From Bacteroidales bacterium (lineage in GTDB: Bacteria; Bacteroidota; Bacteroidia; Bacteroidales; P3): 51,232 nt of DNA. A program made the translations under genes and the position numbers. Positions 1-51,232 of this stretch are shown here, one piece after another. The stretch lies in NCBI GenBank assembly GCA_017940465.1, contig JAGAYN010000004.1:1-51232 (forward strand). Direction: 5' to 3'. Under the pieces are notes generated by a model that made no database searches, was not told where the DNA came from, and was given only the letters and a program-made list of their open reading frames with translations. Within the stretch, counting starts at the first letter, position 1; the number at the start of each line of letters is the position of its first letter.

Positions 1-157
1 AAATCGCTATCTCCATAGCCTCGCTCGACCACATATCGGATCACCCTACGGACAGCACCTCCTGTCATGCCGCCGCATTGCCCATCTTTACCCATTTGCC
101 CTTTTTCGCACGGTTTTCGAGGCCATATTTAAAGAGGAAATATACGAAATTTTCCCG

Positions 158-186
158 AATCATCAGCCAACGGATGATTTTTTTTT
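158..186 (+). terminator. Possible Rho-independent terminator
   Basis: A 7-bp inverted repeat (AATCATC at 158-164 with GATGATT at 173-179) runs straight into a T tract to 186. It would end a plus-strand transcript that starts upstream of the window. Confidence 0.5.
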
Positions 187-267
187 CGCATACCCGTCGC
201 ACCCACACCCCTCTCCCCCAACCGACAGGCCGCACCCACACCACACCCTACAGCCATCCCCCAGCCC

Positions 268-333
268 TCCGGCAGGTATCCTCCAGGTCTGTTCTTTAAC
301 TGTTCCTTAACTGTTCTTTAACTGTTCTATATC
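268..333 (+). repeat. 11-bp tandem repeat (TGTTCTTTAAC) with GGTATCC head, copy 1
   Basis: A head reading CCGGCAGGTATCCTCCAGG is followed by about 3.5 units of TGTTCTTTAAC with single-base variants. The same head and array occur in inverted orientation at about 43387-43460, some 43 kb away, so this is a dispersed family rather than a local slippage product. Confidence 0.75.
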
Positions 334-437
334 CCACTCCCCACCCTCGAAGCATTCCTCCGGCAGGCACGGAACCGGTGCAGGAAGTGACATTCCGGCT
401 GCAAAGATACAAAAAAATCCCCAAATGACAAAATAAA

Positions 438-469
438 TTTTGCCACGTCACAGAAAGTGCGTACTTTTG
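438..469 (+). promoter_or_regulatory. Promoter with Bacteroidota -33/-7 boxes
   Basis: TTTTGCC at 438-444 and TACTTTTG at 462-469, 17 nt apart, match the Bacteroidota housekeeping promoter pattern. The same pair with the same spacing and a similar intervening sequence (AAAGTnnGTA) occurs at 15902-15933. Transcription should begin near 475, well upstream of the next start codon. Confidence 0.75.
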
Positions 470-474
470 CACCG

Positions 475-670
475 TCATTTGCGAGAGCCTGCAGACGGCA
501 AGAAGAACTCAATTGCCTTACAAATTACCACCTTGAAGATCGATTGGCACTTCGACCTGTTTCCCTTTTACATTGGGATGTTTTGCATTTATGGTGCGGA
601 CATCCGTTGTAAAGGGAGGTTGTGGTAAACCTGTAAGGCAGACGGAAACATCCGTACCTTTCTTCTATTT
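475..670 (+). ncRNA. Structured leader or small RNA, class unknown
   Basis: Nested perfect helices can be read off: TGCCTTACA 514-522 with 632-640; TTACCAC 525-531 with 622-628; TCCCTTTTACA 562-572 with 608-617 (one bulged T); GGATGT 576-581 with 600-605. A 5-bp hairpin at 642-655 followed by a pyrimidine-rich run could end it. The 3' arm GTTGTGGTAA (619-628) is also perfectly complementary to 707-716, directly before the start codon at 718, so a cis-regulatory leader is the preferred reading. A 6S-like free RNA is an alternative because the overall shape is a rod with an internal bubble. I cannot assign an Rfam class by eye. Confidence 0.5.
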
Positions 671-717
671 ACAGAACAGGCAATAATGCACAAAAACCTT
701 ATAAAATTACCACAACA

Positions 718-1626
718 ATGAAAAGAAAAGTATTCTTATTGGCCGCAATGGCCGCAATGACACTTACGGGCGCAAACGCCCAGACTCGGGTAGGGGACTT
801 CGAGTATCCTGATAGAGAGTTCAGTGTTGTGCCTCAGGAATTCACTCTCCAGAACAAATCATACATCACCTTCTACAGTGAACCTGAAAGGGGTTATTTG
901 AGCCATACATACACAGTTCTGGACGAGAATTTTGAAGTGATGAGGCAATTTGACATCCCCGGAACACCCTATACAGATGAGTATGATAACCGCACCTCCC
1001 ATTCTTATTGTGAATTAGTCTATCACAACCTTGATATCATTGGAGCCAATGTCCAACACGAAGGCCATGTTACAATGCTAACCCAAAATCTTTTCAACAA
1101 TGACAGCAAATTCGAATATATAGCCCCTGTCATTACTGGAGACCGCGTTACAGGTGCCGAAATCAGGTCGGACGACGGTTCCGTGGTCGCGACGATTACA
1201 CCGGCCGCAGACTACGACTTTGGATACGCTGAGAGCTTGCCTGGCACCCTGATAAAGATGAATGACAATTACTACTTGATATTCAGGGAAATCCCTGTCA
1301 GCGGAGATGGGACAAGCCGCCGCATGGCAGTGTTCCAAGTTGGGCAGCAAAACCAAGGAATATCCCGCGTCGACGCCAATATTCCCATACATGTATTCCC
1401 CTCTGTGGCCGACCGCAGCCAGACCCTCACCGTTGAATTGGGCGAAGGCAGCAATGCAACACAGGTCCAGGTGGTCAATGCCGCTGGCCAAGTGGTAAAT
1501 AGCATCGCCGTCCAGCCCGGCCAGCGCGAGGTGCACCTCAATGCCAGCGACCTCGGCAGCGGCATGCACATCGTCGGCGCCCGCAGCCGCGACAAGCAAG
1601 GCACCTGCAAAATCATCGTGAAGTAA
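718..1626 (+). CDS. Secreted protein with type IX secretion C-terminal signal
   Basis: 302 residues. The N-terminus (MKRKVFLLAAMAAMTLTGANAQ) is a Sec signal peptide with likely cleavage after ANA. The last 80 or so residues have the type A sorting-domain pattern: IPIHVFPSVADRSQTLTVEL, a V-V-N-A-A-G-Q-V-V strand turn, L..G.H.V and a final CKIIVK. This predicts export by the type IX secretion system, whose PorT-like component is encoded at 44603-45349. The middle of the protein has no domain I recognise, and it is probably beta-rich. The start codon lies 5 nt after a 10-nt sequence complementary to the upstream leader, so translation may be controlled by that RNA. Confidence 0.85.
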   Translation: MKRKVFLLAAMAAMTLTGANAQTRVGDFEYPDREFSVVPQEFTLQNKSYITFYSEPERGYLSHTYTVLDENFEVMRQFDIPGTPYTDEYDNRTSHSYCELVYHNLDIIGANVQHEGHVTMLTQNLFNNDSKFEYIAPVITGDRVTGAEIRSDDGSVVATITPAADYDFGYAESLPGTLIKMNDNYYLIFREIPVSGDGTSRRMAVFQVGQQNQGISRVDANIPIHVFPSVADRSQTLTVELGEGSNATQVQVVNAAGQVVNSIAVQPGQREVHLNASDLGSGMHIVGARSRDKQGTCKIIVK

Positions 1627-1647
1627 GCCACAACGACTCAACAAACA

Positions 1648-1684
1648 GTCAGACCGCAGCGAGGGGTCCTCGCTGCAGTCTGAC
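1648..1684. terminator. Bidirectional stem-loop between convergent genes
   Basis: GTCAGAC-c-GCAGCGAGG, a GGT loop, then CCTCGCTGC-a-GTCTGAC makes a 16-bp stem with one mismatch, followed by CGTTTCT. It sits between the convergent genes ending at 1626 and 1690. Confidence 0.75.
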
Positions 1685-1689
1685 CGTTT

Positions 1690-2700
1690 CTACTGTTGCA
1701 GCAGGCGCGACAGACCGTTTTCCAGCTGCTCTCTTGAGGGCATGTAAAGTTGATACCGGCTAACGAATAGTTGGTTGCTGATGCCCTCCATAGCATACTG
1801 CATTGTCAGACGGTCTCCTGTAGCACCAAGGACAATCCCTATCGGTTCGTTGTCCCCCTCGCCCGACACCTCGTGCCTGAAGTAGTTCAGGTAGAGGTTC
1901 ATTTGTCCGATATCCTCATGCTTCACCTCTCCACGCTTCAAGTCAATAAGAACAAAACATTTGAGGATAACGTTGTAGAATACAAGGTCTACATACAGAT
2001 GCCTACCGCCAAGGCTGATGCGATACTGCCGCCCGTAGAAAGCAAAACCCTTTCCCAATTCCAAGAGGAAATTGCTCATGTTTTGCATCAGGGCATCTTC
2101 AAGGTCTCCCTCCGTGTACCTGACCATGTCTGGCAAACCGGCAAACTCCAGAACGTATGGGTCTCTTAATATATCTTCCGGCTTCTGAACCTCCGCACCT
2201 TTGTTTGCCAATTCCAGTATGCCATTCTTATCTTTACTCACCGCGAGGCGATGAAAAAGCATACTGTCGCGCTGACGCTTCAACTCCCTTACACTCCAAT
2301 GCGCGTTTTCACACTCATGGACGTAAAAACTGATTTCCAGCGGGTCGTCAAGTTTGAGGATTTCAAAATAGTGGCTCCATGACAAAAGGTGAGACAGTGT
2401 CTCACTTTTTGGGAATACCATTTAGAACTTCCTCATGTAAAGGATATTGCTTTTGCTGAATCCCCACCCGTATCGCTCTGTCAGGTCGCGAGACAGGCGG
2501 TTGATCAGCCCACTGCCGTACTCTGCACGTTCATTACCCCGTTGCTCGAATTCAACAATGTGTTTTCCTATATGCCAGTATGTATCCACCAGCACATTAT
2601 TGACAGCCACCGCCAACTGTTTCCGGGCATCGGACAGCATTGTCCCGATGTCGTTCAGCAGTTGGCCATAGCCAGCGTTTTCCGTCGTAATGGTGGTCAT
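1690..2700 (-). pseudogene. DUF1016/YhcG-like PDDEXK nuclease, split by one in-frame stop
   Basis: Read on the minus strand, 2700-2425 encodes the N-terminal DUF1016 helical part (MTTITTENAGYG to NILYMRKF). A TAA stop follows at 2424-2422, and the same frame then continues from 2421 to 1690 with the rest of the family, including the core ..GKGFAFYGRQYRISLGGRHLYVDLVFYN and FVLIDLKRGEVKHEDIGQM (Asp and Glu/Lys nuclease motif). Family members read MRKFY where this one has MRKF-stop, so one base change in a Tyr codon explains the break. No frameshift or decay is visible elsewhere. It follows the intact paralogue with a 4-nt gap. Either a recent pseudogene or two separately translated halves; ATG at 2421 directly follows the stop. 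Confidence 0.8.
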
Positions 2701-2704
2701 TGTT

Positions 2705-3736
2705 TCAATAATTTGTGGACTTCGGCGTACGGGAGAATGGGATGACATCGCGGAGCTCCTCCTCGGTGGGGAAGTAGGGCAGGTATTTTGTGGCGAACAA
2801 CTGCTTGCTGCTGCCAAGGACGGAGTACTTGACGACCGTCTCGTCGCGCTCGGCACAGAGGAGCATCCCGATGGTGGGATTGTCGCCCTCGGGACGCTTC
2901 ATGTCGTCGAACATGCGCACATACATGTCCATCTGCCCGATGTCCTGGTGTGTCAATTTGTGCGTCTTCAAGTCGATGAGGACGAAGCATTTCAACAGGT
3001 AGTTGTAGAACACAAGGTCGATGTAGAAATGCGTCGTCTCAGTGCTGATGCGGTATTGGCGCCCGACAAACGAGAAGCCCTTGCCCAACTCGAGCATGAA
3101 CTGCTGCAGGTTGTCAATTATCGCAGCCTCAAGCCCCTTCTCGCTGTCTGAGTAATGGGGCCTTAGGCCGACGAACTCCAGCACATAGGGGTCTTTGAAG
3201 AACTGCTGCGTCTGCGAGGGCATCGACAACTCGGGCCTGTGGGGTTCCTGATTCGCCACGATGCGTTGGTAGTAGTGCGACTGGATGTTCCTCTCCAGCT
3301 GGCGTACACTCCATTGCTGCTCGGCAGCCTCGCGCAGGTAATACATGCGCGCCTGCTCACCGTCCACTCTCATTATCAACCTGTTGTGGCTCCAACTTAA
3401 TTTGCTACACAGTGTGTAGCAAATTGACGGGTCGGGAAAAGTACGATAAAATTGACGCATGTTGCGTAGATTGGCATAGGAGAAACCATCGCCAAACTCT
3501 GAAACAAGTTCGCGCGACAGTATAGTCAATACTTTTTCTCCATACTCCGCCCGCGCTTCACCGTGCTGCTCCTCCTCCATTATGCGACGGCCAACCAGCC
3601 AATAGGCCTGCACCATCAGATGATTGACAGCGCGGGCCGTTGTGCGGCGGGCTTCAAGCAGTATCTGCTTGATATCGGCCACGTAATCCTGCGTGGTCTC
3701 CACCGCCAGCCTGGGGACTATCTCTTCTGCAGCCAT
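2705..3736 (-). CDS. DUF1016/YhcG-like PDDEXK nuclease domain protein
   Basis: 343 residues, full family length. The N-terminal helical domain contains a hallmark stretch (TARAVNHLMVQAYWLVGRRI) and FGDGFSYANLRNMRQFYRTF. The C-terminal PDDEXK domain contains KDPYVLEFVGL, GKGFSFVGRQYRI, FYIDLVFYN, CFVLIDLK and DIGQMDMYV. Such proteins are common accessory nucleases of unsettled role, sometimes found next to restriction systems. The gene lies 5 nt after asnS. Its final residues (LRDVIPFSRTPKSTNY) are atypical for the family and resemble the AsnRS C-terminus, see findings. Confidence 0.9.
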   Translation of the reverse strand: MAAEEIVPRLAVETTQDYVADIKQILLEARRTTARAVNHLMVQAYWLVGRRIMEEEQHGEARAEYGEKVLTILSRELVSEFGDGFSYANLRNMRQFYRTFPDPSICYTLCSKLSWSHNRLIMRVDGEQARMYYLREAAEQQWSVRQLERNIQSHYYQRIVANQEPHRPELSMPSQTQQFFKDPYVLEFVGLRPHYSDSEKGLEAAIIDNLQQFMLELGKGFSFVGRQYRISTETTHFYIDLVFYNYLLKCFVLIDLKTHKLTHQDIGQMDMYVRMFDDMKRPEGDNPTIGMLLCAERDETVVKYSVLGSSKQLFATKYLPYFPTEEELRDVIPFSRTPKSTNY

Positions 3737-3741
3737 AGCCC

Positions 3742-5145
<1,404 letters not shown>

Positions 5146-5163
5146 CAGTTATGTTGTATTTAT

Positions 5164-6231
5164 TTATTTGCTATCTATCAATTCTTTCAATTCCACGTCG
5201 CTGGCGAATCGGAACACCATCTCCTCCCTGTCGCGGGGGCATATCATAAGGATGCCGTTGGCGGCGGCGACGATGTAGCCGTCCAGCCCGTCGATGACAG
5301 CGGTGGCATGGGACGGTATGTCGATGAGGCAGTTGCGCGTGTCGTAGGTGAAAGCATTGCCACGGACGGCATTGCCGCGACTGTCGCACGACGAGACGTT
5401 GTACAGGCTCTCCCACGTCTCCACATCGCTCCAGCCGAACGAGGCCGTGAGCACATGCACGTTGGAGGCCCGCTCCATGATGCCTTGGTCGATCGAGACG
5501 GTCTCGCACTGCGAGTACAGCGTGTCCAGCGTACCCTCCAGCGAGGCCGCTTCGACGTTGAAGAACACCTCCCAGAGGGCCGGAAGGTAACTCTTGTAAG
5601 CCTCACGGAGCACGGGAAGGGTCCAGACGAAGATGCCCGCGTTCCAGTAGAACTCCCCACTGGCGATAAACTGGCGCGCCATCTCCACCGGCGGCTTCTC
5701 GGTGAAGGTGGTGACAGGGTGCAGATTCCTCACCTCGGGCAGCGACGGATGCTGTCCGCGCTGGATGTAACCGTAGGTGGTGTTGGGATTGACAGGCTGC
5801 ACGCCGAGGGTGATGATCCACGGCTTGCGTTGCACAGTCTCCACCGCCTGCCGCAGGTCGGCCTTGAACTTCTCCTCCTGGAAGATGGCGTGGTCGGACG
5901 GCACTACGATGAGAGTGGCCTCGGGATCCATGTCGCCGATGACGGCGGCGGCGTAGGCGATGCAGGGGGCGGTGCCGCGACGCAGCGGCTCGCCAAGCAC
6001 CTGGTAGGGCTCCAACTCGCCAATCTGCTCATGCACATGGTCCACATACTGCTCACCGGTGACGATGACGATATTCTCCCGCGGACAGAGCTCGGCGCAG
6101 CGGCGGAAGGTAGTCTGAAGCATGGTGTTCCCCGTGCCCATGATATCGAGGAACTGCTTGGGATTATCCGTCTGGCTGAGCGGCCAGAAGCGGCTTCCCA
6201 CGCCACCCGCCATTACCACACACCACGTCAT
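5164..6231 (-). CDS. manC: Mannose-1-phosphate guanylyltransferase
   Basis: 355 residues. It makes GDP-mannose from mannose-1-phosphate and GTP for surface glycan synthesis. The nucleotidyltransferase signature [15 protein letters not shown] is at residues 5-19, with VVPSDHAI and FTEKP further on and [10 protein letters not shown] in the sugar-binding region. It is the short, single-domain form with no isomerase domain. Its start overlaps the thyA stop by 4 nt, so translational coupling is likely. Confidence 0.93.
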
Positions 6232-7022
6232 ACGCTCACCTCCCCTTTGATATGTGGATGCGGGTCGTAGCCCTCGAGGGTGAAGTCTTCGTACTCGAAG
6301 GAGAATATGTCGCGCTTCTCGGGGTTGATCCTCATGGTGGGCAGGGGGCGCGGCTGACGCGTCAGCTGAAGCCGCACCTGTTCCAGGTGGTTATTGTAGA
6401 TATGCGCGTCGCCCAGGGTATGGACAAAGTCGCCGGGCTCCAGCCCACACACCAGCGCCACCATCAGGGTCAGCAGGGCATAGCTGGCAATATTGAACGG
6501 CACGCCGAGGAATATGTCGGCGCTCCGCTGGTAGAGCTGGCAGCTCAACCGCCCGCCATCCACATAGAACTGGAAGAGGCAGTGGCACGGCGGCAGAGCC
6601 ATCTCCCCGATTTCGGCCGGGTTCCAGGCCGTAACCATCAGGCGACGGCTGTAGGGATTCTCCTTGATTTGACGCACCACGCTGGCGATCTGGTCGATAG
6701 TGCCGCCGCGACCGTCGGGCCACGACCTCCACTGGCTCCCGTAGACCGGCCCCAGGTTCCCCTCGGCGTCGGCCCACTCGTCCCAGATGCTCACGCCGTG
6801 CTCCTTGAGGTACCCAATATTCGTGTCGCCACGCAGGAACCACAGCAGTTCATATATAATGGAACGCAGGTGCAACTTCTTGGTTGTCAGCACCGGAAAC
6901 CCTTCGGAGAGGGGGAAGCGCATCTGGTAGCCGAAGACGCCCACCGTGCCCGTCCCGGTGCGGTCCTCGCGGGAAGTGCCATGGTCCAGCACATGTTGCA
7001 GGAGGTCTATATACTGTTTCAT
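6228..7022 (-). CDS. thyA: Thymidylate synthase
   Basis: 264 residues, the usual length for ThyA. It methylates dUMP to dTMP using methylenetetrahydrofolate. The catalytic Cys sits in [10 protein letters not shown] (about residue 146). The phosphate-binding Arg residues ([17 protein letters not shown]), [18 protein letters not shown] and the C-terminal [14 protein letters not shown] are all present. First gene of the minus-strand run. I see no clear TAnnTTTG box directly upstream. Confidence 0.97.
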
Positions 7023-7142
7023 AATCCGACCCTCTTAACGTCAAAAACAGGAAAATGTTGTATCCCCACGCCATTTTTAGCCAAAATAGATACAACACTC
7101 TATATACCAACGTCTTAAACACTCCGCACAAAACCCCGTCAT

Positions 7143-7290
7143 TTTTTGAAAAAAATCTGGAAAACGGCCGATTTTCGAAGTTTTCCAACAGGCTGTATCC
7201 CAGCATCTTGAAGGCATCATCTTCTTCCCCTCTCCTTACCCTCCTGGTGCCCTCCAGGTACCCTCCGGCAGGATGCCCGGCATCTGAAAA
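7143..7290 (+). repeat. Interspersed repeat family A, copy 1
   Basis: Occupies most of the 349-nt gap between thyA and the stress protein. It starts with a short inverted repeat (TGGAAAAC ... GTTTTCCA), then CAGGCTG, then the conserved CTTCTTCCCCTCTCC (7221-7235), then degenerate CCTCC/GGTACC units ending in GGCAGGATGCC. The same order of parts recurs near 12296, 15735 and 29040. Confidence 0.65.
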
Positions 7291-7371
7291 AAAAGCACCC
7301 CCTATACAATAAAGAAAAGCAACGCTCCGTTACAGGTTACAATAACATAAATTAATGAAAATCCACAAGAC

Positions 7372-8211
7372 ATGAAACCCATCATCGTAGGCACCGATTT
7401 CTCCGAAGGCTCCTATGTGGCACTCGAACTCGCCATCGACGTGGCCAACCGCTTCCAGAGCGACATCATCCTGATCTGGGCGCGTCGCGAGAAACTGCTG
7501 TTCGACAGCGAGCAGTTGAACACCATGACCCACCTGGCCGAAGACAAACTGAAGGCCCTCTGCGAGAAATACCAGCCCGCCATGAAGCACGGCAAGCTGC
7601 GTTGGCAGATCACCAACGGCAAGGTTGCGCCCGCACTGGCCACCACAGCCACCCGCGAACTGGCCTCGATGATCATCATCGGAACCAACGGCGCCTCCGG
7701 CTTCGAGAAATACTGGATGGGCAGCCAGGCGGTGCGCATCGTGCAGGACTCGCCCTGCCCCGTGCTCACCGTGCGCCAGGGCTACGACTTCCACAAGCAG
7801 CTGGAACGCATCGTGGTGCCCATCCGCGTGAACGAGAACTCGCGCCAGAAGGTGCCGCCCGCAGCCTCCATGGCCAAAATCTTCGGCTCCGAGGTGCACA
7901 TCCTCGGACTGCTGGACCTCAAGGAAGAGGAAGCCTCGCTGCGCACCTACGTGCAGCAGTCGATAGACTACCTTGAAAAAGAGGGCGTTACCTACCACTT
8001 CGACATACGCCCCTACTCCAACTACTGCGACACCGTCCTCAACTACGCCGACGACATCAAGGCCGACCTCGTGGTCATCAACACCGAACAGGACCGCATC
8101 ATCAGCCAGATCTTCCTGGGAACCAACGCACAACAAATCGTCCACCGCTCACAGATACCTGTGCTCTGCATCCACCCGGCCGACTTCATCAACGTCTCCG
8201 CAAAAATCTGA
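7372..8211 (+). CDS. Universal stress protein, tandem UspA domains
   Basis: 279 residues with two UspA-fold units (about 1-140 and 142-275). The first has PIIVGTDFSEGS at its start and IIIGTNGASGFEKYWMGS, the ATP-binding G-2x-G-9x-G(S) type loop. The second is more diverged (RIVVPIRVN, VVINTEQDRIISQIFLGTNAQQIV). Cytoplasmic, probably a nucleotide-responsive stress protein. It lies 14 nt upstream of a flavoprotein gene, likely in one transcript. Confidence 0.9.
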   Translation: MKPIIVGTDFSEGSYVALELAIDVANRFQSDIILIWARREKLLFDSEQLNTMTHLAEDKLKALCEKYQPAMKHGKLRWQITNGKVAPALATTATRELASMIIIGTNGASGFEKYWMGSQAVRIVQDSPCPVLTVRQGYDFHKQLERIVVPIRVNENSRQKVPPAASMAKIFGSEVHILGLLDLKEEEASLRTYVQQSIDYLEKEGVTYHFDIRPYSNYCDTVLNYADDIKADLVVINTEQDRIISQIFLGTNAQQIVHRSQIPVLCIHPADFINVSAKI

Positions 8212-8225
8212 GCCGCTGAAAACCA

Positions 8226-9500
8226 ATGGACTATGACGTAATTGTGGTGGGCGGCGGCGCGGCGGGCCTCATGGCAGCCGCCACCGCCGTGGAACGCGGG
8301 CGCAAAGTGCTGTTGCTCGAGAAGATGGACCAGTGCGGCCGCAAACTCCGCATCACCGGCAAAGGCCGCTGCAACCTCACCAACACCCACCCCCTGCGCG
8401 AAACGCTCCCACACATCGGCTCCTCCTCCGCCGGCTCCACCCGCAAACCCGGACAGGACGGCGGCGTGTGGCTGCGCAACGCCTACGGGCGCTTCTTCAA
8501 CCAGGAACTGATGCAGTGGTTTGAAAGCCACGGCGTTGCACTCACCGAGGAACGCGGCGGCCGTGTCTTCCCAGCCAGCGGCAAGGCACTCGACATCTTC
8601 CTCGCCCTCATCAACCTGCTGGAACAAAGCCCCCTGGCGACCATACGCAAAAACTGCACCGTCAAGAAAATAGAAACCCTTGAGAGCCAGACCACTGCCA
8701 TCATCCTCCAAAGCGGTGAGCGCATCCCCTGCCGCCACATCGTCCTCGCCACCGGCGGCCTCTCCTACCCCACCACAGGCTCCACCGGCGCCGGCTACCT
8801 CATGGCCAAAGAGCTGGGCCACACGGTGATAGACACCGTACCCTCGCTGGTGGCACTGCGCTGCGAGGAGAAAATTCCAGAGGAACTCATCGGCTTCCAA
8901 CTGCGCAACGTGCAACTCTCAATCCACAATCCCCAATCCTCGATCTACACCTCCCCCCTCGGCGAACTTACCTTCAATCCCGACGGACTGGCCGGCCCCC
9001 TGGCGCTCTCCGCCAGCCGCCACGCCACGCGGCCCCTCCACCAAGGCCAGCCCCTCATCGCCAAACTCGACTTCAAACCCGCCCTCTCCGCCGAACAACT
9101 GGACCGCCGCCTGCAAGCCGACCTCGCCGCCAACGGCACACGCCTCTTCCACGACGCACTCCGCCTATGGCTGCCAGCCGAGGTTATCCCACTGGCCCTC
9201 AAGCAACTGCACATTGAATATTACAAACGCCTGCACCAAATCAACGGCGACGAACGCCGCCGCCTGCGCGACTGGCTGAAGGGTGCTCCCTTCACCCTCA
9301 CCGGCACCCGCGACTACACCGAAGCCATCGTCACCCAAGGCGGCGTCTCCCTGGCAGAAGTAAACCCTAAAACAATGGAATCCAGACTGGTGCACGGTCT
9401 CTACATCGTCGGCGAACTCCTCGACCTCGACGCCGACACCGGCGGCTATAACCTCCAAATCGCCTTCTCCACCGCCCACGCCGCCGCCGAAGCCCTATAG
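8226..9500 (+). CDS. BaiN/RdsA family FAD-dependent oxidoreductase (HI0933-like)
   Basis: 424 residues. The N-terminal FAD-binding Rossmann motif VVGGGAAGLMAAATAVERG is at 6-24, followed by the family signature GRKLRITGKGRCNLTN, and the C-terminus has the conserved GELLDLDADTGGYNLQIAFSTA. Physiological substrate is unknown. Two spots look like small in-frame insertions: a Ser/Gly-rich stretch after residue 65 (HIGSSSAGSTRKPGQDGG) and LSIHNPQSSIY (about 8919-8948), encoded by repeated CAATCC-type bases. Confidence 0.93.
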   Translation: MDYDVIVVGGGAAGLMAAATAVERGRKVLLLEKMDQCGRKLRITGKGRCNLTNTHPLRETLPHIGSSSAGSTRKPGQDGGVWLRNAYGRFFNQELMQWFESHGVALTEERGGRVFPASGKALDIFLALINLLEQSPLATIRKNCTVKKIETLESQTTAIILQSGERIPCRHIVLATGGLSYPTTGSTGAGYLMAKELGHTVIDTVPSLVALRCEEKIPEELIGFQLRNVQLSIHNPQSSIYTSPLGELTFNPDGLAGPLALSASRHATRPLHQGQPLIAKLDFKPALSAEQLDRRLQADLAANGTRLFHDALRLWLPAEVIPLALKQLHIEYYKRLHQINGDERRRLRDWLKGAPFTLTGTRDYTEAIVTQGGVSLAEVNPKTMESRLVHGLYIVGELLDLDADTGGYNLQIAFSTAHAAAEAL

Positions 9501-9504
9501 GCTT

Positions 9505-11454
9505 CTACTGGCCCTCCGCGGCGATGACAGCATCTTCCCACTCCTGCATCTTCTGCTCCAGTTGGGATTTGAGGGACTGGTATTCCTTGTAGAAATCGGG
9601 GGACTGCGCCTCGCCCGAAGCCAGAACGGCATCCTTGTCGGCGATAGCCTCCTCCAAGGATTCAATCTCCTTTTCTTTTTGTGAAACAAGACTCTGCAAT
9701 TTGCGGCGCTCGCGCTCCTGCACCTTGGCCTGCTCGTAGGCAGCCTTGCCACTGGAAAGAGGCTTCTCCTTACCAGAACCATTAGTATGACTAGCAATAC
9801 TAGTGGAACTAGTTCTACTAGAATCACCAGTTCCACTAGTGCCACCACCCTGGCTAGTCTCCAGAAACTCCATGATGTCCCCCTTGAACTCATGCACCCC
9901 GCCGTCGCGGAATTCGTAGAGTTCATCGGTAAGCCCGGAGAGGAAATCGCGGTCGTGACTGACCACAATCAAGGTACCCGTGTACTGCAGCAGGGCATTC
10001 TTGAGAATGTCCTTGCTGTTCATATCCAGGTGGTTGGTAGGCTCGTCGAGAATCAGCAGGTTGCTCGGCGAGAGCAGCAGCTTGGCCAATGCCAACCGCG
10101 CCTTCTCACCGCCGGAAAGCACCTTGACCTTCTTGTCAATATCGTCGTCATCGAAAAGGAAACTGCCCAGAATGTTGCGTATCTTGGGCCGGATGTCCCC
10201 CTGGGCGATGTCATCGATCGTCTCGAAGACTGTCTTCTCCAGATTGAGCATAGCGGCCTGGTTCTGTGCGTAGTAACCCACACACACGCCGGCACCGAGG
10301 CGGAACGTGCCGGCGTAGTCGTTGATATCCCCCACGATAATTTTGGCCATGGTAGACTTACCCTCACCGTTACGCCCCACGAATGCCACCTTGCGCCCCG
10401 CTGTCAGCAGGAAATCCACATCGGAGAACACCTGGTTGTCGCCATAAGCCTTGCCCAGATGCTGTGCCTCCACCACGATTTTCCCACTGTGCGGCGCCGG
10501 AGGGAACTGGAAATGGATACTCTCCGTGGAGACCTCGTCGACGGTGATCCGCTCCATGCGCTCCAGCATCTTCACACGGCTCTGCACCTGCTTGGCCTTG
10601 GTGGCCTTGTAGCGGAAACGCTCGATAAAGGCCTCGATTTGAGCGACCTGCCGCTGCTGGTTAGTGAGCTGCGCCAACTGGCTGGCACGTCGCTCCTGCA
10701 TCTGCACCACATACTCGGAGTACGGGCACTTGTAGTCGTAGATACGTCCGGCGGTAATCTCAATGGTGCGGCGCGTGATATTGTCGAGGAAGGTGCGGTC
10801 GTGCGAGACAAGCACCACGGCACCGGCATAGGCTCCCAGGTAGTTCTCCAACCATTGGATGGAGACGATGTCGAGATGGTTGGTGGGTTCGTCAAGGAGC
10901 AGGAAGTCAGGCCGCTGCAGAAGCAGTTTGGCCAACTCCACACGCATCTGCCACCCACCGCTGAACACCGCCACAGGGCGGCCGAAATCTGAATGCCTGA
11001 AGCCCAGACCCAGCAGCACCTTCTCGGCCTCCTCGCGGCGACGCCCACCGCCCAGCAGGGCGATATGCTCGGTCGCCTCATGGTGACGTTCCAACAGCCG
11101 CGTGTAGTCCGCAGACTCATAGTCAGTGCGTTCGGCAATCTCCAACGAGAGACGTTCCAGTTCCCGCTCCAACTCGTCGAGCTGACTGAAAGCAGTCAGG
11201 GCCTCTTCTATCACCGTTCCGGCAGAGTCCGGCACCATCTCCTGCGGCAGGTAGCCTACGGTCTGGCCCGTAGCCATGACGATAGTGCCACTTTCCGGCT
11301 CCTGCCACCCACAGAGAATCTTGAGCAGCGTGGACTTGCCCGCGCCGTTTAAACCAACAAGGCCGACCCTGTCGTGGTCGGCGATGTTGAATGTTACGTT
11401 CTTAAAAAGCTCGGTGCCAGTGAACTGCACCGAGAGGTTATTGACGCTAATCAA
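9505..11454 (-). CDS. ABC-F family ATPase
   Basis: 649 residues, two ABC domains in one chain and no membrane segments, as in ribosome-acting ABC-F proteins. Walker A motifs GLNGAGKST (about 35) and GRNGEGKST (about 355); signature motifs FSGGWQMR and LSGGEKARL; DEPTNHLD twice; a charged inter-domain linker (RYKATKAKQVQSRVKMLERM). The C-terminus is a coiled coil (about 580-649) as in Uup-like members. Between ABC2 and the coiled coil lies a Ser/Thr/Gly-rich stretch encoded by repeated ACTAGT-like hexamers (9779-9855). Not enough to separate Uup, EttA or YfmR subclasses with certainty. Confidence 0.93.
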   Translation of the reverse strand: MISVNNLSVQFTGTELFKNVTFNIADHDRVGLVGLNGAGKSTLLKILCGWQEPESGTIVMATGQTVGYLPQEMVPDSAGTVIEEALTAFSQLDELERELERLSLEIAERTDYESADYTRLLERHHEATEHIALLGGGRRREEAEKVLLGLGFRHSDFGRPVAVFSGGWQMRVELAKLLLQRPDFLLLDEPTNHLDIVSIQWLENYLGAYAGAVVLVSHDRTFLDNITRRTIEITAGRIYDYKCPYSEYVVQMQERRASQLAQLTNQQRQVAQIEAFIERFRYKATKAKQVQSRVKMLERMERITVDEVSTESIHFQFPPAPHSGKIVVEAQHLGKAYGDNQVFSDVDFLLTAGRKVAFVGRNGEGKSTMAKIIVGDINDYAGTFRLGAGVCVGYYAQNQAAMLNLEKTVFETIDDIAQGDIRPKIRNILGSFLFDDDDIDKKVKVLSGGEKARLALAKLLLSPSNLLILDEPTNHLDMNSKDILKNALLQYTGTLIVVSHDRDFLSGLTDELYEFRDGGVHEFKGDIMEFLETSQGGGTSGTGDSSRTSSTSIASHTNGSGKEKPLSSGKAAYEQAKVQERERRKLQSLVSQKEKEIESLEEAIADKDAVLASGEAQSPDFYKEYQSLKSQLEQKMQEWEDAVIAAEGQ

Positions 11455-11459
11455 GGCGT

Positions 11460-12146
11460 TTACTTGAGGTTGAAGTTGACCGGCAGGTTGAACTGGACAC
11501 GGACAGCCTTACCACGCTGCTTGCCAGGGTTCCACTTGGGCATGGACTTCACCACGCGTATGGCCTCTGCACCGCAGCCGCCTCCGATGTCTTTCAGCAC
11601 CTTGGGGTTGGCAATGCTGCCGTCGCGCTCGACGACGAAGGTTACATACACACGGCCAGTGATGCCGTTGTCGCGGGCAAGCTGGGGGTATTTGATATTC
11701 TGCGCCAAGTACTTGTAGAGGGCTTCCATACCGCCGGGGAACTCCGGATCATTCTCCACAACGGTGAAAATCTGGGTCTCCGTCTCGTCTTCTTCCTCTT
11801 CCACCACCACGGGGACGATGTCGATATTCTTGGTGCTCTCGTCGATTTCGGCGTTAAACGACACCTCCTTGATGTCCTCCTTGTCGTCAGAGACCACTTC
11901 GATGACGGTGGTCACCTCGGGTGCTTCTGGTGGCGGAGGGGGTGGCGGTTCCTGAATGTCAGTCTGCAGGATCTGCTCCTCGACCTCCTCTATCGCCTCG
12001 CGCTGGAAAGCCTCCTTGAGTTCTTTCTCATACGACTTGACGTTGAAGGCGACCAGGGAAGCGACAAGAGCGACCACCAAGCCTATCTCCAGATAGAGCC
12101 CCCGGCGTTTTTCGAGGTCGGCTTTTGGATTTTTCTTGAGTTCCAT
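11460..12146 (-). CDS. Energy transducer TonB
   Basis: 228 residues. N-terminal cytoplasmic stretch (MELKKNPKADLEKRRGLYLE), one membrane helix (about 21-40), a periplasmic proline-rich linker (EPPPPPPPEAPEV), and a C-terminal TonB domain with FPGGMEALYKYLAQNIKYPQ, GRVYVTFVVERDG and KWNPGKQRGKAVRVQFNLPV. It transmits proton-motive force from ExbB/ExbD to TonB-dependent outer-membrane transporters. No exbBD genes are adjacent. It lies 5 nt upstream of the ABC-F gene on the same strand. Confidence 0.93.
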   Translation of the reverse strand: MELKKNPKADLEKRRGLYLEIGLVVALVASLVAFNVKSYEKELKEAFQREAIEEVEEQILQTDIQEPPPPPPPEAPEVTTVIEVVSDDKEDIKEVSFNAEIDESTKNIDIVPVVVEEEEDETETQIFTVVENDPEFPGGMEALYKYLAQNIKYPQLARDNGITGRVYVTFVVERDGSIANPKVLKDIGGGCGAEAIRVVKSMPKWNPGKQRGKAVRVQFNLPVNFNLK

Positions 12147-12295
12147 GTTATTGTATATTAATTATTTGTTCCGTTTTCGGAGGGTTTTCGACCCTTTGTT
12201 TTACACCGCTAAATTACTAAAAAAAATCATACCGGCGGCAATTTTTTGTCAAAAAAAGTGATAATTTTTATAACCGCAAGCAAGTCAGCCAGTTA

Positions 12296-12430
12296 CAAAT
12301 TCCGTTCCATTTTTGGGAAAGAGGCCAAAATCCCGCTTTTATAACAGGCTGGTTGTCAGCATGTAAGACCCACCCTCTTCTTCCCCTCTTCGTCTTTGGC
12401 AGGTATGTGCCTGCTATCCCCTGGGGACCG
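12296..12430 (+). repeat. Interspersed repeat family A, copy 2, overlapping the helicase 3' end
   Basis: Shares CAGGCTGG, CCCTCTTCTTCCCCTCTT (12373-12390) and a GGCAGGTATG head-type sequence with the copies at 7143, 15735 and 29040. Its right end runs into the stop and last codons of the minus-strand helicase gene, so the repeat may have supplied that gene's present C-terminus. Confidence 0.55.
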
Positions 12431-15400
12431 CCCTCACCGTGACCGTGGAATCGACGTAGATCAGCCAGCCGGAGACCTGCGGATAGCCCATGGCCTCGAG
12501 GGTGCGGCAGTAGAGTTGCACCTGCCGGTCGTGCACCTCGCCGAGGTCGCGGCCTGTCTTGAAGTCGACGACCCACGTCTCCCCGGGGGCGATGACCACG
12601 CGGTCCGGGCGGCATTCGGTGTCGCCATTGACGATGGCGCATTCGTTTTTCACCTGATAGCCAGCACGGAAGAAGCGCTCGGAGAGGGGATTGGACACCA
12701 CGTCGCGCGCCAGGGCCTGGAGGCGCTCCAAGTCGGCGTCGAAGATGCCCGTGGGCTGCCGCTTCACGAAGCGGCGGATGGCCGGCTCGAGGTCGTCGGC
12801 ATGCTGAATGTCGGAGAGAAGCTCGTGGGCGTAGATGCCGAAGCGCTGGTGCCCGTCCAGGAGGGGCGTCAGCGCGCGCTCCGAGGGGGAGGCCACGCGC
12901 ACCACGGAGGTCCATTCCGGATACGAGAGCCTGTCAATGCGCACATCCTCAGCCCTTTCCTCCTTCCTTCCGCCCTCCTTACGGGGCGAATCGGGGTTGC
13001 CGAAGCCGTAGTGCTCCTGGAGGGGGGTGCCGTCGGCAGTGAGGTAACCGGCCAGCAAGGCGCTGTAGGTCAGCGCGTCGCCATTGGGCTTGGCGCAGAC
13101 GGCATGGAACCGCTCACTCGGGCGCGTGAGCGCTACATATAATATATTAAGGTCGTCGAACTCGGTCTCCTCGCGTTCGCGGTCGCGCTCGGAGTCGAAC
13201 CGCGTGGAGGAGTCCCTGCCGAGGGTGACGAAGGCGGCGGGGAGGGACTTGCCGTCGGAGGGGAGGCTCTGGTCCACCTTGACCCACAGCCTGTAGGGCT
13301 TGGGCCTGGGGGTGAAGAAGGGGCAGATGACCACCGGCGCGTCGAGGCCCTTGGCCTTGTGGATGGTGAGGAGGCGGACAGCGTCGCCCTCGTCGGAACA
13401 GGCGGCGGAGAGGTCGGGATGGTCGTCGAACCAGCGCAGGAAGTCGCCGATGCTCTGCATGTGGCGGGCGGAGAAGGCGGCGGCGCGGTTGAGGAGCGAG
13501 GCCACGTAGGGGGTGTCCACCCCGTCGAGCCGCAGGAGTCGCAGAAGCTGCTCGCAGCAGTCGTAGAGGTCGAGCGAGAGGAGCACGTCGGGATTGAAAT
13601 CCATCCCCTCGGCACGCAGCACGGCCACGAGGTCGAACCCCTGGCCCTCGAGGAAGGCATCCAGGTGGCCCGCGCGCAGGACACCGAGCCGTTGCAGCCG
13701 CAGCATGAGGTCGGCTGCCGACACACGGTCGGCCGGATCGGCCAGGCAGCGCAGGGCAGCCACCAGCGCCATCACGGCATGGCTGCCGCGCAGGTAGAAC
13801 GACTCGGCCGAACTCTGCGGCACCTCGCTGTGTTCCAACAAGTAGGCTCCCACGGCAGCCAACTCGCGGCGGGTGCGGCCCAGCACCATAATGTCGCGAT
13901 AGCTGAAGCCGTGGTTTTCAACCAAGTCGGCGATTATCGAGAGCACCTGCGCGGGGATAGCCTCGGGGTCGGAGGTCTCCACGAAGTCAATGCCCACGAA
14001 GCCCTCCGGCCCGTCGGCGTGGCGCGGAGCCACGCGCTGGAAGAGGCGTTCCCCCTCGGGCTGCACATCGAGGCTGGGCCCGATGTACGACTCCCGCGCC
14101 AAGGCATTGTCCGCGAAGTGTTTGCGGACGACATGGGAGAAGAACCGGTTGTTGAAATCCACAATGGCGCGGAGGCTGCGCTGGCTGGTGAAGAGGGGCT
14201 CGAAGCGGGCGCGGCTGAGGGTGCGGCTGTGCTGCGGCATCCCCTCCACCTTGGGCAGGCGGATGAACTGGCGCACATCGCCCTGCCGGAAGCGGTAGAT
14301 GGCCTGCTTGGCGTCGCCGACCACCAGCGACTCGCTGTTCTGCGACACGCCGTTGGCCAGCAGCGGCACCAGGTTCTGCCACTGCAGCACAGAGGTGTCC
14401 TGAAACTCGTCGATGAGGAAATGACTGTAGCGGTTGCCGAGGCGCTCGTAGAGGAAGGGGGCGTCCTGCTCAAGCACCACGCTGTTGATCAGCTTATTGA
14501 ACTCCGAAAGGTGCATCACCTCATTGGTGTCGGAGTATTCGCGGAGGCACCGTTCCAGCTCGCCGAGGAGGGCCACGGAGTAGAGGTTGGCGAGGAGGAG
14601 GGTGCGTGTGTTGTAGTCCACAAGTTGCTCTTCCAGAAGTCTCTGCGCCTCGAAATAGACCTCGCGCAAGGGCTGGGCAACGGCATCGGCGGCCGGGGTG
14701 TAGGCCTTGGCCTTGCAGAGGGTGGCCCCGCAGTAGTCCTGTGCCTCGAAAACCTTTATCGCATAGCTGTTTGGCTGCGATACGGCGCCTTGTGCCAGTT
14801 TGTTGAAGAAGGAGAGGTAGCCACGCCCGCCCTGGTTGCAGACCGACTCGTCCATACCCGCCGAAGCAAGCAGCTCCAATGCCCTTGCACCCAGCGACTT
14901 GAGCTGCTGCTCGAAGCGGCGGTTCGACTCGGTGTAGCGGCGGTAGATGTCGATGAAATCGGAGAGGGTGCAGTCGCGCAGCAAGGCCAGGTACTGCCCG
15001 GCATTCTCGGCGAAGAGCTGCGATGCGAGGGTGGCGAGCGAGCCTTCGATAGCGAAGCCCTTGCCCTCCTCCATGCGGCTGACGGCGAAGGCGGAGACGG
15101 CGCGCGTGAGGTCGTCGTGCCCCTCGGTGCCCACCAGCGACATCAGGCTGCTGACCGCCTGCTCGACCAGGTCGTCCTGCTCGATGCGCACCTCGAAGTT
15201 CACCGGCCGTCCGAGGTCGTGGGCGAAGGTGCGCACGACGCGGTGCATGAAGCTGTCGATGGTGGAGACGGCGAGGTCGGAATAGCGGTGGAGGATGGCC
15301 GTGCGGAGCATGGCGGCGCGGCGCATGAGGTCTCCCTCGGCAAGGGGGCGCGTCCGGTGGCAATCCATCTGGTTCAGCGCCTGCAACAGCTGCGCCCCCA

Positions 15401-15650
15401 GCGAGTCCCCGCGCCCCTCGCACCCCCGTGCGGCAAGCAGGTCGAGGGAATCCATTATCTTGGTTTTCATCTCGTTGGCCGCCTTGTTGGTGAAAGTGAT
15501 GGCCAGAATGTGGCGGAAGTTGTCCTTGATGCGCCCCTCGTCGCCGGACAGGGCGAAGCGGAGGTACTCGCGGACAAGGGTGAACGTCTTGCCGCTTCCA
15601 GCCGATGCCGAACTGATTATGAATGGTTTAATGTCGCTTGCAGGGTTCAT
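12414..15650 (-). CDS. RecB/AddA-like UvrD helicase with C-terminal nuclease
   Basis: About 1078 residues. Walker A SSASAGSGKTFTLVREYL at the very N-terminus, then HILAITFTNKAANEMK, FLIDEFQDTSVLQW (DExx box), VVGDAKQAIYRFRQGD, LLTIHKAKGLDAPVVICPFF and YVALTRPSERF (UvrD motifs). The C-terminal PD-(D/E)XK nuclease has CRPDRVVIAPGETWVVDFKTG and an RQVQLYCRTLEAMGY Q-Y motif. This is the layout of AddA/RecB, which process double-strand ends. An AddB partner is not adjacent. I start at ATG 15650, because the longer TTG start at 15662 lies inside the -7 box; the message would be nearly leaderless. Confidence 0.92.
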   Translation of the reverse strand: MNPASDIKPFIISSASAGSGKTFTLVREYLRFALSGDEGRIKDNFRHILAITFTNKAANEMKTKIMDSLDLLAARGCEGRGDSLGAQLLQALNQMDCHRTRPLAEGDLMRRAAMLRTAILHRYSDLAVSTIDSFMHRVVRTFAHDLGRPVNFEVRIEQDDLVEQAVSSLMSLVGTEGHDDLTRAVSAFAVSRMEEGKGFAIEGSLATLASQLFAENAGQYLALLRDCTLSDFIDIYRRYTESNRRFEQQLKSLGARALELLASAGMDESVCNQGGRGYLSFFNKLAQGAVSQPNSYAIKVFEAQDYCGATLCKAKAYTPAADAVAQPLREVYFEAQRLLEEQLVDYNTRTLLLANLYSVALLGELERCLREYSDTNEVMHLSEFNKLINSVVLEQDAPFLYERLGNRYSHFLIDEFQDTSVLQWQNLVPLLANGVSQNSESLVVGDAKQAIYRFRQGDVRQFIRLPKVEGMPQHSRTLSRARFEPLFTSQRSLRAIVDFNNRFFSHVVRKHFADNALARESYIGPSLDVQPEGERLFQRVAPRHADGPEGFVGIDFVETSDPEAIPAQVLSIIADLVENHGFSYRDIMVLGRTRRELAAVGAYLLEHSEVPQSSAESFYLRGSHAVMALVAALRCLADPADRVSAADLMLRLQRLGVLRAGHLDAFLEGQGFDLVAVLRAEGMDFNPDVLLSLDLYDCCEQLLRLLRLDGVDTPYVASLLNRAAAFSARHMQSIGDFLRWFDDHPDLSAACSDEGDAVRLLTIHKAKGLDAPVVICPFFTPRPKPYRLWVKVDQSLPSDGKSLPAAFVTLGRDSSTRFDSERDREREETEFDDLNILYVALTRPSERFHAVCAKPNGDALTYSALLAGYLTADGTPLQEHYGFGNPDSPRKEGGRKEERAEDVRIDRLSYPEWTSVVRVASPSERALTPLLDGHQRFGIYAHELLSDIQHADDLEPAIRRFVKRQPTGIFDADLERLQALARDVVSNPLSERFFRAGYQVKNECAIVNGDTECRPDRVVIAPGETWVVDFKTGRDLGEVHDRQVQLYCRTLEAMGYPQVSGWLIYVDSTVTVRAVPRG

Positions 15651-15659
15651 ATCCGCCTG

Positions 15660-15667
15660 CAAAGGTA
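15660..15667 (-). promoter_or_regulatory. -7 box of the helicase-nuclease gene
   Basis: Reading minus, TACCTTTG followed by CAGG ends about 10 nt before the ATG at 15650. Transcription would begin only a few bases before the start codon. Confidence 0.65.
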
Positions 15668-15734
15668 CAAAAAATAGCCGGATGCGGCAAAAATATCACA
15701 CAAATACTTGATACACACATAGGTTACACTGCTG

Positions 15735-15885
15735 CGAAAAGACAAGCGAGAGAAGCGTCCAAAAGTGGCTGGAAAGCCAATTTTGGAAGATTTACAACGG
15801 ATTGATTTCCAGGCTCTCCAAAGCACCCTCTTCTTCCCCTCTCCTACCCCCATAGGAGCCCTCCAGCAGACCGCCAGGGAGAGCA
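15735..15885 (+). repeat. Interspersed repeat family A, copy 3
   Basis: CTGGAAA ... TTTCCAG forms a stem-loop domain, followed by CCCTCTTCTTCCCCTCTCC (15826-15844) and GGAGCCCTCC-type units. It ends about 15 nt before a strong promoter, just as copy 4 (29040-29235) ends before the tRNA-Val promoter on the other strand. Confidence 0.7.
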
Positions 15886-15901
15886 CCCACGAAAAAAATT
15901 A

Positions 15902-15933
15902 TTTTGCCATATCGGAAAAAGTATGTACTTTTG
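15902..15933 (+). promoter_or_regulatory. Promoter of the leader RNA and SPFH operon
   Basis: TTTTGCC at 15902-15908 and TACTTTTG at 15926-15933 with a 17-nt spacer containing GGAAAAAGT. Transcription start expected near 15940, leaving a leader of about 335 nt before the first start codon at 16277. Confidence 0.75.
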
Positions 15934-15939
15934 CAGTCG

Positions 15940-16276
15940 CAAACAGATAGGTCCGTTTGCCGAGAAAGATGCATTATCGCCTTATTCCGAGTTTGTGAAC
16001 TTGGCCGTTCGCTAAAAATAGTGTAAGGAATAGAGGATGGACAGATGCTCCAAGTGATGTGTATTGTCATACCGATGCGATACGCTCCAGTGGAGTTGCT
16101 CATAAAACCTTTATTTTACACTATTGGGAGGCCAAGCCCACACAAACAAGATAGGGTCACAAATGGATGGCTCCACTTTCTTGTTGTATGAGCACTCCGT
16201 CCCACGGGCCTGCGGCGGAAACAAGGCAAGACCGCCGAAGCCAAAAGAGGCGGACAAACATTAAATTCAATACACT
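15940..16276 (+). ncRNA. Long structured leader RNA (or 6S-like RNA), class unknown
   Basis: A long rod can be drawn from perfect helices: GTTTGTG 15991-15997 with 16141-16147; CTTGGCC 16000-16006 with 16130-16136; AATAGTGTAA 16017-16026 with 16116-16125; CTCCA 16048-16052 with 16091-16095; GTGTATTG 16059-16066 with 16078-16085 (two G-U pairs, 11-nt loop). A further hairpin CGGCGG/CCGCCG lies at 16213-16237. No U-rich terminator precedes the gene at 16277, and ATAGTGTA (16018-16025) is also complementary to TACACTAT (16271-16278) covering the start codon, which favours a cis-acting switch. The rod with internal bubble also resembles 6S RNA; I cannot decide by eye. Confidence 0.5.
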
Positions 16277-16933
16277 ATGGGTTGTATTTACGAAGATTCC
16301 GCAAAAGAGTTCAAGAAAAACCGCACTCCGGAGCAGAAAAAGGTTATCAACTACTTCAGGCCCCTCGGCGGCTGTGTCGGCGGCGTCATCAGCCTCTTCA
16401 GCAGGATGAGCGACGACCAGTACGAAGCCATGATTGCCGAACGCGTGAAGCAGATCAACTCGATGGATGCCGCTCTGAACAAGCTGGGCATCGACGTCGA
16501 CATGGTCAAGGAGGTGAAGCCCATCTACTTCGAGGGCTACCACTTCGACGAGAAGAAGACCTTCGCCAGGCTTGGCAAGGACGACAAGTGGCGCAGCTCG
16601 GCCTACGAAATCACCTGGATTTTCGCCGGCGACAAGCAACTTTATGTCTACAACTACCGCTTCAACATGGACGAAGACAGCAAGACCGTCACCGCCGAGG
16701 AATTCTTCTACAAAGACATCACCAACGTCAACCACACCACAGAGACCGTGGAGAAAGAAATCTACGACTTCAGCTGCATCAAATCGAAGAAAGGCCGCAA
16801 GAGTGTGGAATACAACGACTTTGTGCTCAGCGCCATGGGCGACAAACTCCTCTGCTCGATGCACGCCACCGAGGAGAACGAGCGCTCCATCCAGGGACTG
16901 AAGAACAAGATACGCGAGAAGAAGAACGCCTGA
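16277..16933 (+). CDS. Unknown protein, first gene of SPFH/YidD-like operon
   Basis: 218 residues, no signal peptide. A short N-terminal segment has one weakly hydrophobic Gly-rich patch (PLGGCVGGVISLFS, about 29-42). The centre (about 105-160) is predicted beta-rich (SAYEITWIFAGDKQLYVYNYRFN, then a TVTAEEFFYKDITNV strand-turn), which vaguely recalls PH-like domains, and the C-terminus is Lys/Glu-rich and helical. I do not recognise the family. The start codon overlaps a sequence complementary to the leader. It is followed at 25 nt by the YidD-like gene and should be cotranscribed with it. Confidence 0.8.
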   Translation: MGCIYEDSAKEFKKNRTPEQKKVINYFRPLGGCVGGVISLFSRMSDDQYEAMIAERVKQINSMDAALNKLGIDVDMVKEVKPIYFEGYHFDEKKTFARLGKDDKWRSSAYEITWIFAGDKQLYVYNYRFNMDEDSKTVTAEEFFYKDITNVNHTTETVEKEIYDFSCIKSKKGRKSVEYNDFVLSAMGDKLLCSMHATEENERSIQGLKNKIREKKNA

Positions 16934-16957
16934 TTCCACCTCGTGACATCCGATTCA

Positions 16958-17437
16958 ATGGGCGGGGCCGACAACCCAACCGGCCCCGCTTTTCAGCAGT
17001 ATAGCGAGCCTGTCTACGGCCAGGACTACGACGAAGAATACGTGCGCTGGTACGTCCATGAGCGAGACCTGGTGCATCCGCGGCTCAACATCTTCTCCTT
17101 CACCGGACTGGTGCTGCTGGCTGCGGCGGTGGGACTGGGACTGGGCTACCTCGTATGGCTGCTCGCCGGATGCCACTGGAGCCTGACCGCTACGCTGTGG
17201 GTGGCCGGAACCGTCACCCTCCTCGGCAACCTCCGGATGCTGTTCATCGGACTGGTAAAACTCTACCAGCACTACATGCCGGAGGGCATCCGGCGCAACT
17301 GCATCCTGTTGCCCACCTGCTCCGAATACTGCATCCTCGCCTTGAAGAAATACGGTGTCATACGCGGATGCTGGAAGACTGTCCACAGGCTGCTGCACAC
17401 ATGCGTGGGGGACGACTACCACACCGACTGGCCCTGA
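16958..17437 (+). CDS. Membrane protein with C-terminal YidD-like domain
   Basis: 159 residues from ATG 16958 (an in-frame GTG at 16943 is possible). After an acidic N-terminal tail come two membrane helices (about 46-70 and 76-97). The C-terminal part (about 95-159) matches the YidD pattern: LVKLYQHYMP, NCILLPTCSEYCILALKKYG, VIRGCWKTVHRLLHT. In YidD the corresponding parts are YQR, CRFxPTCSxY, AlxxyG and KGxxLxxxR. YidD is a small membrane-insertion helper normally encoded between rnpA and yidC. Here it is fused to helices and sits in a stress-type operon, so the role is probably different. The usual C-terminal GGxDPVP is reduced to GDDYHTDWP. Confidence 0.85.
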   Translation: MGGADNPTGPAFQQYSEPVYGQDYDEEYVRWYVHERDLVHPRLNIFSFTGLVLLAAAVGLGLGYLVWLLAGCHWSLTATLWVAGTVTLLGNLRMLFIGLVKLYQHYMPEGIRRNCILLPTCSEYCILALKKYGVIRGCWKTVHRLLHTCVGDDYHTDWP

Positions 17438-17471
17438 CCCGAACGGAAAGAAACAAAAAAAACATCCAACC

Positions 17472-18551
17472 ATGGGACTTTTCAATAATCGCAACGCCAA
17501 CGAAGACGCCTATGTGGGCGGCAAAAAACATTGGGTGGACGTCATCAAGGACTCCGGTCCGGAGGACCTCCTTATCTGGCGGCAGCCCGAGGAGGACTTC
17601 AACACCAACTCCACCCTCGTCGTCATGCCCGGCGAAGAGGCCCTCTTCGTCAAAGGGGGCACCATCGAACAGGTGTTCACCAACGGCACCTACAAACTCA
17701 CCACGCAGAACTACCCCTTCATCAGCCGCCTGCGCAACGCCTTCAGCGGCGGCGTGTCGGCGTTCAACTGCGTGGTCTACTTTGTACGCACGGCACCGAG
17801 CAAGGAAATCAACTGGGGCACGCAGAGCCCCATCCAGTACTTCGACGAGACCTACCAGGAACTGCGCATCAAAGGCTACGGCGCCTACAAGGTGAATGTC
17901 AGCAACTCCTCGCTGCTGCTCACCAAACTCATCGGCGCCAACGTCGACCTCGCCTCCACCGACGACCTGAACCAGTACTTCGCCAACCAGTTCCACCAAC
18001 ACATCAGCGACGCCATCAGTAACGCCATCGACCGCCTCAAGGCGCAGACCGGCAAGGCGGTGTTCGCGCTGGCAAGCGGCCACCGCACCGAGATGGCCTC
18101 CATCATCGAGGCCCTCCTGGCGCCCATCGTGGAGGATTACGGCCTGCTGATGGAGGCATTCTCGCTGGCCCACCTCAAAATCGAGGCCGCCGACCCCGAA
18201 ATGGAGAAGGTCATCCGCCAGCGCATGGCCATGGACGTGATGCAGGGCGCGCAGGTGAACCCCGCCTGGCAGGCACAGCAGCAGGTGGACATCATGAAAA
18301 ACCTATCCAACAACCCCGGCGGCGGCGGACTGGCCTCGGCCGGCATGGGCGTAGGCATGGGCATCGGCGCCATGGGCATGATGGGCGGCATGATGGGCAA
18401 CATGCAGGCCATGCAGCCCCAACCCCAACCCACCCCGCAGACCGACGACCCGATGGCCAAGCTGCAGAAACTGAAACAGATGCTCGACATGGGACTCATC
18501 TCGACCGAAGACTTCGAGGCCAAGAAAAAAGAAATCCTCAACACCCTTTAG
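17472..18551 (+). CDS. SPFH-domain protein with C-terminal SHOCT domain (YdjI-like)
   Basis: 359 residues from ATG 17472, 34 nt after the previous stop. The N-terminal part (about 15-260) looks like the YdjI/virion-core type SPFH protein (DLLIWRQPEEDFNTNSTLVVMPGEEALFVKGG, then EINWGTQSPIQYFD). A Gly/Met-rich linker (about 290-325, GMGVGMGIGAMGMMGGMMGN) leads to a SHOCT motif (DDPMAKLQKLKQMLDMGLIS and DFEAKKKEIL). No transmembrane helix. Proteins of this type assemble at membranes and occur in phage-shock-like operons of Bacillus (ydjFGHI). The membrane genes on both sides fit that role. Confidence 0.88.
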   Translation: MGLFNNRNANEDAYVGGKKHWVDVIKDSGPEDLLIWRQPEEDFNTNSTLVVMPGEEALFVKGGTIEQVFTNGTYKLTTQNYPFISRLRNAFSGGVSAFNCVVYFVRTAPSKEINWGTQSPIQYFDETYQELRIKGYGAYKVNVSNSSLLLTKLIGANVDLASTDDLNQYFANQFHQHISDAISNAIDRLKAQTGKAVFALASGHRTEMASIIEALLAPIVEDYGLLMEAFSLAHLKIEAADPEMEKVIRQRMAMDVMQGAQVNPAWQAQQQVDIMKNLSNNPGGGGLASAGMGVGMGIGAMGMMGGMMGNMQAMQPQPQPTPQTDDPMAKLQKLKQMLDMGLISTEDFEAKKKEILNTL

Positions 18552-18555
18552 CCCT

Positions 18556-19377
18556 ATGAAAAGACATCTGCCCTGGCTGGCCATTGCCCTCGTGCTGGCC
18601 GCCATGTTCAACGTGTGCTTCTTCCTCATCACCGCCGGCACCCGGCACCTGCCCCCTTCGGTATGGATAGGCTACGCCTTCATCCACCTCGCGCTGCTGC
18701 TCATGCTGCTCACCCCGCTGATGGTGAAACGCGGCAACCAGGCCGAGGCCGACTACCGGCGGCCCCTCTACGCCGGAACCACACTCTATTTCTTCATCAC
18801 ACTGGTCATCAACGCCCTCTTCATCACCGACTCCCTCAACAGCGAACTGGTCCAGATGTATATCAACGCTGAAGCCAATCCGCAAGAGGGGTTGTGGGAG
18901 TGGCTGATCGGCCACCTCTCCGGACAGGAAGGCGTGGTGGCGGCCTGGATCCTCCAGGCGCTCGGCACTCCCGTCAGCGTGGCGGCGGCAGTGATTACCA
19001 ACACTCTCCTGCTCGGCCTCCTGGCCCTCTACCTCATCGTCAATCTCGCCGCCAACACCGACACCGCCGCCCAGCAAGAGCGCCACGAGCAGGAACTGGC
19101 CTATGTCAAGGAGGGCGCTTCACGGCTCAAGTACATCGCCGGCCTTACCCAAGACCGGAACCTGCAGCGGAAGGTGAGCCAACTGAACGACCTCGTGTCG
19201 AGCAGCCCCCTGCGCTCCTGTCCGGAGGCCTCACCCCTGGAACGCAAACTGCTCAACTCCCTGAGCGACCTGGAAGATGCCTGCCAGGCCAACGACGAGC
19301 AGGCGGTGCTGCGCCTCTGCGACGACCTGACCGACCTCGTCCGCCGCCGCAACCGCATCGTGTCGGAAAAAGCATAA
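18556..19377 (+). CDS. Membrane protein with four helices and helical cytoplasmic tail
   Basis: 273 residues. Four hydrophobic helices (about 5-27, 35-56, 72-95 and 135-165) and then a charged, helical C-terminal half with a heptad-like pattern (AAQQERHEQELAYVKEGASR and LLNSLSDLEDACQANDEQAV). I do not recognise the family. It begins 4 nt after the SPFH gene, so translation is probably coupled, and it is the likely membrane partner of the SPFH protein. Confidence 0.8.
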   Translation: MKRHLPWLAIALVLAAMFNVCFFLITAGTRHLPPSVWIGYAFIHLALLLMLLTPLMVKRGNQAEADYRRPLYAGTTLYFFITLVINALFITDSLNSELVQMYINAEANPQEGLWEWLIGHLSGQEGVVAAWILQALGTPVSVAAAVITNTLLLGLLALYLIVNLAANTDTAAQQERHEQELAYVKEGASRLKYIAGLTQDRNLQRKVSQLNDLVSSSPLRSCPEASPLERKLLNSLSDLEDACQANDEQAVLRLCDDLTDLVRRRNRIVSEKA

Positions 19378-19399
19378 CCCCCAAAACAATATCAATACA

Positions 19400-19969
19400 A
19401 TGACAGAAGCCAACGTATACCTGTGTCCTTGCTGCGACAAGGCCATCGCCCCCGGCACCACGGTGTGTCCGCAGTGCAACCAGCCGGTGACCGTGAGCAG
19501 TTCCTCGCTGGCCGGCATGGAGATGCCGCTGGTGAACAAGTACCTCAAAGGCTACAGCAAAGCCCTCGCCGCCGACCCTTCCAACCAGGAAACCGCCGGC
19601 TACGCCGCCATGTGCTTCCTCAAAATGCGCCTCTACGACAAAGCCATGCCGCTGTTCGAGAAAGCCATCGACAACAACTACGACAGTGCCGAGCCTTACT
19701 TCATGGCGGCCATCTGCCTCCTGCGGGGCAAGAAACCCTTCCTCGCCCAGCGGGCCGACATCGACAAGGCGGTGGAATACCTCAACGCGGCCGACATGAT
19801 CGAGCCGAAAGCCATCCACCACTACCTGCTGGCCTACATAAAGGAGGACTATTTCGACCGCAAATACCTCAACATCTCGCCCACAGCACAGGAAGAACAC
19901 GGGCAAGCCGCCGCCCTCGGCCTCACCCCCGAGGACGAAGCCACCCTCCACGCCCTGCTGAACGTATAG
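19400..19969 (+). CDS. Zinc-ribbon and TPR-like helical repeat protein
   Basis: 189 residues. An N-terminal zinc ribbon with four Cys (CPCC at about 9-12 and CPQC at 24-27) is followed by helical repeats of TPR type (YLKGYSKALAADPSNQETAG, MRLYDKAMPLFEKAIDNNYD, VEYLNAADMIEPKAIHHYLL). No signal peptide. Zinc-ribbon proteins are regular partners of SPFH/phage-shock-like operons. Last gene of the five-gene run; a long palindrome follows. Confidence 0.85.
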   Translation: MTEANVYLCPCCDKAIAPGTTVCPQCNQPVTVSSSSLAGMEMPLVNKYLKGYSKALAADPSNQETAGYAAMCFLKMRLYDKAMPLFEKAIDNNYDSAEPYFMAAICLLRGKKPFLAQRADIDKAVEYLNAADMIEPKAIHHYLLAYIKEDYFDRKYLNISPTAQEEHGQAAALGLTPEDEATLHALLNV

Positions 19970-19987
19970 GCCGCGACTGGCGACCCA

Positions 19988-20070
19988 CTAAGTATCCGGC
20001 AGGTATCCAGTAGGTATTTACTTCGACTGTGAACCGATATGGCCCACTTAAAGTGGGCCATATCGGTTCA
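19988..20070 (+). repeat. Interspersed repeat family C, copy 1 (GGTATCC head, palindromic tail)
   Basis: Three degenerate AGTATCC/GGTATCC units are followed by the core GGTATTTACTTCGACTG and ACCGATATGG. The core recurs at 20843-20925 and, inverted, at 36950-37040. In this copy the tail is a perfect palindrome, see the next entry. Confidence 0.8.
20030..20070. terminator. Perfect 20-bp palindrome between convergent genes
   Basis: Twenty bases beginning TGAACCGATATGG (20030-20049) are repeated in perfect inverted order at 20051-20070 with one base between. It lies between the plus-strand TPR gene and the minus-strand PIN gene and could stop transcription from both sides, though it lacks a T run. 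Confidence 0.6.
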
Positions 20071-20072
20071 CC

Positions 20073-20480
20073 CTATCTCATCATCTCGGCGAAACCTTCG
20101 AGCGACAGCACCTCGAACACCGGAAACGGCGAGTCGGCAGCATCGGAGAAATGGCTGTCGTTGGTAACAATATAGTCCGCTCCACAGGCAAAAGCGCAGT
20201 CGGTGAACTTGTTGTCGTCATTATCCTGCCTGATGATACCGAGCCTATAGTGCGGTTCACGGCGCACCACGTTCCTGCTACGGTCTACCACCTTCAGGAA
20301 GAGGTCGGCCGCAGTGTGCGAGGCTTTCCGAGAGAGTATCTCCTCGTACTCCAGCAGAATGTCAGTAGAGACGCACAGGACAAACTCCTCCCTCAAAAAT
20401 TTGTCGAGCAAGAATGCATACCTGCTCCTGGCGCCAAGAATCTGAAGCAGGCAGTTGGTATCGAGCACCACATTCTTCAT
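20073..20480 (-). CDS. PIN-domain toxin of a type II toxin-antitoxin pair (COG1569-like)
   Basis: 135 residues. PIN acidic residues are visible: VVLDTNCLLQ (Asp near residue 6), STDILLEYEEIL (Glu), DNKFTDCAFACGADYIVTNDSHF (Asp residues). Such proteins are predicted Mg-dependent RNases. The start overlaps the antitoxin stop by 4 nt. It ends 2 nt from the palindrome. Confidence 0.92.
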   Translation of the reverse strand: MKNVVLDTNCLLQILGARSRYAFLLDKFLREEFVLCVSTDILLEYEEILSRKASHTAADLFLKVVDRSRNVVRREPHYRLGIIRQDNDDNKFTDCAFACGADYIVTNDSHFSDAADSPFPVFEVLSLEGFAEMMR

Positions 20481-20701
20481 AGGGCACGATACGGGGTGCG
20501 AAGGTGCTCTCCATCCAGCCGGTCGAGGGCGGCCTGGTCAAGGTCGCCGCTGTCCCAAAGACGCTGCATCTCGCGCTTCAGGCGGCGGGCATAGAAGTCG
20601 CGCAGAACGTCCATCAAGTCATTCAGTTCCTCCTCGTCACGGCTCGCCGCGAACGATTCAATAATCAGACGCTGCGCAGGATTGATTGCTGTGGCTATCA
20701 T
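20477..20701 (-). CDS. Antitoxin partner of the PIN toxin
   Basis: 74 residues from ATG 20701. The sequence (MIATAINPAQRLIIESFAAS, then ELNDLMDVLRDFYARRL and RLWDSGDLDQAALDRLDGEH) has the pattern of the small helical antitoxins that precede COG1569 PIN toxins in Bacteroidales. The promoter at 20730-20760 makes the longer start at 20752 impossible; ATG 20719 is also conceivable. Confidence 0.85.
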   Translation of the reverse strand: MIATAINPAQRLIIESFAASRDEEELNDLMDVLRDFYARRLKREMQRLWDSGDLDQAALDRLDGEHLRTPYRAL

Positions 20702-20729
20702 ACGGGTTCCAAATTGCATTTTCCAACTG

Positions 20730-20760
20730 CAAAAATACGAACTTTTTCCCATACGGGCAA
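20730..20760 (-). promoter_or_regulatory. Promoter of the PIN toxin-antitoxin operon
   Basis: Reading minus, TTGCCC (20760-20755) and TATTTTTG followed by CAG (20737-20730). It shares GGGAAAAAGTnCGTA with the tRNA and leader promoters in this window. It fixes the antitoxin start downstream of about 20723. Confidence 0.7.
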
Positions 20761-20842
20761 GATATTATTTGTAACATGCTGATTATCTGCACGAAAAGAT
20801 GGATGTGTCCGAGCGGGACGGAAGCCGGGGGCGGTGGGGAGC

Positions 20843-20925
20843 CCCTAAGTATCCAGTAGGTATCCGGTAGGTATCTGGTAGGTATTTACTTCGACTGTGA
20901 ACCGATATGGACCCTTTTGAACCTT
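20843..20925 (+). repeat. Interspersed repeat family C, copy 2
   Basis: Four GGTATCC-like units followed by the same GGTATTTACTTCGACTGTG core and ACCGATATGG as copy 1, but the tail then runs on (ACCCTTTTGAACC) instead of forming the palindrome. It precedes the mutA promoter. The gap 20702-21045 holds only this repeat and the two promoters. Confidence 0.8.
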
Positions 20926-20972
20926 TTGTCCGGAAAAGGGGCCGCGGGGGGTGCGGAGGGGGCATTATTATA

Positions 20973-21008
20973 TTTTTGTGCGCGAATCAAAAAAAAGTCG
21001 TATCTTTG
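20973..21008 (+). promoter_or_regulatory. Promoter of mutA
   Basis: TTG within 20973-20978 and TATCTTTG at 21001-21008. Start of mutA follows about 30 nt after the expected transcription start. Confidence 0.7.
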
Positions 21009-21045
21009 CCCTTTGCATACTGAAAACAATAAACGATACAACATA

Positions 21046-22902
21046 ATGGAAGACAACAGATTATTCAGCGAATTCCCGCCCGTTTCGACCGAGAAATGGG
21101 AGGAGGTGATCAACAAGGACCTCAAAGGAGCCGACTACGAGAAGAAGCTCGTGTGGCGGACGCTGGAGGGTTTCAAAGTGAAGCCCTACTACCGCGCCGA
21201 GGACCTGGAAGGTCTTGAATACCTGGACAGCAACCCCGGACAGAAGCCCTACACTCGCGGCAAGCAGACCAGCGGCAATGTGTGGGAGGTGCGCCAGGAC
21301 ATCCACATCGCCGACCTGCAGGAGGCCAACCGCGTGGCGCTGGACGCCGTGGAACGCGGCGTCACCTCGCTGGGCCTCTGCACCAAGAACGTGAAGAGCG
21401 TGGCCGACATGGGCATCCTGCTCAAAGGCCTCTATATCAACGCTGTGCAGCTGAACTTCATGTGCTCGGTCGACTATCTGGGCCTGCTGAAGACCTACGT
21501 GGAGTATGCCCGCAAGGAGGGCTACAAAACCGAGGAGCTGAACGGCTCGTGCAACTTCGACATGTTCCGCTATGCGCTGAAACACGGCAAGTTCCACCGC
21601 ACCGAAGAGGGCGACCTCGAGATGGCCAAGCAGCTGGTGGAGTACGCCGCCAAGGAGCTGCCCGGGTTCCGTGTGCTGACGGTGGACGGCAGCCTGCTCA
21701 ACAGCGCCGGCGCCAACAGCGTGCAGGAGCTGGGCTTCAGCCTGGCCGCCGCCAACGAGCTGGTGAGCCGCCTGACCGACATGGGAGTGAAGATGGAGCA
21801 TGCCGCCCGCAGCCTGCAGGTGAACTTCGGCATCGGAAGCACCTACTTCATGGAGATGGGCAAAATCCGCGCCGCCCGCCTGCTGTGGAGCAAAATCGCG
21901 GAACAGTACAAGCCGGAGTGCGACTGCGCCTACAAACTCTACATCAACGCCACCACCAGCCGCTGGAACCAGTCGGTCTACGACCCCTACGTGAACATGC
22001 TGCGCTCCACCACCGAGGCCATGTCGGCCGCCGTGGCAGGTGCCGACAGCATCTCGGTGCTGCCCTTTGACAACGCCTACAAGGAGGCCGACGAGTTCGG
22101 CTACCGCATCGCCCGCAACCAGCAGCTGCTGCTGAAGGAGGAATCCTACCTCGACAAAATCGTCGACCCCGCGGCCGGAAGCTACTACATCGAGAACCTG
22201 ACCGACCAGATCGCCCGCGGCGCCTGGGAGCACTTCATGAAGGTGGAGGAACTGGGCGGCTACTGCAAGGCCCTCCGCGCCGGACACGTGCAGGAGGAGG
22301 TGGAGAAGACCGCCCGCGAGCGCGACAACAACATAGCCACCCGCAAGACCACCATCCTGGGCACAAACCAGTACCCCAACCTGCTGGAGAAGATGGGCGG
22401 GAAGGTGGAGAAGGACGGCCACTGCGGCTGCCGGTGCGAGGTGGGCGACGAGGTGAAGACCCTCAAGGTCTACCGCGGCGCCGAACCCTTCGAGGCCCTG
22501 CGCATGCAGACCGAGAAGGCCGCCCGCCGCCCCAAGGTGTTCCTGCTCACCTACGGCAACCTCGCCATGCGCAAGGCCCGCTCGGGCTTCGCCACAAACT
22601 TCTTCGGCGTGGCTGGCTACGAAATCATCGACAACCCCGGCTTCGCCACCCCCGAAGAGGGCGCCAAGGCTGCCCTCGAGAGCGGCGCCGACGTGGTGGT
22701 GCTCTGCTCGAGCGACGACGAGTATGCCGAACTGACCGAACCCGTATGCAAAGCCCTGAAAGGCAAGGTGAAAAGCCTCGTGCTGGCCGGTTTCCCCAAG
22801 GAGATGGTGGAGACCTACAAAGGCTATGGCATCGACGAGTTCATCCACGTGAAAACCAACGTACTGGAGTGCCTCACGGCCTTCCAGAAACAACTGCTGT
22901 AA
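21046..22902 (+). CDS. mutA: Methylmalonyl-CoA mutase small subunit
   Basis: 618 residues from ATG 21046, just after the promoter. It resembles the MutA/beta chain: an N-terminal TIM-barrel (WEVRQDIHIADLQEANRVAL, then RSTTEAMSAAVAGADSISVLPFDNAY and AGSYYIENLTDQIARGAWEHF) and a C-terminal B12-fold domain without the cobalamin-binding DxHxxG (it has AMRKARSGF), as expected for the non-catalytic chain. It works with MutB to interconvert succinyl- and methylmalonyl-CoA for propionate metabolism. Oddly, mutB, normally the next gene, is absent; the next gene is an LptF/G permease 10 nt away. Confidence 0.93.
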   Translation: MEDNRLFSEFPPVSTEKWEEVINKDLKGADYEKKLVWRTLEGFKVKPYYRAEDLEGLEYLDSNPGQKPYTRGKQTSGNVWEVRQDIHIADLQEANRVALDAVERGVTSLGLCTKNVKSVADMGILLKGLYINAVQLNFMCSVDYLGLLKTYVEYARKEGYKTEELNGSCNFDMFRYALKHGKFHRTEEGDLEMAKQLVEYAAKELPGFRVLTVDGSLLNSAGANSVQELGFSLAAANELVSRLTDMGVKMEHAARSLQVNFGIGSTYFMEMGKIRAARLLWSKIAEQYKPECDCAYKLYINATTSRWNQSVYDPYVNMLRSTTEAMSAAVAGADSISVLPFDNAYKEADEFGYRIARNQQLLLKEESYLDKIVDPAAGSYYIENLTDQIARGAWEHFMKVEELGGYCKALRAGHVQEEVEKTARERDNNIATRKTTILGTNQYPNLLEKMGGKVEKDGHCGCRCEVGDEVKTLKVYRGAEPFEALRMQTEKAARRPKVFLLTYGNLAMRKARSGFATNFFGVAGYEIIDNPGFATPEEGAKAALESGADVVVLCSSDDEYAELTEPVCKALKGKVKSLVLAGFPKEMVETYKGYGIDEFIHVKTNVLECLTAFQKQLL

Positions 22903-22912
22903 CCCCTACGCG

Positions 22913-24013
22913 ATGCGCCAGTCGCCACTGCACTACAGGCTCGACAGATACATCCTCGGCAAGTACCTGAAGACGTTTCTGTTGGCGCTGGCGCTCATCA
23001 TCATCATCGTCATCACCTTCGACGTGTCGGAGAAGCTGGACAAGTTTCTCTCCCACCACGCCACGCTGTGGCAGGTGATCTCTGTCTACTACCTCAACTT
23101 CATCCCCGGCTTTGTCAACCTCTACAGCCCGCTGTTCATCTTCATCTCCGTGATATTCTTCACCTCGAAGATGGCGGGCAACAGCGAGATAGTGGCCATC
23201 CTCAGTTCGGGCATACGCTACCAGCGCATGCTGAGGCCCTACATGTACGGGGCCGTGCTGGTGGCGCTGGCGGTACTGATATTGGGCAACTTCGTCATCC
23301 CCATCTCCAACCGGAGCCTGATAGAGTTCGAGGAGCAATACGTCAAGTCGAAAGCCACCAACTACTACTCCAACCTCCACTTCCAGTCGGAACGGGGGGT
23401 GCAGGTGTATGTGGAGAGCTACGATGTGCCGCGCCAACGCGCCTACAAGTTCCGGCGCGAAGTGCTGGACCCCGACGGGCGCCTGCTGCAACGCGAGGCG
23501 GCCGACGTGGTGACCTTCGACACCGCCACCTCCACCTGGAACTGCACCGGCTACTCGCTCCGCACCATCGACAGCAACCACCGCGAAACCCTCACCCAGC
23601 AGACCACCGCCACGGTAGACCTCCACGTGCTGCCCGAGGACCTCAACATCAAGTCCACCCGCGTGGAGACAATGAACACACCCGAACTCATCCGCTACAT
23701 CCAGCGCGAGGAGATGCGGGGCACCGGTACAGTAAAGCCCTCGAAGATAGAGCTCTACCAGCGCCTGCTCAACCCGCTGGCCATCATCGTGATGACCCTC
23801 ATCGGCGTGGCCATCGCTGCCCGCAAGAGCCGCGGCGGCATCGGCATGCACCTGGCCATCGGCATTGCCATCGCCTTCTCCTTCATCGTCTTCATGAAAA
23901 TCACCACCGTCTTCGCCACCAACGGCAGCCTCTCGCCCTTCATGGCCGTGCTGCTGCCGCAGATCGTCTTCGGCCTGGCGGCGGCCTACCTGATTCACAA
24001 AGCACCCAAATAA
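22913..24013 (+). CDS. LptF/LptG family permease
   Basis: 366 residues. Start region DRYILGKYLKTFLLALALII is the typical amphipathic lead into helix 1. Three N-terminal helices (about 18-40, 58-82 and 103-128), a periplasmic beta-jellyroll-like segment (about 145-275), and three C-terminal helices (about 285-362). It forms the inner-membrane part of the LptB2FG lipopolysaccharide exporter. Only one such gene is here. Confidence 0.92.
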   Translation: MRQSPLHYRLDRYILGKYLKTFLLALALIIIIVITFDVSEKLDKFLSHHATLWQVISVYYLNFIPGFVNLYSPLFIFISVIFFTSKMAGNSEIVAILSSGIRYQRMLRPYMYGAVLVALAVLILGNFVIPISNRSLIEFEEQYVKSKATNYYSNLHFQSERGVQVYVESYDVPRQRAYKFRREVLDPDGRLLQREAADVVTFDTATSTWNCTGYSLRTIDSNHRETLTQQTTATVDLHVLPEDLNIKSTRVETMNTPELIRYIQREEMRGTGTVKPSKIELYQRLLNPLAIIVMTLIGVAIAARKSRGGIGMHLAIGIAIAFSFIVFMKITTVFATNGSLSPFMAVLLPQIVFGLAAAYLIHKAPK

Positions 24014-24015
24014 AC

Positions 24016-24435
24016 ATGACTGTCAAAGAAATCGAACAGCAGATTATCGACGAGTTCGCCTCCTTCGACGAATGGCTCGACAAATACGCCTACCTCATCG
24101 AGCTCGGCAAGGACTGCCCCGCCATCGAGGAGAAAGACAAGACCGAGCAGAACCTCATCAAGGGCTGCCAGAGCCGCGTGTGGCTCAGCTGCGAACACCG
24201 CGACGGGAGGCTGTGGTTCCGCGCCGACAGCGACGCCGTCATCACCCGCGGCATCATCACCCTCCTCATACGGGCCCTCGACGGGCAGACCCCGCAGGAC
24301 ATCCTCGATGCCGACCTGGCATTCATCGACGCCATCGGCCTCAAGGAGCACCTCTCCCCCACCCGCTCCAACGGCCTCACCTCCATGGTGAAACAGATGA
24401 AGATGTATGCACTGGCCTATAAAATGAAAGGATAA
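24016..24435 (+). CDS. sufE: SufE family sulfur acceptor
   Basis: 139 residues. It takes persulfide sulfur from the desulfurase SufS for iron-sulfur cluster assembly. The acceptor Cys is at about residue 51 in LIKGCQSRVWL. Other family positions, FDEWLDKYAYLIELGK and the C-terminal SPTRSNGLTSMVKQMK, are present. It lies 2 nt after the permease stop and 1 nt before the MIP18-type gene, so an operon is likely. Confidence 0.93.
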   Translation: MTVKEIEQQIIDEFASFDEWLDKYAYLIELGKDCPAIEEKDKTEQNLIKGCQSRVWLSCEHRDGRLWFRADSDAVITRGIITLLIRALDGQTPQDILDADLAFIDAIGLKEHLSPTRSNGLTSMVKQMKMYALAYKMKG

Positions 24436-24436
24436 C

Positions 24437-24754
24437 ATGCAAGCCAACCAAGAAACCGTCAAAGACGCCGTAGTCAATTGCCTGCGCAACATCTACGACC
24501 CCGAGATCCCTGTCAATATCTACGACCTGGGGCTGATCTACAACATCGATGTCGACGAGGAACTCAACGTCAAGGTGCTCATGACCATGACGGCCCCCGA
24601 CTGCCCCGAGGCGGAATACATGTTCCAGGAGGTGAAGCAGATGATCGGCTGGATCAAGGAGGTGAAGAGTGTCGACGTGGAACTCACCTTCGACCCGCCC
24701 TGGACCATGGACCGCATCCCCGACGAGGTGAAGCTGGAATTGGGATTCCTCTAA
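24437..24754 (+). CDS. MIP18/DUF59 family iron-sulfur maturation protein (SufT-like)
   Basis: 105 residues. Core motif IYDPEIPVNIYDLGLIYNID, then MTMTAPDCPEAEYM with the conserved Cys, and VDVELTFDPPWTMDRI. Family members help deliver iron-sulfur clusters. Next to sufE, which agrees with that job. Confidence 0.92.
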   Translation: MQANQETVKDAVVNCLRNIYDPEIPVNIYDLGLIYNIDVDEELNVKVLMTMTAPDCPEAEYMFQEVKQMIGWIKEVKSVDVELTFDPPWTMDRIPDEVKLELGFL

Positions 24755-24768
24755 TGCCCTGAGCGGAA

Positions 24769-25860
24769 GTGGGACGGATTTTCGCAAAACGCAGCGCCGC
24801 CGACCTGGCGGGCCAGTCGCTGGACCGCATGATGTGGCGACGCTTCAGGCGCAACCCCCTCTCGGTGGCCAGCCTGGCGGTGATCGGGCTGCTGATGCTG
24901 GTGGCCCTGCTGGGCTACCTCATCACCCCCGACCGCACGCCGCACTGCAACCAGCAGTACCTCGAACTGGCCACCCTCAAGCCCTTCTCCCGCGCCACCT
25001 TCCTCTGCACCCCTCTCTCCCCTGCCCCCGGGCGCCTCTCGCCGCTGAAGCGGATGCTCCACGGCGAACCGCTCCCCTACCTCGCCACCCCTATTACAAA
25101 ATATGAACGCGCGCGAGACAGCATCCTCGCCATCCCCTACAACGGTGACCCCATCGCCCTGCCGGCCGACGAGGCATCCATCCGGCAGCGCACCTTCCTC
25201 CTGGGCACCGACCGCTACGGCCGCGACATGCTGAGCATGCTCATGATAGGCTCGCGCGTGAGCCTCTCGGTGGGCTTCATCGCCATCCTGATCGCCCTCC
25301 TCATCGGCATCACCCTCGGCGCCCTGGCGGCCTACCACGGCGGCTGGGTGGACAGCCTCGTCATGTGGCTCATCAACGTCGTGTGGTCCATCCCGACGGT
25401 GCTGCTGGTCATCGCCATCACCTTTGTGCTGGGCAAGGGCTTCTGGCAGATATTCGTGGCGGTGGGCCTGACGATGTGGGTGGACATCGCGCGTGTGGTG
25501 CGGGGCGAGGTGATGAGTGTGAAGGAGAAAGAATATGTGGAGGCCACCCGCGCCTTGGGCTACAGCACCTTCCGCACCCTCTTCCGCCACGTGCTGCCCA
25601 ACATCGCCGGGGCGGTGGTGGTGGTGGCGGCCTCGAACTTCGCCAGCGCCATCCTGCTCGAGGCGGGGCTGAGTTTCCTCGGCATCGGGGTGCAGCCGCC
25701 CATGACTTCGTGGGGCATGATGGTGAAGGAGAACTATGGCTACCTGCTGCTCGACAGCGCCCACCTGGCGCTGCTGCCCGGGGCGGCCATCATGGTGGTG
25801 GTGCTGGCCTTCATGCTGTTGGCCAGCGGGCTGCGCGATGCGCTGGACGTGCGGCGATGA
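24769..25860 (+). CDS. ABC transporter permease, OppC/DppC type
   Basis: 363 residues from a GTG start at 24769. Helix 1 (about 30-52), a large extracytoplasmic insertion (about 55-150), then a run of helices with the EAA-type loop EYVEATRALGYSTFRTLFRHVLPN, followed by GLSFLGIGVQPPMTSWGMM, the OppC signature. It imports peptides or related solutes with an OppB partner, ATPases and a binding protein, none of which is in the window. The inserted extracytoplasmic domain is longer than in enterobacterial OppC. Confidence 0.9.
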   Translation: MGRIFAKRSAADLAGQSLDRMMWRRFRRNPLSVASLAVIGLLMLVALLGYLITPDRTPHCNQQYLELATLKPFSRATFLCTPLSPAPGRLSPLKRMLHGEPLPYLATPITKYERARDSILAIPYNGDPIALPADEASIRQRTFLLGTDRYGRDMLSMLMIGSRVSLSVGFIAILIALLIGITLGALAAYHGGWVDSLVMWLINVVWSIPTVLLVIAITFVLGKGFWQIFVAVGLTMWVDIARVVRGEVMSVKEKEYVEATRALGYSTFRTLFRHVLPNIAGAVVVVAASNFASAILLEAGLSFLGIGVQPPMTSWGMMVKENYGYLLLDSAHLALLPGAAIMVVVLAFMLLASGLRDALDVRR

Positions 25861-25894
25861 AGTGTTAAAAAAAACTAAAAATTGCACAAACCCG

Positions 25895-25923
25895 TTGTAT
25901 ATCAGAAAAAGTTCGTACTTTTG
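25895..25923 (+). promoter_or_regulatory. Promoter of two lipoprotein genes
   Basis: TTG at 25895-25897 and TACTTTTG followed by CA at 25916-25923, with AGAAAAAGTTCGTA between. Drives the genes at 25970 and 26448. Confidence 0.75.
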
Positions 25924-25969
25924 CAAAAAATTTAAAACACATTATTAATCAACAAAAAATCACAAAAAA

Positions 25970-26413
25970 ATGAAAAACATCTTCAAACTGATGGGCATTG
26001 CCCTGATTGCCAGCTCGATGGCCTTTGTCTCCTGCGGCAGCGACGATGACGAGACCTACACCATCAACGTTCAGTTTGGCGACAAGTCTTGGTCCTCCAA
26101 TGACATGTCTGCCGACATTGAAGAAGACATGATTAACGCCAGCATCTTTGAGGGCGATGCGAATCAGGCCTCTGTCACCTTCAAGTGCCCTGCCAAGGAT
26201 GGCAGCCATCTTTTCGCCACTGAAGGCAATTATGCTCGCTACTACGAGAACGACGATGCCACTGCTATCGTGAGCAATCAGACCGGTTTCATCACCATTG
26301 AGAGCATCGATGTTGCGGCCCACACCATCACTGGTATTGTCTCTTCGGAAATGGGTGAGCTTAACTCCGGCGAGAAGCTGACCGTCACGATGACCAACGC
26401 TAACTGGAAATAA
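25970..26413 (+). CDS. Small lipoprotein, function unknown
   Basis: 147 residues. Lipoprotein signal MKNIFKLMGIALIASSMAFV followed by SCGSDDDE: the Cys is followed by acidic residues, the pattern linked in Bacteroidetes to surface export. The mature part is beta-rich and Asp/Ser-rich without Cys. No family recognised. Codon use is less GC-biased than that of neighbouring metabolic genes. Confidence 0.8.
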   Translation: MKNIFKLMGIALIASSMAFVSCGSDDDETYTINVQFGDKSWSSNDMSADIEEDMINASIFEGDANQASVTFKCPAKDGSHLFATEGNYARYYENDDATAIVSNQTGFITIESIDVAAHTITGIVSSEMGELNSGEKLTVTMTNANWK

Positions 26414-26447
26414 TCACCAAGTATAGAGATTAAAACACAACACAACC

Positions 26448-26831
26448 ATGAAAGTTAAAGTTTTGATGCTTGCTGCTGCCGCTATGGCTCTGACCGTGGC
26501 CTGCAACAACAACAAGGCCGCCGAGGCTGTCGACAGCACCGCCGATGAGGCCATGGCCGCTGTTGAAGAGATGGTTACCGAGGATGTCCCTGAAATCATC
26601 GACACCGTGGTCGCCACCGCCACAACCACCGCCACCAAGGCTGCCAAGAAGGCCGCCACCACCGTGAAGGAAGAGGTTGTCAACGAGGCCGCTAAAGTTG
26701 TCAATAATGAGGATGGTACAAAGAGTGTTGAAGACAAGAAAGTTGGTAGAAGAACTGAAACCACCACGACTGTCACCAACAACGCCGATGGTACCACCAC
26801 CGTCACTGATAAGAAAGTTGGCCGTCGCTAG
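26448..26831 (+). CDS. Low-complexity lipoprotein with duplicated DKKVGRR motif
   Basis: 127 residues. Signal peptide ending LTVAC (lipobox), then an Ala/Glu/Thr-rich helical region (about 20-80). The C-terminus carries two copies of a V.NN.DGT..V.DKKVGRR unit (about 84-127). It is 34 nt after the previous lipoprotein gene. Its N-terminal part (CNNNKAAEAVDSTADEAMAA) resembles the minus-strand lipoprotein at 28321-28758, so both may belong to one small family. No function known. Confidence 0.78.
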   Translation: MKVKVLMLAAAAMALTVACNNNKAAEAVDSTADEAMAAVEEMVTEDVPEIIDTVVATATTTATKAAKKAATTVKEEVVNEAAKVVNNEDGTKSVEDKKVGRRTETTTTVTNNADGTTTVTDKKVGRR

Positions 26832-26863
26832 ACAATAACCTTTACGTCAGTGAAAATCCACAG

Positions 26864-26897
26864 AAAAGGAGAGACTACAAGAAGTCTCTCCTTTTTT
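26864..26897 (+). terminator. Rho-independent terminator
   Basis: A perfect 13-bp stem (26864-26876 with 26883-26895), 6-nt loop, with the T run forming the end of the right arm. Ends the lipoprotein operon. Confidence 0.9.
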
Positions 26898-26908
26898 GTT
26901 GTATAAAA

Positions 26909-26940
26909 TTTTGTCACATTATAAAAAAGTTGTATCTTTG
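26909..26940 (+). promoter_or_regulatory. Promoter of the 41-codon ORF and PIN toxin
   Basis: TTTTG at 26909-26913 and TATCTTTG followed by CA at 26933-26940, with an A-rich spacer. The ATG at 26963 is about 15 nt after the expected start of transcription. Confidence 0.75.
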
Positions 26941-26962
26941 CATTTGAAAACACAATATTCAC

Positions 26963-27088
26963 ATGGATACAATAAACATTCACCCCAAACCTACCCCAAA
27001 AAGAAAAGAGGTACGCAAACGACTTAAAGTCCGTAAACTACGTGAATTCAAAGAGCTCGTTCCCGACCCTTTCAATCTTGAGGCATGA
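26963..27088 (+). CDS. Very short putative antitoxin preceding a PIN toxin
   Basis: 41 residues: MDTINIHPKPTPKRKEVRKR, then a second half rich in Lys/Arg with KELVPDPFNLEA at the end. It starts right after a promoter and its stop overlaps the toxin ATG (ATGA), the usual translational coupling of toxin-antitoxin genes. It is shorter than Phd-type antitoxins (70-80 residues) and strongly basic except for its C-terminus. No family recognised; the assignment rests on position, coupling and the promoter. Confidence 0.7.
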   Translation: MDTINIHPKPTPKRKEVRKRLKVRKLREFKELVPDPFNLEA

Positions 27089-27504
27089 GGTATTTGCTAG
27101 ACACACATGTCGCCGTATGGCTACTCACAAAAGACAAACGCCTTCCAAAATATATCTTGGAGAGTGCCCTGTATTGTGAAGATGATTTTTCAATTTCAGA
27201 GGCTTCACTCATCGAAATTGTACAACTTCAGCAAGGCGGCCGCATTGAAACGACATATAGGCCATCCGTTATACAAAAGGTCCTTTCCGAAGACTGGAAC
27301 GTAAACATTCTACCCATTACAACGGAAATAATGGAATGCCTATACGACATCCCAATCCCTGAGATTGCCAAGGGAAAGCACTCCGACCCCTTTGATCGCA
27401 TTATCATTGCCACGGCCATACGTCGAAATATGACCCTTATCAGCGCCGATGGCAAATTCCCATGGTATTCTGATAATTGCGGACTAGAACTTCATGAAAT
27501 ATAA
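27085..27504 (+). CDS. PIN-domain toxin, VapC-like
   Basis: 139 residues. MRYLLDTHVAVWLLTKDKRL carries the first PIN Asp (residue 6); SEASLIEIVQL has the Glu; DPFDRIIIATAIRRNMTLIS and SADGKFPWY supply the remaining acidic positions. This is the YLLDTHxxLW subclass. Predicted Mg-dependent RNase. Base composition is more AT-rich than the neighbouring genes, suggesting acquisition. Confidence 0.92.
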   Translation: MRYLLDTHVAVWLLTKDKRLPKYILESALYCEDDFSISEASLIEIVQLQQGGRIETTYRPSVIQKVLSEDWNVNILPITTEIMECLYDIPIPEIAKGKHSDPFDRIIIATAIRRNMTLISADGKFPWYSDNCGLELHEI

Positions 27505-27877
27505 ATTCATTTACACCCTGCTGGCGGCTGGCGCGGTGGCGGCGGCGTGCGGCGGAGGGAAGAGGGACGCGGACATCGCGGAGGCGGCATACAATTACTG
27601 CATGGCGACGTCGGTCTACGACATCGACGCGGCCGAGGCATACTGCACGGAAGAGAGTGCGCGCAAGACGCTGCAGACGGCCCGCTACCTGATGCAGTTT
27701 GTGGACTCGGCCTACATAGCCTCCGACTCGCCGGTGGAGATCACCATCAAGAAGACGCGGCAGACGTCGGACACGACGGCCTATGCCGTCTACCACAAGA
27801 CGACGCCCATCAAGGACTTCACGGACACCGTCCAGCTGCGCAAGCGCGACGGGCGGTGGCTGGCGCACACGCTGTAG
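27494..27877 (+). CDS. Small lipoprotein, NTF2/DUF4878-like
   Basis: 127 residues. Lipoprotein signal ending AAAC followed by GGGKRDAD. The mature part (IAEAAYNYCMATSVYDIDAAEAYCTEESARKTL, then beta strands VEITIKKTRQ, TAYAVYHKTT, TVQLRKRDGRWLAHTL) has the helix-then-sheet order of the DUF4878/NTF2-like lipoproteins. It overlaps the toxin stop by 11 nt, an unusual join between AT-rich and GC-rich genes. Confidence 0.78.
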   Translation: MKYKFIYTLLAAGAVAAACGGGKRDADIAEAAYNYCMATSVYDIDAAEAYCTEESARKTLQTARYLMQFVDSAYIASDSPVEITIKKTRQTSDTTAYAVYHKTTPIKDFTDTVQLRKRDGRWLAHTL

Positions 27878-28252
27878 TCAGAACGCCATGTCGAGCTCGT
27901 CCCTCGCCGGGGCGATGCTGTCGGCGACGGCCAGGCGGTCCAGTCGGGCGATGACGCTGTCCTGTATGGCGCGGTACTCGTCGGCGTGGGTGGAATAGTA
28001 GTCGAAGCTGCGTTCCACCTCCTGCCGTGTGACGCCGTGGCGGAGGAGGATGCTGTCGTAGGCGGCCAGCACCTGCGGCAGGAGGGTGTCGTAGCGGTGC
28101 TGGGTTTCAATGGCATAGAAGCCCTCGAGCAGGTAGGCCTCCTCGAGGAAGGCGGCCATGGCGTCGGGGGGGAGCACCCCTTCGGGGCGTTGGTGGCTGG
28201 AGCAGGCGGCCATCAGCAGTGCCGCCAGGAGCGGCAGGCAGTTTTTCTTCAT
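27878..28252 (-). CDS. DUF4296-like lipoprotein
   Basis: 124 residues. Signal peptide with lipobox (LLMAACSS), then the pattern of DUF4296: PEGVLPPDAMAAFLEEAYLLEGFY, HGVTRQEVERSFDYYSTHADEY and a helical end. Envelope protein of unknown function, restricted as far as I know to Bacteroidota. It abuts the convergent gene at 27877 with no spacer. Confidence 0.85.
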   Translation of the reverse strand: MKKNCLPLLAALLMAACSSHQRPEGVLPPDAMAAFLEEAYLLEGFYAIETQHRYDTLLPQVLAAYDSILLRHGVTRQEVERSFDYYSTHADEYRAIQDSVIARLDRLAVADSIAPARDELDMAF

Positions 28253-28266
28253 CGGGCTGCAGGGGA

Positions 28267-28304
28267 CAAAAAAAACAGGTCCGTGGTTAGGGGCGGACCT
28301 GTTT
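28267..28304 (-). terminator. Rho-independent terminator
   Basis: Reading minus, AAACAGGTCCG, a 10-nt loop, CGGACCTGTTT and a run of T. Perfect 11-bp stem (28304-28294 with 28283-28273). It ends the lipoprotein gene at 28321-28758 before the DUF4296-like gene. Confidence 0.9.
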
Positions 28305-28320
28305 CCGGTTCAGCAAGGGT

Positions 28321-28758
28321 TTATTTTCCACCGAGTTTGTTGGCGATGGCGCTGGCGGCGGACTTGACAGCCTTGTCGCCGGCCTCTTTGGCGGCGTCAG
28401 CCACTTTCTCTTTCACGCAGCTGTTGAACTCGGCTTCCATGGCGGCCTTGAACTCGTCGTTGCCTTCATAGGCGGCGTAGCTCTGGCTGAGGATGCTCTT
28501 GATGCAGGCCTCGACGCTGGAGGCGTCCTTCTTGTAGCAGTTGCACTTGGCACGGCCGGCCTCGGCGGCGGCGGCGAGCATGGCCTGGCGGTCCATGTCC
28601 ACGGTGGCGGTGCTGACGGTGGCGGCGGCCTCTTCGGCAACGGTCTCGATGGCCTCGTCGACCACCTCTTCAGCCTCGGCGGGCTTGTTGTTTCCGCAGG
28701 AAACGGTCATGGCGGCCACGAACAGGGCAGCGCCAAAGAATGATAGAACTTTCTTCAT
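28321..28758 (-). CDS. Ala/Glu-rich lipoprotein with three Cys
   Basis: 145 residues. Signal peptide ending MTVSCGNNKPAEAEE (lipobox, acidic follow-up). The mature protein has an Ala/Glu-rich helical stretch, then AGRAKCNCYKKDASSVEACIKSILSQ with three Cys and FNSCVKEKVADAAKEAGDKA. Not a family I recognise. The first 25 mature residues resemble those of the protein at 26448-26831. Confidence 0.8.
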   Translation of the reverse strand: MKKVLSFFGAALFVAAMTVSCGNNKPAEAEEVVDEAIETVAEEAAATVSTATVDMDRQAMLAAAAEAGRAKCNCYKKDASSVEACIKSILSQSYAAYEGNDEFKAAMEAEFNSCVKEKVADAAKEAGDKAVKSAASAIANKLGGK

Positions 28759-28807
28759 AATACTGTATTTTAATGGTTTATACTGTTTTCCGTCTTGATT
28801 TCATTTG

Positions 28808-28838
28808 CAAAGGTACAACCTTTCCGCCATTCGGCAAG
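28808..28838 (-). promoter_or_regulatory. Promoter of the minus-strand lipoprotein gene
   Basis: Reading minus, TTGCC at 28837-28833 and TACCTTTG followed by CA at 28815-28808, with CGGAAAGGTTG between. Confidence 0.75.
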
Positions 28839-28861
28839 CATTTTTTTTCTTAAATAATGTC

Positions 28862-28884
28862 AAAAGCCCCCGCATGGAGGGCTC
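28862..28884 (-). terminator. Terminator of the tRNA-Val transcript
   Basis: Reading minus, AGCCC ... GGGCT followed by TTTTG. It lies 6 nt beyond the tRNA 3' end. Confidence 0.65.
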
Positions 28885-28889
28885 TCGGG

Positions 28890-28964
28890 TGGGAGTAACA
28901 GGGATCGAACCAGTGACCTCCTGCTTGTAAGGCAGGCGCTCTGAACCAGCTGAGCTATACTCCC
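28890..28964 (-). tRNA. tRNA-Val (anticodon TAC)
   Basis: 75 nt. Acceptor GGGAGTA pairs with TACTCCC, with an A discriminator. D loop AGCTCAGCTGGTTCAGAGC, anticodon loop CTTACAA in the stem CCTGC/GCAGG, T arm CTGGTTCGATCCCTG. CCA is not encoded. Confidence 0.97.
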
Positions 28965-28996
28965 TTACGTTCCGTCCGGTGTCCGGAACCGAAGTG

Positions 28997-29028
28997 CAAA
29001 GATACGCACTTTTTCCGACCTGGCAAAA
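28997..29028 (-). promoter_or_regulatory. Promoter of tRNA-Val
   Basis: Reading minus, TTTTGCC at 29028-29022 and TATCTTTG followed by CA at 29004-28997, with GGAAAAAGTGCG between. Nearly the same arrangement as the tRNA-Gln promoter at 43206. Confidence 0.8.
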
Positions 29029-29039
29029 TATTTTTTCCG

Positions 29040-29235
29040 TGTTGCAATCCGATGGGGTCCCGGGAGGGCTCCTGGAGGGCCCCAGGGGGGTAAGGAGAGG
29101 GGAAGAAGAGGGTGTCTGTAAGGTACTGGAAACCAGCGCATCGCATTTTGCCGATTTCGGGCCTTTTTACGGATTTTCTCCAAAAATCGTGCGGTTTTTG
29201 CGCCGATGCATACTGCATTGATTTCCAGCGGATAG
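29040..29235 (-). repeat. Interspersed repeat family A, copy 4
   Basis: Reading minus: CTGGAAA ... TTTCCAG stem-loop (with inner GCATCG/CGATGC), then CCCTCTTCTTCCCCTCTCC (29112-29094), then CCTGGGGCCCTCC-type units, ending next to the tRNA-Val promoter. Best preserved copy of the family in this window. Confidence 0.7.
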
Positions 29236-29254
29236 CGAAGTTGTCGGGCTTTTC

Positions 29255-29287
29255 TTGCCGCCATGTGGTTTTTATTTCGTAACTTTG
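29255..29287 (+). promoter_or_regulatory. Promoter of ftsE
   Basis: TTGCC at 29255-29259 and TAACTTTG followed by CAG at 29280-29287. The ftsE ATG is 27 nt further on. Confidence 0.7.
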
Positions 29288-29313
29288 CAGCATAAAACAG
29301 ACACAGCAAGCCC

Positions 29314-30018
29314 ATGGAGAACAGCGACAACAGCACTGAAAACAAGACGATTGTACACCTGGAGAACGTCAGCATCAGCACCGACAACGGCCCGCTGCTG
29401 TCGGGCGTGAGCCTCGACCTGCAGGAGGGTGAGTTCGCCTACCTCATCGGAAAGAGCGGTGCGGGCAAGACCTCGCTGCTGCGCTGCCTCTACGCGGACC
29501 GTCCGATCGACAGCGGCATCGCCACGGTGTGCGGCATCGATGTGGTGAACCTCAAGCGGAGACACATACCGCTGCTGCGGCGCAAGATAGGCATCGTGTT
29601 CCAGAACTTCCGCCTGCTGGGCGACCGCAACGTGTACTCGAACCTGGAATTCGTGCTCAAGGCCACGGGATGGAAGAAGAAGAACGAGATAGCCAACCAG
29701 ATAGAGAAGACTCTGCAGGCGGTGGGGGTGGCCGGGAAGGCGCACTCGCTCCCGTCGCAACTCTCTGAAGGCGAGCAACAACGAGTGGGCATCGCCCGGG
29801 CGCTTATCAACAATCCCTCGCTCATCCTGGCCGACGAGCCCACGGGCAACCTGGACCCCGTCACCTCGGCGGAGATCATGCAGCTGCTGGTGGACGTGGG
29901 GCGCCAGACCGGCACCACGATGCTCATCTCCACGCACGACTTCATGATGATCGACAAGTATCCCGCCCGCGTGATAGTGTGCGAGAACGGGTCGCTCACC
30001 GACACCGAGAAACAATAG
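29314..30018 (+). CDS. ftsE: Cell division ATP-binding protein FtsE
   Basis: 234 residues. Walker A GKSGAGKTS at 46-54, Q-loop GIVFQNFRLLGDRNVYSNL (the FtsE-like 'FQ.FRLL' run), signature LSEGEQQRVGIARAL, Walker B LILADEPTGNLDP, H-switch STHD. It pairs with FtsX to control peptidoglycan hydrolases at the septum. ftsX is not in the window, which is not rare in Bacteroidota. A 58-nt gap separates it from the OmpA-type gene. Confidence 0.92.
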   Translation: MENSDNSTENKTIVHLENVSISTDNGPLLSGVSLDLQEGEFAYLIGKSGAGKTSLLRCLYADRPIDSGIATVCGIDVVNLKRRHIPLLRRKIGIVFQNFRLLGDRNVYSNLEFVLKATGWKKKNEIANQIEKTLQAVGVAGKAHSLPSQLSEGEQQRVGIARALINNPSLILADEPTGNLDPVTSAEIMQLLVDVGRQTGTTMLISTHDFMMIDKYPARVIVCENGSLTDTEKQ

Positions 30019-30076
30019 AATGCAAGATTCGCCGTTACACCGGCACATAATCCATAAACAGAAACCCTATACCGCC

Positions 30077-31021
30077 ATGAAAAGAACCCTCTGCCTGATA
30101 CTCGCCACCCTGATGCTGGGCTGTGGCGCCGAGGCCCTGGCGCAGAACCGCCAAGGACAAGCCCGGAAGAACAGCAAGAAGCAGCAGTCGCCCTATGTGG
30201 AAGGCCGCCAGAAGGTGCGCGAAAGCGACTTCGCCACCTACGACAAGTTCACCACCTTCAGCACCAAGAGCACCACCGTCTACTACACCCCCTACAACTA
30301 TATGGATATCATGTCCGTAGCCAGCAGTTCGCGTCCGGATTGGGGCGAGTTGCAGCCCGTGGTGAACTATGTGCAGAAAGTGTCGCGGGCCACCATGACC
30401 ATGTGCGCGATCTATGCCATCAACCCCGATATCACCAACAAGGCCGAACGCGAAGCCCTCGCCGAACAGGCCCGCAACGAGGCACTGGCCGCGCTGGACG
30501 CCTTCAACGGCTGGAAAGTGCGCAACGAGATGCGCAACAAGTTCACCTACAAGGTGGCCGAGATCGACTACCGCTACTTCAAAGGGGCCAACTACTTCAA
30601 CTCGCAGCGTGGCGACGATATCATCCATGTGGGCATGCTGCTCTATTTCGGCTCGAAGAAGAAAGCCCTCTTCGCCGCCGACACCGCCAGCCGCACCTTC
30701 CCCGACATCAAGTTCCTGCCCAACGACGCCACCATCCTGGAGTCGTGGAATCCCGTGCTGGACGACCTGGCCGAGTATCTGATAGGCAACGACCGCAAGG
30801 GGGTGCTCCTGGCAGGACATGCCGACAACCAGGGCACGGCCGACTACTGCGTCGGCATCTCGCGCCAACGTGCCATGGAAATCAAGAAGGCCCTCCAGCT
30901 GCGCGGCGTGGAAGCCTCGCGCATCGAGATAGAAGCCAAGGGCGACACCGAGCCCATAGGCGACAACAGCACCTATGAAGGCCGCGTGGCGAACAATCGC
31001 GTAAGCATCAAAATCCAGTGA
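30077..31021 (+). CDS. OmpA-family outer membrane protein
   Basis: 314 residues from ATG 30077, which begins a good signal peptide (MKRTLCLILATLMLGCGAEA, cleavage after LAQ or at the Cys of LGC if lipidated). The C-terminal OmpA domain (about 225-314) contains LLAGHADNQGTADYCVGISRQRAMEIKKAL, RIEIEAKGDTEPIG and a final NNRVSIKIQ. OmpA domains bind peptidoglycan. The central part (about 60-210) is helical and unassigned. Confidence 0.88.
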   Translation: MKRTLCLILATLMLGCGAEALAQNRQGQARKNSKKQQSPYVEGRQKVRESDFATYDKFTTFSTKSTTVYYTPYNYMDIMSVASSSRPDWGELQPVVNYVQKVSRATMTMCAIYAINPDITNKAEREALAEQARNEALAALDAFNGWKVRNEMRNKFTYKVAEIDYRYFKGANYFNSQRGDDIIHVGMLLYFGSKKKALFAADTASRTFPDIKFLPNDATILESWNPVLDDLAEYLIGNDRKGVLLAGHADNQGTADYCVGISRQRAMEIKKALQLRGVEASRIEIEAKGDTEPIGDNSTYEGRVANNRVSIKIQ

Positions 31022-31953
31022 GTTCCAACAAGGAGAAATACCGCCTATTGTGCGAGACAGAGGGGTCACGTATCCCTCTGTTTCAGCAATATTGGTGGAT
31101 GGAGACCGTCTGCCGCGGCAAGCAATGGGACGTGCTGCTGGCAGAACGCAAGGACGGCGCCGTCGAGGGAGCCCTGCCCTACCTCTATGGTTCCAAATAT
31201 GGTATAAGATATATCCTGCAGCCTGAGCTGACGCAGTTCAGCGGTCCCTGGTACAACGCCGACGACGACGACCTGGACTTCCAGATGCGCGTGGGGGGCG
31301 ACCTGGTGGCACAGCTCGAGGCCCTCGGCATACGCGCCTACATACAGCACTTCTCCCCCTCCATAACCAACTGGCTTCCATTCTACTGGAAGGGCTACCG
31401 GCAGACCACCCGCTACACCTACCGCTTCCCTTCGCTTGCCAATCCCGACGAGCTGTTCCGCAAAGCCTCGCGCGTCCGCCGCCGGCACATGGACGAGGTG
31501 GCGGCCGCCTGCACGGTGGACACCGGCCTCTCGCCCGAGGAATTCGCCGTGTTCCACAAAGACTACTACCTGCGCCGCGGCGGACACGACTTCACCCCCC
31601 AAGGGTTGATCCTCAACGTGTGCCATGCCGCCCTCGCCCGACAGCAGGGGGTGCTCTGGGGGCTGCGCTCGCACGACGACAGGCTGCAGGCGGGATGGTT
31701 TGTGGCCTACGACGACAACTGCGGCTACAGCCTGCTTCTTGCCATCGGGCCCGACGCCCCGCCCAACGCCATGACCTACCTGATGTGGCAGGTGCTGCGC
31801 CACCTCTCCCCCCTCACACGGGCCTTTGACTTCGAGGGCAGCATGGAGCCCGGCACCGAACTCTTCTACCGCACCTTCAGCACTGTGCAGACACCCTTCT
31901 TCGAGGTGACGAAGTTCCGCCCCGGACTGCTGCGCATGGCCTTCCCGGTTTGA
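31018..31953 (+). CDS. GNAT/FemAB-like acyltransferase
   Basis: 311 residues from a GTG at 31018 that overlaps the previous stop (GTGA). Pattern of FemAB-type GNAT proteins: IPLFQQYWWMETVC, WDVLLAERKDGAVEGALPYL, LTQFSGPWYN, then a second half with GLRSHDDRLQAGWFVAYDD and LMWQVLRHL..TRAFDFEGSMEPGTELFYRTFS. It may transfer an aminoacyl or acyl group; the substrate is not known. Cytoplasmic. Confidence 0.85.
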   Translation: MSSNKEKYRLLCETEGSRIPLFQQYWWMETVCRGKQWDVLLAERKDGAVEGALPYLYGSKYGIRYILQPELTQFSGPWYNADDDDLDFQMRVGGDLVAQLEALGIRAYIQHFSPSITNWLPFYWKGYRQTTRYTYRFPSLANPDELFRKASRVRRRHMDEVAAACTVDTGLSPEEFAVFHKDYYLRRGGHDFTPQGLILNVCHAALARQQGVLWGLRSHDDRLQAGWFVAYDDNCGYSLLLAIGPDAPPNAMTYLMWQVLRHLSPLTRAFDFEGSMEPGTELFYRTFSTVQTPFFEVTKFRPGLLRMAFPV

Positions 31954-31974
31954 CCCGAAGCACCGCTCATCAAC

Positions 31975-32448
31975 ATGAATATCAAGCTTATAGTAGTCTC
32001 CAAGACCGACACTCCCTACCTGCAGGCCGGCATCGAGGAGTATGTGGGTCGCCTGAAGCACTACTGCGATTTCGAGCTGATTGTCATCCCCTCCGTGAAG
32101 AATGCCGGCGGCCTACGCCCCGAGGAACTCAAGGAGCGCGAGGGGCAACTGATAATGAAACAGTTGGAACGTGTAGACTGTGCCGTGCTGCTCGATGAGC
32201 ACGGCAGGGAATACACCTCGGTGGGCTTCTCGGAATTCCTCCAGCGGCAGATGAACAGCGGCCTGCGAAGCCTGGCGTTTGTCATCGGAGGAGCCTATGG
32301 ATTCGCGCCGGCAGTCTATGCAGCAGCACAGCACAAGCTGTCGCTTTCACAGATGACCTTCAACCACCAGATGGTGCGTCTCTTCTTCCTCGAGCAGCTC
32401 TACCGGGCCCATACCATCCTGCGGCACGAGAAGTACCACAACGCCTAA
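31975..32448 (+). CDS. rlmH: 23S rRNA (pseudouridine1915-N3)-methyltransferase RlmH
   Basis: 157 residues, the family length. SPOUT-fold features: MNIKLIVVSKTDTPYLQAGI, VLLDEHGREYTSVGFSEFLQ, FVIGGAYGF (SAM knot), LSLSQMTFNHQMVRLFFLEQLYRAHTI and the C-terminal RHEKYHN. It modifies helix 69 of 23S rRNA. Confidence 0.97.
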   Translation: MNIKLIVVSKTDTPYLQAGIEEYVGRLKHYCDFELIVIPSVKNAGGLRPEELKEREGQLIMKQLERVDCAVLLDEHGREYTSVGFSEFLQRQMNSGLRSLAFVIGGAYGFAPAVYAAAQHKLSLSQMTFNHQMVRLFFLEQLYRAHTILRHEKYHNA

Positions 32449-32458
32449 CCCGGTTTCC

Positions 32459-32869
32459 TCAGGCTTTCGGTTGGAACTGCACGATGGCATATTGCTCATC
32501 GAAGCAGATATCCTGCAGGTCGATATGCTCGAACAGGGAGCCTGCCTGGGTGTTCTTGCTGAGCATCAGGGCGATGCGGTTGTCGGGCAGGAGGTCGATC
32601 ATGTCGCCTCCAGGCTGGTTCTTGGCATGGCCGAGGGCGGTGCGCACCATGAAATCGATACCCATGCCGCCGTTGTAGGAGAGGATGACATTGCCGTCCT
32701 GGACGCTCTCCACGGTGAGGTCCACGCCCACGCTGGCGCTCTTGAAGAGCATGTTCACGTCATAGGCAATGCGCACCGTGTGGGGACCTCCGTAGAGGAC
32801 AGGGATGCTGCGCCCGGCCTTCTTTTCTATCAATTCACTGATTTCTTGGTATGTGAGCCTGAATTGCAT
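32459..32869 (-). CDS. Conserved-looking hypothetical protein
   Basis: 136 residues from ATG 32869 (a longer ORF to 32941 is excluded because the -7 box lies at 32897-32904). No signal peptide or membrane helix. Mixed alpha/beta: MQFRLTYQEISELIEKKAGR, then strands TVRIAYDVNMLF, VGVDLTVESVQDGNVILSYN, an inserted helix MVRTALGHAK, and AIVQFQPKA at the end. I do not recognise the family. It converges on rlmH with a 10-nt gap. Confidence 0.8.
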   Translation of the reverse strand: MQFRLTYQEISELIEKKAGRSIPVLYGGPHTVRIAYDVNMLFKSASVGVDLTVESVQDGNVILSYNGGMGIDFMVRTALGHAKNQPGGDMIDLLPDNRIALMLSKNTQAGSLFEHIDLQDICFDEQYAIVQFQPKA

Positions 32870-32896
32870 ACGTTTAGGTTCTATGAGTTGAAGATG

Positions 32897-32904
32897 CAAA
32901 GGTA
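32897..32904 (-). promoter_or_regulatory. -7 box of the hypothetical gene
   Basis: Reading minus, TACCTTTG followed by CATC. It decides the start codon at 32869. Confidence 0.65.
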
Positions 32905-33054
32905 CACAATATTTGCGACATAGCAGCGCCTCTGCATGCATATTGCAGTCCCTGCGGACGGGGGCGGGCTCTTGATAACTATCCCAATGTATTGATTTTC
33001 ATGTGGTCGAAAAAAAACTTATTCACATTAACATACTATTCAAAAATATTTCCT

Positions 33055-33062
33055 TAAATTTG
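33055..33062 (+). promoter_or_regulatory. -7 box of the fab-like operon
   Basis: TAAATTTG followed by CACC, in AT-rich DNA 27 nt before the first start codon. A -33 box is not clear. Confidence 0.6.
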
Positions 33063-33088
33063 CACCCTGAAATTTAATAAATTTTAAC

Positions 33089-34051
33089 ATGAAAATAATC
33101 GGAACAGGTAGCGCTATACCGAAGAAAACCGTCACGAACGACATGCTGTCGGAGTTCCTCGACACGAGCGACGAATGGATTACCGAACGCACCGGCATAA
33201 AGACACGACACATCATCACCACCGAACGCTTCGAGGACCTTGCCACCGAGGCCGCCAGCCGCGCCATCGACGCCTCCGGCCTCTGCCCCGACGACATCGA
33301 CTACATCATCTGCTCCAATGTATCCAACCTCTACGTCACCCCCCACCTCGCGGCCATCGTCCAGAACGGGCTGGGCATCAAGGGCCCCAACTGCCCTACG
33401 ATGGATGTGAACGTGGCCTGCGTGGGCTTCGTCTACGGCCTCGACCTCTGCGACGCCCTGCTCTCCACCGGCCGTGCCCGCAACATACTGCTGGTGGCGG
33501 CCGAGGAGTGCACCCGCTTCTGCGACTGGACCGACCGCAACTGCTCCGTGCTCTTCGGCGACGCCGCCGCCGCCGTGGTGGTCACCAAGGGCGACAGCCT
33601 CGTGGCCAGCCACCTCACCTCGGTGCCCATGCCCGACGTCATCGTCTACAAAAACCCCATGGAGCCCACACCCTTCGAGACCCGTGAGGGTATCGACACG
33701 CACAAGGCGCTGGAAATGAAGGGGCGCGAGGTGTTCCGCAACGCCGTCACCTCCGCCACGCGCGACATCAGCCAGATTGTCGAATCGGCGGGCCTCTCGC
33801 TCGACGACATCGACCACTTCCTTCTCCACCAGGCCAACCTGCGTATCAACGAGGCCATCCGCGAGAAGCTGAACCAGCCCGAGAGCAAGTTCCCCACCAA
33901 TGTGCAGATGCTCGGCAACACCAGTTCGGCCAGCATACCCCTGCTGCTTGACAGCGGCGTGCGCGAAGGACGCATCCGCCGGGGCGACACCCTCCTGCTC
34001 AGCGCCTTCGGGGCGGGATTTGTCACCGGTGTAATCATTTTGAAATATTAA
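33089..34051 (+). CDS. 3-oxoacyl-ACP synthase III (FabH-like)
   Basis: 320 residues. Thiolase-fold condensing enzyme that starts acyl chains from acyl-CoA and malonyl-ACP. Catalytic triad: Cys about 111 (DVNVACVGFVYGL), His about 247 (LLHQANLRI), Asn about 277 (MLGNTSSASIP). DEWITERTGIKTRH at 28-41 is typical. Head of a four-enzyme plus-strand cluster with FabF, FabZ and FabG types, but with no acyl carrier protein gene. Confidence 0.93.
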   Translation: MKIIGTGSAIPKKTVTNDMLSEFLDTSDEWITERTGIKTRHIITTERFEDLATEAASRAIDASGLCPDDIDYIICSNVSNLYVTPHLAAIVQNGLGIKGPNCPTMDVNVACVGFVYGLDLCDALLSTGRARNILLVAAEECTRFCDWTDRNCSVLFGDAAAAVVVTKGDSLVASHLTSVPMPDVIVYKNPMEPTPFETREGIDTHKALEMKGREVFRNAVTSATRDISQIVESAGLSLDDIDHFLLHQANLRINEAIREKLNQPESKFPTNVQMLGNTSSASIPLLLDSGVREGRIRRGDTLLLSAFGAGFVTGVIILKY

Positions 34052-34073
34052 TAATATAGAATACAATATAATT

Positions 34074-35321
34074 ATGCGCAAAGTTTATATTACCGGCCTC
34101 GGCTGCATCACCCCCCTGGGCAACGATATCGACACCCTCTGGGCCAACCTCCTCAAAGGCGTCTGCGGCATCGGCACCATCACCCGTATGGACCCGGCCG
34201 ACCTCCCCGTCAAGATCGCCGCCGAGGTGAAGGACTTCCGTCCCGAAGACTACGACATCGACAAGTCGATGATTCGCCACAACGACCTCTTCGCCCTCTA
34301 CGCCCTGGCGGCGGCCCGTCAGGCCATGGACGACAGCGGCCTGCGCGTGGGCGAAGACATCGACCCGCGCCGCCTCGGCACCGCCGTGGGCAGCGGCGTG
34401 GGCGGCATACAGACCTTCGAGCGTGAGCATTCCAACCTCATCAACAGCGGCATACGGCGCATCTCGCCCCTCTTCATCCCCGAGATGATCGCCAACATTG
34501 CGGGTGGCAACGTGGCCATAGCCCACAACGCGCAGGGACCCAACCTGCCTGTGGTCACCGCCTGCGCCACCGGCACCCACTCCGTGGGCGAGGCCTACCG
34601 CCTCATCCGCGAGGGCCGGGCCGATGCCGTCATCACAGGCGGCGCCGAGGCGTCGGTGTGCCAGATGGCTATCGGCGGCTTCGCCAACATGAAGGCCCTC
34701 ACCACCGCCACCGACCCCATGGCCGCCTCGCTGCCCTTCGACAGCCGCCGCGGCGGATTCGTCCTCGGCGAGGGCTCCGGCATCCTCATTCTTGAGAGCG
34801 AGGAGCTTGCGCTCAAGCGCGGGGCCAAGATCTACGCCGAGGTGTGCGGCTACGGCAACACCTGCGACGCCCACCACTACACCGCCCCCCACCCCGAGGG
34901 GCGCGGTGCCGCCGAGGCCATGCGCCTGGCGCTGGAGGAGGCCGCATTCAAGGCCGGCGAACACCTCTACATCAACGCCCACGGCACCGGCACACCCCTC
35001 AACGACAAGGGCGAGACGGCGGCCATCAAGAAGGCCCTCGGCGAGGAGGAGGCCCGCCGCGCCGTCATCAGCAGCACCAAGTCGATGCACGGCCACATGC
35101 TGGGCGCCACCGGCGCGGTGGAGCTCATCATCAGCGCCCTGGCGCTGAAGCACGGCGTCATCCCGCCCACCATCCACCTCGACCAGCCCGACCCCGAGTG
35201 CGACCTCGACTACACACCCCACACCGCCCGCCAGTGGCAGGCCGACCTGGCCATCAGCAACTCCCTCGGCTTCGGCGGCCAAAACGCCTGCGTCGCGCTG
35301 CGCCGTTTCAATGAAGAATGA
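34074..35321 (+). CDS. Beta-ketoacyl-ACP synthase, FabF/KAS II-like
   Basis: 415 residues. Elongating condensing enzyme. Catalytic Cys about 164 (VTACATGTHSVGEA), His about 303 (NAHGTGTPLND), His about 341 (KSMHGHMLGATGA). The N-terminus RKVYITGLGCITPLGNDIDT is standard. The last residues (RRFNEE) and stop are encoded by the left flank of the AT-rich inverted repeat that brackets the four-helix-bundle cassette, so the native C-terminus may have been replaced. Confidence 0.93.
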   Translation: MRKVYITGLGCITPLGNDIDTLWANLLKGVCGIGTITRMDPADLPVKIAAEVKDFRPEDYDIDKSMIRHNDLFALYALAAARQAMDDSGLRVGEDIDPRRLGTAVGSGVGGIQTFEREHSNLINSGIRRISPLFIPEMIANIAGGNVAIAHNAQGPNLPVVTACATGTHSVGEAYRLIREGRADAVITGGAEASVCQMAIGGFANMKALTTATDPMAASLPFDSRRGGFVLGEGSGILILESEELALKRGAKIYAEVCGYGNTCDAHHYTAPHPEGRGAAEAMRLALEEAAFKAGEHLYINAHGTGTPLNDKGETAAIKKALGEEEARRAVISSTKSMHGHMLGATGAVELIISALALKHGVIPPTIHLDQPDPECDLDYTPHTARQWQADLAISNSLGFGGQNACVALRRFNEE

Positions 35322-35768
35322 AGAACGATAAATGAAGAATCACTCTTCAGCAAGCCAATGCAGAACTACAAACGCGAGGACTCCGTACTACACACCAAGA
35401 GCTATGCCTTTGCCGTCAGGATAACCAAAATGTTCCTCCACCTTACGGGCAACGACTGGAAACTGATGGCCATATACAGACAGGTGCTCCGCTCCGGAAC
35501 CTCCGTTTCTGCCAACGTCCATGAATCCGAATTCGCACAAAGTCCGGCCGACTTCATCTCGAAACTGCACATCGCCCTCAAAGAAGCCAACGAGACCATG
35601 CACTGGCTCAACCTCCTGCACGACACCGACTGCCTGTCAGACCGCGAGTTCCAGAGCATGGCCTCCGACTGCAGCGAAATAATTGCCCTATTGATATCCT
35701 CCATTAAAACAACAAAAAAGAACATCGATTTAAATTCTTAATTCTTCATTTTTAATTCTTCATTTTCA
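35309..35768. mobile_element. Candidate mobile cassette: IVP-type ORF bounded by inverted ATGAAGAAT repeats
   Basis: Left flank (35309-35341) has three AATGAAGAA units; right flank (35735-35768) has the complementary TTCTTCATT units three times over. Between them lies one ORF of the four-helix-bundle (23S rRNA intervening-sequence protein) family. The cassette splits an otherwise continuous lipid-synthesis operon. No target duplication can be defined by eye. Confidence 0.55.
35358..35741 (+). CDS. Four-helix-bundle protein (S23/IVP family)
   Basis: 127 residues. Family pattern: LHTKSYAFAVRITKMFLHL, YRQVLRSGTSVSANVHESEFAQSPADFISKLHIALKEANET and HWLNLLHDTDCLSDREFQSM. Such proteins are named from intervening sequences in 23S rRNA genes and occur widely as single-gene cassettes; their biochemical role is not settled. 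The AT-rich flanks and lower GC than the fab genes point to insertion. Confidence 0.92.
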   Translation: MQNYKREDSVLHTKSYAFAVRITKMFLHLTGNDWKLMAIYRQVLRSGTSVSANVHESEFAQSPADFISKLHIALKEANETMHWLNLLHDTDCLSDREFQSMASDCSEIIALLISSIKTTKKNIDLNS

Positions 35769-35770
35769 AT

Positions 35771-36190
35771 ATGAACCGAGACGAAATCAAGACCTTCCTC
35801 CCCCACCGCGAGCCTATGCTGCTGGTGGACGACGTGGCCATGGAAGGCGAATGGGCCGTGGCGCACTACCACGTGCGTGGCGACGAGTACTTCCTGCAGG
35901 GCCACTTCCCCGGCAACCCCATCGTGCCGGGCGTCATCCTGTGCGAGATGATGGGCCAGTCGTGCTGCATCCTGGTGCGCGACGAACTGGCCGCCGGCCG
36001 CACGCCCCTCTACAGCGGCATCCGCGAGGCCCGCTTCCGCCAGCCCGTCCGTCCGGGCGACACCATCGAGTTCCGCGGACGCATCACCGACCGCCGAGGC
36101 CTCATCTTCCACTGCGAAGCCGAGGGCAAAGTCGACGGCAAACTCTGCGTCAAAGGCATCCTCTCCTTCGCATTGATTGACAACCAGTAA
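35771..36190 (+). CDS. 3-hydroxyacyl-ACP dehydratase, FabZ-like
   Basis: 139 residues, single hotdog domain. Catalytic His in [20 protein letters not shown] (about 44) and Glu 14 residues later. [13 protein letters not shown] at 10-22 is the usual N-terminal signature. Dehydrates 3-hydroxyacyl-ACP. Follows the cassette and precedes fabG by 11 nt. Confidence 0.93.
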
Positions 36191-36201
36191 TTCCAAAAAA
36201 A

Positions 36202-36945
36202 ATGCTTCTAAAAGACAAAATCGCCCTCGTCACCGGCGGCTCGCGCGGCATCGGCCGGGCCACCGCGCGCCTCTTCGCAGAAGAAGGTGCCACCGTCATC
36301 TTCACCGACCTCAAGGAGAACGACGACAGCACCGCCCTCCTCCGCGAACTGCAGGCCCTGCAGCCGCAGAGCACCTTCATCGCCAGCAACGCCGCCGACT
36401 ACGGGCAGACCCTCGCCGTGGCCGACCAGGTGCAGAAACAGTTCGGGCGCCTCGACGCCCTCGTCAACAACGCCGGCATCACACGCGACCAGCTCCTGCT
36501 CCGCATGAGCCCGCAGGACTGGGACCTCGTCATCGAGGTCAACCTCCGCTCCGTGTTCAACTACTGCAAAGCTTTCACCCCCATGATGATGAAGCAGCGC
36601 TCCGGCTCGATCATCAACACCTCGTCGGTCGTGGGCGTGAACGGCAACGCGGGCCAGTGCAACTACTCCGCCTCCAAGGCCGGCATCCTGGGCTTCACCA
36701 AGTCGCTGGCCAAAGAGCTGGGCTCGCGCAACATACGCTGCAACGCCATCGCCCCCGGCTTCATCGAGACCGTCATGACCGCCCAGCTGCCCGAAGACGT
36801 GCGCAAAGGCTGGATGGACGACATCCCCCTGCGCCGCGGCGGCACCGAACTCGACGTGGCCAAGACCTCCCTCTACCTCGCCTCCGACCTCGCACAGTAC
36901 ATCACCGGCCAGGTCCTCTGCGTCGACGGCGGCCTCTCGCTCTGA
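36202..36945 (+). CDS. fabG: 3-oxoacyl-ACP reductase, FabG-like
   Basis: 247 residues, classical SDR. Cofactor motif [12 protein letters not shown] (about 11-22), NNAG at about 89, catalytic Ser ([11 protein letters not shown]) and YSASK (about 153-157), and C-terminal [15 protein letters not shown]. Reduces 3-oxoacyl-ACP with NADPH. Last gene of the cluster. Confidence 0.94.
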
Positions 36946-36949
36946 AAAC

Positions 36950-37040
36950 GGCAAGTGGGCCATAACGGTCCATATCGGTCCTCAGTCGAAGTAAATACCT
37001 AGGGGATACCTGGAGGATACCTACAGGGTCTCCGGGAGAT
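36950..37040 (-). repeat. Interspersed repeat family C, copy 3
   Basis: Inverted relative to copies 1 and 2. Reading minus: GGTATCC-type units, then GGTATTTACTTCGACTG and ACCGATATGG, then a degenerate version of the palindromic tail (GGCCCACTT). It fills the space just after fabG. Confidence 0.75.
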
Positions 37041-37058
37041 TCCTGGATTTTGGTGACT

Positions 37059-37456
37059 TGTCGCGTCCCTCCGGGACGCATGTGGGGAGGAGGTTTGCTG
37101 TGCATCACCGCACTGCGCTGCGCTTGTACGGTGTTATGAAAGGTCCAGCCTCTTCGAGGCTCCCTGTGGAACATGGTCGCCAGACTGCCCCACAGGAGGT
37201 CAAGCCTCTTCGAGACTCCCTATGGAACATGGTCGCCAGACTGCCCCACAGGAGGTCAAGCCTCTTCGAGGCTCCTTATGGAACATGGTCGCCAGACTGC
37301 CCCACAGGAGGTCAAGCCTCTTCGAGGCTTCCTATGGAACATGGTCGCCAGACTGCCCCACAGGGGCAGCGCCTCTTGTAACACCGTACAAGCGCAGCGC
37401 AGTGCGGTGCTATACTACCCACACACACCACCAAGCGTCCCGAAGGGACGCGACAA
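37059..37456. repeat. Large inverted-repeat element enclosing four 56-bp tandem units
   Basis: Outer arms of 22 bp (37059-37080 region and 37435-37456) differ by one base, and each also folds on itself (GTCCC..GGGAC). Inner arms of 31 bp (37106-37136 and 37379-37409) are perfect inverted copies. Between them lie four near-identical 56-bp units starting at 37141, 37197, 37253 and 37309, plus a short remnant. Each unit has a GCCTC-TTC-GAGGC hairpin and CCTGTGG/CCACAGG-type arms. 56 is not a multiple of 3, so the open frames through it rotate and I do not regard them as coding. Confidence 0.92.
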
Positions 37457-37507
37457 CACTTATACCTATATATATTATCACCCATTTGAAAAAATACAAC
37501 TTTTTTC

Positions 37508-37536
37508 TTGCAAGTCAGAAAAAAGTTGTACCTTTG
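37508..37536 (+). promoter_or_regulatory. Promoter of the surface lipoprotein, with a direct repeat
   Basis: -33 TTG at 37508-37510 and TACCTTTG at 37529-37536. TTGCAAGTCAGAA occurs twice, at 37508-37520 and 37534-37546, spanning both boxes with a 26-nt period, so a regulator could bind across the promoter. Confidence 0.7.
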
Positions 37537-37569
37537 CAAGTCAGAATAAACAAACAAAAACAATACAAC

Positions 37570-39330
37570 ATGTTGAAAAAAAGCAATTTAACTAAATTCA
37601 GCATGCTTGCCTTGACGGCAGGGATGCTCTTTGGGGCCTGCCAGAAAGAGGTCGCCGACGGCGAAGCCCCTCTCGCTGGAGACCCGCCCATCGACATGAC
37701 GGGCCGCCTCGCCCTCGTGGCCGAAACCATCGGCTCCGGAAGCAAGATGATCTCCCATGACCCCGGTGCACCGGCCGTCCACCAGTTCAAGTGGCACACC
37801 GGTGACCAGATTCACATCGCCAATGTTGGCGGAACCTTCTCCACACAGACGGTCACCGTAGCCGGCGAGCAGGCCTCCATCCCCGTGCCCGAGAGTGAAG
37901 AGTTCAGCGCCGATCAGGCCATCGTGGCTTTCACCAACACCAACCTCAACCCCCGCCACAGCAGCGGCACCACCTACACCATAGACCTCCCCAGCAGCTA
38001 CGAGTATAAAGCCGACGAGAACGGCAACCAAATCCTCGACCTCCCCATGGTGGCCTACCGCGCCGCCCTGAACGACGGACAGAGTGACAACCCCACCGCC
38101 CCCGACAGCCCCCTCAAGTTCAAGGCCCTCACCGCCATTATCGCCGTCAAGATTGACAATATCGGAAACGATGATTTGAAGATAAAGAAAATATCCCTAA
38201 CCGCCGACAAAAGCGTCCTTTGGCGCACCGAGTGCAACATCGACATCACAGCAGACCACTCCAATTGGTCAACCCAGTCTACCTTAGGGTCCGGTAGCAC
38301 TACGAAAGGGGAGATTGAACTGGTAGCTCCGGACAATTCACCCATCACCATCGCCTCTCACAGCAAAAAATACTTCTTCTTCCCCGTCAACAAAATAAAC
38401 ATTACCGGAAATAACTATAACTATTTCACCATTAAGATTACGGATAGTCAAGGCAATGAGGAAGAAAAGAGGTCATCCAGTTACTTGAATAACCTTGACT
38501 ACGGCAAAATCGCCTATGCGAATATAAACTGGCCCTTCAGCGGACAAGACGCTGCCGTGTTCACCGTCAACAGCAACGGACGTACCGTCAAGTTCACCTC
38601 TGGCAACCTTCTCTGGAACAATGGCCAATGGGACTTCGAAGACGTGTGGAATCTCATCGACTATTCAAACATGAACATAGGAGACGAAACATGGAATAAT
38701 AATAAGACCAGCCTCTTCGTCGACCCGCAAAAACCGGCATACACTCTGTGGCACGATGATTTGGAATATCACGACTACGGAGAGATGATGGACCCCACCA
38801 CCTTGACGATAAATGGGGAACAGGGATTTGACGTGCTCACAAAAGATGAGTGGAAATATCTGTTCAACGCCAACAACAAATCGAACCTTAACAATACACT
38901 GCTCCCTCGCATAATACCGGTCTATGCTAAAGATGAAAATGAAGATGACTACCAAATAGGTATTCTAATCCTTCCCGACAAGTGTGATGGCATCGTGAAT
39001 ACCATAGAGAACCAAAACGAACCTCTCCGTTGGGATAACCTCCACAAAAAATACACGGACAATAACAGTCAAGATGTTACTTCCACTGCTGCCAAGAAGG
39101 CCATTAACCTGGGTGCCGCCTACCTCCCCTACCATGTGAACATTAACGTTGAAACTGAAGAATTCTCCTACATATATGATGAGCTTATCGCCACATACTG
39201 GTCCAAGGACAACTATATCATCGAAATAAATACAAATCCTCTCTCGATCCAGTCAACCACCGAAGCCATAGTCGCCTCTGCGGACGCCATCCGCCTGGTG
39301 AAGGTGGTATCTGCTGGATCCTCCAAGTAA
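37570..39330 (+). CDS. Surface lipoprotein: fimbrillin-like plus FISUMP-like domain
   Basis: 586 residues from ATG 37570, which follows the promoter; the open frame extends upstream through the repeat but is not real there. Signal peptide and lipobox: MLALTAGMLFGACQKE. The N-terminal half (about 40-325) resembles fimbrillin-like (Mfa-like) domains: FKWHTGDQIHIANVGG, LPMVAYRA, FKALTAIIAVKIDN, YFFFPVNKINITG. The C-terminal half (about 330-586) has the FISUMP/SUMF-like order FTSGNLLWNNGQW, FDVLTKDEWKYLFN, GAAYLPYH, then YWSKDN and AIRLVKVV. It probably lies on the cell surface; ligand unknown. Codon use turns AT-richer after about 38130. Confidence 0.85.
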   Translation: MLKKSNLTKFSMLALTAGMLFGACQKEVADGEAPLAGDPPIDMTGRLALVAETIGSGSKMISHDPGAPAVHQFKWHTGDQIHIANVGGTFSTQTVTVAGEQASIPVPESEEFSADQAIVAFTNTNLNPRHSSGTTYTIDLPSSYEYKADENGNQILDLPMVAYRAALNDGQSDNPTAPDSPLKFKALTAIIAVKIDNIGNDDLKIKKISLTADKSVLWRTECNIDITADHSNWSTQSTLGSGSTTKGEIELVAPDNSPITIASHSKKYFFFPVNKINITGNNYNYFTIKITDSQGNEEEKRSSSYLNNLDYGKIAYANINWPFSGQDAAVFTVNSNGRTVKFTSGNLLWNNGQWDFEDVWNLIDYSNMNIGDETWNNNKTSLFVDPQKPAYTLWHDDLEYHDYGEMMDPTTLTINGEQGFDVLTKDEWKYLFNANNKSNLNNTLLPRIIPVYAKDENEDDYQIGILILPDKCDGIVNTIENQNEPLRWDNLHKKYTDNNSQDVTSTAAKKAINLGAAYLPYHVNINVETEEFSYIYDELIATYWSKDNYIIEINTNPLSIQSTTEAIVASADAIRLVKVVSAGSSK

Positions 39331-39385
39331 TGGCGAGGGGAGGCCCTATAGAAAACAGGTATTAATCAACAAAACAGACAAAACG

Positions 39386-39544
39386 ATGAAAAACATAAAG
39401 AAGAGCTACGCTGCACCGGAACTGACGGTGGTGACTATTGCCGCGGAGAGAGGCTTCTCCGGCTCCGTACAGTCAAGCAACAGCAACATTGATGACTATA
39501 GTGCACACGAGACCTATGGCAGGGACAACAACACCTTCTTCTAA
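39386..39544 (+). CDS. Short peptide of the 'YAAPELTVV' type, partner of the surface lipoprotein
   Basis: 52 residues: begins MKNIKKSYAAPELTVVTIAA, then ERGFSGS and a polar Ser/Asn/Asp tail ending NNTFF. Small peptides with a K..Y.aPE..vv.i..e.GF..S core regularly follow surface-protein genes in Bacteroidales; their role is not known to me from any experiment. It lies 55 nt after the lipoprotein and before a strong terminator, so it is likely translated from the same mRNA. Confidence 0.75.
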   Translation: MKNIKKSYAAPELTVVTIAAERGFSGSVQSSNSNIDDYSAHETYGRDNNTFF

Positions 39545-39591
39545 TTAGCCTATCTGTCCGCGCCGGAAGGGGCGTGGGCGGGAGCCCGAAC

Positions 39592-39637
39592 ACAGGCGAG
39601 GGGCGGCAGCGGAGCTGCCGCCCCTCGCCCTGTTTTT
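39592..39637 (+). terminator. Strong Rho-independent terminator
   Basis: A GC-rich stem of about 19 bp with one bulge (ACAGG..CGGCAGC, loop GGA, GCTGCCG..CCTGT) followed by TTTTT. It ends the lipoprotein-peptide transcript. Confidence 0.92.
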
Positions 39638-39670
39638 ATGAAAAGTTTACGCCAATCGGAAATATTTTCG

Positions 39671-39678
39671 TATCTTTG
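39671..39678 (+). promoter_or_regulatory. -7 box of the nitroreductase operon
   Basis: TATCTTTG followed by CC, with AAATATTTTCG just upstream. It lies 48 nt before the ATG at 39726. Confidence 0.7.
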
Positions 39679-39725
39679 CCGTTGTAATAATTGCACAAAA
39701 AGAGCATAACGCATTGAGTACAAAC

Positions 39726-40469
39726 ATGATTGACACACTGCTGCGACACCGCAGCATACGCCGCTTCACCGCCGAGCCCGTCGGCGAGGCGCTGCTGGAG
39801 GAGATTGTGGAATGCGGCCTGCGGGCCTCGAACACGGGTAACATGCAGCTCTACAGCGTGGTGGCCACGCGCGAGGAGCCGTTGCGGAGCCGCTTGCTGG
39901 AGCAGCACTTCGGCCAGTGCGCGACGGCGCCGCTGCTGCTGACCGTGTGCACCGACGTGCACCGCTACCACCGCTACTGCCAGGTGAACGGCTGCGACGA
40001 GCCCTACGGCAACCTGCTGTGGTGGGCGTCGGCGCTGGTGGACGCGAGCCTGTTCGCGCAGAACCTGTGCCTGGCGGCCGAGGTGCGCGGGCTGGGCTTC
40101 TGCCACCTAGGCACGGTGCTGTACAACACGGCGGAGATAGCCTCCCTGCTGGGCTGCCCGGAGGGCGTGGTGCCGGTCATCGCGCTGGCCATGGGCTATC
40201 CGGCCGAGGAGGGCCGGAAGAGCGAGCGCATAGGGCCCGAAGGTGTGCTGCACCGCGAGCGGTACCACGACTACAGCGACGAGGATATCCGCCGCATCCA
40301 CGCCGTGCGCGACCAGGACCCCTTCAACGAGGAGATGGTGCGCCAGAACGGCACGCGCAACTATTGCGAGATATTCACCACCAAGCGCTACCCGCGCGAG
40401 ACGAACGAGGCGGTGAGCCGCAAGTTGGCGGCCTTCCTGCGCGAGAGCGGGATGCGCGGGGAGGAATGA
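39726..40469 (+). CDS. Nitroreductase family FMN oxidoreductase, NfsA-like
   Basis: 247 residues from ATG 39726. FMN-binding Arg residues in LLRHRSIRRFTAEPV, then NTGNMQLYSVVATR, ALVDASLFAQNLCLAAEVRGLGFCHLG and a C-terminal extension with RHYDYSDEDI-like and FTTKRYPRETNEAVSRKLAAFL, as in the NfsA/FRP subgroup. Substrate not known. 22 nt before the acyl-CoA synthetase gene. Confidence 0.9.
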   Translation: MIDTLLRHRSIRRFTAEPVGEALLEEIVECGLRASNTGNMQLYSVVATREEPLRSRLLEQHFGQCATAPLLLTVCTDVHRYHRYCQVNGCDEPYGNLLWWASALVDASLFAQNLCLAAEVRGLGFCHLGTVLYNTAEIASLLGCPEGVVPVIALAMGYPAEEGRKSERIGPEGVLHRERYHDYSDEDIRRIHAVRDQDPFNEEMVRQNGTRNYCEIFTTKRYPRETNEAVSRKLAAFLRESGMRGEE

Positions 40470-40491
40470 CCGATTTTTTTCCAGAGCAAAG

Positions 40492-42363
40492 ATGACAGAG
40501 ATTACAAGAACGTTCGACCTGCTGGACCACCTGGTGGAGCAGTATCCGAAAGACGACATACTGGCCGGCAAGGTGGACGGCGAATGGGTGCGCTACTCGT
40601 CGCACGACTACTACAAGTTCGCCCACTACCTGGCCTACGGCCTGTGCGAGATAGGGTTGAAGGAGGGGGACCGCGTGCTGACCATCAGCGGGAACTGCCC
40701 GGAATGGAACTTCATCGACATGGCGCTGGCGATGAGCGGCATCATCCATGTGCCGATCTACCCCACCCTCTCCACCGAGAACTACCTCCACATCCTGCGC
40801 CACAGCGAGGCGACGGCTGTGTTTGCCAGCACGCGCATGCTGCTGAACCGGCTGCGTCCGGCGCTGGAGCAGCTGGAGGGGAAGCCGCTGGTCTACACGC
40901 TGACGCAGGTGGAGGGCGAGCACCGCACGCTGGAGATCCTGAAGCTGGGCATCGCCAACCGCGACAAGTGGATGGGCGAGATAGAGCGGCGCAAGCGGGA
41001 GATCCGTCCGGAGGACTGGACGAGCATGATCTACACCAGTGGCACGACGGGGCTGCCCAAGGGGGTGATGCTGAGCCACCGGAACCTGTGCAGCAACTTC
41101 CTGGCCCACGCGCAGGTGCAGCCGTGCGACAGCCGCCACCGCTTCCTCTCGTTCCTGCCGCTGAACCACATCTACGAGCGTTCGATGAACTACCACTACC
41201 AGTACCTGGGCATCAGCATCTACTACGCGGAGAGCATGGGCACCATCCAACAGAACATGCAGGAGCTGCAGGCCGACGGGTTCTGCGCGGTGCCGAGGGT
41301 GCTGGAGATGGTGTACGACAAGCTCTACGCCGCCGGCAAGGACTTCAACGGGGTGCGGAAGAAGATCTACGACTGGGCCTTCAGCCACGGGCGGCACTAC
41401 GACTACTCGGGCCTGCGCAAGTTCTCGCCCCTCTACCAGTTCAACCAGAAGGTGCTGGACAGGCTGGTGTACAGCAAGTGGCGCGAGAAATTCGGCGGCA
41501 AGCGGCTGACCATCATCACGGGCGGCTCGTCGATCCAGCCCGAGATGGTGCGCATCTTCGCTGCGGCGGGCTTCAGCATCTACGAGGGCTACGGCCTGAG
41601 CGAGACGTCGCCCGTGATAGCGGTGAACGACCCGGCGCACCACCAGGTGAAGATCGGGACCGTGGGGCCGGTGCTGGAGGGCGTGGAGATGAAATTCGAC
41701 GAGGACGGCGAGATCCTGACCCGCGGGCCGCACATCATGCTGGGCTACTACAAGGACCCCGAGTACACGGCCCAGGTGATCGACCGCGAGGGATGGTTCC
41801 ACACGGGCGACATCGGCACCCTGGTCGGGGGCAAGTTCCTCAAGATCACCGACCGGAAGAAAGACATCTTCAAACTCTCGGCAGGCAAGTACGTGGCCCC
41901 GCAGCTGATCGAGAACATGCTGCGCGGGTCGGAATACATCGAGCAGGTGATGGTCATCGGGGAGAACGAGAAGAGCGCCGCGGCCATCATCAGCCCCAAC
42001 TTCAACACGCTGCACTACTGGGCGCTGAAGCACAAGCTGCACTACCGCGACAACGCCGAGCTGATCGCCATGCCGCAGGTGCACGAGAAATTCAAGAAGG
42101 TGCTGGACGTCTACAACCACGATCTGGCGCCGCACGAGCAGATCAAGCTGTTCCGGCTGGTGACCGACGAGTGGACGCCCGCCAACGGGCTGCTCTCGCC
42201 CACGCTGAAGCTGAGGCGCGCGCAGCTGATGGAGAAATACAAGGACACGGTGGCCGACATCTTCGGCAAGGACAAGCCGTCGGGCAACGCCTTCTTCTCG
42301 GCGTTCAAGAGTGTGGAACTGCCCACGATCACCATGCCGTGGCAAAAGAAGGGGGAGAAATGA
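40492..42363 (+). CDS. Long-chain acyl-CoA synthetase (AMP-forming)
   Basis: 623 residues. Adenylate-forming fold: P-loop YTSGTTGLPKGVMLSHRN (about 180), YEGYGLSETSPV (about 365), GWFHTGDIG (about 420), DRKKDIFKLSAGKYVAPQLIE (about 455). It activates long-chain fatty acids as CoA esters. FAA1/COG1022 type. The stop overlaps the ATG of the export lipoprotein (ATGA). Confidence 0.94.
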   Translation: MTEITRTFDLLDHLVEQYPKDDILAGKVDGEWVRYSSHDYYKFAHYLAYGLCEIGLKEGDRVLTISGNCPEWNFIDMALAMSGIIHVPIYPTLSTENYLHILRHSEATAVFASTRMLLNRLRPALEQLEGKPLVYTLTQVEGEHRTLEILKLGIANRDKWMGEIERRKREIRPEDWTSMIYTSGTTGLPKGVMLSHRNLCSNFLAHAQVQPCDSRHRFLSFLPLNHIYERSMNYHYQYLGISIYYAESMGTIQQNMQELQADGFCAVPRVLEMVYDKLYAAGKDFNGVRKKIYDWAFSHGRHYDYSGLRKFSPLYQFNQKVLDRLVYSKWREKFGGKRLTIITGGSSIQPEMVRIFAAAGFSIYEGYGLSETSPVIAVNDPAHHQVKIGTVGPVLEGVEMKFDEDGEILTRGPHIMLGYYKDPEYTAQVIDREGWFHTGDIGTLVGGKFLKITDRKKDIFKLSAGKYVAPQLIENMLRGSEYIEQVMVIGENEKSAAAIISPNFNTLHYWALKHKLHYRDNAELIAMPQVHEKFKKVLDVYNHDLAPHEQIKLFRLVTDEWTPANGLLSPTLKLRRAQLMEKYKDTVADIFGKDKPSGNAFFSAFKSVELPTITMPWQKKGEK

Positions 42364-43133
42364 GCAAGAGAGGATTGGTGGCGGTGGCGGCGGCCGCAGT
42401 GCTGCTGGCCGCGGGGTGCCGCACGCAGCAGGAGCCCTATATCAGCGACGCGCCACGCAACACGCCGACCGAGCTGCCGGCGCGCACGCCGGTGACACTG
42501 GCGCCAGGCGACGAGGTGTACATCCACGTCTCGAGCCGCACGCCGGAGTCGGTCATCCGCTTCAACCGCGAGACCAACGCACTGGGCGCCAGCGAGCATC
42601 GGCTGGGCTACCTGGTGTCGGCCGGGGGCTACATCCACTTCCCCGAACTGGGCTTGATAGAGGTGAACGGCATGACGCTGACGGAGTTGGAGCGCGAGGT
42701 GGGACGCCTGCTGCGGCAGGGGACCTACGTGAGCGACCCCGTGGTGACGGCGCAGCTGATGAATTTCCATGTGACGGTGATCGGCGAGGTGGCGCGTCCG
42801 CGTGTGGTGCCGGGCAAGAGCACGCGGCTGACGCTGTTCGAGGCACTGGCCTACTGCGGCGACATCACGCCCTTCGGGCTGGCGACCAACGTGGTGGTGG
42901 TGCGCGAAGTGGAAGAGGGGCAGCGGGTGGACACGGTGGACCTGACGCGCAAGGAGGTCTTCCAGTCGCCCTGCTACTACCTGCAGCAGAACGACATCGT
43001 ATACGTGGAACCCAACGACCTGAAGAAAAAACAGTCCTACCGCGAGACCGACTGGCTGCGCTACATGACCTCCGGCGTCAGCCTGCTCAACGTGGCATGG
43101 AGGACCATATACCAAATCCAGCGAACCCGATAG
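42360..43133 (+). CDS. Polysaccharide export lipoprotein (Wza/BexD family)
   Basis: 257 residues. Signal peptide with lipobox (AVLLAAGCRTQ), then the export domain: LAPGDEVYIHVSSRTPESV, GYLVSAGGYIHFPELGLIEVNGMTLTELEREV, DPVVTAQLMNFHVTVIGEVARPRVVPGK and LTLFEALAYCGDIT (SLBB-like). It would form the outer-membrane channel for a glycan. No Wzc-type kinase or glycosyltransferase follows, and it is translationally coupled to an acyl-CoA synthetase, which is unusual. Confidence 0.92.
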   Translation: MSKRGLVAVAAAAVLLAAGCRTQQEPYISDAPRNTPTELPARTPVTLAPGDEVYIHVSSRTPESVIRFNRETNALGASEHRLGYLVSAGGYIHFPELGLIEVNGMTLTELEREVGRLLRQGTYVSDPVVTAQLMNFHVTVIGEVARPRVVPGKSTRLTLFEALAYCGDITPFGLATNVVVVREVEEGQRVDTVDLTRKEVFQSPCYYLQQNDIVYVEPNDLKKKQSYRETDWLRYMTSGVSLLNVAWRTIYQIQRTR

Positions 43134-43205
43134 CCCCCACGGCCCCCTGCGGCGACGCCGGCCGCAGGCATCAGGGCATTGCCATACAGGGGGTTAGAAA
43201 ATAAA

Positions 43206-43237
43206 TTTGGCCAGGTGGGGAAAAAGTCGTATCTTTG
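43206..43237 (+). promoter_or_regulatory. Promoter of tRNA-Gln
   Basis: TTTGGCC at 43206-43212 and TATCTTTG followed by CACC at 43230-43237, with GGGGAAAAAGTCG between. 17-nt spacer. Confidence 0.8.
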
Positions 43238-43262
43238 CACCCGTTTTTCGGCCAAACGGCGC

Positions 43263-43333
43263 TGTCCCATGGTGTAACGGTAGCACTACAGATTTTGGTT
43301 CTGCCTGTCGAGGTTCGAATCCTCGTGGGACAA
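43263..43333 (+). tRNA. tRNA-Gln (anticodon TTG)
   Basis: 71 nt. Acceptor TGTCCCA/TGGGACA with an A discriminator, D loop TGGTGTAACGGTAGCA, anticodon loop TTTTGGT within CAGA/TCTG, T arm CGAGGTTCGAATCCTCG. CCA is not encoded. Confidence 0.97.
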
Positions 43334-43338
43334 CAAAA

Positions 43339-43370
43339 GCAAACCCCTCGCTCTGAGGGGTTTGCGGTTT
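43339..43370 (+). terminator. Terminator of tRNA-Gln
   Basis: Perfect 11-bp stem GCAAACCCCTC/GAGGGGTTTGC with a 5-nt loop, then GGTTTT. It begins 6 nt after the tRNA. Confidence 0.85.
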
Positions 43371-43386
43371 TCCCACATTCCGGTCG

Positions 43387-43460
43387 GTTAAAGAACAGTT
43401 ATAGAACAGTTATAGAACAGTTAAAGAACAGACCTCCAGGATACCTGCCGGACAGGAGGG
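43387..43460 (-). repeat. 11-bp tandem repeat (TGTTCTTTAAC) with GGTATCC head, copy 2
   Basis: Reading minus: CCGGCAGGTATCCTGGAGG, then TGTTCTTTAAC and TGTTCTATAAC units, four in all. It matches copy 1 at 268-333. The remaining stretch to 43559 is G-rich and shows no gene. Confidence 0.75.
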
Positions 43461-43559
43461 GGATACCTGGTGGGTGGCCGGAGGGTGGCCGTGGGGCGGC
43501 TGCAGGCGGCGGGGCATTTTTCGCACATGCCGCACAATAATACCGGGCAGAGGCCGTTA

Positions 43560-44585
43560 ATGGAGCGTATGAACAACAAGGTACTGATTGTCTACACCGG
43601 CGGCACCATCGGCATGGTGCAGGACGAGAACGGGTCGCTCCACCCCTTCGCCCTGGACCGCATCATCGACGCCGTGCCGCAACTCAAAGCCTGCGCCTAC
43701 GACATCGACTCGGTGACGCTGGACAACATCATAGACTCCTCCAACATGACACCCTCGCTGTGGGTGGACATCGCGGAAATCATCGAGCGCGAATACGAGC
43801 GGTACGACGGCTTCGTGGTACTCCACGGCACAGACACCATGGCCTACACCGCCTCGGCCCTGAGCTTCATGTTCAAGAACCTGGGCAAGCCCATCGTGCT
43901 GACCGGCAGCCAGTTGCCGCTGGGCATGCTGCGGTCCGACGGGAGGGAGAACATCATCTGCGCCCTGGAGGTGGCCTCGGGCCGGCTGGCACGCGTGCCG
44001 GAGGTGTGCATATTCTTTGAAAGCCACCTCTACCGCGGCAACCGCAGCACCAAGACCAGCGCGGAGAACTTCGACGCCTTCGAGAGCTACAACTACCCGT
44101 CGCTGGCCAAAGCCGGCATCAACATCACCTTCAAGGAGCACCTCCTGCTCCCACTGCCCGCAGAGCCCCTGACGGTGCGCAAGGGATTCGACCGGCGGGT
44201 GGCCATCCTGAAACTCTTCCCCGGCATCACGGAGGCGGTGGTGCGATCGGTGCTCGCCACGCCCGACCTGCAGGGGGTGGTGATAGAAACCTACGGGTCC
44301 GGCAACGCGCCGACCGACGGATGGTTCATCGACGCGCTGGAGGCCGCCATACAACGCGGGGTGATTGTGCTCAACGTCACCCAATGCAAGGCCGGGGCCG
44401 TGAAGATGCGCCAGTATGCCGCCAGCTGCGACCTGGACCGCATAGGCGTGGTGGGCGGCGGCGACATCACCATCGAGGCCGCCATCACCAAACTGATGTA
44501 CCTCCTCGGCAACTTCCCCTCCGACAAGGAGCATATCAAAATACGCCTGGGACAGTCGCTGCGTGGCGAGATTACAGGGAACTGA
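43560..44585 (+). CDS. Type I (cytoplasmic) L-asparaginase
   Basis: 341 residues from ATG 43560 (ATG 43569 also possible). Hydrolyses asparagine to aspartate and ammonia. The two catalytic Thr are in YTGGTIGMVQDENG (about 14-17) and VLHGTDTMAYTASALSFM (about 95-98). No signal peptide, which fits the cytoplasmic type. Start upstream at 43470 would read through G-rich repeat sequence and is rejected. Confidence 0.93.
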   Translation: MERMNNKVLIVYTGGTIGMVQDENGSLHPFALDRIIDAVPQLKACAYDIDSVTLDNIIDSSNMTPSLWVDIAEIIEREYERYDGFVVLHGTDTMAYTASALSFMFKNLGKPIVLTGSQLPLGMLRSDGRENIICALEVASGRLARVPEVCIFFESHLYRGNRSTKTSAENFDAFESYNYPSLAKAGINITFKEHLLLPLPAEPLTVRKGFDRRVAILKLFPGITEAVVRSVLATPDLQGVVIETYGSGNAPTDGWFIDALEAAIQRGVIVLNVTQCKAGAVKMRQYAASCDLDRIGVVGGGDITIEAAITKLMYLLGNFPSDKEHIKIRLGQSLRGEITGN

Positions 44586-44602
44586 AAACTGGAAACCGGG
44601 AA

Positions 44603-45349
44603 TTGGAACGCACCGACACATACCGCCGCCTCGCGAAGACTATCATGGCCATGGTAGTCCTCCCCCTGCAGTTCACCACCCACAACGCCCTGCATGCCCA
44701 GGTGGGCAACCTCGGGAAGTTCGACCAGGAGCTGCTGCACTGGGGCATCCAGGTAGGCTACACGAACTCGAAGTTCGACCTCTCGTTCAGCGAAGACGAC
44801 GAGCTGCGCGAGAGCCTGCAAGGGGTAACGTCCTACTACGCCCCCGGGTTCCACGTGTCCATGATTGGCGACCTGCGCATGGGCAAATGGTTCAGCCTGC
44901 GCCTGCTGCCGGGTCTGACCCTTATCACACGCGACGTCAATTATTACTGGGAAGAGGGCTACTTCCGCACCCACCCCATGTCGGAACGGCAACGCAACGT
45001 GGAGTCGGTGTACGGCGAACTGCCACTGGAGGTGAAGTTCCGCGCCATGCGCTACCACAACTTCCGCCCCTACGTCACGGGGGGAGTGAGCTATGGCTTC
45101 GACATCGCCTCGCTGCGCAAAAACCGCAACCGCACCGACCAAAGCATCGTGCGCCTGCAGGCCCACGACCTGCACTACACGCTCGGCCTGGGCTTCGACT
45201 TCTTCCTTCCTTACGTAAAATTCGCCATCGAGCTGAAGATGGCCTTCGGACTGGTGGACCTCAAAGTGGAGGACCCCGACGTATACATCCGTTCCTTCGA
45301 CAACCTGAATTCGCGCACGTTCCTGTTGAGCTTCACCTTTGAAGGCTGA
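44603..45349 (+). CDS. porT: Type IX secretion system protein PorT
   Basis: About 248 residues. The region DLRMGKWFSLRLLPGLTLIT, RNVESVYGELPLEVKFRAMR, HNFRPYVTGGVSYGFDIA, YTLGLGFDFFLPYVKFAIELK and a C-terminal Phe-rich strand (FLLSFTFEG) are those of the PorT/SprT outer-membrane barrel. A TTG start at 44603 gives a signal peptide with a positive n-region (RRLAK); ATG 44645 would lack it, so I prefer 44603 with some doubt. Its last 17 nt overlap the convergent flavoprotein gene. Confidence 0.87.
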   Translation: MERTDTYRRLAKTIMAMVVLPLQFTTHNALHAQVGNLGKFDQELLHWGIQVGYTNSKFDLSFSEDDELRESLQGVTSYYAPGFHVSMIGDLRMGKWFSLRLLPGLTLITRDVNYYWEEGYFRTHPMSERQRNVESVYGELPLEVKFRAMRYHNFRPYVTGGVSYGFDIASLRKNRNRTDQSIVRLQAHDLHYTLGLGFDFFLPYVKFAIELKMAFGLVDLKVEDPDVYIRSFDNLNSRTFLLSFTFEG

Positions 45350-46862
45350 CGGCATCGGCGCAGCGTATGCCGTCGAGCGCGGCGGAGACGATGCCTCCGG
45401 CGTAGCCGGCGCCCTCGCCGCAGGGGTAGAGCCCCTGGAGCTGCGGGTGCTGAAGCGTCTCGCTGTCGCGCGGGATGCGGACGGGGCTCGACGTGCGGCT
45501 CTCCACCGCCAGCAGCGATGCCTCCCCGGTGACGAAACCGTGCATCTTGCGGTCGAATTCCTTGAACCCCGCCACCAGGCTTTCCACCACGAAGGGCGGC
45601 AGCAACTCGTGCAGCGGGGCGCTGACGGTGGGGCCGAGGTAGTTGCTATTGTTGAGCCTTGAACTGGAGCGGCGGCCGAGGAAGTCGGTCAGGCGCTGCG
45701 CCGGGGCGGCGATGGTGTCGCCAACGGCGTGGAACATGCGCCCCTCCACCTCCTGCTGGAAACGCAGCAGGGCGAAGAGGTCGTCGCCCTCGACATCGGA
45801 CAGGCCGACGGTGACGGCGATGCCGCTGTTGGCATAGGGCGAGCTGCGGTGCGCGTTGCTCATGCCGTTCACCACCTGCTGTCCCGCCCCGGTGGCGGCC
45901 GGCACGATGACGCCGCCCGGACACATGCAGAACGAGAACACGCCGTGGCCCGCCGCCTGCGCGGTGAGGCTGTAGGCGGCCGGCGGCAGCAGGGGCGAAT
46001 AGCCCGCGCCGTGGTACTGGATGCGGTTGATCAACTCCTGCGGATGCTCCACCCTCACCCCCAAGGCGAACGGCTTGGGTTCGAGGCGCCAGCCCCGGCG
46101 GTGGAAGAGTTGGTAAATGTCGCGGGCGGAATGGCCCGTGGCAAGGAGCACGGCGATGCCCTCGAAGCGCGTGCCGCTGCGGTCGACGACGCCGTGCACC
46201 ACGCCGTCCTCCACGATGAGGTTCTCCACCCGGCAGCCGAAGTGGTACTCTCCGCCGCAGCCCTCGATGGTGCGTCGCATGGCTGCGATGATGGGACTGA
46301 GGCGGTCGGTGCCGATATGGGCGTGGGCGTCGAGCATGATGTCGGGGTCGGCCCCGTGGGCCACGAAGGCACGCAGCACAGCCCCCACGTCGCCACGCTT
46401 CGTCGAGCGGGTGTAGAGTTTGCCGTCGCTGTAGGTGCCGGCGCCGCCTTCGCCGAAGCACCAGTTGCTGTCCGGGTCAACCACGCGCGAGCGGCCGAGG
46501 GCGGCGATGTCCAGCTTGCGCCGCTCCACGGGCTGGCCACGTTCCACAATCACCGGCTTCAAGCCGCGCTCCAGGCAGCGCAGGGCGGCGAAGAGGCCGG
46601 CCGGGCCGGCGCCGACGATGACCACTCGCGGCGCGTCGGGGCGCAGCGGCTCATAGCGGGGCGGCGCCGAGGCGAGGGCGGCGGCAGGGTCGGGCGGGCC
46701 GACCTCCACGGTGCAATGGTACAGCACGTTGCGCCGACGGCAGTCGAGGGTGCGCCGCAGGATGCGCAACGGCTCCTCCCCGGCGACACCGCAACGGCGG
46801 CGCAGGAGGGCGGGGTCATGGTACTCCTCGGGGGTGAGGTCGACTTGTATCTGCCTTGTCAT
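45333..46862 (-). CDS. FAD-dependent dehydrogenase, COG2509 type
   Basis: 509 residues from ATG 46862 (the longer start at 46904 lies in the -7 box). An N-terminal cap (MTRQIQVDLTPEEYHDP, about 1-75) precedes the Rossmann motif VVIVGAGPAGLFAALRCLERG (about 79-99). Conserved WCFGEGGAGTYSDGKLYTR, GHSARDIYQL, FALGVRVEHPQELIN, VFSFCMCPGGVIVPA and the end YPCGEGAGYAGGIVSAALDG. Catalytic role unknown. Transcribed divergently from the sulfatase via duplicated DNA. Confidence 0.93.
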   Translation of the reverse strand: MTRQIQVDLTPEEYHDPALLRRRCGVAGEEPLRILRRTLDCRRRNVLYHCTVEVGPPDPAAALASAPPRYEPLRPDAPRVVIVGAGPAGLFAALRCLERGLKPVIVERGQPVERRKLDIAALGRSRVVDPDSNWCFGEGGAGTYSDGKLYTRSTKRGDVGAVLRAFVAHGADPDIMLDAHAHIGTDRLSPIIAAMRRTIEGCGGEYHFGCRVENLIVEDGVVHGVVDRSGTRFEGIAVLLATGHSARDIYQLFHRRGWRLEPKPFALGVRVEHPQELINRIQYHGAGYSPLLPPAAYSLTAQAAGHGVFSFCMCPGGVIVPAATGAGQQVVNGMSNAHRSSPYANSGIAVTVGLSDVEGDDLFALLRFQQEVEGRMFHAVGDTIAAPAQRLTDFLGRRSSSRLNNSNYLGPTVSAPLHELLPPFVVESLVAGFKEFDRKMHGFVTGEASLLAVESRTSSPVRIPRDSETLQHPQLQGLYPCGEGAGYAGGIVSAALDGIRCADAVSLQR

Positions 46863-46901
46863 CAGTGCGTTATTGTAATTACAGGGAACCGGTTCCCACT
46901 G

Positions 46902-46909
46902 CAAAGATA
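46902..46909 (-). promoter_or_regulatory. -7 box of the flavoprotein gene
   Basis: Reading minus, TATCTTTG followed by CAG, about 40 nt before ATG 46862. It excludes the longer start. Confidence 0.7.
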
Positions 46910-47048
46910 CAAAAAAATATCACAACCCCACCCCGGGTACATACCAAGTCCGAGACAACTCCGTATCAACTCCGAGTCAACTCCGAGTCAACTCCACCCC
47001 CGAAAAGCATCCCCGCAGATTTTTATGCCTCACGTCGCGTTTTTTTCG

Positions 47049-47056
47049 TACCTTTG
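47049..47056 (+). promoter_or_regulatory. -7 box of the sulfatase gene, leaderless
   Basis: TACCTTTG followed by CAACCT and the ATG at 47063, so the mRNA would start at or within 3 nt of the start codon. Confidence 0.7.
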
Positions 47057-47062
47057 CAACCT

Positions 47063-48988
47063 ATGAAAAAGAGAAGTTCAAGGTTTAACTACCTGATTTG
47101 CATTTATCTACTCGGCATTGCATTCTTCACATGCTTCCGCATTGCCGAGACGGTGGCCTACGGAGTGAAGGCCGAGGTGTCGCCCTTCGGCGGCGAATAC
47201 GCCCGGGCGCTGTGGATAGGATTCCTGTTCGACACCGCCGTCAGCGGCTATGTGCTGGCGTTGCCGCTGCTGATGATGATTGTGGGCGAGATGGCGAGAA
47301 TCAAGAAGCGCTGGTACTACGCCATCGCACACTACACCGCCATGGTGCTCTACACGGTGTGTTTCTTCGCCTGCGCGGCCGATATACCCTACTTCTGCTT
47401 CTTCTTTAACAGGCTGGACGCCGTGGTGTTGGCGTGGAGCGACTCGCCAGACACAGTGGTATCCATGATCTTCGGCGACCCCGAGTATGTGGCCTACCTG
47501 ATAGCCTTTGTGGTGGTGAGCGTGGGATGGTGGCTCCTGGGGAGGCTCATCTACCGGCGCGTGCTGGTGGCGCACCTCGACGAGCATCTGCCCTACGTCT
47601 GGGCCATCCCGCTGGCCGTGGTGCTGGTGGGGCTGCTGCTCATCGGCATGAGGGGCCTGGACAAGCGCCCCCTCAACGTGCGCCACGCCTACTTCTGCAA
47701 CGACCCATTCTTGAACCAGATAGGCCTCAACCCGGTGTTCACCTTCGAGAAGAGCCTTGCCGAGCGCAACAAGGAGGAGAATCGGCCAGTGGAGCTTACC
47801 GACGAAGCGACAGCACAGGCCGTGGTCGAAGAGATGAAATCTACCCCCCCCCATACCGCGTTAGCAGAACTACCGCAGCTGGATGAAGGCACCAACGTGG
47901 TGGTGGTGCTCATGGAGAGCATGACGGTGCGCAAGACCGCCCTGCACGACCCCGCCACAAGCCTCACCCCATGCCTGGACAGCCTGATGGACTGCTCGCT
48001 GACTTTTGCCGACATATGGTCGGCGGGCATCCATACCTACAACGGCATCTACTCCACCCTCTACAGCCACCCTGCCATTCTGGCACGCCACACCATGAAC
48101 CACATCAACATTCCCGCCATGTGCGGCCTGCCGCAGACACTGCACGATGCGGGCTACAGCACCACTTTCTTTATCACTCACAAGGCCGACTTCGACAACC
48201 TATGCGCCTTCCTGCCCAAGAACGGCTTCGACCGCGTGGTAAGCCTGCCGGACTATCCCGCCGACGAGCCCCGCGGAGCCTACGGTATCCCCGACCACCT
48301 GCTGTTCGACCACGCCCTGGAACACTGCGACAGCATAGCGCACCGAGGCCCGTTCCTGACCTGCATCCTGACCTGTAGCGACCACTCGCCATTCCTCTAC
48401 CCCGACGGCATCAGCCTCAAGCCGCGCCACCGCGAGATGAACAAGAAGATGGTGGAATACGCCGACTGGTCGATAGGGCGCTTCATGCAAATGGCCGCCA
48501 AGCGCGAATGGTTCCACAACACACTGTTTGTCTTTGTAGCCGACCACGGCGAGGCGCTGGAGCCTGTCTACGAGATGGCACTCAACTACAACCACATACC
48601 CCTGCTGCTGCACGCCCCGGGCCGCATAGCCCCCAATCGCATGCAACGCCTGGGGCTGCAAATCGACGTGGCACCGACAGTGTTAGGGCTGATGGGGCTG
48701 GCGCCCCCCGACAACATACTGGGCTTGGGCATCGACCTGCTGCGCTACGAGCGCCCCTACGCCTACTTCTCGGCCGACGACAAAATCGGTGTCGTGGACG
48801 GCGAACTGTTCTACCTCTACCGTGCCAAACAGGACGGACGCGAAAGCCTGTACCGCTACAAAGACCGCTCCACCGAGGACCTGATTGACCAATACCCCGC
48901 GCGCGCCGCCGCCATGAGACGCTATGCCTTCGGCATGATACAAACCAGTCAGCAGATGCTCCTCAACGGGGAGACAGGCTGCCACTGA
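47063..48988 (+). CDS. LTA-synthase-like membrane sulfatase family protein
   Basis: 641 residues. Five membrane helices in the first 210 residues (about 10-28, 50-75, 85-110, 140-160, 180-198), then a periplasmic alkaline-phosphatase/sulfatase domain. Likely metal and nucleophile positions: [10 protein letters not shown] (Glu), [15 protein letters not shown] (Thr), [12 protein letters not shown] (Asp-His). Family members transfer phosphoglycerol or phosphoethanolamine to envelope lipids or glycans; the substrate here is not known. It sits between two copies of the same promoter region and in front of a uvrB remnant, so it seems to have been placed into a duplication. Confidence 0.9.
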
Positions 48989-49000
48989 AAGAAATAAAGA

Positions 49001-49080
49001 GATGCTGCAGGGCGGCGCCGGCAGCGGGGTGACCTTCACCGCGGCCAACGTCATCCGGAAGTTGCAACGCCCCGCCCCGG
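49001..49080 (+). pseudogene. Remnant of a duplicated uvrB 5' region
   Basis: 80 nt that align without gaps to uvrB codons 34-60 (49473-49552) with about 13 differences by eye. The Walker A Lys is lost (GSGKT reads GSGVT). It follows the sulfatase stop by 12 nt and joins directly to the second copy of the promoter region. Confidence 0.9.
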
Positions 49081-49087
49081 TGCCCGT

Positions 49088-49294
49088 CTTGTCATCAGTG
49101 CGTTATTGTAATTACAGGGAACCGGTTCCCATTGCAAAGATACAAAAAATTATCACAACCCCACCCTGGGGAGATACCAAGTCCGAGACAACTCCGTATC
49201 AACTCCGAGTCAACTCCGAGTCGACTCCACCCCCGAAAAGAACCCCCGCAGATTTTTATGCCCCACATCGCGTTTTTTTCGTACCTTTGCAACC
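49088..49294. repeat. 207-bp duplicated promoter region, copy 2
   Basis: Counterpart of 46855-47061. It even starts with the first codons of the flavoprotein (reading minus, ATGACAAG), but that gene does not continue. A minus -7 box at 49135-49142 would fire towards the sulfatase 3' end. Confidence 0.95.
49282..49289 (+). promoter_or_regulatory. -7 box of uvrB
   Basis: TACCTTTG followed by CAACC, at the end of repeat copy 2. The uvrB ATG at 49374 is about 80 nt further on, so this transcript has a leader, unlike that of the sulfatase. Confidence 0.7.
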
Positions 49295-49373
49295 GGCAAG
49301 CGCAGGCATGGCATGGCGCATCCCATTGGTTTTCACGCCTCTGCCCGCCTCGGACGCTCGCCGGAAGGACGCG

Positions 49374-51232
49374 ATGGAATTCAACCTGAAATCGGATTTC
49401 GCCCCGATGGGGGACCAGCCGGAGGCCATACGGCAACTGGTGGACGGGGTGCGGGCCGGCACTCGGGCACAGGTGCTGCAGGGTGTCACCGGCAGCGGAA
49501 AGACCTTCACCGTGGCCAACGTCATCCAGCAGCTGCAACGCCCCACCCTGGTGCTGAGCCACAACAAGACCCTCGCCGCCCAGCTCTACGGCGAGTTCCG
49601 CCAGTTCTTCCCCGACAACGCGGTGGAATACTTCGTCTCCTACTACGACTACTACCAGCCCGAAGCCTACATCCCCTCCACCAACACCTACATCGAGAAG
49701 GACCTCGCCATCAACGACGAGCTGGACCGCCTCCGCCTGCGCGCCAGCAGCGCCCTGCTCAGCGGCCGCCGCGACGTCATCGTGGTCTCCTCGGTGAGCT
49801 GCATCTACGGCATCGGCAACCCCGAGGAGTTCAAGCGCGGCACCGTCACCCTTCGCGTGGGCGACCGCATCCGGCGCGACGACCTCCTGCTGCGACTGCT
49901 GGAAGGGCAGTATGTGAGGAACGAGATAGAGTTCGTCAACGGCCGCTTCCGCGTGAAGGGCGACACGGTGGACGTCTACCCCTCCTTCGCCGACTTCTGC
50001 TACCGCATCTCCTTCTGGGACGATGAGATAGAGACCCTCGAGAGCTTCGACCCCGTCAGCGGCCAGCGTCTCGACCGCTTCGACGAGGTGGTCATCTACC
50101 CCGCCTCCAACTTCCTCACCTCCAAGGAGACCATGGCGCCCGCACTGCTACAGATCAAACAGGACATGTTCGAGCGGCGCGACTACCTCCTCTCCATCGA
50201 CAAGCCCCTCGAGGCCAAGCGGCTGGAGGAGCGCGTGAACTACGACCTGGAGATGATACAGGAACTGGGCTACTGCAGCGGCATCGAGAACTACAGCCGC
50301 TACTTCGACGGCCGCGCCCCCGGCACACGCCCCTTCTGCCTGATCGACTACTTCCCGGACGACTTCCTGCTGGTCATAGACGAGAGCCACGTCACCGTGC
50401 CCCAGATAGGCGCCATGTACGGCGGCGACCGCTCGCGCAAGACCTCGCTGGTCGAATACGGCTTCCGCCTCCCTTCCGCCCTCGACAACCGCCCGCTGAC
50501 CTACGACGAGTTCCACGCCCTCACCGGACAGACCATCTACATCTCCGCCACGCCGGCCGACTACGAGCTCGCCGAGGCCGAGGGGGTGGTGGTGGAACAG
50601 GTCATTCGCCCCACCGGACTGCTGGACCCCGTGGTGGAGGTGCGGCCGGCGGTGAGCCAGGTGGACGACCTGCTGGACGAGATAGAGAACACCGTCGACA
50701 AGGGCGAGCGCGTGCTCGTCACCACCCTCACCAAGCGCATGGCCGAGGAACTCACCTCCTACCTCACCAACCTCGGCATCAAAAGCAAGTACATCCACTC
50801 CGACGTGGACACGCTGGAACGTGTGGAAATTATGCGCGACCTGCGCATGGGGGTCTTCGACGTGCTGGTGGGGGTGAACCTGCTGCGCGAGGGCCTGGAC
50901 CTGCCGGAGGTAAGCCTCGTGGCCATCCTCGACGCCGACAAGGAGGGCTTCCTGCGCTCCGACCGCGCCCTCATCCAGACCATCGGCCGCGCCGCCCGCA
51001 ACGTGCACAGCAAGGCCATCCTCTACGGCGACAGCATCACCGGCTCCATGCAGCGCGCCATCGACCTCACCAACCGCCACCGCGAGAAGCAGATACGCTA
51101 CAACATCGAGCACCACATCGTGCCACGCCAGATAGTGAAGTCGACCGAAGCCATCCTCGGCACCACCAGCGTCATCGAACGCGCCGCCGAAGAGAGCGAC
51201 CGCCCCGCCGCCCCCCTCCGCGCCGCCGAGCC
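49374..51232 (+). CDS. uvrB: Excinuclease ABC subunit B (3' end outside window)
   Basis: At least 619 residues, cut by the window edge before the UVR tail. DNA damage recognition helicase of nucleotide excision repair. Walker [14 protein letters not shown] (about 38-46), the beta-hairpin region [35 protein letters not shown] (motif II), [10 protein letters not shown], and RE-GLD-P-V and IGRAARN (motifs V and VI). Start ATG 49374 gives the usual N-terminus ([17 protein letters not shown]). Confidence 0.97.

What the first reader, a model, noticed from the sequence alone, without database searches (positions are those of the whole stretch)
15902..19969. Five-gene SPFH / YidD-like / zinc-ribbon membrane operon behind a structured leader
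Tight plus-strand run: unknown 218-aa protein, two-helix protein with a C-terminal YidD-like domain (PTCSEY, KKYG, RG...R), SPFH-SHOCT protein, four-helix membrane protein with coiled tail, and a CPCC/CPQC zinc-ribbon TPR protein. SPFH plus zinc-ribbon plus membrane genes recall phage-shock-like operons such as Bacillus ydjFGHI, but there is no PspA-like gene, and a YidD-type insertion factor detached from rnpA/yidC is not something I know from such operons. Together with the long leader this suggests an envelope or membrane-insertion stress system. Function is inference.
Basis: partly seen in the sequence, partly recalled or inferred. Interest (0 to 1): 0.85.

Follow-up and report, generated by a model that had tools for sequence, protein, structure and literature searches.

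The report
Mobile SPFH-YidD five-gene membrane module
A five-gene cluster built around a membrane scaffold protein and a spare copy of a membrane-insertion helper is a real unit found in scattered, distant bacteria, whose parts are reshuffled and sometimes joined by toxin-like enzymes, and which is preceded by a tiny RNA fold also seen in viral DNA.

Summary
Genes A (no known family), B (two TM segments plus YidD), C (SPFH plus SHOCT), D (membrane protein, helical tail) and E (zinc ribbon plus TPR) form a tight operon; B passes both curated YidD cut-offs. They are conserved together: of 30 related loci compared, A is in 29, B 21, C 28, D or a distant D' 26, E 27, in genomes labelled Bacteroidota, Treponema, Lachnospiraceae, Desulfovibrio and a planctomycete. 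Hosts are few and scattered, flanks mostly differ, and the trees of A and C conflict, so parts have been exchanged. Single lineages carry a TIR domain fused to D, or a HerA ATPase, twice with a TNT or ADP-ribosyltransferase protein. PspA was found in 1 of 26 module genomes. B is an extra YidD: all 12 distinct genomes tested that hold B also hold a canonical copy. The leader contains a covarying 29-nt H-type pseudoknot just before gene A (nine loci, two nearly identical), without an Rfam match, and also present in IMG/VR contigs before another gene. The 180-nt hairpin upstream of it was seen only in this window. Best reading: a mobile sub-membrane SPFH platform, probably guarding against envelope attack; function is inferred.

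The parts
15926..15933 (+). Promoter-like -7 box TACTTTTG (Bacteroidota TAnnTTTG, consensus recalled)
   Evidence: in 5 of 8 pseudoknot loci such a box lies 19-37 nt before the pseudoknot, in the window 299 nt before it, in two none matched
15979..16157 (+). Long imperfect hairpin in the leader, seen only in this window
   Evidence: z=-4.9; blastn found no copy of it in the other loci held
16225..16253 (+). H-type pseudoknot RNA: GGC-AAGA-CCGCC-GAA-GCC-AAAAGA-GGCGG, 23 nt before gene A
16277..16933 (+). Gene A, 218 aa, no family hit; five of five relatives with a valid reading have an N-terminal TM-like segment, the window copy begins MGC and has none
   Evidence: a sixth relative, L013, was read in a wrong frame
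16958..17437 (+). Gene B, two TM-like segments plus divergent YidD domain, second YidD of the genome
17472..18551 (+). Gene C, SPFH (Band_7_1) plus C-terminal SHOCT
18556..19377 (+). Gene D, membrane protein with a C-terminal helical tail (tail read by eye)
19400..19969 (+). Gene E, zinc ribbon plus TPR
20029..20071 (.). Perfect palindrome with 21-nt arms, perhaps a two-way terminator between E and the convergent PIN gene
   Evidence: for the palindrome; terminator is inference

Best explanation
The operon is one copy of a mobile, exchangeable membrane module. Shown: A, C, D and E (and B in 21 of 30 loci) recur together in several groups of bacteria; the C-D pair exists in two divergent types and is absent from two loci that keep E, A and B; gene A and gene C have conflicting trees; single lineages add enzymatic domains; B is an extra YidD beside the housekeeping one; the operon is often preceded by a covarying pseudoknot RNA or a helix-turn-helix gene. 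Inferred: C assembles into an SPFH scaffold on the inner face of the membrane, anchored by D (and by the TM segment of A in relatives); E is a cytosolic TPR/zinc-ribbon adaptor; B uses its YidD core to help insert or hold the module's own membrane proteins. The platform reacts to damage or attack at the envelope (phage entry, conjugation, toxins), and its output is a membrane action in the five-gene form and NAD-directed enzymes in the TIR, TNT and ADP-ribosyltransferase variants.
For: Gene content and order in 30 loci; domains of variants; patchy hosts, seed genomes included: 9 of 190 in the family, 5 of 195 in the family of the Treponema locus, 5 of 200 in that of the Lachnospiraceae locus, 1 of 150, 1 of 176, 1 of 395; trees in which gene A joins L022 (Bacteroidales MAG) and L101 (Lachnospiraceae side) at 100/99, gene C joins L025 (planctomycete MAG) and L104 (Bacteroidales) at 97/90, and in which three pairs of close A genes carry C genes from opposite sides of a 100/100 split; flanks mostly not shared; canonical YidD elsewhere in the hosts tested; PspA in 1 of 26; pseudoknot covariation.
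Against: No function was tested. The enzymatic variants are few: HerA in 3 of 30 rows, TIR seen in one D. B is missing from 9 of 30 rows. A search of 133 ORFs, nearly all flanking the loci, gave no clear sign of defence islands (only 25 of 77 PADLOC and 25 of 153 Pfam families are shown, and there was no control set). No PADLOC model fits the five proteins beyond a weak, probably chance Csx1 hit to D (E=0.0041). Several loci lie on short contigs of genome bins (L022 15 kb, L025 15 kb, L023 11.5 kb), so their host labels, and with them two of the cross-phylum joins, could be binning errors. The E tree has only 3 starred forks and in one of them (L018, L019, L070 at 99/98) sides with C against A, so which part moved is not settled. 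No structure prediction was available.
Confidence: 0.44

Rival explanations
1. A PspA-free envelope-stress system: C, anchored by D, makes membrane microdomains that stabilise a leaking membrane, and B boosts membrane protein insertion under stress; the enzyme-bearing variants are side branches.
For: YdjI of B. subtilis, an SPFH protein, needs the membrane proteins YdjG and YdjH to reach the membrane (PMC8581546, passages); the five-gene form carries no recognised enzyme; no clear sign of defence islands.
Against: PspA in only 1 of 26 module genomes, though the Bacteroides control genome is not among those that rang either; patchy spread with conflicting trees is unusual for a maintenance system; TIR, TNT and ADP-ribosyltransferase partners in single lineages.
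Confidence: 0.35
2. An assembly or export platform for toxins: in the HerA variants a HerA/FtsK-type ATPase moves an acidic protein with a C-terminal toxin domain, and the five-gene form is the same platform with its cargo encoded elsewhere or lost.
For: HerA next to a TNT protein (L025) and to an ADP-ribosyltransferase protein (L101), each with an acidic stretch (by eye), and next to two acidic proteins (L071); T7SS is an FtsK/HerA-driven toxin exporter (PMC3482391, passages).
Against: HerA in only 3 of 30 rows; full-length relatives of it in 3 of 26 module genomes, none in the window's genome; no exporter channel recognised, though none was searched for.
Confidence: 0.15
3. A housekeeping cluster without a joint function, kept together by chance or by simple co-inheritance.
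For: SPFH, YidD, TPR and zinc-ribbon proteins are each common (general knowledge).
Against: Same gene set in two main orders and several groups of bacteria, with mostly unrelated flanks.
Confidence: 0.04

Closest known systems
Bacillus subtilis pspA-ydjGHI (YdjI SPFH protein)
   Same: SPFH protein in a membrane-protein operon with zinc-ribbon partners; the SPFH protein needs partner membrane proteins (PMC8581546, passages; PMC11237479, passages)
   Different: PspA in 1 of 26 module genomes; no TPM-domain hit for D; has a YidD paralogue, gene A and a TPR protein
Band-7 operons of the PSP survey, one variant with Band-7 plus 2 TM plus SHOCT in place of a gene pair (PMC11237479, passages)
   Same: SPFH/Band-7 fused to SHOCT
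   Different: That variant sits with polyamine genes; the word YidD does not occur in the paper's main text
YidD membrane protein insertion efficiency factor (PF01809, TIGR00278)
   Same: YidD domain over both curated cut-offs; cysteines and the CS.Y core kept (compared by eye with the genome's own canonical YidD)
   Different: Fused behind two TM-like segments, match ends at position 55, second copy of the genome (56 bits against 110 for the canonical one), operon with an SPFH gene
HerA-effector anti-phage systems (PADLOC HerA and mad8 models)
   Same: HerA-type ATPase beside a toxin-like enzyme in variant loci
   Different: Hits are partial; the window's genome has no relative of this HerA; partners are SPFH, YidD, TPR
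Type VII secretion (FtsK/HerA ATPase with toxins)
   Same: ATPase plus toxin-domain proteins in the HerA variants
   Different: WXG/LXG substrates were not searched for; no ATPase family was hit in the five-gene form

Membership tests
YidD family | YidD domain over curated cut-off | tested here: met
   54.4 bits (cut-off 27), 51.6 bits (cut-off 40)
YidD family | Full-length domain including C-terminal part | tested here: not met
   Match ends at position 55 of 67 and of 64
YidD family | Placed beside rnpA and yidC (recalled) | tested here: not met
   Immediate neighbours are a helicase-like gene (UvrD/RecB type by eye, 12414-15662) and a PIN gene; the rest of the window was not searched for rnpA or yidC
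Psp / ydjFGHI-type system | PspA gene | tested here: not met
   0 in G000, 1 of 26 module genomes
Psp / ydjFGHI-type system | Band_7 (SPFH) protein | tested here: met
   Band_7_1 3.1e-33
Psp / ydjFGHI-type system | TPM-domain membrane protein | tested here: not met
   No such hit for window D, nor among the 25 of 41 families shown for 14 rows of D
Known anti-phage defence system | Match to a PADLOC model | tested here: not met
   Only one weak hit (D, Csx1 E=0.0041) for the five proteins
Known anti-phage defence system | Location in a defence island | tested here: inconclusive
   133 ORFs scanned (131 of the 171 flanking ORFs plus two of the window); no clear sign, but only 25 of 77 families shown and no control
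Known anti-phage defence system | Protection against phage | not testable with these tools
   needs an experiment
Known Rfam RNA family (leader pseudoknot) | Match to a covariance model | tested here: not met
   No gathering hit in the leader; at E<=10 only an sRNA model far below its cut-off (17.9 against 115 bits)

The most novel reading that the evidence does not exclude
A previously unnamed, mobile sub-membrane immunity platform: gene A, a YidD paralogue and a TPR/zinc-ribbon adaptor carry interchangeable SPFH-membrane or HerA cartridges and can be armed with NAD-consuming enzymes. Its expression in one branch is set by a new 29-nt pseudoknot regulator that phages also use upstream of one of their own genes.
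Probability: 0.35. Interest if true: 0.87.

Novelty: new variant of a known kind. Interest (0 to 1): 0.72.

Why it matters
It gives a defined gene set, present in a named Bacteroides (B. finegoldii), in which a YidD paralogue works outside its usual place, so the poorly understood role of YidD and of YdjI-like SPFH proteins can be tested genetically. The reshuffling and the TIR, TNT, ADP-ribosyltransferase and HerA attachments connect SPFH membrane scaffolds to biological conflict. The pseudoknot is a compact candidate regulatory RNA with covariation and two unrelated gene contexts.

Tried and rejected
Considered and rejected: a pseudoknot that is really coding sequence (read by eye, the frame through it meets stops in L016 and L019 and a 1-nt length change in L014); a relict HTH gene in the window leader (tblastn best hit 0.063 over 24 residues and antisense); a prophage or plasmid origin (no relative of C, E or A found in IMG/VR; none of A in phages; plasmid hits to E and A only in the record labelled B. 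finegoldii plasmid 5, whose flank has obgE, an adenylate kinase and hpt and looks chromosomal; C has 21 distant plasmid hits). Of the 20 genomes with only a distant A-like gene, the neighbourhoods of 13 were fetched: one (G957, L074) has C, D', E and A and is in the 30 rows, 12 showed no C, D or E beside it (for example valS in L077, L078 and a PBP gene in L073); 7 were not fetched.

Led nowhere: a fold for A (no model; one weak PH-domain hit, E=0.0039, in 1 of 14 members); solved relatives of A, B and C (none significant) and of D (best 0.014); a test of whether the long hairpin is repeated in the genome (no search left). The D' row of L066 in A7 was in a wrong frame and was dropped for A8. 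One search was an empty script.

Odds: on checking, the Bacteroides control without a PspA match made the PspA argument weaker; the stress rival went from 0.33 to 0.35 and the best explanation from 0.45 to 0.44.
Full report
Observation. B carries a YidD domain above both curated cut-offs, C is SPFH plus SHOCT, E has TPR and a cysteine pattern conserved in 13 aligned sequences, and A has no family hit at E<=1. Window D hits no family above its cut-off; among 14 aligned rows of D the best stray hit shown is YfhO at 9.1e-5 in one. Hydropathy gives two TM-like segments in B, five in D (the last two overlapping) and none in the window's A; the relatives L012, L018, L022, L025 and L036 each have an N-terminal one, and L013 was read in a wrong frame.

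Conservation. A scan of genome contigs with C gave 15 loci; searches with a profile of A added more, and a plasmid search gave the Bacteroides finegoldii locus, annotated hypothetical - yidD - SPFH - hypothetical - zinc ribbon. Thirty loci were compared with one set of profiles: A in 29, B in 21, C in 28, D or D' in 26, E in 27 of 30. Loci had been found through A or C, so the counts for B, D and E are the informative ones; L015 and L017, which lack E, lie at contig ends, L015 and L016 are close relatives, and L026 has only a distant C. Two main orders occur: A-B-C-D-E (Bacteroidales, B. finegoldii included) and E-A-B-C-D (Treponema-family loci and L022), besides other arrangements. Left out of this count were 12 examined and 7 unexamined genomes with a distant A-like gene and loci where C occurs without A (L006-L011, L037, L107, L108); of these, L107 has C with D, and L037 has C with D-like frames and a zinc-ribbon gene, so C-D also occurs alone. 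In the window's genus a relative of C was found in 9 of 59 genomes.

Spread and exchange. Hits with A, seed genomes included: 9 of 190 genomes of the window's family, 24 of 393 in an order sample, of which 5 are known to carry the module, the window and the distant L074 included, 1 of 395 in a phylum sample, 1 of 150, 1 of 176, 5 of 195, 5 of 200 (one of these, with stops inside, was not examined). Flanking genes are mostly not shared between loci; the main exceptions are an upstream stretch common to L013, L016 and partly L018, the HTH genes, and scattered matches between large families. In trees the A genes of L022 (Bacteroidales MAG) and L101 (family of the Lachnospiraceae locus) group at 100/99, and the C genes of L025 (planctomycete MAG) and L104 (Bacteroidales), both HerA loci, at 97/90. 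L101 lies on a 3.8-Mb contig and four further Treponema-family genomes carry the module or part of it, but L022, L025 and L023 are on contigs of 11-15 kb, so binning errors cannot be excluded there. Three pairs of close A genes (L019-L069 99/96, L017-L067 97/94, L018-L036 88/92) carry C genes from opposite sides of a 100/100 split. The E tree is poorly resolved (3 starred forks) and in L018-L019-L070 (99/98) agrees with C rather than A; so A and C have different histories, but which part moved is open. By content, C comes in two types: the window type with SHOCT and a second with a GYF_2 domain (tested for L074; seen by eye in L036 and L066) that comes with D', a remote relative of D (hhalign probability 91%, E 9e-7; membrane proteins, so caution). 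In L101 and L100 C and D are absent from the stretch fetched while E, A and B are present.

Variants. In Desulfovibrio (L023) D is fused to an N-terminal TIR domain (PF13676, 1.4e-20). In L025 a HerA-family ATPase (DUF87) and a protein with a TNT domain (3e-11) stand between E and C. In L101 the order is E-A-A-B-HerA and then an acidic 811-aa protein ending in an ADP-ribosyltransferase domain (6e-23), with a phage-type integrase gene on the other side of E; its second A copy is broken. In L071/L104 A is followed by HerA, two acidic proteins, C, D and E. TIR, TNT and ADP-ribosyltransferase domains act on NAD (family knowledge; activity not tested). Full-length HerA relatives were found in 3 of 26 module genomes, two more had partial matches, and the window's own had none.

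What it is not. PspA was found in 1 of 26 module genomes. The search rang in 9 of 14 control genomes, E. coli and B. subtilis among them; Bacteroides ihuae, named among the controls of the YidD searches, is not among the nine, so in Bacteroidales the absence may be general. The module is thus not shown to be a PspA anchor like YdjI (PMC8581546, passages read). Seventeen of 19 genome handles have a YidD (four handles repeat others, so 13 of 15 distinct genomes). In all 11 distinct genomes among them that hold the operon copy a canonical copy of 94.8 bits or more is present, and likewise in the window's genome (110 against 56 bits). So B is an extra paralogue. The hosts of L036, L069, L070 and L097-L101 were not tested. 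Two genomes, of L021 and L023, gave no YidD at all. The five proteins match no PADLOC model beyond a weak hit. Of 133 ORFs scanned, 131 of the 171 flanking ones plus two of the window, the Pfam families shown are chiefly housekeeping or general, with two integrases; the PADLOC families shown are mad3 (5 members), RTasHel, GajB/UvrD and PDC-S05 (2 each), and only 25 of 77 are shown (no control set).

Leader. The conserved element is 16225-16253, an H-type pseudoknot with stems GGC/GCC and CCGCC/GGCGG and loops AAGA, GAA and (A/G)NAAGA in most rows. On nine sequences (L015 and L016 nearly the same) 97.2% of cells pair and 14 cells have changes on both sides, against 3.6 in shuffles (0 of 500), covariation score 0 of 500; the two coarser measures are not beyond shuffles (pairs with double changes 4 against 2.6, 94 of 500; further pair types 9 against 6.9, 58 of 500). 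Sliding the partner by 1-3 columns destroys the pairing, though the structure was read from these sequences, which favours it (in L014 the aligner misplaced one short stem by a base, counted as it stands). A strict scan of 1.87 Mb (both strands) found it only before gene A, apart from one chance-like match. A model found eight loci at 41 bits or more among 45 sources, all just before gene A, the next match being 13.9 bits (all eight are training loci, so this shows specificity, not sensitivity). It was not found in up to 350 nt before the first gene (A or E) of 19 other loci. In 5 of 8 loci a promoter-like box lies 19-37 nt before it, which would put it near the 5' end of the mRNA. A pattern scan of IMG/VR gave 23 hits, of which three (L117, L125, L135; the last two nearly the same) form a perfect pseudoknot 18-19 nt before the start of a 297-310-aa protein; L123 scores as high (31 bits) but has an unpaired position and a different gene after it. 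A looser scan of the viral contigs also gave about ten matches with unrelated loops, which I take for chance. Phage records call most relatives of that protein hypothetical. Helix-turn-helix genes stand directly upstream of A in 11 of 30 rows and divergently before E in 6, one of them weak; Pfam HTH_3 was confirmed for two of the divergent ones, and the B. finegoldii one is annotated so. The window has neither.

Literature. No paper in the held library contains both YidD and SPFH as whole words (listing). In passages read, YidD does not occur in the main text of PMC11237479 (PSP survey), PMC10936438 (ESCRT survey) or PMC7159879 (conflict systems), nor in the part held of PMC3482391. PMC2864571 on candidate RNAs was read in passages; its motif drawings are not held, so the pseudoknot was not compared with them. 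The other searches (listings with starts of abstracts) showed no title on this module or RNA.

Mechanism. Shown: co-occurrence, patchiness, conflicting trees, enzyme variants, rarity of PspA, extra YidD, pseudoknot covariation. Inferred: the SPFH scaffold anchored by D, E as adaptor, B as a dedicated insertion helper, response to envelope attack. The conflict reading rests mainly on spread, reshuffling and the variant enzymes; the stress reading on the ydj analogy and the lack of a clear defence-island context. I hold the first slightly more likely.

Noticed in passing
L135:6285-6313 (-), L125:1961-1989 (-), L117:12987-13015 (-): The same pseudoknot RNA stands 18-19 nt before the start of a 297-310-aa protein gene in IMG/VR contigs; L135 also has a c4-2 RNA (Rfam).
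   Followed up: partly
window 19985-20045 and 20853-20913: A 61-nt sequence (90% alike, with GGTATC-type repeats) stands on both sides of the PIN-domain gene and its small partner ORF (20073-20752), as if that pair were a flanked cassette; the 5' copy runs into a perfect palindrome with 21-nt arms.
   Followed up: partly
L016 7113-8352, L015 7113-7998: Gene D is present as a tandem pair, a short and a longer form, in two close relatives (L015 cut by the contig end).
   Followed up: no
window 16277 and L014, L016, L024: In the window's clade gene A begins MGC, and the window copy lacks the N-terminal TM-like segment seen in five other relatives.
   Followed up: partly
L042-L064 and L072-L084: Distant homologues of gene A (open frames of about 250-390 aa) stand beside valS, a PBP gene and others in Bacteroidales, so A belongs to a wider unnamed family.
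   Followed up: partly
L037 (Butyrivibrio fibrisolvens plasmid pNP21): A plasmid carries SPFH with zinc ribbons (by eye), two D-like frames and a zinc-ribbon repeat protein, with no A, B or E hit, next to a YoeB/RelB pair.
   Followed up: no
L110 (Treponema saccharophilum plasmid pTS2): A DUF87 (HerA-like) gene follows two dynamin-family genes and a hypothetical gene and precedes an HNH endonuclease and an SMI1/KNR4 gene.
   Followed up: no
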